Assembly (NCBI GenBank): GCA_003599365.1
Contig: QZJR01000048.1
Location: 1-37,322, forward strand
Origin: Deltaproteobacteria bacterium
GTDB lineage: Bacteria > Desulfobacterota > UBA8473
DNA length: 37,322 nucleotides
Direction of reading: 5' to 3'
Under the pieces are notes generated by a model. That model did not search any database. It saw only the letters and a program-made list of their open reading frames with translations, and had not been told where the DNA came from. Position 1 is the stretch's first letter. Every line of letters starts with the position of its first letter. The translations under genes were made by a program, and so were the position numbers. Shown here in pieces: positions 1 to 37,322 of the stretch.

Positions 1-104
1 GTTGCAGCGTACCCCTAAGTACGCTTCACTCCTCAGGATTTGCGCGCCTTGCATCTGGAGCTTTTTACTTTGCCATCCCAATTTTGACTTTTTACGAGTC
101 CGTC
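1..104 (+). repeat. Dispersed 153-bp inverted-terminal repeat element, copy A (cut by window edge)
   Basis: This is the right-hand two thirds of an element found three more times in the window (4292-4444, 12704-12856, 35071-35222). It shares the core GCGCGCCTTGCATCTGGAGC and ends in GACTTTTTACGAGTCCGTC, the terminal repeat of the other copies. The left terminus lies outside the window. No transposase is encoded, so a MITE-like nature is inferred from size, copy number and termini. Confidence 0.85.
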
Positions 105-179
105 AACGATTATAAGGCTATAATAACTCCTCATTATGTATTATACTTAATTAGAGCCTTTACTTACAAAATCCGCGGC

Positions 180-371
180 TTACGTTGGTATTGGTCCTTC
201 TATGGAACATACGGTAAAATCAATCTTTTTACCGCATGCCGTGCAGACATGTTCTTTATCAAACTCGTCCGCGAAAATCTCTTTCTCCTTGCCACAGTTC
301 GGGCATTTACAAATAAAACCATCGAGGTCATGGTATAAGTAAAAATTTGGACATTTTTTTGGTGTAGACAT
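180..371 (-). CDS. Small zinc-ribbon protein of unknown function
   Basis: This is a 63-residue ORF with two CxxC knuckles, CPNCG near residue 23 and CTACG near residue 43, the arrangement of a small zinc ribbon that binds one metal ion. There is a Cys at residue 7 as well. The ATG at 371 is preceded by GAGGAGG at good distance on the minus strand (complement of ataacctcctcctc), which supports real translation. It lies 98 bp downstream of the Nfu-like gene on the same strand and may be cotranscribed with it. No catalytic domain is visible. A role in nucleic-acid or protein contacts would be a guess; I do not recognise the family. Confidence 0.7.
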   Translation of the reverse strand: MSTPKKCPNFYLYHDLDGFICKCPNCGKEKEIFADEFDKEHVCTACGKKIDFTVCSIEGPIPT

Positions 372-469
372 GATAACCTCCTCCTCTAATTATAAAGTTT
401 TAGCCAACTAAGCGTTATGGATACGATTATTGTGGGTACCTCTCCTATAAAATCCTTGCTGTTTCTTGT

Positions 470-688
470 TTACATTGCAATAACCTGTTTGATTCCCGGG
501 ATTTTCTCTTTTAAGGTCTTTTCCACCCCCATTTTCAATGTCATCTGAGACATTGGGCATGAACCACAGGCCCCTGTCAGCACTACCTTTACTACCCCAT
601 CGGTGACGTCCACTAACCGGATATCCCCTCCATCTGCCTGCAAGGCAGGTCTTATCTGGTTCAATACTTCCTCAACTTTTTCCTTCAC
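470..688 (-). CDS. NifU C-terminal-domain (Nfu-type) Fe-S cluster scaffold/carrier
   Basis: The 72-residue protein is essentially just the NifU C-terminal domain (PF01106): VEEVLNQIRPALQADGGDI followed by the cluster-binding CGSCP motif near residues 41-45. Nfu proteins bind a 4Fe-4S cluster between two subunits through this CxxC and pass it to apo-proteins in the cytoplasm. The start is a GTG at 688 with AAGGAG about 8 nt upstream. A likely sigma-70 promoter (TTGAAA, 17 nt, TACAAT) sits just ahead. It follows phoR on the same strand but has its own promoter, so it is probably not tied to phosphate control. Family confidence is high; client proteins are unknown. Confidence 0.9.
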   Translation of the reverse strand: MKEKVEEVLNQIRPALQADGGDIRLVDVTDGVVKVVLTGACGSCPMSQMTLKMGVEKTLKEKIPGIKQVIAM

Positions 689-722
689 CTTAGACTCTCC
701 TTTCTGTTTTTATGTAATTATA

Positions 723-751
723 ATTGTAATTACGGTGCTCTACTTTTTCAA
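723..751 (-). promoter_or_regulatory. Sigma-70-type promoter of the nfu-like gene
   Basis: On the minus strand TTGAAA (751-746) and TACAAT (728-723) are separated by 17 nt; each hexamer matches the consensus at five of six positions. Transcription would begin near 716, giving a leader of about 28 nt to the GTG start at 688. Confidence 0.55.
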
Positions 752-819
752 GTACCTATATCAAAAAAAGAATATTAAAACCATTAATACCCTATTCAGA
801 GCGAAAAATCCAACATTTT

Positions 820-2601
820 TTATAGTAAGGGGCTTTTTGGCAGGTTAAAGATAAATCTTGACCCTTTTCCAGCTTCACTCTCGGCTCGTACTTTGCCGCC
901 ATGGGTCTCTATGATATGTTTAACTATGGATAGACCCAGACCGGTTCCGCCCAACTCCCTGGATCTGGCTTTATCTACTCTGTAAAAACGTTCAAAGATC
1001 CGGGGAATATCTTTGGGGGGAATCCCGATCCCGGTATCGGCTACTTCTACTTGGACGCCATCATCTTTTTCAAAGGCGGAAACAGTTACCTCTCCGTTAT
1101 TAGGGGTATATTTTACCGCATTGTCAAGGAGGTTTTCCATGACTGTCTCTATTCTTTCTTTATCAGCCAAAACATGGGGTAAAACAGAAGGTATATTCAT
1201 CTTGATCTTTTGCCCTTTCTGATCTGCTATCTCCCTGAAGTTAGAAATTACCCTGGATACTACATCCACCAAATTTACAGGCTTGAGGTTGTTAGCTTCT
1301 GTCTTTCCACTTTCAATTTGAGAGAGATTCAGAAGGTCGGTAATGAGTCGATTGAGCCTTTCAGTGTGTTTCTCAATTATTTCAAGAAACCTGAGACTTT
1401 TTTCCGGATCACTGACAGCCCCGTTTCTTAAGGTCTCTACAAAGCCTTTGATAGAGGTAAGGGGGGTGCGCAGTTCATGGGATACATTGGCCACGAATTC
1501 CTTCCTTACCCTCTCAAGGTCCCTGATCTGAGTAATATCATGGAAAACCGCTACCATTGCCCATGGGGTACCTCCTTCGCCTGGGATAGCTGCCGTCTGG
1601 ACACGCAATATCCTTTCCCCTCCATAGTGGAGGATAATTTCTTCCATTTTTTGAGCCCCAGTCTCCAGAACCTCCTGAAAGAGGGGATTCAAGCGAGTAT
1701 GGCGGATTACCTCCCAGTGAAATCTGCCCAATGCCCTGCCGGGGGGGATATTAAGTATCTCCTCGGCTGCTGAGTTGATAAGTATGACCCGTCGGTCCTG
1801 GTTAATGGCTATTACCCCCTCAATCATCCCGCTCAGTATTGCCTGCCTTTCGCGTATCTGTTTCGTTAGGGTCTCAATCTTATTTTGAAGCTCAATGCTC
1901 ATTGTGTTGAAAGAGCGGGCAAGATCCCCTATCTCATCCTTTGAGTCTGTCCTTATCAGTTCTGAAAAATCCCCTCTTGCCATTTTTCGGGCCGCCATGG
2001 TCATCTGGATGAGAGGTTTGCCCATCCTTCTGGCTAAGATAAACCCTATGCCGAGAGAGAGCAGGGCAGCAATGATAGCTCCCCAAACAATCACTTCATA
2101 GATATGTCCCCCCATTTTTTCTACCTTACTCAGAGGAAGGGAAACCCTGACCGCTCCTATAATTCGATATTTAATTTCAACAGGCAAGGCAAGATACATC
2201 ATCTCCGTTTTCAAGGTTTCACTATACCGAATGCTTTTGCCAACCTTTCCTCTTAATGCCTCTCTTATTTCGGGCCTATCCAGATGATTCCCCATTTTTG
2301 TAGGGTCTTTTTCAGAATCTCCCAGCACAGTCCCTCCACTGTCTACAATTGTAGCCCTCATGTGGATTTTACTGCCCAGTCTCTTGGTAAGAAAATCGAT
2401 AGTATCACTTTTTCCATCAATAAGTTCTTTAGCCACTATATCTCTGATCAGAGTAGCATTGGTAGTAAGTTGAGGGACTAATTGTTCGAGATAATGCTCT
2501 TTAAGGGATATCCCGGCGTATATGCCGATAGTTAATAAAGAGATGATTATAAGGGAGGTTTGTGTTAAAAAGAGTTTCCATACTATTTTGAGGTTTGACA
2601 T
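820..2601 (-). CDS. phoR: PhoR-type membrane sensor histidine kinase
   Basis: This 593-residue kinase is the sensor partner of the adjacent PhoB. In order: TM helix about 8-31, a periplasmic domain of about 130 residues, TM helix about 169-190, HAMP about 190-243, a PAS domain about 250-360, HisKA with phospho-acceptor His375 in VSHELRTP, and a HATPase domain with N-box NLLDNAVKYTP, G1 box DTGIGIP and G2 box GTGLGLS. The periplasmic domain is larger than in E. coli PhoR, which has almost none, and resembles the PhoR form of Gram-positives and deltaproteobacteria. The gene starts 14 nt after phoB, so the two are cotranscribed. In the family the kinase is held inactive by PstSCAB and PhoU when phosphate is plentiful. 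Confidence 0.9.
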   Translation of the reverse strand: MSNLKIVWKLFLTQTSLIIISLLTIGIYAGISLKEHYLEQLVPQLTTNATLIRDIVAKELIDGKSDTIDFLTKRLGSKIHMRATIVDSGGTVLGDSEKDPTKMGNHLDRPEIREALRGKVGKSIRYSETLKTEMMYLALPVEIKYRIIGAVRVSLPLSKVEKMGGHIYEVIVWGAIIAALLSLGIGFILARRMGKPLIQMTMAARKMARGDFSELIRTDSKDEIGDLARSFNTMSIELQNKIETLTKQIRERQAILSGMIEGVIAINQDRRVILINSAAEEILNIPPGRALGRFHWEVIRHTRLNPLFQEVLETGAQKMEEIILHYGGERILRVQTAAIPGEGGTPWAMVAVFHDITQIRDLERVRKEFVANVSHELRTPLTSIKGFVETLRNGAVSDPEKSLRFLEIIEKHTERLNRLITDLLNLSQIESGKTEANNLKPVNLVDVVSRVISNFREIADQKGQKIKMNIPSVLPHVLADKERIETVMENLLDNAVKYTPNNGEVTVSAFEKDDGVQVEVADTGIGIPPKDIPRIFERFYRVDKARSRELGGTGLGLSIVKHIIETHGGKVRAESEAGKGSRFIFNLPKSPLL

Positions 2602-2615
2602 ATTCCTTTACTGAT

Positions 2616-3320
2616 TCAGGCTCTTTCTTCAACGACATCAGCCTGGAACATATAACCTATACCTCTTCTGGTGATAATACAGGAAGAAGCTTCCTTCAAT
2701 TTCATCCGAAGCCTTCTTATATGAACATCCACTGTCCTGTCGGTCACAAAGGCTTCATCCCCCAAAACTCCATCCAGGATTTGTTGTCGTGTCATAACCA
2801 GTCCTTGCCTTTGAACCAAGAAGAATAATAATTTAAATTCGGTAGGCGTTAGGTCAAGGAAGCTACCCTTCCACGTAACCCTATAGTTAGTTGAATCTAC
2901 TTCCATGTTGCCAAATACGAGTTTTTCCTTGAGGTCTCTGTGCCTGGAACCCCTCCTTATGACCGCTTTTACTCTTGCTACCAACTCCCTTGTGCTGAAG
3001 GGTTTTGTAATATAGTCATCTGCACCAAGCTCCAATCCAACAACAATATCCGGTTCCCCCGTTTTCGCTGTCAGCATGATGACGGGGATATGATTTGTCT
3101 TAGGCTCCTTTTTAAGGACTCGGCAGACCTCGAGACCGTCCATTCCGGGAAGCATTAAATCCAAGATAAATAAATCAGGAGGTTCTCTTTTAGCCAGTCT
3201 CAGGGCATCTTCTCCATTGTATGCAGAGCTTACCCGGAAACCCTCCATCTCCAGATTATACTTTATCAGTTCAATGATGTCTCGCTCGTCATCCACTACG
3301 AGGATTTTTTCTTTAGCCAT
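2616..3320 (-). CDS. phoB: PhoB-type phosphate response regulator (OmpR/PhoB family)
   Basis: The protein has an N-terminal receiver domain and a C-terminal winged-helix DNA-binding domain, and should activate Pho-box promoters such as the three found upstream. With the start at MAKEKILVVDDE, acidic residues D10-D11, phospho-acceptor D54 (in LFILDLMLPG), T84 and K106 (TKPF) are all present. The DNA-binding part runs from about 130 to the end with the typical DLTPTEFKLL and TVDVHIRRLR segments. The ORF track starts eight codons earlier at 3344. I chose 3320 because the family begins right before the first strand; neither start has a convincing ribosome site, and TAGGG lies directly against the upstream ATG. 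It precedes phoR by 14 nt. Confidence 0.9.
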   Translation of the reverse strand: MAKEKILVVDDERDIIELIKYNLEMEGFRVSSAYNGEDALRLAKREPPDLFILDLMLPGMDGLEVCRVLKKEPKTNHIPVIMLTAKTGEPDIVVGLELGADDYITKPFSTRELVARVKAVIRRGSRHRDLKEKLVFGNMEVDSTNYRVTWKGSFLDLTPTEFKLLFFLVQRQGLVMTRQQILDGVLGDEAFVTDRTVDVHIRRLRMKLKEASSCIITRRGIGYMFQADVVEERA

Positions 3321-3394
3321 AACGTTATTTATATCAACTACCATCCCTACTTGTCGGGATGGCTTGAGGGTTCAAGGGGTCACATGATCAAGGG

Positions 3395-3458
3395 AATCAA
3401 CAGCAGGCTACAACAGCGGGCTTTAGCCCGCTGCAGCAAGCTAAAGCATGCTGTTGTA
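3395..3458. repeat. Nested palindrome between phoU and phoB
   Basis: The 215-bp phoU-phoB gap contains AGCGGGC-TTTA-GCCCGCT, a perfect 7-bp-arm hairpin, nested inside CAACAGCA ... TGCTGTTG arms about 55 bp apart. There is no T-run on the minus strand, so it is not a clear terminator. It resembles bacterial interspersed palindromic sequences and could modulate phoU versus phoBR transcript levels. No other copy is seen in the window. Confidence 0.5.
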
Positions 3459-3559
3459 TTACTTTCGAATCATGGAATCCTTGCTCCCTCAAACCCTTGC
3501 AGCGCAAAAGGAATGATGGAGGGACAATAATAGCACTTTTGACCGAGAAGTCCAAATCT

Positions 3560-4234
3560 TTATTTAGGATCCTCCTTTGTATAACCCCCGTGTCTTATAT
3601 CCCTGGCTTCAACCATGTAGATAATACTTTCTGCAATATTGGTGGCAAGGTCACCGATCCTTTCTAAATATTTGGAGATCTGGATTATCCTGACAGCCCT
3701 TGTTATGGTGTGCGGGTCTTCCATCATAAATGTCAACAGTTCTCGCAGTATCTGGTCATCCAGGTCATCTATTATCTGGTCGTTGTGGCACACCTTGAAT
3801 GCCAGGGCCGTATCCTCATTAATAAATGCATCCAGCGCTTCTTTTAGCATCGTTTGAGCTGCCCTTGCCATTCTTGGAATATCAATATACGGTTTTAGTG
3901 GGGGCTCTTTATTTAACTCGAGTGCCCTTTCAGAAATATTAACAGCATGGTCTCCAATCCTCTCAAGGGATGCAATTATCTTTACACTCTTTATAATAAA
4001 CCTTAAGTCTCGTGCCATGGGCTGTCTCAGGGCTAAAAGTCTGACGGCCTTTTCCTCCAGTTTCACCTCCAGTTGGTCGATCTGACAGTCACACTCAATG
4101 GTTCTTCTTGCCAGATCAGAATTCCGCTCAACCAGAGATTTCACTGCATTGGCAATGGCTTCTTCAACCAGAGTACCCATCTTCAGTAAATTTTCCCTTA
4201 AATCCTGCAATTCTTTCTCAAATTGTCTTTCCAT
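3560..4234 (-). CDS. phoU: PhoU, phosphate uptake and signalling regulator
   Basis: This 224-residue all-helical protein has the two PhoU repeats (PF01895). Each carries the metal/contact signature: ERIGDHAVNISERA in the first half and ERIGDLATNIAESI in the second. PhoU links the Pst transporter to PhoR in the cytoplasm and is needed to switch the Pho response off. Length is normal for the family (about 215-240). It lies downstream of pstB but separated by 231 bp, most of it occupied by repeat copy B, so pst-phoU readthrough may be altered compared with a normal tight operon. The pstSCAB-phoU-phoBR order supports the assignment. Confidence 0.95.
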   Translation of the reverse strand: MERQFEKELQDLRENLLKMGTLVEEAIANAVKSLVERNSDLARRTIECDCQIDQLEVKLEEKAVRLLALRQPMARDLRFIIKSVKIIASLERIGDHAVNISERALELNKEPPLKPYIDIPRMARAAQTMLKEALDAFINEDTALAFKVCHNDQIIDDLDDQILRELLTFMMEDPHTITRAVRIIQISKYLERIGDLATNIAESIIYMVEARDIRHGGYTKEDPK

Positions 4235-4291
4235 GGTCTCTTATCCTCTGTTTTATTTTCACCTTCACTTCAACCCTCTCCCATCAAGGGA

Positions 4292-4444
4292 GACGGCTTC
4301 GTAAAAAGTCCATCTGCTGCGTTGCGCTGCATTCCTCGTCGTTACAGCGTAACTATAAGTACGCTTCACTCCTCGTGATTTGCGCGCCTTGCATCTGGAG
4401 CTTTTTACTGTGCCGTCTGATCTTTGACTTTTTACAACTTCATC
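4292..4444 (+). repeat. Dispersed inverted-terminal repeat element, copy B, inside the pst-phoU operon
   Basis: The element runs from GACGGCTTCGTAAAAAGTC to GACTTTTTACAACTTCATC, 153 bp, with terminal inverted repeats of about 19 bp. It is flanked by a 6-bp direct repeat AAGGGA (4286-4291 and 4445-4450), or 10 bp (CATCAAGGGA) if the terminal bases are counted, which looks like a target-site duplication. Its position between pstB and phoU indicates insertion into an operon that is usually compact. Confidence 0.85.
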
Positions 4445-4465
4445 AAGGGAAAGGGGGAAATAATC

Positions 4466-5230
4466 TTATCCAAACCTTCCTGTAATATAGTCCTCTGTCA
4501 TCTTGTCGGATGGGGCAGTAAATATTTTTTGGGTTGTATCAAACTCAATCAACTTTCCCATCATGAAAAATCCTGTATATTCCGATACCCTGGCTGCCTG
4601 CTGCATATTATGGGTTACGATAATAACAGTATATCGCTTCGTTAGTTCTGTTATCAGGTCCTCTATCTTCGCGGTAGCAATGGGGTCAAGGGCTGAACAG
4701 GGCTCATCCATCAGGATGACCTCCGGCTCCACGGCTATCGCCCTGGCAATACATAGCCTTTGCTGTTGACCGCCGGAAAGGGAGAGGGCGAATTTATTTA
4801 AGATGTCCGCGGTCTCTTCCCACAGAGCGGCATCTTTGAGAGCCCTTTCAACCCTTTCGGCAATTTCAGTTTTCTTTTTTATGCCCATAAGCTTAAGACC
4901 GAATGCAATGTTCTCAAAGATTGACATGGGAAAGGGTGTAGGTTTTTGGAAGACCATGCCAACCTTGCTCCTTAATCCTATATGGTCTATATCATTGTCA
5001 AGGATATTATCATCATCCATCCATATCTCGCCCTCATATCGGTTGCCCGGATAAAGGTCGTGCATCCTGTTCAGACAACGGAGGAAGGTAGTCTTTCCAC
5101 AACCTGAAGGACCGATAAGGGCTGTAACGGTATTTTTGTACATAGAAAATGAGATATCCTTCAATACGTGTAAGGCACCTGAGTAATAAAAATTAAGTCT
5201 TCTTACCTCTATCTTAATATTATCATTCAT
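4466..5230 (-). CDS. pstB: PstB, phosphate ABC transporter ATPase
   Basis: The 254-residue ATPase powers the high-affinity phosphate importer at the inner membrane. Walker A is GPSGCGKTT at 40-48, the signature LSGGQQQRL starts at 151, Walker B VILMDEP at 171-177, and the switch His is in [10 protein letters not shown]. The motif [10 protein letters not shown] is characteristic of PstB. The start codon overlaps the pstA stop by 4 nt (ATGA type), showing translational coupling. Length is normal for the family. Confidence 0.97.
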
Positions 5231-6084
5231 ATCGTTGGTCTCTTACCGTACCTCCATCTGAGTATAAATCTGCCCAGGACCGTGAGTACCAGGATAAATA
5301 CAGTTATCATAAGTGATGCTGCCCATGCCTGGCTATGCCAGCTACTGTATGGTCCCATAGCATACTGAAAGATCGTTACTGTAAGGGATGAAACAGGCCC
5401 ATTCATATTTGCCGAGAAGAATGAGTTATTAAAGGATGTAAAGAGTAACGGAGCTGTCTCCCCCACCACCCTGGCTATTGAGAGGAGTATTCCTGTAAGT
5501 ATCCCTGCTGCCGCAGCCCTGTAAACTACATGAATAATTACCTTGTAGTATGGGGCGCCAAGGGCAAAGGCAGCCTCTCTTAGTGTCCATGGCACAAGAG
5601 ACAGCATGTCTTCCGTTGTCCTTAAGACAACGGGAATCATTATGATTGCCAGCGCCACCGCCCCTGCCCACCCGCTAAAATGCCCCACAGGCTTAACCAG
5701 AACCGCATAGATAAATGTGCCGATCACTATGGAAGGGACGCTGACCATTATATCGGATAACACACTTATTACCCTCGCAATCTTTCTTCCCCGGGCATAC
5801 TCTGCAAGGAACGTCCCTCCCAAAACCCCTACTGGAACCCCTATCAGGGTGGCAAAGGACGTTATGATCAGATGACCTACAAAGGCATTTCTTAAGCCAC
5901 CGCCTTCAATGCCGGGCGGGACAGGGTCATTGGTAAACAGACTTGGATTAAGAGCTCCTATCCCATGGATAAGAACATCCCCAAGGATAAAGATGAGCCA
6001 GAAGAGACCAAAGAAGGCAGCCAGGGTGCAAAAGGCGAGGGCTATAAGACTCTTCAGTTTTCTGACCTGCTCTATGGTCATCAT
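5227..6084 (-). CDS. pstA: PstA, phosphate ABC transporter permease
   Basis: This is one of the two membrane subunits of the phosphate importer, 285 residues with about six TM helices. It carries the BPD_transp_1 permease domain with the ATPase-contact loop [22 protein letters not shown]. The first TM segment is near residues 14-38 and the last near 255-275. It overlaps pstB and pstC by 4 nt on both sides, so the three genes are translated as a coupled set. Family and order leave little doubt about which permease it is. Confidence 0.95.
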
Positions 6085-7013
6085 GGATACTTCCTTTCAG
6101 CCTTGAGTATAAAAAACTTCGCCAGTGCCAGAATTATAAAGCTCATCAAAAAGAGGAGGAGTGCCAGATAAAAGAGGGATGATAGATATATGTCTGTATC
6201 TGCCTCGGTAAATTCATTTGCCAGGGTTACGGTTATGGTTGCCGCAGCATCGAAAAGGGATGAAGTTATCTGGTGATTGTTGCCGAGAACGAACGCAACC
6301 GCCATGGTTTCGCCAAGCGCCCTTCCAAGAGAAAGGACAATTCCGCCAAAGACACCGAGCTTGGAATAGGGGAGCACAATGCTCCTTACTACTTCCCATT
6401 TTGTTGCGCCAAGCGCGTAGGCAGATTCTTTTATTACAGCGGGTGTAAGGTTAAATGCGTCTCTTGATATACTGGCAGTGAATGGAATAATCATGATACT
6501 CAGAATGACGCTCGCTGTCAAGAGGTCTATACCCATCGGTGTACCTTCAAATAGCATCCCAACAAGGGGGAGACTCCCAATGCTCTTCTGGAGGGCCGGC
6601 TCTATATAGTTGGCCATTATGGGTGCAAGGGTAAATAGTCCCCACATTCCATAGATGATGCTCGGTATAGCCGCCAGCAGTTCTATGGCAGCGCCAATTG
6701 GTCCTTTGAGGAAGTTTGGCGCTATTTCGGTTACAAATATGGCAATACCGATCGCCACAGGCACAGCTATTAATATGGACAATACTGTTGTTATCGCTGT
6801 TCCGAAGAGATTAGTCGCTGCCCCGAATGACTCTTTTACCGGGTTCCAGTCCGTTGAAGAAATAAATCCCCATAAACCAAACTTCTCTATAGAGAGGGAT
6901 GACTCAGAGATTAATGTAAAGAGAATACCAACTATCAATGCGATGACCGACAGGGATGCAAGGCCGGAGACAAGCAAAAAGATTAAGTCAACAGGGTTCT
7001 TTTTATGACGCAT
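6081..7013 (-). CDS. pstC: PstC, phosphate ABC transporter permease
   Basis: This is the partner permease of PstA, 310 residues with about six TM helices. The loop KESAYALGATKWEVVRSIVLPY is the EAA motif that docks onto PstB, and LGRALGETMAVAFVLGN is typical of PstC. It follows pstS after 124 nt and overlaps pstA by 4 nt. The pstS-pstC gap contains a hairpin with a T-run on the minus strand, so less pstCAB than pstS message is expected. Confidence 0.95.
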   Translation of the reverse strand: MRHKKNPVDLIFLLVSGLASLSVIALIVGILFTLISESSLSIEKFGLWGFISSTDWNPVKESFGAATNLFGTAITTVLSILIAVPVAIGIAIFVTEIAPNFLKGPIGAAIELLAAIPSIIYGMWGLFTLAPIMANYIEPALQKSIGSLPLVGMLFEGTPMGIDLLTASVILSIMIIPFTASISRDAFNLTPAVIKESAYALGATKWEVVRSIVLPYSKLGVFGGIVLSLGRALGETMAVAFVLGNNHQITSSLFDAAATITVTLANEFTEADTDIYLSSLFYLALLLFLMSFIILALAKFFILKAERKYP

Positions 7014-7052
7014 TGGCGAAAGTCTTTCTTTTTAAATGTAACTCCCGACGAA

Positions 7053-7091
7053 GAAAAAAACAGGGACAGAGAAATTATACTCTTCTGTCCC
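7053..7091 (-). terminator. Partial terminator between pstS and pstC
   Basis: On the minus strand GGGACAGA (7091-7084) pairs with TCTGTCCC (7070-7063) across a 13-nt loop, followed by TG and seven T (7060-7054). This has the form of an intrinsic terminator placed directly after pstS. In binding-protein transporters such a site commonly lets the binding protein be made in excess over the membrane subunits. Confidence 0.65.
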
Positions 7092-7137
7092 CGTCTTTTC
7101 AACAGTTTGTTTATAGACTTTGCGGTCGTAAAGCGGC

Positions 7138-8151
7138 CTAATAAATGTTGTAGGACTTCCAGTATGCCCTTACTTTGTTCTTCAACGATACAGGAAGAGG
7201 AATATATACGAGTTCCTCGGCTGTTTTGTCCCCTTTTTCGAATGCCCACTCATAGAACTTAACCACATTGATATTCGACCCTTTCTTCTCCTTTGCAAGG
7301 AGTATAAATGTTGCGCCTGCTATAGGCCATGCCTTCTTGCCAGGGGCATTGTTTAGCCAGAGATAGAAGTCTTTCTTCGGGTCAAAATCACCCGAATCCG
7401 CTGCCGCTTTGAAACTGTTAAAGGATGGTTCAACAAATTGGCCTGCGGAATTTTTCAGGATCGTATGTGCAAGGCTATTCTGTTTTGCATAGGCGAATTC
7501 AACGTACCCTATGGAATAGTCAAGCCTCTTTACATAGTTTGCCACACCCTCATTGCCCTTGCCTCCAATACCAACAGGCCACTTTACAGAGGTTCCTGCA
7601 CCGACCTTTTCTTTCCAATCGGAAGATATAACGCTCAGGTAATCGGTAAATATTGCAGTCGTACCTGACCCGTCAGATCTGTGAACAACGGTAATCTCTT
7701 TATGAGGAAGTGCTTTACCAGGATTTATTTGCTTTATCTTCTCATTATCCCAGTAGTTTATCTCCCCAAGATATATCATGGAGAGTATATCCGAATCAAG
7801 CCTCAGTTCGCCTGCTTTTATACCACGAATGTTAACCACAGGGACAACCCCTCCAATAACAGCAGGAAATTGGATTAGATTGTTTTTCTTGAGTTCCTCC
7901 GGTTTAAGAGGCGCATCAGAGGCTCCAAAATCCACGGTTTTGTTTACAATCTGCCTTATCCCCCCGCCTGAACCTATAGACTGATAGTTGAGTTTTACCC
8001 CGCTAACCTTGTTATACTCATATGCCCATGCAGAATACACAGGATAGGGGAATGTTGCCCCGGCACCATTAATAGTATTACCAGCAAATGAACTGCCAAA
8101 GGCCAAAAAACTAATTGCCAATCCAATAAAAACAGATATTATCTTATTCAT
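7138..8151 (-). CDS. pstS: PstS, periplasmic phosphate-binding protein
   Basis: The protein captures phosphate in the periplasm and delivers it to PstCA. From the ATG at 8151 it is 337 residues with a signal peptide (MNKIISVFIGLAISFLAFGS, cleavage near SFAGN). Typical PstS blocks follow: NGAGATFPYPVYSAW, YQSIGSGGGIRQI, FGASDAPL and VHRSDGSGTTAIFTDYL, all phosphate-contact loops. The ORF track starts 19 codons upstream, but GGAGGA eight nt before 8151 and the signal peptide fix the start. A Pho box with a -10 hexamer lies 30-85 nt upstream. A hairpin with a T-run follows the gene. Confidence 0.96.
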   Translation of the reverse strand: MNKIISVFIGLAISFLAFGSSFAGNTINGAGATFPYPVYSAWAYEYNKVSGVKLNYQSIGSGGGIRQIVNKTVDFGASDAPLKPEELKKNNLIQFPAVIGGVVPVVNIRGIKAGELRLDSDILSMIYLGEINYWDNEKIKQINPGKALPHKEITVVHRSDGSGTTAIFTDYLSVISSDWKEKVGAGTSVKWPVGIGGKGNEGVANYVKRLDYSIGYVEFAYAKQNSLAHTILKNSAGQFVEPSFNSFKAAADSGDFDPKKDFYLWLNNAPGKKAWPIAGATFILLAKEKKGSNINVVKFYEWAFEKGDKTAEELVYIPLPVSLKNKVRAYWKSYNIY

Positions 8152-8181
8152 TCTTTCATCCTCCATTATTGTATTATTGTT

Positions 8182-8235
8182 CTTATACCAGACAAATGTT
8201 ACAGTCATGTTACGATTGTATTAAGTTTTGGTTAC
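8182..8235 (-). promoter_or_regulatory. Pho box array and promoter of pstS
   Basis: On the minus strand four half-sites GTAAC, TTAAT, GTAAC, GTAAC start every 11 bp (plus-strand positions 8231, 8220, 8209, 8198), and the proximal one reads ACTGTAAC, close to the E. coli Pho half-site CTGTMAY. A -10 hexamer TATAAG (8187-8182) follows after exactly 10 nt, the spacing expected when PhoB replaces the -35 contact. The start of transcription would be near 8175, leaving a leader of about 24 nt. The distal half-site overlaps the stop codon of the small ORF upstream. Confidence 0.75.
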
Positions 8236-8432
8236 GATCCCATCGAGATTCCCCCTCCTTTTCTTTGTATCCTCATGAGCATCCTTCTGAGAAGTTCCTC
8301 TCTGGCTTTCAGATTCCCATCGTTTACCAGATGAATTAGACTCACTTCGGGCAGGGAAGTGTATACTCTATGTCTTCCCTGTCCGAATTCCATCTTACCC
8401 TCTGTAAGCCTTTTTCTTACCGACTTCTTCAT
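8232..8432 (-). CDS. Small basic protein of unknown function, between porin and pstS
   Basis: This 66-residue ORF has AGGAAG six nt before its ATG and sits in line between the porin (51 nt upstream) and pstS. It is strongly basic (KKSVRKR at the N-terminus, RRMLMRIQRKGG near the C-terminus) with a predicted amphipathic helix around residues 33-55 (LVNDGNLKAREELLRRMLMRI). No signal peptide or TM segment is seen. The stop codon lies inside the distal Pho half-site of pstS. I do not recognise the family. If real, it would be cotranscribed with the porin and is a candidate Pho-regulon accessory protein. It could also be a chance ORF. Confidence 0.5.
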   Translation of the reverse strand: MKKSVRKRLTEGKMEFGQGRHRVYTSLPEVSLIHLVNDGNLKAREELLRRMLMRIQRKGGGISMGS

Positions 8433-8483
8433 GATACGCTTCCTGACTAAACCGGCCGTGAAAGAGAAGGAAATACCTTTCGC

Positions 8484-9755
8484 CTAGAACTTAAGCTGGA
8501 AACCGACTTGATATTGATTGTAATCAACTGAGCTTGCCGTCTGAACTTCATAATTTCTATTTTCATAAGCGGTAAAAAGCATGAACTCTTTGGACAAGTC
8601 ATAAGACAGGCCGCCAACATAGGTTTCGTATTTATTGCCACTGATGTCCGTATTGGGATCATAGTCATAATACTTGCCAAACAGGCGAAGTTTCTCCAGA
8701 CCAGGGATACGCACAAATGCCTCTGCCAGGTACCCTTCGCGTTTATTTTGCTCGGATGACGTATGGGTACCCTTGCCCCAGTAGTACTGTCCCATGATGG
8801 TAAACATTTTGTGCTGTAAAGAGGCCTGAGCAATATTCATCTCCCAGTCGGGATAATCATTGGTATTCCCGGTAGCGAATTTTGTATTGGCCTTCCCGTA
8901 CGTACCCGTGTAAGCCAACTGAAATCCTTCTAGCACCGGAACAGTGGGAAGGGGACGTAAATAGACCACGCCGGAAACGACCTTGTTATTGTTGGCCTCC
9001 GAATTTGAATATCCGGCGCCGTTAAAAATACCGACTACATATCCGCCCCATTTGCCTGCAAAAGGCTTGGCTGCAAACTTGAGGTATTCGTCGTCCATGT
9101 AACCGCCAAACGTCCCCTGGTTGGAAATGCCGAAATCCGCCGAAGACTGGACCCCCGTTTCGTCAAGCAGATGTTTGCCCTGGACACGGTATGGCCAGAT
9201 AGCTGAATCGTAAGCATCTGAAGGAGTGGGGATCAAACCGGCAAGCGTCGTCGTTTCCAGCAGTTTGATATTAGCGTAGGCATTTTTCAAACGGACTTCC
9301 CATCCATTCCCTTTATCGTTTGCGTCTTTTGATGTAAAAATATCCGTGGTTACATTCGCTCCAAGCCAGTCATTTACGTCTTTTGTTAACGTCAGATAGG
9401 CCCGATTCAAGACAAACTGATTTGTGGACACACCGTTGTCTTTATCTTGTTCATTCCACTCCGCAAAAATCGTAGTGCCAAGCTTAAAACCTTTCAGCGC
9501 CGGAGGCAAAAACCCCCCTTTTGCGGCTGACTTGAGGATATCTTCTTTTATCTCCGTTCGTTCCTTCTGACTGTTGGTAGTGGCTTCCTTCAATAGATCA
9601 TACGCTTCCTGCTGGGTAACAATGTTTTTATTCTTCAGCAGATTGATCAGATCTACTACATCGGCCTCAGCAGCCCAGAGCGAAGATGCCAGGAATACCC
9701 AAACCAGCAGGCTACCAAGAATAGATATCAAAACCCTTTTTTTATCTCTAACCAT
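8484..9755 (-). CDS. OprP/OprO-like outer-membrane porin
   Basis: The 423-residue protein has a signal peptide (LISILGSLLVWVFLASSLWAAEA), a short N-terminal helical segment about 30-70 with DLINLLKNKNIVTQQEAYDLL, then alternating amphipathic beta strands ending in the C-terminal Phe needed for barrel assembly (YQVGFQLKF). The segment GTTIFAEWNEQD and following strands resemble the phosphate-selective porin O/P family. It is placed in the pst cluster downstream of a Pho box, so phosphate uptake across the outer membrane is the likely role. Which anion it selects is not proven; the Arg ladder and Lys cluster of OprP cannot be verified by eye. Confidence 0.85.
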   Translation of the reverse strand: MVRDKKRVLISILGSLLVWVFLASSLWAAEADVVDLINLLKNKNIVTQQEAYDLLKEATTNSQKERTEIKEDILKSAAKGGFLPPALKGFKLGTTIFAEWNEQDKDNGVSTNQFVLNRAYLTLTKDVNDWLGANVTTDIFTSKDANDKGNGWEVRLKNAYANIKLLETTTLAGLIPTPSDAYDSAIWPYRVQGKHLLDETGVQSSADFGISNQGTFGGYMDDEYLKFAAKPFAGKWGGYVVGIFNGAGYSNSEANNNKVVSGVVYLRPLPTVPVLEGFQLAYTGTYGKANTKFATGNTNDYPDWEMNIAQASLQHKMFTIMGQYYWGKGTHTSSEQNKREGYLAEAFVRIPGLEKLRLFGKYYDYDPNTDISGNKYETYVGGLSYDLSKEFMLFTAYENRNYEVQTASSVDYNQYQVGFQLKF

Positions 9756-9955
9756 CTCTATCTCCTTTCTTTCTCTTTTTAATTGGTGTGTCTTCGCTGT
9801 ATGCTGATAAACGCTTTGTTAATAATTAACTCCTCCATTTCATATTAAATTTATAGATAGTCTGTTTTTTTAATTGCAACTTGCAAAGTCTGTCAGTTTT
9901 CCTCTGTTCCACATCCCCCCTTCCTATTTGCTTGATTTGCGGGATAGTCTGTGGT

Positions 9956-10252
9956 AAAAAAGAGAAGGCATACGACAAGGGACAACAGCCCCGCAGGTAT
10001 GTCGCCGGGCTATCAGGTTTGATGCTTGCAGGCTCCCTGATAGCCTTTTTATTACCTCGAAACCCCACGTTTGTGTATATAATCGCTGCAGATCAGCAGC
10101 AAGACAGGAGGTGAACTTGCTGCTGATTGTGAGGCATGGGCGCCGGGTGTTAGCGCCGAATAACCTGCGGATATTCACCCGCAACGATTGTTTACATAAA
10201 TCAAACTACTGTTAAAGTGATTGATATAAATAGAGCAACCTTAAAAACTTAT
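9956..10252 (-). ncRNA. Candidate Pho-controlled structured leader or small RNA
   Basis: The 561-bp gap between the MBL gene and the porin starts with a Pho box whose predicted start of transcription is near 10252. Downstream on the minus strand lie several hairpins: a 5-bp stem at 10166-10183, a 5-bp stem at 10139-10157, a perfect 12-bp stem at 10092-10127, a 10-bp stem at 10008-10045, and an imperfect stem at 9967-10006 followed by TTCTC and six T. The 12-bp hairpin would present UUCACCUCCUGU, an anti-Shine-Dalgarno sequence, in its loop. The RNA could end at the T-run or read on as a ~500-nt porin leader. Extent and function are inferred. Confidence 0.3.
10008..10050 (+). terminator. Intrinsic-terminator-like hairpin on the plus strand
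   Basis: GGCTATCAGG (10008-10017) and CCTGATAGCC (10036-10045) form a perfect 10-bp stem with an 18-nt loop, followed by five T on the plus strand. No plus-strand gene upstream of it is recognised, so it either ends an antisense transcript or is simply one arm of the structured region read from the other strand. Confidence 0.45.
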
Positions 10253-10258
10253 GTCGTT

Positions 10259-10312
10259 AGATTACCTCAGTTTTATTACAGTTTGATTACTCTTAGGTTA
10301 AGATTCGATTAA
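10259..10312 (-). promoter_or_regulatory. Pho box array upstream of the porin leader
   Basis: On the minus strand four half-sites TTAAT, TTAAC, GTAAT, GTAAT start every 11 bp (plus-strand positions 10308, 10297, 10286, 10275); the proximal one reads ACTGTAAT. Exactly 10 nt downstream is TAATCT (10264-10259), a weak -10. The layout equals that of the pstS and STAS-gene boxes base for base in spacing. The nearest gene it can serve on this strand is the porin, about 500 nt further on. Confidence 0.65.
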
Positions 10313-10316
10313 AATG

Positions 10317-11039
10317 CTAAGAACCTTCCCGAAAATGGGTAACCTCTACTCCTTCCTCATCCTTTAAAAGTGCCCTTGCGTTTAGAATGGCTCTTTTCAT
10401 ATCCTCTTCCGGGGTCTTTGAGACTTCCCCGTGTCCTGGATAGAGCTCGGTTATCTTCCTTGTCTCCAGAAGGCTGATAGAATTGATATAATCACCGACA
10501 CTGCCGGACTCACCAATGTAAGAGAGAGTCCCCCCCGCAAAGAGAGTATCCCCGGTAAAAAGGATCTTCCGGGTAAACTCATAGATGCAGATTGAACCGG
10601 AACTATGACCAGGGGTGTGCACCACTTCCAGACTGTAGTTTCCCAGATCAAAACGAAACCTGTTTTCCAACCAGAGGTGGACTTTAAGGGATGGCTCGTT
10701 AATGTCCCCCGACTTATACATGGTAACGTACCTGTCTTCTACGGTGATCTTAGTAGCAGCAAAGCGATGGGCAGCAATTAAGGCATAATCCTGAAAATAG
10801 CGATTCGCTCCGATATGATCGAAGTGTTCATGGGTATTGATCACTATGTCAATGTCTCTGACCTTAAATCCCAATCTTAGCAAGGCCTCTTGCAATCTGG
10901 AGAAGTTTTTGTCTACCCCGGAATCAATAAGGACATTTTTATAATCACCCCTGATAAGATAGCTATGGCTGCTGGTGCCCTCTCCCTTAAGCCAAAAGAT
11001 GTTGGGGTGCATTTCCTCGATATGGTTATCTTCAGACAC
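10317..11039 (-). CDS. Metallo-beta-lactamase-fold hydrolase, translationally coupled to the STAS gene
   Basis: The protein has the dinuclear metal motif of the MBL fold: NTHEHFDHIG, then a His in HTPGHSSGS, Asp in LFTGDTLFAGG, and the final His in YPGHGE. This is the glyoxalase II-like branch of hydrolases acting on esters or thioesters; the substrate is unknown. The ORF track starts at 11081, but that ATG has no ribosome site. A GTG at 11039 has GGAGG four nt upstream and overlaps the STAS stop by 8 nt, so I prefer it (240 residues). An ATG at 11012 is another option. A Pho box ahead of the pair suggests induction in phosphate starvation. Confidence 0.8.
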   Translation of the reverse strand: MSEDNHIEEMHPNIFWLKGEGTSSHSYLIRGDYKNVLIDSGVDKNFSRLQEALLRLGFKVRDIDIVINTHEHFDHIGANRYFQDYALIAAHRFAATKITVEDRYVTMYKSGDINEPSLKVHLWLENRFRFDLGNYSLEVVHTPGHSSGSICIYEFTRKILFTGDTLFAGGTLSYIGESGSVGDYINSISLLETRKITELYPGHGEVSKTPEEDMKRAILNARALLKDEEGVEVTHFREGS

Positions 11040-11379
11040 AACCCCTCCATTCACTCTTTTTGGCCATTTCTCTATTTTCATAGATCCGAAAGATATGATC
11101 CAGACGATTTTGCCTTATATAGTTCATTATCTCCGGTTTCAAGGAGCATAACTTCAACCCCCCTTTTAAGAGGTTGACCTCTTTTCTGATACTATTGAGA
11201 AATCCCATTAGAGTTGGTTCAAACTTTTCCAATTCCTTCATGTCCATAATCACCTTAATGCCTTTTTCCTTGAGATAGGGAGAGAGCCCCCCCTTTGCCA
11301 TGACGGCTTCATTCTTTCTGGTCTTACCTGATACCTTTATGAGACAGAAACCACCTTCTTCAACAATGTGATATTTCAC
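11032..11379 (-). CDS. STAS-domain-like protein
   Basis: This 115-residue protein has the outline of a STAS/anti-anti-sigma domain: an N-terminal beta pair (FCLIKVSGKTRKNEA), the central strand IKVIMDMKELEKFEP, a helix with FLNSIRKEV, and a C-terminal KLCSLKPEIMNYIRQNRLDHIFRIYENRE, the usual LDxIFxIY ending of the fold. Such domains act as phospho-switch partners or small-molecule sensors in the cytoplasm. The usual phospho-acceptor Ser/Thr is not evident after the central strand (MDMKELEKFEPTLMG), so phosphorylation is doubtful. Its stop overlaps the start of the MBL gene. A Pho box lies 48-101 nt upstream. Confidence 0.7.
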   Translation of the reverse strand: MKYHIVEEGGFCLIKVSGKTRKNEAVMAKGGLSPYLKEKGIKVIMDMKELEKFEPTLMGFLNSIRKEVNLLKGGLKLCSLKPEIMNYIRQNRLDHIFRIYENREMAKKSEWRGCV

Positions 11380-11426
11380 TTCCTTACAAATCCTCCTTTG
11401 TATACTTTTTCTTAATGCTGACTTTA

Positions 11427-11480
11427 TTAATAACAGACTCTTGTTACGGTATGATTACAAATGGGTTAAGGTTTGATGAA
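11427..11480 (-). promoter_or_regulatory. Pho box array and promoter of the STAS-MBL operon
   Basis: On the minus strand half-sites TTCAT (degenerate), TTAAC, GTAAT, GTAAC start every 11 bp (plus-strand positions 11476, 11465, 11454, 11443). A -10 hexamer TATTAA (11432-11427) follows after exactly 10 nt. Transcription would begin near 11420, about 40 nt before the STAS start. Spacing is identical to the other two arrays. Confidence 0.65.
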
Positions 11481-11522
11481 GATTGGTGATTTTTTTGGTT
11501 GGGTTTTTAGATACTGTATGAT

Positions 11523-11602
11523 GAATTTGGCAAGTGTTTCAACTTGAGGTGCCAGGCCGGCACCTCAAGTTGAAAGCAAGATGTCAGAAAATTCTACTTT
11601 TC
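11523..11602. repeat. 80-bp palindromic repeat, copy 1
   Basis: The stretch contains CTTGAGGTGCC-AGGCC-GGCACCTCAAG, an 11-bp perfect stem, and matches 15674-15753 at 68 of 80 positions by my count. The match runs past the palindrome on both sides and includes the stop codon of the coiled-coil gene. No T-run follows the stem, so it is more a REP-like element than a terminator. Confidence 0.75.
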
Positions 11603-12661
11603 CTGTGATTGCTTTCTGGTCTGTTCTGCCACTAGCTGTTGAAGGTTTGTAAATGATTTAAGGCTTGACGAACCTTCAACGGCTTTAACTGCGATATCCT
11701 GAACCTTTTGATACGCCTTTTCCAATTGCTCGGAGAGTTTTGCAACCTGTTCACTCTGTTCTTTTACCGTCTTTCCCAGGGATTCAATTCGAGAGGCAAG
11801 TACGTTTCGCTCGCCATCGAATTCTTTTTTCAACAAATTCTCTTTATTAGTTGCTTCCAGCAAGATTTTCTCTGTTGTTTCTTTGATTGCTCTATTGACA
11901 GCCGTTTCCATTTCTTTGGGGAAGGCACTGACCTTTTTCTGCAATTCGTTCAATTCGTTTTCTCTTTCGGCTACCGCTTTTTCTCTTTCAGCCAATTCTT
12001 TTTCCATCTGCTCTTTTTTAAGTTGAATATCTCTTCCCAGTTTCGCCTTCTCGTCTTCAAACTTATCTTTTGCTATCTGTTGTTCTCTTTTAAAGGCATA
12101 ATGATATTCTTCCTTTTCCCTTTCCTGCCTTTTCATCTCTGCGGCTTCACGTTCTTTGACATCCGCCTCACGAATCTTTTTATCTCTTTCCCATTCCGCA
12201 CGAATTGTCTGAATTTCCCGGTTCAATTCCTCTTTTCTGACAGCCATTTCAGATTCAAATTCCAGTCGCTTTTGGTTTTGAGATTCTATTAATACCGCTA
12301 ATGTTGCTGCCGATCTTTGTATCTCGTATACTTCTTTTAGTTCCCCTTCTTTAATCTCAATAGCTTTCTGAATTCCCTTGAATTTGTTGACCTCTTCCTC
12401 CAGTTGATCGGAGATCTGGGTGAGCATCTTTCCGATTTCCAGTTTGAGGCTGCTGGCCCCCTTTACAACCCCTTCCGAAGACAGGGAATCTGCAACCTCC
12501 ATAACCTCCTTCATCTTTTTCTCTTCGATCTTCTTTTCCGGTTTCAGCTCAGCCTCATCCTTCTCCTGTAATTGTTTTAGAAGAGCATTATAGGTAGCCA
12601 GCATTTCTTGCTTGGTGTTTGACATGGAAATCTCTTTAGGTTCTATTTTTTTATCCACCAT
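11594..12661 (-). CDS. Long coiled-coil protein of unknown function
   Basis: The 355-residue protein is almost entirely charged heptad-repeat helix. Glu and Lys dominate from about residue 30 to 345, with a long uninterrupted coiled coil from about 75 to 330 (for example KKEQMEKELAEREKAVAER). It lacks a signal peptide, TM segment or ATPase motif, so it is probably a cytoplasmic structural or scaffolding protein. The C-terminus (LKSFTNLQQLVAEQTRKQSQEK) is less charged. Repeat copy C begins 35 bp upstream of the start and palindromic repeat copy 1 covers the stop codon. The start could also be Met13, which has GGAAAT nearby. I do not recognise a named family. Confidence 0.75.
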   Translation of the reverse strand: MVDKKIEPKEISMSNTKQEMLATYNALLKQLQEKDEAELKPEKKIEEKKMKEVMEVADSLSSEGVVKGASSLKLEIGKMLTQISDQLEEEVNKFKGIQKAIEIKEGELKEVYEIQRSAATLAVLIESQNQKRLEFESEMAVRKEELNREIQTIRAEWERDKKIREADVKEREAAEMKRQEREKEEYHYAFKREQQIAKDKFEDEKAKLGRDIQLKKEQMEKELAEREKAVAERENELNELQKKVSAFPKEMETAVNRAIKETTEKILLEATNKENLLKKEFDGERNVLASRIESLGKTVKEQSEQVAKLSEQLEKAYQKVQDIAVKAVEGSSSLKSFTNLQQLVAEQTRKQSQEK

Positions 12662-12703
12662 GATGTTATTTCCTTTCTAGCTTAAGTTATTTATTCCAAT
12701 TTT

Positions 12704-12856
12704 GATGGCTTCGTAAAAAGTCCATCTGCGGCGTTGCACTGCATCCTTCGTCGTTGCGGTGTACCCCTAAGTACGTCTCACTCCTCAGGATTTGCGCGCC
12801 TTGCATCTGGAGCTTTTTACTTTGCCATCCCAAATTCGACTTTTTACGAGTCCATC
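12704..12856 (+). repeat. Dispersed inverted-terminal repeat element, copy C
   Basis: This copy is 153 bp, from GATGGCTTCGTAAAAAGTC to GACTTTTTACGAGTCCATC. Its inverted repeats extend outward: CCAATTTT before (12696) and AAAATTGG after (to 12864) make near-perfect 27-bp arms. No direct repeat flanks it. It lies in the 367-bp gap between the coiled-coil gene and the binding-protein gene. Confidence 0.85.
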
Positions 12857-12894
12857 AAAATTGGTATAACCCGTTAACAGGGAAGACTGGAATT

Positions 12895-12971
12895 AGGTCT
12901 TGGGAATCACTTTTGCTGACAAAAGCTTACTTTTCAAGACCTGACCCGTTGCCGTTCTCGTTGCCGTTCTT
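12895..12971. repeat. Small hairpin and 12-bp tandem repeat downstream of the binding-protein gene
   Basis: AGGTCTTG (12895) and CAAGACCT (to 12942) enclose a second hairpin CTTTTG-CTGA-CAAAAG (12910-12925). Just after it CGTTGCCGTTCT is repeated twice in tandem (around 12947-12971). There is no coding ORF here apart from repeat-derived frames. The nested hairpin could end the minus-strand binding-protein transcript, but there is no clear T-run. Confidence 0.4.
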
Positions 12972-13028
12972 AAAAGACTCTACGTCTCATTGTCCTGGTT
13001 GTCAGACATTTCGGATTCAGATAACAAA

Positions 13029-14249
13029 TCAGTCGGATTTCCTCCATTCAGTCAATGGGATAAACTTTCCGGTGGTTGGATCGGACTTGAATATCTTCCA
13101 TGTATTTCCCCCTTTATGACTGGTGGCACTATAACTGAGAGGACCGCAGAGTCCGTCTGTATCAAAGTTCTTTATGCTCTCCATGGCTTTTATAAACCCT
13201 TCCCTGTCCAGATCTTTACCTGCCTTCTTAAGTATCTCTACCATCACCCTTGCCCCTACCCAGCCATGGGTATATATCTTTCCACGATAGGGTTTTTCAG
13301 TGCCAGGGAAATATTTCAGGGTTACCTCCCTCATCTCTGCGGCACCAGGACAATCATCATACCAGGACATCATGTGGTTAACTGCGTAAAACCGTTTTGC
13401 AGAGTCGCCTGCCATGTTCAGGACTTCCTCAGCACATGTGGCCCAACTCCCAAAGACAGGAACATTTAACCCATATTTTTTTAACTCCCTAAGTAGAACC
13501 ACTGTTGGCTGGGGGATTTGCCCGCAGAGAATGATGTAATTTACATTTGCTTTTTTCAAATTCATCACCTGTGAGCTGGCATCAAGGGAACCCGGATTTA
13601 GAACATCCTTAGAAGCAGGAGCAAGATTATGAAATTCAAGTCTCTTCATCGCCGATTTAAGGTCAACCTTCCCTGTTTCATTGTCAGGATAAACCAGCGC
13701 AAACCTTGGTTCCTTAGGTTTCAGATCATTCAGTATATAATCTATAAGGATATTCATCTGGTTGGGATATATGTCCCCAAAGATGAAGACATATTTTTTG
13801 AATGGCTTTACTGTTATTTCAGGCATTATTGCAGACATAAGAGGGATTTTCTCCTTTTCTGCATGTCTACTAAGTACAGTAACACCTCCCGTTGATGTTG
13901 GTCCAATTAGGGCAAAGACATTATCTTTAAAAATTAGTTTCTTAAAAGCAGTTATAGCCAGCGGAATAGAGTAACGGTCATCCTCAACCAGTGCATCAAT
14001 CTTTCTGCCGTTAATTCCTCCCTGTTCATTTATATACTTGAAGTAAGTTTTTATACCCTGAGTTGTGGGAACGACTACATTGGCAGAAGGCCCTGTTTGG
14101 TCCAGGATCAAACCTATCTTTATACTACTATCGGTGACCCCAGGAATATCTTTGGCATGTATAAATGTTTTGTCAACAATAACACTAACTAAGGTGATGA
14201 AACAGACAGTAATTAGCTTACAATGTGTCGAAGACAATCCTACTCTCAT
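13029..14249 (-). CDS. Periplasmic substrate-binding protein, LivK/branched-chain amino acid type
   Basis: This 406-residue protein belongs to the Peripla_BP_6 family that feeds HAAT-type ABC importers. It has an N-terminal signal segment (CKLITVCFITLVSVIV), then SSIKIGLILDQTGPSANV, the sugar/amino-acid lobe, GPTSTGGVTVLSRHAEKEKIPLMSA and a C-terminal half with SWYDDCPGAAEMREVTLKYF. Length is normal for the family. AGGAGG seven nt before the ATG supports the start. No permease or ATPase of a Liv system is in the window, so the partner lies elsewhere. The ligand cannot be told; amino acids or aromatic/short-chain acids are possible. A decayed paralogue lies 113 bp upstream. Confidence 0.9.
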   Translation of the reverse strand: MRVGLSSTHCKLITVCFITLVSVIVDKTFIHAKDIPGVTDSSIKIGLILDQTGPSANVVVPTTQGIKTYFKYINEQGGINGRKIDALVEDDRYSIPLAITAFKKLIFKDNVFALIGPTSTGGVTVLSRHAEKEKIPLMSAIMPEITVKPFKKYVFIFGDIYPNQMNILIDYILNDLKPKEPRFALVYPDNETGKVDLKSAMKRLEFHNLAPASKDVLNPGSLDASSQVMNLKKANVNYIILCGQIPQPTVVLLRELKKYGLNVPVFGSWATCAEEVLNMAGDSAKRFYAVNHMMSWYDDCPGAAEMREVTLKYFPGTEKPYRGKIYTHGWVGARVMVEILKKAGKDLDREGFIKAMESIKNFDTDGLCGPLSYSATSHKGGNTWKIFKSDPTTGKFIPLTEWRKSD

Positions 14250-14285
14250 ACTTTATCCTCCTTTTATTGTTTAAAATTTGGGGTT

Positions 14286-14329
14286 ATGAAAGGGTTTGTC
14301 CCAGTGTGTATTGGGACAAACCCTTTCAT
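14286..14329. repeat. 17-bp perfect palindrome between the two binding-protein genes
   Basis: ATGAAAGGGTTTGTCCC (14286-14302) and its exact complement (14313-14329) enclose a 10-nt loop. This is the longest perfect inverted repeat seen in the window. There is no T-run on either side, though the RNA hairpin would be very stable and could act as an mRNA 3-prime end or as an attenuator in front of the intact gene. Confidence 0.7.
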
Positions 14330-14361
14330 TTGGCTAATCTGATACTAGCTTAAAACTTAAC

Positions 14362-14943
14362 TCAGTGAGCTGGTTTTATCCAGTCAGTAACAGGAATGAG
14401 TTTATTGTTTTCTACATCGGCTTTATACATCCTCAGGTACTCCCCACCCATGCGCTCATTGGAGCCGTATGTTATATAACCGCTCACCCCTCCTGTATCA
14501 AAGTTTTTAAAGGTTTCCAGGGCTGCTACCAGGGATTCGCTATCAAGGTTTCTGCCGGCCCTTTTCATTCCTTCCTCCAGGATCATGGCACAGAGCCAAC
14601 CTTTGGAATAATTCTTGGTATAGTCCTTTTTCTTGGGACTCAGTTTCAGGGTGATTTCCCTCAGTTTTGCCATACCCGGTGTGTCATCATACCAGGAACT
14701 GTAGGCATGGACTCCTCCCTGGTCATTTATATATCGCACATAATTTCTAAAACCTTCAACAGCTGCCAGCCAGGTAGTAGCTATAGGGCCTGTCATATCT
14801 GGAATCACTCCTATCTTAACCATATCGTTCGTTACCCCTCTCACTTCCTCGGCAGGGGTAGCAGTTGGTTTCATTAAAAATACGGAAACCATTAAACCGA
14901 TAAACAACAATAGATAAACCTTGCGTAATCCTTTTCTCTTTAT
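14362..14943 (-). pseudogene. Decayed LivK-type binding protein: internal deletion and lost start codon
   Basis: The frame is homologous to the intact binding protein downstream but lacks its middle. YINDQGGV (paralogue residues 72-79) is joined directly to HAYSSWYDDTPGMAKLREITLK (paralogue from about 291), an in-frame loss of about 210 of about 400 residues that removes most of the binding lobes. The start also looks damaged: a basic signal-peptide n-region (KRKGLRK) is open back to codon ATA at 14943, which stands four nt after GGAGG where ATG is expected. The ORF track begins at TTG 14910, which would lose the n-region. The ends are well conserved, so the decay is recent, or the short product has some use. 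Confidence 0.75.
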
Positions 14944-14949
14944 TCGTTC

Positions 14950-15433
14950 CTCCTCTTTTCAACATTGATGAAGCCGTCAACATTTATTAGTCTCATTGCC
15001 TGACTAAAGCGCTAGCTCGAAACTACAATAATACCACCCCCTTTCATCTTGTAGATATGTGACACACCATCCTTTCAAAGAAACAAGTTACGGTCTTAGA
15101 TGGGTCAAAAAATGCCTGCCTGTGCGATGCACGCAGACAGGTATGCTGAAGCGAAAAGGGGTAATTCTTCAAAGCTCTCCTTATGAGTAACAAGGAAAGG
15201 TTGGGTATTTACTGCAATAAGGATTCTATGAAGATGCTGAGTTTGTGAAAGCTAGTTTGTGAGGAAGAACAAGAATATTAACAGAAGTGGGGCTCGAATT
15301 CGAATTACATCCTATAGGCAGGGGAGGAATGAGGGCACAGGAATCATAGGTGTTTGCGAATGAACCATCTAGACATGATTTTCTTACTATCTATAGCACA
15401 AAAAGAGATTTTCCACAAGATTAAATTGGCATC
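14950..15433. other. Long non-coding stretch with one imperfect hairpin
   Basis: No ORF with coding character is seen in these 480 bp. The only structure noticed is the imperfect hairpin CCTGCCTGTGCG...CGCAGACAGG at about 15115-15141. Plausibly this is the upstream region of the decayed binding-protein gene and the downstream region of the BRCT fragment. Confidence 0.5.
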
Positions 15434-15649
15434 CTATTCTTCAATCAGCTTCTTAAACTCATCTTCAGTCATAATATTAACACCTAATGCCCTTGCCTTG
15501 TCAGCCTTGGAACCCGGGTTTTCTCCAGTTACAACAAAGGTGGTGCTGTTGCTTACAGCAGATGCAGCCTTTCCTCCTAATTCTTCTACCATTTTTTTTG
15601 CTTCGTCTCTTGTAAACAAACCTAGTACTCCTGTGAAAACAAAAGTCAT
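15434..15649 (-). CDS. Orphan BRCT domain, probably a DNA ligase C-terminal fragment
   Basis: The 71 residues form one complete BRCT domain: FVFTGVLGLFTRDEAKKMVEELGGKAA, then SNSTTFVVTGENPGSKADKARALGVNIMTEDEFKKLIEE. The GExPGSKxDKAxxLG block is typical of the BRCT domain that closes NAD-dependent DNA ligase LigA. None of the ligase catalytic, OB or helix-hairpin-helix parts is present. Upstream, the frame stays open for 22 codons (PQAETLAKFLRESKPEG) back to a stop inside the palindromic repeat copy 2. GGAAGGA abuts the ATG with no spacing, so translation is uncertain. It is either a remnant or a stand-alone BRCT protein. Confidence 0.6.
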   Translation of the reverse strand: MTFVFTGVLGLFTRDEAKKMVEELGGKAASAVSNSTTFVVTGENPGSKADKARALGVNIMTEDEFKKLIEE

Positions 15650-15673
15650 TCCTTCCGGTTTGCTTTCTCTCAG

Positions 15674-15753
15674 GAATTTGGCAAGTGTTTCAGCTTGAGG
15701 TGCCGGCTTGGCACCTCAAGTTAAAATCAAGGTATCAGAAGACTCTACTTCTC
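15674..15753. repeat. 80-bp palindromic repeat, copy 2
   Basis: CTTGAGGTGCC-GGCTT-GGCACCTCAAG forms an 11-bp stem. The 80 bp match 11523-11602 at about 85 percent by my count. Most differences are in the loop and right flank, as expected for a conserved hairpin. Read on the minus strand, both copies contain an open frame with QxETLAKF. Confidence 0.75.
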
Positions 15754-15938
15754 ATGGGACAGCCAGCCCTAAATTTTACAACCTCGCTTTCCCATACATA
15801 AAAGAGAAACCAGGGGGGTGCGATGTGTGTTCCGAGTTCCACCCAAAATTAAATTGGCTTGGCACTATTTGAAAAAAGGTATTGCTTTTTCCAAGATAAT
15901 TCGCTAAAAGAGGGGTGTAAAATTGAAGGAGCCGGCTG

Positions 15939-16559
15939 ATGCGATTCATACCAAGGGAAGGAAAATTTTTTGACTATTTTGAAGAACTAGCGGAGAAGAT
16001 CGAAGAGGGAGGGTTGCTCTTTCTGGAAATGGTTGAAAGCTATGAGTATTCCGAACCAAAGATTGCAAAACTGAAGGTAATCGAAAACGAGGCAGACAAT
16101 ATCACTCATAAGACTTATGAAAAGATGCACAAGACCTTCATTACCCCTTTAGACCGTGAAGACATCTATAACCTGGTCAATAAGATGGACAGTGTCCTCG
16201 ATATGATAGAGGCATCAGCCGTAAGAATGTATCTTTATAAGGTCAAAAAACCGGCAAAGGAGATTGTGGCTCAGGCCAAGATTTTAAATGAGGCCATCAG
16301 AAGGATAAAGAGAATCGTTCATGGTCTCAGGGACATGAAGAATGCCAAAATGATCCTGGATGCGTGTGTAGAGATCAATACCCTCGAAAATGAAGCTGAC
16401 TATATCATGAGAACAACAATGGCTTCTCTGTTTGAACATGAAAAAGATGTCTTCGAGCTGATTAAATGGAAAGAAATATTTGAAATAATTGAGGAGGCTA
16501 TGGATGTTTGCGAGGATGTCTCCAATATTGTAGAAGGTATCGTTCTTAAAAATGCTTGA
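15939..16559 (+). CDS. DUF47/PhoU-like protein paired with PiT permease
   Basis: The 206-residue helical protein belongs to the DUF47 family (Pit accessory, distantly PhoU-like). It has the paired motifs IENEADNITHKTYEKMHKTFITPLDREDI near residue 48 and TLENEADYIMRTTMASLF near 153, and ends in EEAMDVCEDVSNIVEGIVLKNA, the usual DUF47 ending. These proteins regulate or assist the neighbouring low-affinity phosphate permease in the cytoplasm. GAAGGAG seven nt upstream supports the ATG. The stop overlaps the PiT start by 8 nt, so translation is coupled. No Pho box was found upstream, consistent with a housekeeping uptake route that complements Pst. Confidence 0.93.
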   Translation: MRFIPREGKFFDYFEELAEKIEEGGLLFLEMVESYEYSEPKIAKLKVIENEADNITHKTYEKMHKTFITPLDREDIYNLVNKMDSVLDMIEASAVRMYLYKVKKPAKEIVAQAKILNEAIRRIKRIVHGLRDMKNAKMILDACVEINTLENEADYIMRTTMASLFEHEKDVFELIKWKEIFEIIEEAMDVCEDVSNIVEGIVLKNA

Positions 16560-17550
16560 GTCTTTAACCTTTGTTGTTTTTCTTGTTCTGGTAGCCCTGG
16601 TTTTCGATTTTCTTAACGGTTTTCATGACGCTGCCAATTCGATTTCCACTATTGTTTCCACCAGGGTTCTTTCACCTCAATATGCCGTCATCTGGGCAGC
16701 CTTCTTCAACTTTATAGCGGCTTTTTTGATAGGTGTCCAGGTCGCTCATACCATCGGCACCGGCATCATCAACCCCGCCATTGTTGAAAACAGAATCATC
16801 CTCTCTGCCCTGGGAGGGGCCATTGCCTGGAACATCATCACCTGGTATTTCGGGTTGCCCAGCAGTTCTTCCCATGCCCTGATCGGTGGCCTCATAGGTG
16901 CGGGTCTGGTAAAGGGGGGTACCGCGGTACTTGTTTTAGGCGGCATAACAAAAACAGCCGTTTTTATCGTTCTTTCCCCCACAATGGGCCTGGTACTCGG
17001 GCTGGCCATAATGATCTTAGTCCTGAACATCAACTACCGTTCCACTGTTGCCAGATCGAACAAGATATTCCGCAAATTGCAGCTTGTATCCGCGGCAGTA
17101 TACAGCCTGGGTCACGGTATGAACGATGCCCAGAAAACCATGGGGATAATCGCCATTATTCTCTATAACAGAGGTCTCCTGGGACCGACCTTTTATATTC
17201 CTTTCTGGATTGTCATCCTCTGTCATGCCGTCATCGCCATGGGAACCATGGCGGGAGGATGGCGCATCGTCAAGACAATGGGCACGAAAATCACAAAGCT
17301 ACGACCTATCGGGGGCTTTTGCGCGGAAACGGCGGCAGCTATTACCATTATCGGGGCATCCTTTGCCGGTATCCCCGTCAGCACGACCCATACCATTACC
17401 GGCGCCATCGTGGGGGTGGGTACAACGAGGCGCATAACCGCCGTTCGCTGGGGGGTGGCCGGTACTATTGTCTGGGCGTGGATACTGACGATTCCTATGT
17501 CAGCATTGATTTCGGCTGCTATTTATGCAGCGTTGAAAATTTTCCTCTAA
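16552..17550 (+). CDS. PiT-family inorganic phosphate transporter
   Basis: The 332-residue inner-membrane protein (PF01384) imports metal-phosphate using the proton or sodium gradient. Both inverted halves carry the family signature: DFLNGFHDAANSIST near residue 19 and YSLGHGMNDAQKTMGI near 184, plus the PSSSSHALIGG and PVSTTHTITGA re-entrant loops. About ten TM helices are visible. Length is short but normal for bacterial PiT. It overlaps the DUF47 gene by 8 nt. The coding sequence is visibly richer in GC than the pst region, as is the ABC-F gene, which may reflect transfer or simply expression level. Confidence 0.95.
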   Translation: MLESLTFVVFLVLVALVFDFLNGFHDAANSISTIVSTRVLSPQYAVIWAAFFNFIAAFLIGVQVAHTIGTGIINPAIVENRIILSALGGAIAWNIITWYFGLPSSSSHALIGGLIGAGLVKGGTAVLVLGGITKTAVFIVLSPTMGLVLGLAIMILVLNINYRSTVARSNKIFRKLQLVSAAVYSLGHGMNDAQKTMGIIAIILYNRGLLGPTFYIPFWIVILCHAVIAMGTMAGGWRIVKTMGTKITKLRPIGGFCAETAAAITIIGASFAGIPVSTTHTITGAIVGVGTTRRITAVRWGVAGTIVWAWILTIPMSALISAAIYAALKIFL

Positions 17551-17581
17551 CTATTCCAATCTATCTTCTCTCGTCTGAAAA

Positions 17582-17636
17582 AGGACAATAAAAAAGCGGA
17601 CAAATCTATTTGTTGACAACAGGACAATAAAAAAGC
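17582..17636 (+). repeat. 16-bp direct repeat ahead of the cold-shock gene
   Basis: AGGACAATAAAAAAGC occurs at 17582-17597 and again at 17621-17636, 39 bp apart. The second copy ends right at the predicted -35 hexamer of the cold-shock gene. It could be a paired binding site or A-tract upstream element, or a small tandem duplication. Confidence 0.55.
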
Positions 17637-17665
17637 TTGCATTTCCATAAAATATCATGTAGTAT
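17637..17665 (+). promoter_or_regulatory. Probable promoter of the cold-shock gene
   Basis: TTGCAT (17637-17642) and TAGTAT (17660-17665) are 17 nt apart, giving a start near 17672 and a leader of about 170 nt, similar in length to known cspA leaders. The -35 is weak, matching at three positions. An alternative TTGACA at 17613 lacks a -10 at correct distance. Confidence 0.4.
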
Positions 17666-17721
17666 GAATTCCAGTTGATGTGCAGTACCTGTTTGTTGTT
17701 ACCATAGTTACAAAGAAGTCG

Positions 17722-17758
17722 ACCGCACAATCCTCAGTAATGGAACGTGCGGTTTTTA
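17722..17758 (+). promoter_or_regulatory. Terminator-like hairpin in the cold-shock leader
   Basis: ACCGCAC (17722-17728) pairs with GTGCGGT (17747-17753) over an 18-nt loop and is followed by TTTTAGTTT. It lies inside the long 5-prime leader of the cold-shock gene, where it could act as a conditional terminator or as the temperature-sensitive structure known from csp leaders. Confidence 0.4.
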
Positions 17759-17844
17759 GTTTACACAAACAGACTGCCGGCCGAAAGTTCGGCAAAATTT
17801 TAAATGGTTCCACAGGGGAACCCAATACAAAAGGAGTGGTAAAG

Positions 17845-18045
17845 ATGTCAGAAGGAACAGTTAAATGGTTTAATGATTCAAAGGGCTTTGGTTTTATCGA
17901 GCAGGACGGTGGCAAGGATGTTTTCGTGCATCATTCCGCGATTCAGGCAGAGGGTTTTAAATCGCTGGCAGAGGGTGATCGGGTAAGCTTCGAAGTTGTC
18001 GCCGGGCCCAAAGGTCCGGCTGCGGAGAATGTCCGGAAGCTGTAA
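17845..18045 (+). CDS. Cold-shock domain protein (CspA family)
   Basis: This is a 66-residue OB-fold RNA/DNA chaperone. RNP1 is KGFGFI and RNP2 is VFVHHS, both intact, with the start [11 protein letters not shown] standard for the family. The ORF track begins 55 codons upstream at 17680, but that extension covers the untranslated leader; AGGAG eight nt before the ATG at 17845 fixes the start. A strong terminator follows directly, so it is a single-gene transcript. It probably melts RNA structure at low temperature or in growth transitions. Confidence 0.97.
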
Positions 18046-18068
18046 GACCTGAGTTTCACTTTGCGTTT

Positions 18069-18101
18069 AAAAGCTCCCCCTGTGATGGGGGAGCTTTTTT
18101 T
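18069..18101 (+). terminator. Strong intrinsic terminator after the cold-shock gene
   Basis: AAAAGCTCCCCC and GGGGGAGCTTTT form a 12-bp stem with a 6-nt loop (TGTGAT) and a run of seven T. It separates the cold-shock gene from the ABC-F gene. Confidence 0.9.
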
Positions 18102-18142
18102 GTAGGGATTCATCCAGTTTTTTAAAACGAAGGAATAAAGAT

Positions 18143-19780
18143 ATGATAAACGCGTCGAACGTCGCCCTCTCCTACGGCAAGAGGATCATCTTCAAAGACG
18201 TCAACATAAAGTTCACCCCTGGGAACTGTTACGGGCTGATCGGCGCCAATGGTGCGGGTAAATCCACCTTCCTAAAAATACTCGCGGGCGAGATCGAGCC
18301 GGACGAGGGGACTATCTCTGTCAGTCCCGGGGAGAGGATAGCGGTCCTGAGCCAGGACCAATTTGCTTTTGACGAAGAAACGGTCTTCAACACGGTTATC
18401 AGAGGGCACAAACGGGTTTACGAATTGATGGCTGAACGGGAGGCGATCTACGCCAAGACCGAGTTTTCAGAGGCGGACGGAATCCGTTGCGGGGAGCTGG
18501 AGGCTGAATTTGGCGAGATAAACGGCTATGACGCCGAGTCCGAGGCTGCGGTGCTCTTGAACGGCCTCGGCATATCGGAAGAGCTGCGCCAAAAGAGGAT
18601 GAAAGAACTTGATGGGAGCGATAAAGTAAGAGTGCTTCTCGCCAAGGCCCTCTTCGGCAACCCGGACATCCTTCTCATGGATGAACCAACCAACCATCTG
18701 GATATCAAGTCCATCGTCTGGTTGGAGGATTTCCTTTCCCGTTTCCAGAATACGGTCATCATAGTCTCTCATGACCGCCATTTCCTGAATCAGGTCTGCA
18801 CCCACGTGGCGGATATAGACTTCGGTCGCATCCAGGTATATGCCGGAAACTACGATTTCTGGTACCAGACAAGTCAACTCCATCTAAAACAGAGAGAAAG
18901 CGACAAAAAAAAGATCACCGCCAAGGCCGATGAGTTAAAAGCATTCATCCAGCGTTTTAGCGCCAACGCCTCCAAGGCGAAGCAGGCCACCTCCAGGAAA
19001 AACCTCCTGGAGAAACTCACCATAGAGGAGATGCCGGTCTCATCCCGTAAATACCCGTTCATCGACTTCAAGCCCGAGCGGCCCTGCGGCGATATAATTC
19101 TGGAGATAAGTGGACTTGGGAAGGAGATAGATGGGGTTCCTGTCCTGAACAACATCTCTCTCAACGTCAACAAGGGAGGCAAAATCGCCTTTGTGGGGGA
19201 AGACAGCCTGGCGAAGACCACTCTCTTCCAGATTCTTGCCGGGGAAATGGAGCAGGACAGCGGCAGTTTCCGCTGGGGGGTAACCATCAGCCCCTCCTAT
19301 TTACCCAAAGAGAACAGTTGTTTTTTCAATAACGACCTGAGCCTCATCGAGTGGCTCGCCCAGTTCTCCCCCGAGGCAGAGGGGCAGACCTTCGCTAGAG
19401 GTTTTCTCGGGAAGATGCTCTTCTCCGGGGAAGAGGCGAAGAAGAAGACCTCTGTCCTATCCGGTGGGGAGCGTGTCCGCTGTATGCTCTCCAAGATGAT
19501 GCTCTCCGGCTCCAACACCCTCATCCTCGACGAGCCGACCAATCACCTGGACCTTGAATCCATCACCGCACTGAACAACGGGTTGATCGCCTTCCCGGAG
19601 GTGATTCTCTTCTGCTCTCATGACCAACAGTTGGTATCTTCGGTGGCGAACAGAATAGTGGAGATCACTCCTGCCGGGGTCATAGACAGGATGATGGGAT
19701 TCGACGAATATCTGCAAGATGAGGAAGTTTCGATGATCAGGCAAGAAATTTGCTACGGTCACCAGGGTCTCCGCCGGTAG
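18143..19780 (+). CDS. ABC-F ATPase, YbiT/YkpA-like
   Basis: The 545-residue protein has two ABC domains and no TM segment, as in the ribosome-associated ABC-F family. Domain 1 has Walker A GANGAGKST near residue 33 and Walker B ILLMDEPTNHLD. Domain 2 has Walker B LILDEPTNHLD and signature LSGGERVRC. Two motifs deviate from the ABC consensus: the first signature reads LDGSDKV, not LSGGxxx, and the second Walker A reads GEDSLAKTT with Ala for Gly. I recall both deviations as common in the YbiT/YkpA branch, so they are probably not damage. The interdomain linker (about 235-300) is short and charged. The likely role is relief of stalled translation. The gene is GC-rich compared with its neighbours. 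Confidence 0.93.
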   Translation: MINASNVALSYGKRIIFKDVNIKFTPGNCYGLIGANGAGKSTFLKILAGEIEPDEGTISVSPGERIAVLSQDQFAFDEETVFNTVIRGHKRVYELMAEREAIYAKTEFSEADGIRCGELEAEFGEINGYDAESEAAVLLNGLGISEELRQKRMKELDGSDKVRVLLAKALFGNPDILLMDEPTNHLDIKSIVWLEDFLSRFQNTVIIVSHDRHFLNQVCTHVADIDFGRIQVYAGNYDFWYQTSQLHLKQRESDKKKITAKADELKAFIQRFSANASKAKQATSRKNLLEKLTIEEMPVSSRKYPFIDFKPERPCGDIILEISGLGKEIDGVPVLNNISLNVNKGGKIAFVGEDSLAKTTLFQILAGEMEQDSGSFRWGVTISPSYLPKENSCFFNNDLSLIEWLAQFSPEAEGQTFARGFLGKMLFSGEEAKKKTSVLSGGERVRCMLSKMMLSGSNTLILDEPTNHLDLESITALNNGLIAFPEVILFCSHDQQLVSSVANRIVEITPAGVIDRMMGFDEYLQDEEVSMIRQEICYGHQGLRR

Positions 19781-20235
19781 GGGTGATTGGAGTGGTTTCT
19801 CTAAATTGCCAATGAATAACGATCATCTCTATCGAGACCCCGAATATCCTTGGGATACCCATACCCTGATACCCTAAAAGGGCACGAGCGGACACAAGCA
19901 GTCATAACCTCTCATGTATAATGAGCACACAGGACAAGTCTGCCTGGATTATGCCAAAACTTCCATCAAAAAGACCTCCTATTTTGCCACAGTATACCTT
20001 ACCCATTCAGTTTGAGAAAGAGCCAAAAATAAATATTGTTGACAAACAAGACCTATTCCTTGATACTTCTTTCGTATTAAAGATTTTTTTATCTCCCCGC
20101 ATCTTAGCACTGCAACGCTGGGTAGGCTGATTCATGACGGGTGATCTCCTTCAGCCATTTTTTAATTAACCTGAGATATAGTGTTAGATAAAGAAAGATA
20201 TTGTTTGTATTTTGTATGTTATTGAGGAGGTAATT
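19781..20235 (+). other. Non-coding stretch with a promoter for the FecR-like gene
   Basis: The only ORF here (19921-20130) has no ribosome site, no recognisable motif and odd composition. TTGACA at 20039-20044 and GATACT at 20062-20067 are 17 nt apart and could serve the FecR-like gene with a leader of about 160 nt. The -35 is perfect and the -10 matches at four positions. Confidence 0.4.
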
Positions 20236-20688
20236 ATGAAATCAACAGTCATCATAGCCTGCCTTTCACTCCTCATGTACGTCGGCCTGGCATCTGCAGA
20301 AGAAACGAAGGCAGGCTTTGTAAAGAGCGTCTCCGGACAGGCATTCATCGGCCGTAAACAAATATCGATTCCAGCTAAGGCTGGTGACAAGCTGTTTGAA
20401 AACGACATCATTATAACAGGCTCTGATGGCAATATAGGGGTAACTTTTCAAGACAATAGTATTTTAGGGATCGGCCCTAATACGCAGGTGAATATTAGCA
20501 AATTCGCTTTTGACCCCGCTAACAAGAATTTTGCTTTCTTTGCACAAATTAAGAAGGGAACCTTAGTATACTTAGCGGGTTTAATTGCCAAGTTGGAAAA
20601 CAAAAGCGTACGATTTGAAACACCGACAGCTGTGTGTGGTATACGTGGCACACACTTGGCCATAAAAGTGGAAGCCGGGGATGAATAA
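20236..20688 (+). CDS. FecR-domain-like periplasmic protein
   Basis: The 150-residue product has a signal peptide (MKSTVIIACLSLLMYVGLASAEE) and a FecR-like region: GFVKSVSGQAFIGRK, AGDKLFENDIIITGSDGNIGVTFQDNSILGIGPNT, and the closing VRFETPTAVCGIRGTHLAIKV, where the TPTAxxGxRGT motif is the hallmark. Proteins of this type in deltaproteobacteria are exported beta-rich domains, not FecR sigma regulators with a TM helix. The start at 20236 is fixed by GAGGAGG five to six nt upstream; the ORF track begins eight codons earlier. It ends soon after the motif, at the short end of the family. It is followed 70 nt later by an OmpA-like lipoprotein, a frequent partner. Confidence 0.85.
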   Translation: MKSTVIIACLSLLMYVGLASAEETKAGFVKSVSGQAFIGRKQISIPAKAGDKLFENDIIITGSDGNIGVTFQDNSILGIGPNTQVNISKFAFDPANKNFAFFAQIKKGTLVYLAGLIAKLENKSVRFETPTAVCGIRGTHLAIKVEAGDE

Positions 20689-20758
20689 CAATTGAGGGCA
20701 GTCAAAGAATTACTTAGACTTGATATTCTCTCTTCGGAAAACAACAAAAGATGATGCC

Positions 20759-21382
20759 ATGATAATTAAGAAAAATATCCATATAGTGAGAGCATTGCAG
20801 ATCGCAATGTTGTTTGCGCTTCTACTGAATACGGGATGTGCTCCTGTAACAAGGGTTGTACTTCTGCCTGATCCAGATGGTAAGGTGGGTATTGTCGATG
20901 TCTCATCTGACAAGGGTATTCAGACGCTCGATAATCCTTGGCAGACAACGGAGGTTTCGAGTAAGGGTAAAGCCCCAAGTGTGCCACGGTTAATGGATGA
21001 AAAGGCGGTCAGGGCAATGTTCAAGGAAGCCTTAGCCGCTGAACCAATTCCTCCGGTATTCTCCATTGTTTATTTTGAAACGGACTCTTCTGATCTAACA
21101 ACCGAATCCCTCAAAATATTATCTCGGGTTTTAGAAGAGATCGGGGTACGGAAATCAACAAATATAATTGTCAGCGGTCACACTGATGCCGTCGGATCAG
21201 TTGAAAAAAACCAGGAGCTATCCCTCAAACGTGCCAAAGCTGTGGCTGATTTTTTTGTCAGCAAAGGTGTACATCCCGAAAACATTGATGTCACTTACCA
21301 TGGGAAAGGGAGCCCTTTGATTCCAACGCCTGATGGTGTTCCTGAGCCAAGGAACCGCCGGGTTGAAATTACGGTCCAATAA
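20759..21382 (+). CDS. OmpA-family lipoprotein with peptidoglycan-binding domain
   Basis: The 207-residue protein has an N-terminal lipoprotein signal peptide ending in the lipobox LLNTGC, so it is lipid-anchored, probably in the outer membrane. A linker with PPVFSIVYFETDSSDLTTESLKIL leads into the C-terminal OmpA domain: VSGHTDAVGSVEKNQELSLKRAKAV and YHGKGSPL...EPRNRRVEITV, with the Asp and Arg used to bind diaminopimelate peptidoglycan. The ORF track starts at TTG 20720; I prefer ATG 20759, which begins a standard signal peptide (MIIKKNIHIVRAL). It pairs with the FecR-like gene; in related genomes a CHASE2/cyclase gene often follows, but none does here. Confidence 0.88.
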   Translation: MIIKKNIHIVRALQIAMLFALLLNTGCAPVTRVVLLPDPDGKVGIVDVSSDKGIQTLDNPWQTTEVSSKGKAPSVPRLMDEKAVRAMFKEALAAEPIPPVFSIVYFETDSSDLTTESLKILSRVLEEIGVRKSTNIIVSGHTDAVGSVEKNQELSLKRAKAVADFFVSKGVHPENIDVTYHGKGSPLIPTPDGVPEPRNRRVEITVQ

Positions 21383-21509
21383 ATTCCCAGGGTTCTTTTT
21401 ATTTTCCTAGTCTCGTTTCGGGACTTTCTGCAATATTTACTAATCACTTCAAGATAGCTTACTCGCCATCCGTGATGTTTTGTAGGTGCTGTTAGTGATC
21501 AAAAATTTT

Positions 21510-23255
21510 TCAGGATGAGCTACTCAGGTACAGTTTGGTGTATTGGTTGGAAATCGGAAGCCTCCAGTCTTTGCCAAATGCCTTTGGGGTAATCTTTATA
21601 CCTGGCGGACCCTGCCTGCGTTTATACTCGTTTCTATCCACCATCTGAATGACTCTCTTGACCGTATCTTCATCAAACCCCATCTTTAGTATTTCGGTGT
21701 AAGCCATGTCCTGCTCTATATAGGCACGAAGGATGGCATCGAGTTTGTCGTAAGGCGGCAGGGAATCCTGGTCTTTCTGATCGGGTCTTAGCTCAGCAGA
21801 TGGTTCCCTCTCTATAATACTCTTGGGGATTACGGGTCTTCCTGCTTGCCTGTTCTTAAATTCAGCCAGTTCATAGACCAGGGTCTTGGGTACATCTTTT
21901 ATTACAGCAAACCCACCAGCCATATCCCCGTACAGGGTACAGTACCCCACGGCAGTTTCACTTTTATTGCCCGTAGTCAACACCAGCCACCCGAATTTAT
22001 TGGAAAGGGACATCAGGAGGTTCCCCCGGATTCTTGCCTGGATATTTTCCTCTGTTACATCGGGTGCCATTCCATTAAATATGGGCTTGAGTATATCAAG
22101 ATAGGAGTTAAAGACCTGCTCAATGGGGATGGATATAAGTCGGATCCCAAGATTGTCTGATAGAAAACGGGCATCTTCTTTTGTTCCTTCGGAGCTGAAC
22201 CGTGAGGGCATGGTTACTCCAACAACTGCCTCAGCCCCCAGGGCATCAACAGCAATAGCGGCAGTTAATGCAGAGTCTATCCCCCCGCTAATGCCGATGA
22301 GCACCTTTGGGAATCCATTCTTTCTAGCATAATCCCTTACCCCAAGGACCAGAGCTGAATAGATTTCTTCCTGATAGTCAAGCCAACGGATCCTGGCTTC
22401 AGGAATTTTCTGTTTTTGTGAGGGAACAACCGAAGAAATAGAGAACCTTCGAACCTCTCCTGATAAAGACTCGTCTGAAGACATCAATGAATTCTCTGAG
22501 CATAGAGGCTCATACTGTGGAATCTCAAGGTCAAACAGCAGCATGTCTTCATCGAACTGTCTGGAATTGGCAAGGAGTTCCCCATTAGGGTCGAGGATAA
22601 AGCTCCCGCCATCAAATATAAGTTCGTCCTGCCCTCCTACCAGATTGTTATAGAGGATAAAACATTCATTATCCAGGGCAAGTTTTTTCAGTACCTGCTC
22701 TCTTACTTTTCGTTTTCCTGCATAGTAGGGAGATGCAGAAATATTGGCTATCACCTTTGCGCCGCCTTTTTGAACCTCGGCTTTGGCTGGCCCCTCAGAA
22801 AACCAGGAGTCTTCGCAGATATTTATTCCAATTGCCACACCGTTTAAGACAAGGACGACGCCCTCTTTACCTGGCTCAAAGTACCTCTTCTCATCAAAAA
22901 CCCCGTAATTGGGGAGGAGTACCTTGCGATAGACTCCTGTCAATTTGCCATCGTGGATCAGGGCAGCAGCATTGTAGAGAGATGCCCCGCACGCCTCAGG
23001 AAAACCGACGACACAGGTAATCCCGGAAGTTTTTGTTATGATGCTCTTAAGAGTCTTTTTACAATCATCAAGAAACTGCCGCTTGAGGAGGATATCTTCC
23101 GGAGGATAACCACAAAGGGAAAGCTCGGGGAAGGTGACCATGTCTACACCTTTCTCCCTTGCCATCCCTGTATAGTGGATTATCTTATCTGCATTTCCTG
23201 AGAGATCGCCAACGGTTGTATTGATCTGGGCTAACGCAACACGAAGTAAAGGCAA
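21510..23255 (-). CDS. nadE: Glutamine-dependent NAD+ synthetase
   Basis: The 581-residue enzyme makes NAD from deamido-NAD and ATP with ammonia from glutamine. The N-terminal nitrilase domain has the full triad: E44 (TFPELSLCG), K111 (YRKVLLPN) and C147 (GINICEDSW). The C-terminal synthetase has the P-loop GISGGIDSAL at 321-330 and the late motif RMPS-like VTMPSRFSS for ATP. Length is normal for the two-domain form. The start is TTG with GGAGG about 11 nt upstream. It lies 48 nt after glnA on the same strand with a hairpin between, so it may be cotranscribed and shares the glutamine theme. Confidence 0.96.
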   Translation of the reverse strand: MPLLRVALAQINTTVGDLSGNADKIIHYTGMAREKGVDMVTFPELSLCGYPPEDILLKRQFLDDCKKTLKSIITKTSGITCVVGFPEACGASLYNAAALIHDGKLTGVYRKVLLPNYGVFDEKRYFEPGKEGVVLVLNGVAIGINICEDSWFSEGPAKAEVQKGGAKVIANISASPYYAGKRKVREQVLKKLALDNECFILYNNLVGGQDELIFDGGSFILDPNGELLANSRQFDEDMLLFDLEIPQYEPLCSENSLMSSDESLSGEVRRFSISSVVPSQKQKIPEARIRWLDYQEEIYSALVLGVRDYARKNGFPKVLIGISGGIDSALTAAIAVDALGAEAVVGVTMPSRFSSEGTKEDARFLSDNLGIRLISIPIEQVFNSYLDILKPIFNGMAPDVTEENIQARIRGNLLMSLSNKFGWLVLTTGNKSETAVGYCTLYGDMAGGFAVIKDVPKTLVYELAEFKNRQAGRPVIPKSIIEREPSAELRPDQKDQDSLPPYDKLDAILRAYIEQDMAYTEILKMGFDEDTVKRVIQMVDRNEYKRRQGPPGIKITPKAFGKDWRLPISNQYTKLYLSSSS

Positions 23256-23272
23256 TGTTATAAATCCTCCGA

Positions 23273-23300
23273 GTAAGGGCGAGAATAGCCTCGCCCCTAC
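23273..23300 (-). repeat. 11-bp-stem hairpin between glnA and nadE
   Basis: GTAAGGGCGAG and CTCGCCCCTAC form an 11-bp stem with one GU pair and a 6-nt loop. There is no T-run on the minus strand. It could stabilise the glnA message upstream of nadE. It resembles hairpin repeats seen in many environmental genomes, but no second copy is in this window. Confidence 0.5.
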
Positions 23301-23303
23301 TAA

Positions 23304-24632
23304 TTACAATTTGGGTAAATACGTATCAAGCTCATATTGGCTCACATGGGTCCTGTACCTGTCCCACTCAATCTTCTTATTTTCGATAAACTTGTAGAAT
23401 ATATGATCGCCCAGCGCCTCTCTCACAAGCTCACTCTTTTCAACTTCCAGTATGGATTCATAGAGATTACCCGGCAATTCATGGATATTCAGCTCTTTCC
23501 TCTTTTCAGGACTGAAGTGATAGAGATCCTCTTCTATAGGGTCTGGTAAAGGATAGCCTTTTTCGATACCCTTGAGGCCTGCGGCCAGCATCACGGAAAA
23601 GGCAAGGTAGGGATTGCATGCCGGGTCAGGGGAGCGAAACTCGATACGTGTAGCCTTCTCCTTGCCGGGTTTATACATAGGGACCCTTATCATAGTGGAT
23701 CTGTTACGTCTTGCCCAGCAAATATAGACAGGTGCCTCGTAGCCTGGAACAAGCCTTTTATAGGAATTCACCCACTGATTGGTTACTGCCGTAAACTCTC
23801 TTGCATGTTTCAGGATACCGGCAATGTAGCTTTTGGCTACGTCCGAAAGGTTAAATTCATCCCTGGGATTGTAAAATGCATTTCCATCAGAGATGAACAG
23901 GGACTGATGAACATGCATACCACTTCCGTTGATTCCGAAGATTGGCTTTGGCATAAATGTAGCATAAACCCCGTTGCGTCTTGCTATCTCTTTCGTTATA
24001 ATCTTAAGGGTCATAGTCTTATCTGCCATCCTTAAACCTTCGTCATACCTCATGTCGATCTCGTGCTGGCTTGGGGCTACCTCGTGGTGGCTGTATTCTA
24101 CATGTATACCTATCTTCTGCAGGGCAAAGATGGTTTCTCTTCGGAGCTGCCCTGCCGTATCCAGGGGGGTAGTGTCAAAATAACCACCCTCATCCAGTGG
24201 TACAGGGTTCTTGTTGTCGGAAAAATAGAAAAATTCCAGTTCCGGTCCTATATAAAAAGTATACCCCTGGTCTTTTGCCTTTTGTAAAAGCCTTTTGAAG
24301 GCATAACGAGGATCGCCCTTGTAGTGCGTTCCATCGGGTTCAAGGATATCGCAGAACATTCTGACTACAGGTTTCTCCTCATCCCTCCATGGCAGGAACT
24401 CTAAAGTGGTGGGATCCGGCTTGGCTATCATATCGCTTTCCTCTATACGGGCAAACCCCTCAATAGAAGAACCGTCAAAGCCCATCCCCTCGTCCATAGC
24501 TTCATCTAACTCGGGGGGTGTTATGGCAAAGCTCTTAAGATACCCGAGTACGTCGGTAAACCATAATTGGATAAAACTCACATCTCGTTCCTTAACGATT
24601 TTCTTAACATCTTCTTTTGTGCTGCAGAGCAT
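23304..24632 (-). CDS. glnA: Glutamine synthetase, type I
   Basis: The 442-residue enzyme joins ammonia and glutamate using ATP. N-terminal beta-grasp: LWFTDVLGYLKSFAI. Latch and metal motifs: MGFDGSSIEGF, IGPELEFFYF, and HHEVAPSQHEID. ATP loop: NGSGMHVHQSL. Late part: GYEAPVYICWARRNRSTMIRVP and RIEFRSPDPACNPYLAF. Length near 442 resembles the GSI-alpha type rather than the 468-residue GSI-beta. A Tyr stands in EEDLYHFSP where beta enzymes are adenylylated, but no adenylyltransferase GlnE is in the window. It is last in a glnD-glnB-glnA order, with a 176-bp gap after glnB. AAAGGAGG stands ahead of the ATG. Confidence 0.97.
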   Translation of the reverse strand: MLCSTKEDVKKIVKERDVSFIQLWFTDVLGYLKSFAITPPELDEAMDEGMGFDGSSIEGFARIEESDMIAKPDPTTLEFLPWRDEEKPVVRMFCDILEPDGTHYKGDPRYAFKRLLQKAKDQGYTFYIGPELEFFYFSDNKNPVPLDEGGYFDTTPLDTAGQLRRETIFALQKIGIHVEYSHHEVAPSQHEIDMRYDEGLRMADKTMTLKIITKEIARRNGVYATFMPKPIFGINGSGMHVHQSLFISDGNAFYNPRDEFNLSDVAKSYIAGILKHAREFTAVTNQWVNSYKRLVPGYEAPVYICWARRNRSTMIRVPMYKPGKEKATRIEFRSPDPACNPYLAFSVMLAAGLKGIEKGYPLPDPIEEDLYHFSPEKRKELNIHELPGNLYESILEVEKSELVREALGDHIFYKFIENKKIEWDRYRTHVSQYELDTYLPKL

Positions 24633-24808
24633 ATATCTCCTCCTTTAGGTTTGTCCTCAATTGAAACAAAAATCGGTTTTTTTAAAAGCGAAAATTTTTG
24701 CTTATTTCATACAGTAATTATTAACATTTTTTGGGTGTTAATACAATCTTTTTCACCCCCTTTCTTTAATGGATTGGCAGTTGGGTCGTTAAAACCTTAA
24801 CTCTTCAC

Positions 24809-25174
<366 letters not shown>

Positions 25175-27799
25175 TTAAAAGCCTCTTCGTGGTTTTTCAA
25201 AAGTCTCTAAGTCCCAAGAGAGGCTGCGTTTGACCCTCTCCACTTCCTTTTCATCATATATCTTCTGTCCGAATATATCTCTCACATAAAAGCTATCCGT
25301 GACACGCATAAGTCGTGTGGTTATCTTCGCGATATAGATATATACCCCCATGTCTGACATAGCCTTTGTGATTGAATAGAGAAGACCGAATCTGTCATTA
25401 GCCTCTATATCAATTACTGTGTAAAAGTCGGATGTATCGTTATCAATCTTTATGGTAGTTTCTGTCTCCTTCAGTCCCTTCTTTTTAGAATGAAGATAAG
25501 CTCCTTTCTTTTTTACCAATTCTTCTACTCTGACCCTCCCGTCGATTACCTTCTCAAGGTCGTCCTGTATTGCCTTCCATTCCTCCTGATCTACATATTC
25601 ATCACCATTTGTATGGTTAACCCTGAGAATATCCATGGCTATGCCGTCACTCCTCGTATCTATCTGGGCATCCAGGATATTCATATTGTGATATACCATG
25701 ACGCCACAGACCTTGTAAAACAGACCATGGGAATCCGGTGTGGCTATAAGGATATCGTAATAACCCTTATCCGGTTTCTGCCTTACGTCAAAGGCAAGTG
25801 TTTTCTCTTCCAGGTTGTAACACAGCAGGATGTGATTCGATATTATCTCAGGGCTGTTATTCAGAAGGTATCTAGATGGTGTTAGGTCCAGATTGTAGTG
25901 AATATCATCCATGGGCATCTTCAAACGCAGCTCGGATATGACTTCATTTTTTATTTTATCGAGTTTACAGGCTGTATCAGTCATGGTAAAGTCCCCCTTC
26001 TCAATAATATGGAATGCCCTGATATAGAGTTCCTGGAATAGGGTATTCTTCCATGAATTAAAGGCCTCTGCCCTCGATGCCTTCATATCAGCAAAGGTCA
26101 GAATATATAGCATTCGCAAGCTATCGCCGTCTTTCATCTTTTGGGCAAATCCTATAATTAGATTCTCATCAGAAAGGTCTCTGGTTTGGGCTATACTGGG
26201 CATATATAGATGGTTCTCTACCAAAAAAGCTATCAACTCCATATCTTCTTCAGGGAACCCCATCCTCCCCGCTATGCTGTATGCGAGTTCCACACCTTTC
26301 TCTACATGGTCTGTATCAAAAGCCTTTCCCAGATCATGGAAAAGAATGGCGAGAAAGATCAATTCCACCCTCTTCTCTTCTCCGGCCAGTTTGGTGAGAA
26401 GGGGGAAGGTGTCTTCGTACTTTCCCACAAGGAGATTTTCGAATTCCTCAATGGCAAAAAGGGTATGGATGTCAGCAGTATAGACATGGTAGTAATACGG
26501 CTGGGGAAGGTGGGTTATCCTGGCAAATTCAGGGATAAACCTATCCAGAAGTCCAAGTCTGTGCATAGTTTTTAGAACCTTTGCCACTCCTCTCCCCTCT
26601 CTCATAATGGATATGAAAGAGCTATTCACCTCTCTGGAGTTTCTGAACTCCTCTCCTATTACATCGAGACTTCCTCTAATCAGTTCCTGGCTATCGGAAC
26701 TCACCTCTTTCTTCAGTTCCACGGAATATTCGAAGATCTTCATCAAGGTATGTGGCGCCCTCCTGAAAAGATCAGGATGGACAACCGATATTCTGTTATT
26801 CACTATCTCAAAGTCTTGATCCATACTTCTGAAGAAGACCTTACCCCTCTTTTTCGACTTTGCCTGATCCTCTCTCGTCCTGTCTATTAACACAGAGGAG
26901 AGGTACTTTATGTCCTCTGCGCACTGATAGTAGTCGTGCATGAATCGTCCCACCGCGGCAGTTAAATGAGGATCAGCATAACCCAGAAGATTCGCCATCT
27001 TTTCCTGATATTCAAAGGCCAGGTGATCATTCTTTCTGCCGCTCAGGAAGTGGATGCCGTTTCTTACCTTCCACAGGAACTCCAGGGACTCCTCAAGTAG
27101 AGCTATTTCCCACGACGATAATGCCCCCTTTACCTTTAATTCATCTACCCCTCTTGCCTGAAACCGGACCTTCGCTATCCAGAGGGCGCTATGAATATCC
27201 CTCAAGCCCCCTTCCCCCTCTTTCAGATGTGGTTCCAGAAGGTACACCGAATCACCATAATACCTATGCCTTGATTCCATGTCTTTTAACTGTCCTGAGA
27301 TGAAGGAATTGATACCCTTAGAGAATGCGTTCCTATAGATTGTGTCCTCAAATTCGCCGTACAGGCTCCTGTCTCCCATGAGATACCGCATCTCTATCAG
27401 GGAAGTCCTTGCTTTAATATCCTCTTTCATCATGGCAAGGCAATCCTTCAACGTCATATTGCTGTATCCCACTGTCAGTCCTGCATCCCAGAGGGGATAG
27501 AGTATCTTGCCTGTAACATCCTCCAGATTGCCGCGAAACCTTTCCGGCATGAAAAACAGCAGGTCTATGTCAGAATACGGGCTTAATTCTTCTCTTCCAT
27601 AGCCACCTACTGCAGCAATGGCATATCTGTTCTTTGTTTTCTCACCGTCCGAATACGGCGTCGAAGAAAAGATTTCCCTGAGACATCCATCTATAAGGGA
27701 AGAGTACCTCCTGACCAAGTCTCGACCACATAGTCCCTTCCAGTATTCTTCCCTTAATCGGTCTAAACTATCTCTTATGTAACCTTTCAGGTTTTCCAA
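25175..27799 (-). CDS. glnD: GlnD, P-II uridylyltransferase/uridylyl-removing enzyme
   Basis: The bifunctional sensor adds or removes UMP on P-II proteins according to glutamine level. Order of domains from the TTG start: nucleotidyltransferase with GGYGREELSPYSDIDLLFF (about 65-83), linker domain, HD domain with LFHDLGKAFDTDH (about 490), then two ACT domains at the C-terminus (one around DSHGLFYKVCGVM, one around NDRFGLLYSITKAM) that bind glutamine. The ORF track starts at 27847, but GGGAGG four nt before TTG 27799 supports the shorter 874-residue form. Length is normal. It is followed by the P-II gene after 28 nt. Confidence 0.95.
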   Translation of the reverse strand: MENLKGYIRDSLDRLREEYWKGLCGRDLVRRYSSLIDGCLREIFSSTPYSDGEKTKNRYAIAAVGGYGREELSPYSDIDLLFFMPERFRGNLEDVTGKILYPLWDAGLTVGYSNMTLKDCLAMMKEDIKARTSLIEMRYLMGDRSLYGEFEDTIYRNAFSKGINSFISGQLKDMESRHRYYGDSVYLLEPHLKEGEGGLRDIHSALWIAKVRFQARGVDELKVKGALSSWEIALLEESLEFLWKVRNGIHFLSGRKNDHLAFEYQEKMANLLGYADPHLTAAVGRFMHDYYQCAEDIKYLSSVLIDRTREDQAKSKKRGKVFFRSMDQDFEIVNNRISVVHPDLFRRAPHTLMKIFEYSVELKKEVSSDSQELIRGSLDVIGEEFRNSREVNSSFISIMREGRGVAKVLKTMHRLGLLDRFIPEFARITHLPQPYYYHVYTADIHTLFAIEEFENLLVGKYEDTFPLLTKLAGEEKRVELIFLAILFHDLGKAFDTDHVEKGVELAYSIAGRMGFPEEDMELIAFLVENHLYMPSIAQTRDLSDENLIIGFAQKMKDGDSLRMLYILTFADMKASRAEAFNSWKNTLFQELYIRAFHIIEKGDFTMTDTACKLDKIKNEVISELRLKMPMDDIHYNLDLTPSRYLLNNSPEIISNHILLCYNLEEKTLAFDVRQKPDKGYYDILIATPDSHGLFYKVCGVMVYHNMNILDAQIDTRSDGIAMDILRVNHTNGDEYVDQEEWKAIQDDLEKVIDGRVRVEELVKKKGAYLHSKKKGLKETETTIKIDNDTSDFYTVIDIEANDRFGLLYSITKAMSDMGVYIYIAKITTRLMRVTDSFYVRDIFGQKIYDEKEVERVKRSLSWDLETFEKPRRGF

Positions 27800-28116
27800 G
27801 TTTCCTCCCTTAAATACAAAATAAATTTGTATATTAGCAATACCCATACCAAACCCATAGGATCTCCTTTTATTTTCTGAAACAGATTTAAATACAACTG
27901 CTTAGAGATATATTTACAAACAGGCGAAGTTGTCTGGGAAAGATGAAGCGTTCGACTTCGAGCAGTTATAGACAGTGGATATTAGCTAAAATGCGTGAAT
28001 ATTAACATCTAGAACCGGTTAACATCATATGCACGTTTTTGAGCAGATTTCTCAGAATGGGGCAGAGTGGAATGCTCTATGTCCTTGGGCAAAATTGATG
28101 GGTGAGAAATCGTCCT

Positions 28117-28482
<366 letters not shown>

Positions 28483-28525
28483 TCAGCAAATATCTCTGGA
28501 CTGGCACTCTTCACTGTTTATAATT

Positions 28526-29920
28526 TTATAATGTATATCCGCTTTCACCGTGCTGGCTAAGGTCAAGACCATCAGACTCCTCTTCCTCGCTTATCCTTAG
28601 ACCGAGAGTTAAGTCGAGAATCTTTAATATGGCAAATGTTACAATAAAGGAGTAAATCCACGCAGCGCCAATGCTTATCAGCTGCTTCCATAAAAGCGAT
28701 GGGTTGCCGAACAGCAATCCGTCATTGCCTGCACTATTCACTATCTTTGATGCGAATAACCCTGTTGCTATTGCGCCCCATGTACCGCCTACTCCATGAA
28801 CACCAACTACATCCAGTGAATCATCATATCCGAGCTTTGTTTTGAGATTCACTGCTGTATAGCATATAACTCCTGCAACAAAACCGATAATCAGGGCAGA
28901 CATAGGGCCAACAAAACCCGATGCAGGTGTAATTGCCACAAGCCCTGCAACTGCACCTGATGCTGCTCCGAGTACTGTTGGTTTGCTTCTGTGTGACCAT
29001 TCAGCTATCATCCATGAAAGTGCCGCTCCTGCAGTTGCGATGTGTGTAACAACAAAGGCAGAGGTTGCCAATGCACCGGATGCAACGGCGCTCCCTCCAT
29101 TAAAACCAAACCAGCCAAACCACAGAAGTGCGGCGCCCAGAAGTGTCATTGTAACGTCATGAGGGGCCATCTGTTCAATCCTGTATCCTTTTCTTCTGCC
29201 AACGACAATAGCAGCAGCCAGGGCAGAAACTCCGGAGCTTATATGCACTACTAATCCCCCTGCAAAATCAAGTGCACCAAGCTCTCTTATCCAGCCTCCA
29301 ACTCCCCATACCCAGTGGGCAAGCGGAAAATACACAAATGTTGCCCACAGTACAAGGAATGCAAGATAGGTCTTGAACTTGAACCTCTCGGCTAATGCAC
29401 CTGTTATCAAAGCAGGTGTGATCACAGCGAACATCATCTGAAAGATCATGAATGCCTGATGAGGGATGGTAGGCGCGTAATCAGGATTGGGTTCGAGTCC
29501 CACGCCCCTAAGTCCCACCCAGTCAAGGTTGCCTATGACATGCCCGACATCAGGACCGAATGACAGGCTGTACCCGTAGAGAACCCAGAGAACAGTCATC
29601 ACACCGAGGGCTATGAAGCTCTGCATAATGGTGCCGAGTACATTCTTTCTTCTTACCATACCACCGTAAAAGAGGGCAAGACCAGGAGTCATCAGCATAA
29701 CAAGGGCTGTAGATATTAAGACCCATGCAGTATCTCCGGTATCTACCTTTGATTTTACCGTATTTTGGACTGAAGGAGTTGTTGACTGGTCCGGTTTTAC
29801 CTGATCAGTCATTACAGGGGCAGTATGATCAGGTTGCGCCTGATCTTCAGCGAATAAGAAGCCCGCAGCACCCAGCAATCCAAATATTAGTAACACAATC
29901 AATAGCCTTTTCATAATCAT
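28526..29920 (-). CDS. amtB: AmtB ammonium transporter
   Basis: The 464-residue channel has a cleaved signal peptide (MKRLLIVLLIFGLLGAAGFLFA) followed by a polar segment rich in Gln, Pro and Thr, then 11 TM helices. The pore His pair is present (LVVHISSGVSAL and GVHGVGGTWGA), and FFALG-type helix 1 reads TALVMLMTPGLALFYGG. The C-terminal tail LGLRISEEEESDGLDLSQHGE is the conserved regulatory end that GlnK binds. It lies between the outer-membrane protein (13 nt upstream) and glnK, so all three are one operon. Confidence 0.97.
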   Translation of the reverse strand: MIMKRLLIVLLIFGLLGAAGFLFAEDQAQPDHTAPVMTDQVKPDQSTTPSVQNTVKSKVDTGDTAWVLISTALVMLMTPGLALFYGGMVRRKNVLGTIMQSFIALGVMTVLWVLYGYSLSFGPDVGHVIGNLDWVGLRGVGLEPNPDYAPTIPHQAFMIFQMMFAVITPALITGALAERFKFKTYLAFLVLWATFVYFPLAHWVWGVGGWIRELGALDFAGGLVVHISSGVSALAAAIVVGRRKGYRIEQMAPHDVTMTLLGAALLWFGWFGFNGGSAVASGALATSAFVVTHIATAGAALSWMIAEWSHRSKPTVLGAASGAVAGLVAITPASGFVGPMSALIIGFVAGVICYTAVNLKTKLGYDDSLDVVGVHGVGGTWGAIATGLFASKIVNSAGNDGLLFGNPSLLWKQLISIGAAWIYSFIVTFAILKILDLTLGLRISEEEESDGLDLSQHGESGYTL

Positions 29921-29932
29921 CTCCTTATTAAC

Positions 29933-30718
29933 TTAAAAGGTAGCTGTAAGATTCAATCCCACTACAACTGTTTCATCAAGGTGTCCGCTGGGATTATAAC
30001 CATGTCTCTTAGCATCGTCTGAAAGCGAGAACCAATACTGGACGTTAGGCTGTAGGATAGTATTCTTAAAGACCGGTATGCTCAATCCTGCCTTTACCAT
30101 TCCGTCATGGAATGCACTATACTTTTTGCCTGTGCCTCCCTCGGTCTTGAAACAGTCGTCATCGCCTGCAAAGTATCCGGCAGATGCAGCCAGGTCGAGG
30201 CTTATGTCCTTTCCGAGCCCGATCGAATGCGCAATGGCGAGGTTAACGTATGTGCCGGGGTATGAAGTAACATCACGGTATACTGAGAGAGTGGGCTTCA
30301 GCAACATATCGTATGCCACTGTTGCAAACACTTCCTCCGTCTCTGTAACATACTTTGTGCCGTAATAAACGTAGCCGCCTGTAAGTGACAGTTTGCCTAT
30401 AGGATATGTGTAGCTCAAAGTGATGTCGGTCTCGTTAAAACTCTTTTTGTCCTCTCTGTCAGGTGCAAAGGACTGGGTTGCAGTCTCATTGCTGTCTATG
30501 TTGCCCCAGAAACTAGCAGAAAAGCCTGAATAGGACACTCTCAGGGCCGGCTGTATTACTGCGCTGCCTGAACTAAGCTCGTAGCCTCTAAAAATATACT
30601 TGTTAAAGACACCTATTGATGCGCTGCCCGTCACCTTTGTCTCTTCTGCGCCTGAGGTTACCAAAGATGTAAAGGCCATCATTAGCGCCAGGCTGATTGT
30701 TAAAATAGTTTTTCTCAT
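29933..30718 (-). CDS. Outer-membrane beta-barrel protein next to amtB (TIGR02001-like)
   Basis: The 261-residue protein has a signal peptide (LTISLALMMAFTSLVTSGAEE) and amphipathic strands with the early motif VTGSASIGVFNKYIFRGYELSSGSAVIQPAL that marks a conserved proteobacterial outer-membrane family (TIGR02001 as I recall it). It ends in LNLTATF with the terminal Phe of barrels. It starts the amtB-glnK operon, 13 nt before amtB, suggesting passage of a nitrogen compound over the outer membrane. The substrate is not known. Confidence 0.8.
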   Translation of the reverse strand: MRKTILTISLALMMAFTSLVTSGAEETKVTGSASIGVFNKYIFRGYELSSGSAVIQPALRVSYSGFSASFWGNIDSNETATQSFAPDREDKKSFNETDITLSYTYPIGKLSLTGGYVYYGTKYVTETEEVFATVAYDMLLKPTLSVYRDVTSYPGTYVNLAIAHSIGLGKDISLDLAASAGYFAGDDDCFKTEGGTGKKYSAFHDGMVKAGLSIPVFKNTILQPNVQYWFSLSDDAKRHGYNPSGHLDETVVVGLNLTATF

Positions 30719-30856
30719 CTCTTCCCCCTAAAAGTTTTTTGTTTTTGTGAAATTATTGATTGAAAGATTTAATATTACCTGGCCAACAATACTCTTTTAT
30801 GCCTGTCTCCAAACTCATATCACATAATCTCTTCCATCTCCTCCCTCTGCGAAACC

Positions 30857-31231
30857 TCAGTTGAGATTATTCTTCTTTATCAATTCCCTGATAACCCTCT
30901 TCATATCCTTTGGATCAAAGGGTTTCAGTATAATATCCGCTGCTCCCAGCTCCCTGGCTGCTTTTGCTGTCAGCGTGTCACCATAAGTAGCGGTGAGAAG
31001 TATTGGGGGGGTCAAACTTTTCTCTCTTATGATTTTCTCTGTTTTCAAGATCAACTCATCAGAATTCTTTTCTGTATCCATAATCATCAAATCCACCTTT
31101 ACTACATTAATGATCCCAAAAGCCTCCTCTAACGTGTCAGTGGTAAGCACCCGGTAGTTCTCCTGAGATAAAAATCTTTCAAAAGCATCTAACATATTGG
31201 GGTATCTGTCGAATACCAGGATAGTCTTCAT
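30857..31231 (-). CDS. Single-domain response-regulator receiver
   Basis: The 124-residue protein is a lone receiver domain: MKTILVFDRYPNMLDAF, the phospho-acceptor Asp in DLMIMDTEKNS, Thr in ILLTATYGD and Lys in IILKPFD. The acidic pocket keeps only one of two Asp after the first strand (LVFDRY), which weakens metal binding. There is no output domain, so it would relay or titrate phosphate in a two-component pathway; no kinase is adjacent. The ORF track starts 16 codons earlier; AAGGA eight nt before ATG 31231 and the strand order favour the shorter form. It lies upstream of the amtB operon with a 138-bp gap. Confidence 0.85.
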   Translation of the reverse strand: MKTILVFDRYPNMLDAFERFLSQENYRVLTTDTLEEAFGIINVVKVDLMIMDTEKNSDELILKTEKIIREKSLTPPILLTATYGDTLTAKAARELGAADIILKPFDPKDMKRVIRELIKKNNLN

Positions 31232-31601
31232 AATCTTGTTCCTTATTTTTGAAACTCGACTTACCTTCTTACTTAGCAACCCCTATGCCAGGTTTCTCCT
31301 CAAAAGAGATGTGCCACGTATAAAGCCCCTAACTATATGAGTTATAATGGATTTTAAAGTTTTTGATTTTTAACTTTGATATGGAAGATCTGTTTTAGAA
31401 AAGGAATGGGTGCTCGGATTCGAGCACAATGGACAGGAAAAAAGATGGGCGATCTCAAAGTATTCTATAGTGTAATACTGATTATATCCCAATTGCTCGG
31501 CTTGGGGCAGAGTGGTGAAAGTAGATAGTGGGGACAGGATAGGGGGCAGTTTTTCAGTTTTCATATAAGTTACTCATATAGTGTAGAGTAATTCCATATA
31601 A

Positions 31602-31648
31602 ACAAAAGGCAAGTATATATGATCTATGCTTGCCTTTTGTTTTCCCCC
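31602..31648 (-). terminator. Terminator after HU, likely bidirectional
   Basis: ACAAAAGGCAAG (31602-31613) and CTTGCCTTTTGT (31629-31640) make a perfect 12-bp stem with a 15-nt loop. On the minus strand the A-T-rich arm ends in CCTTTTGTTT; on the plus strand the stem is followed by TTTCCCCC. It lies 28 bp after the HU stop. Confidence 0.7.
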
Positions 31649-31675
31649 TCGATTTTAAAACTCTGCAATCCTAAT

Positions 31676-31948
31676 CTATTTAACTGACTCTTTTAATTTT
31701 TTCCCTGCTTTAAATTTTGCTACCTTAGTAGCAGGAATTTTTATGTCTTTTCCTGTTTGAGGGTTTCTGCCCTTTCTGGCTTTTCTTTGCGCTACAGAGA
31801 ATGTACCAAAACCAGTCAAAGTCATCTTTCCGCCTTTTTTCAAGGCACCGGTAACGTTAGTTGTAAATGAATTTAAAGCCTTTTCAGCACTTGCTTTACT
31901 TATCTTTGCATCTTTTGCTATTTTGCTTACTAATTCTGCCTTTGTCAC
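31676..31948 (-). CDS. HU-family DNA-binding protein
   Basis: This is a 90-residue histone-like protein: MTKAELVSKIAKDAKISKASAEKAL, then FGTFSVAQRKARKGRNPQTGKDIKIP, the beta-arm with the Pro that intercalates into DNA, and the basic tail FKAGKKLKESVK. It bends and compacts DNA as a dimer. HU rather than IHF is favoured by the arm sequence RNPQTG. GGAGG stands ahead of the ATG. A perfect-stem terminator follows. Confidence 0.96.
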   Translation of the reverse strand: MTKAELVSKIAKDAKISKASAEKALNSFTTNVTGALKKGGKMTLTGFGTFSVAQRKARKGRNPQTGKDIKIPATKVAKFKAGKKLKESVK

Positions 31949-32342
31949 TGTTTGTTCCTCCTCTCTTTTTAGTTAGTTATTTCTTTTAAAGTGTTTTTTT
32001 CTCATCAAAACATCAACTCACTCGACCTGTTCTCTCCCTATAAACTTATAATTGGATGTTGTACCTCTACTCCCCCCCCTTTCCTTTAATATTAAAAAGA
32101 ACCTAACTTGTTAAATAACCCAAATCTCCCCTGATTCTTATCAATAAAAGTAATGCAATTTTAGCTTCGACAACTTTCCCCATAGAACTATAATCAGTAA
32201 GGGTTTCTGCCCATATAGCATAGAGGATTGGAGCTTGTCAAGGAAAAAAATATATTGGACTACAACTTGCAAGTTCAAGTTGACATGTTGCTGACATTTT
32301 ATTATTATCTAGGCCAAATTAGCTAATAATGCCACTTATGTA
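31949..32342. other. Divergent intergenic region with promoters on both strands
   Basis: No coding ORF is seen. For HU a minus-strand promoter TTGACA (32241-32236), 18 nt, TATATG (32217-32212) is present with a long leader of about 260 nt. For the plus-strand genes a TTGACA/TATTAT promoter lies at 32280-32308. The rest is AT-rich with C-tracts. Confidence 0.5.
32280..32308 (+). promoter_or_regulatory. Near-consensus sigma-70-type promoter
   Basis: TTGACA (32280-32285) and TATTAT (32303-32308) are exactly 17 nt apart; the -35 is perfect and the -10 has one mismatch. Transcription would start near 32315, about 28 nt before the 87-residue ORF. Confidence 0.7.
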
Positions 32343-32606
32343 ATGTTAACCCGAAAGCTGGATAACTATTGGAGAAAACCTTTGACCAAAAGGATCTGCA
32401 TAGAACAGTACATAAACTTTGATAAGAGTATTGACATACTGGTATATAGAGGTGGAAAGCTTCTGGATTATTATCACGACTGTCCATACAGAAGTATTGA
32501 TGAAATCCTAAAGAGAATAAAAGAAGAAAATGAAGATGCAGTTTTCGAACATTATTGCTCAGGAGAACTATGCACAGGTGGCTGGATAAGGTGGGAAATA
32601 AACTAG
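32343..32606 (+). CDS. Small protein of unknown function, overlapping the next gene
   Basis: The 87-residue ORF is mixed charged with aromatic residues (YYHDCPYRSIDEILKRIKEEN) and three Cys, two of them in the C-terminal part HYCSGELCTGGW. It has no signal peptide or TM segment. It starts about 28 nt after a near-consensus promoter, but no ribosome site is evident. Its last 37 nt overlap the start of the following gene in another frame, which suggests coupling of the two. I do not recognise the family. Confidence 0.55.
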   Translation: MLTRKLDNYWRKPLTKRICIEQYINFDKSIDILVYRGGKLLDYYHDCPYRSIDEILKRIKEENEDAVFEHYCSGELCTGGWIRWEIN

Positions 32607-33343
32607 TCATATCGTCAATCATCTTGATCTGTCTCCTTGTCAGTGCAGTTTATAATTTAGCAGATGAGACCTTGGGTGAAACGGAAATGACCCCCCAAAT
32701 TCCCACTTCCGTACTGTCAGGCACTGATAGGGATAAAATCGTAAAAGTTATTGAGGATTATACTGTATTCAAAAAAACAAAAGGTGTGAGGTTTGAAGCT
32801 AACCCATCAATATATAAATATCTCCTGGATAGACTCCCTTTAGCAACAAGCATCATCCGAGGATTGAATATTCGTAACCTTGTCATCACTAAGAATAAAG
32901 ACCAATCTTTTCATTTTAAAGATGGAGAAAGTATAATCGGAGACTTTAGATTGATACATAGGGATCCAAGAACCATTGTATGCTATTGTAATGGACAGTA
33001 CAACGGGAATGTTATCAAGAAACTCACAGGGGAAGCGGTAGTAATTGTGGAATACCGGGAAGGCCTTAAGGGAGAATTCATTGAAAATGTCTTTTACATC
33101 TATCTGAAGGCAAACAACAGGTTTGTTGAGTTGATGATTAATGTTTTTAAACCTCTAGTAAATATGGTTATAGATAGAAAAGTATTGTCTTATATGTATA
33201 CCGTCATAGAAGTATGTGAAAGGATAGATAAGGATCCGGCTGGGGTATACAAGGGTATAAAGGATAGTAAGGATATTAGCAAGAAAGACCTTGAAGAATA
33301 TAGGAGGTTCTTTCTTCACGATACCATAGAACAAAAGGATTGA
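32570..33343 (+). CDS. Membrane-anchored protein of unknown function
   Basis: The 257-residue product has one N-terminal TM or signal-anchor segment (KLVISSIILICLLVSAVYNLA) and an exported alpha/beta domain. Features: DRDKIVKVIEDYTVFKKTKG, a central beta series with GDFRLIHRDPRTIVCYCNGQYNG and GEAVVIVEYREGLKGEFIENVFYIYLKANNRF, and a helical end VFKPLVNMVIDRKV. The strand-rich middle followed by a long helix recalls lipid-binding START/SRPBCC-like folds, but this is only a visual impression. AGGAG five nt before ATG 32570 supports that start over the TTG at 32555. It ends 45 nt before a terminator-like hairpin. Confidence 0.7.
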   Translation: MHRWLDKVGNKLVISSIILICLLVSAVYNLADETLGETEMTPQIPTSVLSGTDRDKIVKVIEDYTVFKKTKGVRFEANPSIYKYLLDRLPLATSIIRGLNIRNLVITKNKDQSFHFKDGESIIGDFRLIHRDPRTIVCYCNGQYNGNVIKKLTGEAVVIVEYREGLKGEFIENVFYIYLKANNRFVELMINVFKPLVNMVIDRKVLSYMYTVIEVCERIDKDPAGVYKGIKDSKDISKKDLEEYRRFFLHDTIEQKD

Positions 33344-33390
33344 GTCATAACAGAGAAGTGTAAATATCCAAACATCATATTAAAGACTGT

Positions 33391-33409
33391 ATCCCCGAAG
33401 GGGATTTTT
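33391..33409 (+). terminator. Short hairpin with T-run ahead of the first MFS gene
   Basis: ATCCCC-GAA-GGGGAT forms a compact 6-bp stem followed by TTTT. It would end the transcript of the two unknown genes, 20 nt before the MFS start. Confidence 0.55.
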
Positions 33410-33429
33410 ACGTGAGAGGAAGCGATTTT

Positions 33430-34620
33430 ATGGATGAAAGATACCGATGGAATATTCTGGTCTTAACCTATATATCTATGCTCGCCTTTGCTTTTGTATT
33501 TCAAGCCATTCCCCCTATTTTAAGTCTGATTATCCAGGAATTGCACATCTCTCACACCCAGGCAGGACTTCTTATGGGTCTCTTTGCCCTGCCGGGAATA
33601 TTCCTGTCCATACCAGGGGGGATACTGTTTGATCGATATGGTACTAAAAAGATAGCCATTTTCTGCTTTATTTTGATGATTATTGGGACCATAATAGTAA
33701 TCTTTGGCGGAACCTTCCTCCTCCTTGCTATAGGAAGGGTAATTTCGGGAGTTGGCGCCTTAATTCTTGCAATAGGCCTGCCTCAATTTCTCGCTCAATG
33801 GTTCAATGGGAAAGAGTTGGGCATGGCCATGGGAATATTCAATACCGCCATGCCGCTGGGTACAATAATATCTTTTACCACCTTGGGATGGCTGGGGAAG
33901 AATCTGGGTTGGCAGGCATCCGTTTCAGTTAGCGGCATTCTCACCTTTGCAGCCCTGATAGTCTTCCTTCTCTTCTATAAACCAGCCCCCCCCATCACAG
34001 GCAAGCCTTTTAGTAAGAAAAGGATAGGGACAGGCAACTTTAAGGAAGCAGGTATTTCAATATGGCTTGTAGGGATCGCATGGATGTGGTTTAACGCATC
34101 AATAATCTCCTTTACTACCTTTGGACCAGACTTCTTTATAGCGGATAAGGGTTTCAGCATAGAGTTTGCCGGATTTCTTGCCAGTTTCGTCATGTGGGGC
34201 TCCCTCATTTTCAGTCCTGTAGTTGGCTACCTTATAGATAAAATCGGCTTTAAAGAGATTCTGATAGCCGTGGGTGGTCTTGCTTTAGGAGTTCTTATGT
34301 TCTTCATCCCCTATGCTACTACCCTACTCATATTCTTGATGGCACTGATAGGGGTTTCAGTAGCCCTTGTCCCTGCACCCGTATTCTCTTTGCCATCGGA
34401 TCTTATGAAACATCAAAATCTCGGTTTTGGTTTTGGTGTTATATCCACCTGTTTAAGCGTGGGGATGGTTGTGGGTCCTTATGCTGTTGGGTTGATCAGA
34501 GATTGGACAGGTTCTTACAATATGAGCTTCGGGGTTATGGCCGGTTTCGCCCTCTGCGTAACCGTAACCATGCTTATTCTTCGCTCCCCAGCCTTCTCCA
34601 AAGTGAATCGTGAATCGTGA
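33430..34620 (+). CDS. MFS transporter, 12-TM type
   Basis: The 396-residue inner-membrane protein has about 12 TM helices and the MFS A-motif GGILFDRYGTKK between helices 2 and 3, and its half-repeat VGYLIDKIGFKE in the second half. It resembles the CynX/NimT or oxalate/formate-like branch, but the substrate cannot be called. The ORF track starts at GTG 33412; AGAGGAAG eight nt before ATG 33430 favours the shorter form. It is followed after 90 nt by the CGGC-domain gene. Confidence 0.85.
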   Translation: MDERYRWNILVLTYISMLAFAFVFQAIPPILSLIIQELHISHTQAGLLMGLFALPGIFLSIPGGILFDRYGTKKIAIFCFILMIIGTIIVIFGGTFLLLAIGRVISGVGALILAIGLPQFLAQWFNGKELGMAMGIFNTAMPLGTIISFTTLGWLGKNLGWQASVSVSGILTFAALIVFLLFYKPAPPITGKPFSKKRIGTGNFKEAGISIWLVGIAWMWFNASIISFTTFGPDFFIADKGFSIEFAGFLASFVMWGSLIFSPVVGYLIDKIGFKEILIAVGGLALGVLMFFIPYATTLLIFLMALIGVSVALVPAPVFSLPSDLMKHQNLGFGFGVISTCLSVGMVVGPYAVGLIRDWTGSYNMSFGVMAGFALCVTVTMLILRSPAFSKVNRES

Positions 34621-34710
34621 AAGGGTTTTTATAAACCCCTATTCCCCCCTTGACATCCAATGAATTAGGAGTAAAACATAACAGTTAAAATACCGTACAA
34701 GGAGGTTGGG

Positions 34711-35055
34711 ATGAAAAAAGTTGCTATTATAAGTTGTGGCGCTTATATGGATAGTGGTTACGGCTGCCCCGGTGAGTGGCGATGCCTGAAAGCAGCGGCG
34801 CTAGGAGAAGGCAAATTCAAAGAACCACATCAGGTAATAGCCTTTATTGCCTGCGAATGTCCCGGTCGTACTGCTGTTCCCAACTTGGGCATGGCCATGA
34901 GACTATCCGAGATTAAACCAGATGCAATTCATTTTAGTTCATGTCTGGCTGAAGCTAAACCCGGATGTCCCTATACCAAGGCAGAGGACCTGGCAAAAAT
35001 CTTCGAGGAAAGGACAGGCATCAAAGTCGTATTGGGAACACATGACTATCACTGA
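34711..35055 (+). CDS. CGGC-domain protein
   Basis: The 114-residue protein matches the CGGC domain (PF08821), a small cytoplasmic domain with conserved Cys and His thought to bind metal. Cys residues occur in IISCGAY, GYGCPGEWRCL, IACECPGR, FSSCLAEAKPGCPYT, and it ends in GTHDYH. Length is full for the family. AAGGAGG six nt before the ATG makes translation likely. Repeat copy D begins 16 bp after its stop. Function is unknown. Confidence 0.88.
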   Translation: MKKVAIISCGAYMDSGYGCPGEWRCLKAAALGEGKFKEPHQVIAFIACECPGRTAVPNLGMAMRLSEIKPDAIHFSSCLAEAKPGCPYTKAEDLAKIFEERTGIKVVLGTHDYH

Positions 35056-35070
35056 GGTCTTAGAAGCTTG

Positions 35071-35222
35071 GTCAAGTCGCAAAAAGTCAAAAATCAGACG
35101 GCACAGTAAAAAGCTCCAGATGCAAGGCGCGCAAATCACGAGGAGTGAAGCGTACTTATAGTTACGCTGCAACGACTAGGGATGCAGCGCAACGCCGCAG
35201 ATGGACTTTTTACGAAGCCGTC
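35071..35222 (-). repeat. Dispersed inverted-terminal repeat element, copy D (reverse orientation)
   Basis: This copy is 152 bp, inverted relative to copies A-C, and lies between the CGGC gene and the second MFS gene. Its right end is 18 bp before the MFS ATG. AAGCTTG-type sequences flank both ends in inverted order. A read-through frame from the element into the MFS gene explains the 32-codon extension shown in the ORF track. Confidence 0.85.
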
Positions 35223-35240
35223 AAGCTTGAGAAAATAAAT

Positions 35241-36611
35241 ATGGACAATGGTGTAGATAAAAACTCTGCTTTACTCGTTGCTACGTTGGCATCTTTCCTT
35301 ACGCCTTTTATGGGCTCTTCTGTTAACATTGCTCTTCCCTCGATGGGAAAAGAATTTGCTATGGATGCGGTTTTGTTAAATTGGGTTGCCACCGCATATC
35401 TTTTAGCCGCCGCAGTGTTTCTTGTCCCTTTTGGAAGGATAGCAGATATACACGGAAGGAAAAAGATTTTTGCATACGGCATAGTGATCTTTACTATTTC
35501 ATCCTTTCTTTCTGCTATTTCAACCTCTGCTGCCGTACTTATAGCCTTCCGAGTCTTACAGGGAATAGGAAGCGCAATGACATTCGGGACTGGCGTAGCC
35601 ATCTTAACCTCGGTATTCCCCATTGGAGAAAGGGGCAAAGTCTTGGGGATAAATGTTGCTGTGGTTTATGTGGGGCTGTCTCTTGGCCCATTTTTAGGAG
35701 GATTTTTAACACAGCATTTTGGTTGGAGAAGCATTTTTCTTGTGACTGTGCCTCTAGGCGTGATAATAATCAGCGTCATCTTCTGGAAATTGAAAGGGGA
35801 GTGGGCTGAGGCACAGGGAGAGAAGTTCGATTTTATTGGCTCTATATTCTACGGTCTTACCCTTGTGGCGATAATGTACGGTTTTTCTCTTCTGCCAAAG
35901 ACATCGGGTGTATGGCTGATTCTAATGGGCGCATTGGGGATATTTTCATTCGTCAAGTGGGAAATGAAGGTGAAAAACCCTGTCTTAGACATAAAACTAT
36001 TCTTAAATAATAAAGTCTTCGCTTTCTCCAACATGGCAGCCTTGGTCCATTATAGCGCGACGTTTGCCATAAGCTTTCTTTTAAGCCTTTATTTGCAGTA
36101 TATAAAAGGGTTTAGCCCTCAAAACGCGGGCTTTGTTTTGGTATCCCAACCTGTTGTAATGGCTGTTTTCTCCCCTCTTGCAGGCAGACTCTCAGACAGG
36201 ATTGAACCAAGAATAGTTGCTTCAATCGGGATGATGTTGACCTCTTTAGGGCTTTTTCTGTTCACCTTCCTGGAGGGGGAAACGCCTTTAGCGTTCATTG
36301 TAGCCAGTCTAATCCTCGTTGGTTTTGGCTTTGCCCTTTTTTCATCCCCGAATATGAATGCAATTATGAGCTCTGTTGAAAAGAGATCCTATGGAGTAGC
36401 TTCTGGAATGGTTGGAACAATGAGGCTCATTGGACAGATGCTCAGTATGGGGGTTGCAATGCTTATATTTGCCTTGCACATCGGAAGGGTTCAAATTACA
36501 TCTGAATACTATCTGCTTTTTTTGAAAGGTTTAAAGGTGGTTTTCATCATTTTTGCCACCCTTTGTTTTGGAGGTATATTCGCATCTCTAGCAAGAGGTA
36601 AACTTCGATAA
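35241..36611 (+). CDS. MFS drug/solute exporter, DHA2 (14-TM) type
   Basis: The 456-residue protein has about 14 TM helices. MFS A-motif: FGRIADIHGRKKIF, with the C-motif-like VVYVGLSLGPFLGGFLTQHFGWRSIF typical of EmrB/QacA drug-proton antiporters; the opening SFLTPFMGSSVNIALPSMGKEF also fits DHA2. The ORF track starts at 35145 inside repeat copy D (MKRTYSYAATTRDAAQ), which is repeat sequence in frame, so ATG 35241 is the real start. The ribosome site there is weak (TTGAGAA). The substrate is unknown. Confidence 0.9.
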   Translation: MDNGVDKNSALLVATLASFLTPFMGSSVNIALPSMGKEFAMDAVLLNWVATAYLLAAAVFLVPFGRIADIHGRKKIFAYGIVIFTISSFLSAISTSAAVLIAFRVLQGIGSAMTFGTGVAILTSVFPIGERGKVLGINVAVVYVGLSLGPFLGGFLTQHFGWRSIFLVTVPLGVIIISVIFWKLKGEWAEAQGEKFDFIGSIFYGLTLVAIMYGFSLLPKTSGVWLILMGALGIFSFVKWEMKVKNPVLDIKLFLNNKVFAFSNMAALVHYSATFAISFLLSLYLQYIKGFSPQNAGFVLVSQPVVMAVFSPLAGRLSDRIEPRIVASIGMMLTSLGLFLFTFLEGETPLAFIVASLILVGFGFALFSSPNMNAIMSSVEKRSYGVASGMVGTMRLIGQMLSMGVAMLIFALHIGRVQITSEYYLLFLKGLKVVFIIFATLCFGGIFASLARGKLR

Positions 36612-36634
36612 TCTTAAAGCCAGGAGAGTGTATA

Positions 36635-37003
36635 ATGAAATGCAGTAAATGCGGAGTTGAGTTGGATAGTGAATACAACTACAAGATACGATGGGAAAGG
36701 GTCTGTGAAGACTGTTATATAAACGCCACACTGCCTAAAAATCCCTGTGATCCGATAGCACAGATGGTAACGGAAAATTTCATGGAAACGTTTAAAAGAT
36801 CGCCTATGGAAGAGCTTTCTGAGACACAGAAAAAGATTTATGAGTTTATTAAAGAAAAAGGCAAGGCGTTGCCAGAGGAAATTGCGAGAGAGTTAGGTTT
36901 AGGGGAGTTAGACCTTAGGAAAAATTTTATTGTACTTAGAAGGCTTGGATTAGCCAAGGGAACAAAGATAGGGAACAAGGTATATTACGTGATATGGGAA
37001 TAA
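36635..37003 (+). CDS. Zinc-ribbon plus winged-helix protein
   Basis: The 122-residue protein joins an N-terminal zinc ribbon (CSKCGVEL near residue 3 and CEDCY near 24) to a C-terminal winged-helix domain from about residue 60 (SETQKKIYEFIKEKGKALPEEIARELGLGELDLRKNFIVLRRLGLAKGTKIGNKVYYV), which looks like a MarR/ArsR-like DNA reader. It lies 23 nt after the MFS exporter, in operon-like distance, so it could control it. AGGAGA eight nt before the ATG supports the start. A zinc or redox-sensing role would be inference. Confidence 0.8.
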   Translation: MKCSKCGVELDSEYNYKIRWERVCEDCYINATLPKNPCDPIAQMVTENFMETFKRSPMEELSETQKKIYEFIKEKGKALPEEIARELGLGELDLRKNFIVLRRLGLAKGTKIGNKVYYVIWE

Positions 37004-37066
37004 GGTAAACTCTGAGTTTTATAAAGGCATAGGGGGTAGCAAGGGCTGTAAAAACGGGCTATCATT

Positions 37067-37322
37067 ATGACAAAATTCAATAAGACCCGATGGGCAGCAA
37101 AGGACTTTGCCTATGAGTATCTTGAGACGGCAGACATCCGAATCTCAGAGCGGAGAACATTGCTGGAAGTATTGAAATCGTTCTACAGGTATTTCCTGGG
37201 GAGCAGGCAACAAAATAGAGTCCTGGACATGGGATGTGGAGACGGCATTCTAATCCATGAGCTTTTAAAAATCGATGGTTCTATATCAGCCACGTTGATT
37301 GACGGCTCAGAGGATATGCTGA
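37067..37322 (+). CDS. Class I SAM-dependent methyltransferase, N-terminal part (cut by window end)
   Basis: The frame is open from ATG 37067 to the end of the window (85 codons). It begins MTKFNKTRWAAKDFAYEYLE and contains RVLDMGCGDGILIHELL followed by ATLIDGSEDML, motifs I and II of the Rossmann methyltransferase fold. The acceptor substrate cannot be inferred. It is not in the ORF track because it is truncated. Confidence 0.85.
   Translation, partial: MTKFNKTRWAAKDFAYEYLETADIRISERRTLLEVLKSFYRYFLGSRQQNRVLDMGCGDGILIHELLKIDGSISATLIDGSEDML

Follow-up and report, generated by a model that had tools for sequence, protein, structure and literature searches.

The window analyzed here (the whole 37,322-nt stretch of DNA) belongs to an assembly of 1,917,122 bases (~1.9 Mb) that is 74% complete, and its host is a groundwater sulfate-reducer-like bacterium. 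Three arrays of short repeats lie on the minus strand of the window. Array 1 is followed by pstS, pstC-pstA-pstB, phoU, phoB, and phoR, and array 3 by a STAS gene that overlaps a metallo-beta-lactamase-fold (MBL) hydrolase gene by 50 nt. Array 2 starts directly past the MBL stop codon, 504 nt ahead of the start of a porin-like gene. The initial annotation had placed each array on the strand of its genes, and the gene layout agrees for all three. The genes and the leader region are as follows:

820-2601, minus strand: phoR-type sensor kinase (PnpS equivalog over cutoff; PhoR TIGR02966 just under cutoff)
2616-3344, minus strand: phoB, OmpR-family response regulator (Response_reg and Trans_reg_C domains), the presumed reader of the arrays
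3560-4234, minus strand: phoU (NCBIfam TIGR02135)
4466-7013, minus strand: pstC, pstA, and pstB (PstB equivalog over cutoff; pstC and pstA by gene order and ORFs)
7138-8151, minus strand: pstS, start at 8151 (NCBIfam PstS equivalog, score over cutoff)
8484-9755, minus strand: porin-like protein of the outer membrane, 423 residues, encoded in the array 2 unit
9895-10075, minus strand: conserved noncoding block in the leader (10259-9755) that links array 2 to the porin-like gene (four-genome alignment)
10317-11081, minus strand: MBL-fold hydrolase, second gene of the array 3 operon (Pfam PF00753)
11032-11379, minus strand: STAS-domain protein, first gene of the array 3 operon (Pfam PF01740)

An alternative, longer pstS ORF starts at 8208, within array 1. 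The porin-like protein found no match in a Pfam search and weakly resembled other Pho-associated porin-like proteins. Elsewhere in the window (13029-14910), two adjoining periplasmic-binding-protein-like ORFs were seen, the second of which (14362-14910) seems shortened internally.

As the initial annotation had described, with correct coordinates, strand, and sequences, each array spans 54 bp and holds four half-sites repeated every 11 bp, the last of them separated by 10 nt from a -10-like hexamer:

8235-8182, minus strand: Pho-box array 1, pstS promoter, conserved in the related genomes G002 and G003
8235-8231, 8224-8220, 8213-8209, and 8202-8198, minus strand: array 1 half-sites GTAAC/TTAAT/GTAAC/GTAAC
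8187-8182, minus strand: array 1 -10-like hexamer TATAAG
10312-10259, minus strand: Pho-box array 2, promoter of the leader/porin unit, its position after MBL kept in relatives
10312-10308, 10301-10297, 10290-10286, and 10279-10275, minus strand: array 2 half-sites TTAAT/TTAAC/GTAAT/GTAAT
10264-10259, minus strand: array 2 -10-like hexamer TAATCT
11480-11427, minus strand: Pho-box array 3, promoter of the STAS-MBL operon
11480-11476, 11469-11465, 11458-11454, and 11447-11443, minus strand: array 3 half-sites TTCAT/TTAAC/GTAAT/GTAAC
11432-11427, minus strand: array 3 -10-like hexamer TATTAA

A single half-site deviates from KTAAY, the distal-most one of array 3 (TTCAT), and in all 23 arrays gathered from relatives the TA of the -10 falls at the fixed offset. 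The arrays thus have the general features of a Pho box, i.e., two or more direct repeats with an 11-bp period, placed ~10 nt upstream of a -10 element and replacing the -35 (definition in PMC1906773), upstream of phosphate-acquisition genes and a cognate phoB/phoR.

A search of the window for three phased KTAAY half-sites, allowing one mismatch or fewer, returned six occurrences, all within the three arrays, against a mean of 0.24 and a maximum of 2 in shuffled sequence. Exact three-half-site arrays occurred in these three places only within the whole 1,917,122-base genome, where the reversed exact pattern did not occur. With three mismatches, the four-half-site pattern did not discriminate (27 occurrences vs. 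26 for the reversed control). The genome was also scanned with a sequence-only profile trained on 22 arrays from other genomes, the window's own arrays being left out. Results showed strong matches to array 3 (E = 2.2e-14), array 1 (E = 1.2e-13), and array 2 (E = 3.3e-12), with the next match at E = 0.84; since the profile targets full arrays, half-size boxes of two half-sites would escape it. Such a scan had been proposed in the initial annotation, which named randomly placed arrays as the contrary outcome. Placement was not random, with matches confined to phosphate promoters in this genome and concentrated before phosphate genes across the phylum.

Among the genomes of the same family that were searched, strong profile matches scored at least 37.8 bits and the remainder at most 14.4 bits, leaving a wide gap. 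G002, G003, and G006 had three strong matches each, and G004, listed as 100% complete, had one, upstream of pstS. In the window genome, G002, G003, and G006, the full arrays all shared a single contig, where they spanned a few kilobases. From these one to three strong matches per genome, we predict that this family has very few full arrays, clustered at one locus. In 198 phylum genomes, 55 profile matches reached E <= 1e-3; they came from 26 genomes, and 42 lay outside the family (at least 4 of these 42 belonged to the training set). Of 29 proteins tested downstream of profile matches, 13 were PstS-type (PBP_like_2), two PstC-type (DUF3708), two PsiE, one a purple acid phosphatase, and two clear porins, giving 20 phosphate-related or porin genes; the others were mixed or unmatched. 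An untrained, symmetric pattern (four KTAAY at 11 bp, 10 nt, then TA) matched 48 times in 395 phylum genomes, compared to twice for the reversed pattern, and 8 of the 10 downstream proteins tested were PstS, alkaline phosphatase, phosphonate-binding protein, or Porin_O_P. Matches of the all-TTAA type likewise lay upstream of alkaline phosphatase, PstS, and phosphonate-binding genes. The suggestion that this Pho box is genome-specific was therefore rejected by the scans of relatives and phylum, which found the same arrays in many Desulfobacterota families; kindred motifs have also been published for D. vulgaris and cyanobacteria. Judged by its sequence, the motif is a regional spelling of the known Pho box, common to many relatives. 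MAG contigs can be misbinned, and a contig binned as Thermodesulfovibrionia DeMMO2_3 (L049; JAGVGM010000012.1) serves as an example: its MBL, STAS, porin, and pstS genes are 100% identical to those of the window, and it is likely a misbinned contig or the product of a shared sample.

Since the arrays are unique in the genome and phylum matches outside the family mostly precede genes for PstS, PstC, PsiE, phosphatases, and porins, we consider them to be Pho boxes. We predict with high confidence that each array combines a PhoB operator with a sigma70-type promoter and would switch on its unit (pst, porin-like, or STAS-MBL) in response to phosphate starvation. The local PhoB had its best NCBIfam match to PhoB TIGR02154, at 259.6 bits, which is under the curated cutoff of 296.2, so its identity as PhoB rests on operon context. 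Alignment to E. coli PhoB, through which the DNA-contact residues were compared, showed the recognition-helix stretch DRTVDVHIRRLR to be identical. In the literature, PhoB repeats lie 10 bp ahead of the -10 (PMC1906773), PhoB is described as binding head-to-tail (PMC4415409), and polymerase recruitment is supported as the mode of activation at pstS (PMC10294691). Given the E. coli geometry, this published mechanism, and the identical DRTVDVHIRRLR, we infer that the same mechanism operates at the window's arrays, including PhoB binding, activation, the dimer count, and the transcription starts. Upon phosphate starvation, PhoR would phosphorylate PhoB, both being encoded at the array locus, and PhoB-P would bind the four 11-bp repeats head-to-tail, probably as two dimers on one face of the DNA; two dimers per promoter are consistent with the four half-sites. 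The proximal repeat would stand in for the -35 element, so that bound PhoB would recruit sigma70 RNA polymerase to the -10 located 10 nt downstream. As a result, pstSCAB-phoU-phoB-phoR (phosphate uptake) would be turned on, with positive autoregulation, as would the porin-like gene and the STAS-MBL operon.

The porin unit invites a different assignment for array 2. Its leader block (CCNGCAAGCATCAAAC ... AATCAAGCAnAnAGGAAGGG) is conserved in four genomes from two families; of 395 phylum genomes, only these 4 carried the block's signature, with one copy in each. An apparently shortened version was also seen ahead of pstS in G006 (L048, near 18990). The ~500-nt leader that includes the block matched no riboswitch or known RNA family in an Rfam search, and folding gave weak z-scores (-1.24 and -0.57), with no strong conserved fold of the leader shown among just four sequences, three of which are close. 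The block could possibly be a leader RNA or a small RNA. In the latter case, array 2 would be a real Pho box that mainly drives the small RNA instead of the distant porin, as might be expected from the 504 nt between them and from a conserved block that stands before mostly non-homologous porin-type genes in the four genomes. However, a porin-type gene follows the block in 4/4 genomes, no terminator was demonstrated on the sense strand ahead of the porin, and neither the folding scores nor the Rfam search speak for such an RNA; we consider this assignment rather unlikely. It may also be asked whether PhoB is the protein that binds the arrays. OmpR-family regulators share a direct-repeat geometry, and a different member with an 11-bp direct-repeat site might bind the arrays, leaving their proximity to phosphate genes secondary. 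The sub-cutoff score of the local regulator would allow for this, but the arrays recur before PstS, PstC, PsiE, alkaline/purple acid phosphatase, and phosphonate-binding genes in many families and phoB-phoR sits within the pst operon, rendering another regulator highly improbable. Accidental phasing of GTAA/TTAA words, on the premise that they are common in the genome, was rejected with near certainty, even though KTAAY is short and AT-rich and the three-mismatch pattern was no commoner than its reversed control, by the exact-pattern scan (arrays confined to phosphate promoters, none in the reversed control), E-values of about 1e-12 to 1e-14 from a model untrained on this genome, the window shuffles, the 395-genome control, and conservation of the arrays in relatives.

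Beneath the predicted PhoB operators, genes appear to have been exchanged while the promoters were conserved. The pstS of G003 (L047:7429-8436) is only 26% identical over 112 residues to that of the window, yet the array 1 above it is nearly the same; which porin-type gene follows array 2 also varies from genome to genome. The STAS-MBL operon bears an array in many Desulfobacterota loci and is therefore a predicted Pho-regulon operon. In G006 (L048, 18541-19030), the STAS gene is apparently broken by a repeat-like insertion, and the Pho array is intact.

The order of half-site types within the arrays was also examined. In the 23 arrays from relatives, the first letter of half-sites 1-4 was T in 18, 16, 1, and 2 arrays and G in 5, 6, 22, and 21, respectively. 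Among matches to the untrained pattern, 12 of 13 informative families were richer in G in their proximal pair of half-sites than in their distal pair (sign test, P = 0.003), and four families had no G at all; since these counts include related sequences and a few chance matches, they are suggestive of a polarity of distal TTAAY and proximal GTAAY in the pattern-match families. It is conceivable, although we hold it with some doubt, that the Desulfobacterota PhoB operator is itself polar, with a distal dimer site of TTAAY and a proximal one of GTAAY, in which case one PhoB would read both half-site types, always in the same order. If so, the first-loaded and the polymerase-contacting dimers would differ in affinity, setting the threshold of the response, and the polar order poses a testable question on the loading of tandem PhoB dimers.

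We found little in the literature on the phosphate regulons of Desulfobacterota apart from Desulfovibrio. For uncultured Desulfobacterota, the present analysis yields a Pho-box profile that has been tested and can be carried to other genomes. In the window genome's family, it predicts that the full-array regulon is very small (one to three promoters), and the predicted Pho regulon gains a conserved STAS/MBL-hydrolase operon. Modestly new are the half-site polarity, the one to three clustered full arrays per genome in the family, STAS-MBL as a Pho member, the non-homologous genes beneath conserved promoters, and the conserved noncoding leader before the porin.

The four-repeat, 10-nt architecture is already known from E. 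coli pstS. There, as in the window, four direct half-sites at 11 bp are followed by a -10 (TATTTT in E. coli) 10 nt past the last one, and the box directly precedes pstS (43 bp ahead of the CDS in E. coli). The E. coli half-sites are of the CTGTCAT type, whereas those of the window read TGTAAY proximally and YTTAAY distally. The departure from CTGTCAT noted in the initial annotation thus holds, the central TCA reading TAA except in TTCAT (array 3), and the half-sites differ at the central C despite a recognition helix identical to that of E. coli PhoB. D. vulgaris PhoB (DVU1083) recognizes repeats of (c/t)GT(n)AC separated by a 4-bp spacer, as verified by gel shift (PMC3333781; PMC6456213). 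The 11-bp period is shared, and the window's proximal half-sites TGTAAC/CGTAAC fit this consensus; taken per half-site, GTAAC fits, whereas distal TTAAY and GTAAT do not. The D. vulgaris motif also differs in being reported with two half-sites and with many more targets. Cyanobacterial SphR binds three or more copies of the 8-bp repeat CTTAACCT, joined by 3-bp linkers and hence of the same 11-bp period (PMC1906773). The window's distal half-sites (CTTAACC) match this SphR box, whereas the proximal half-sites carry G for its second T.
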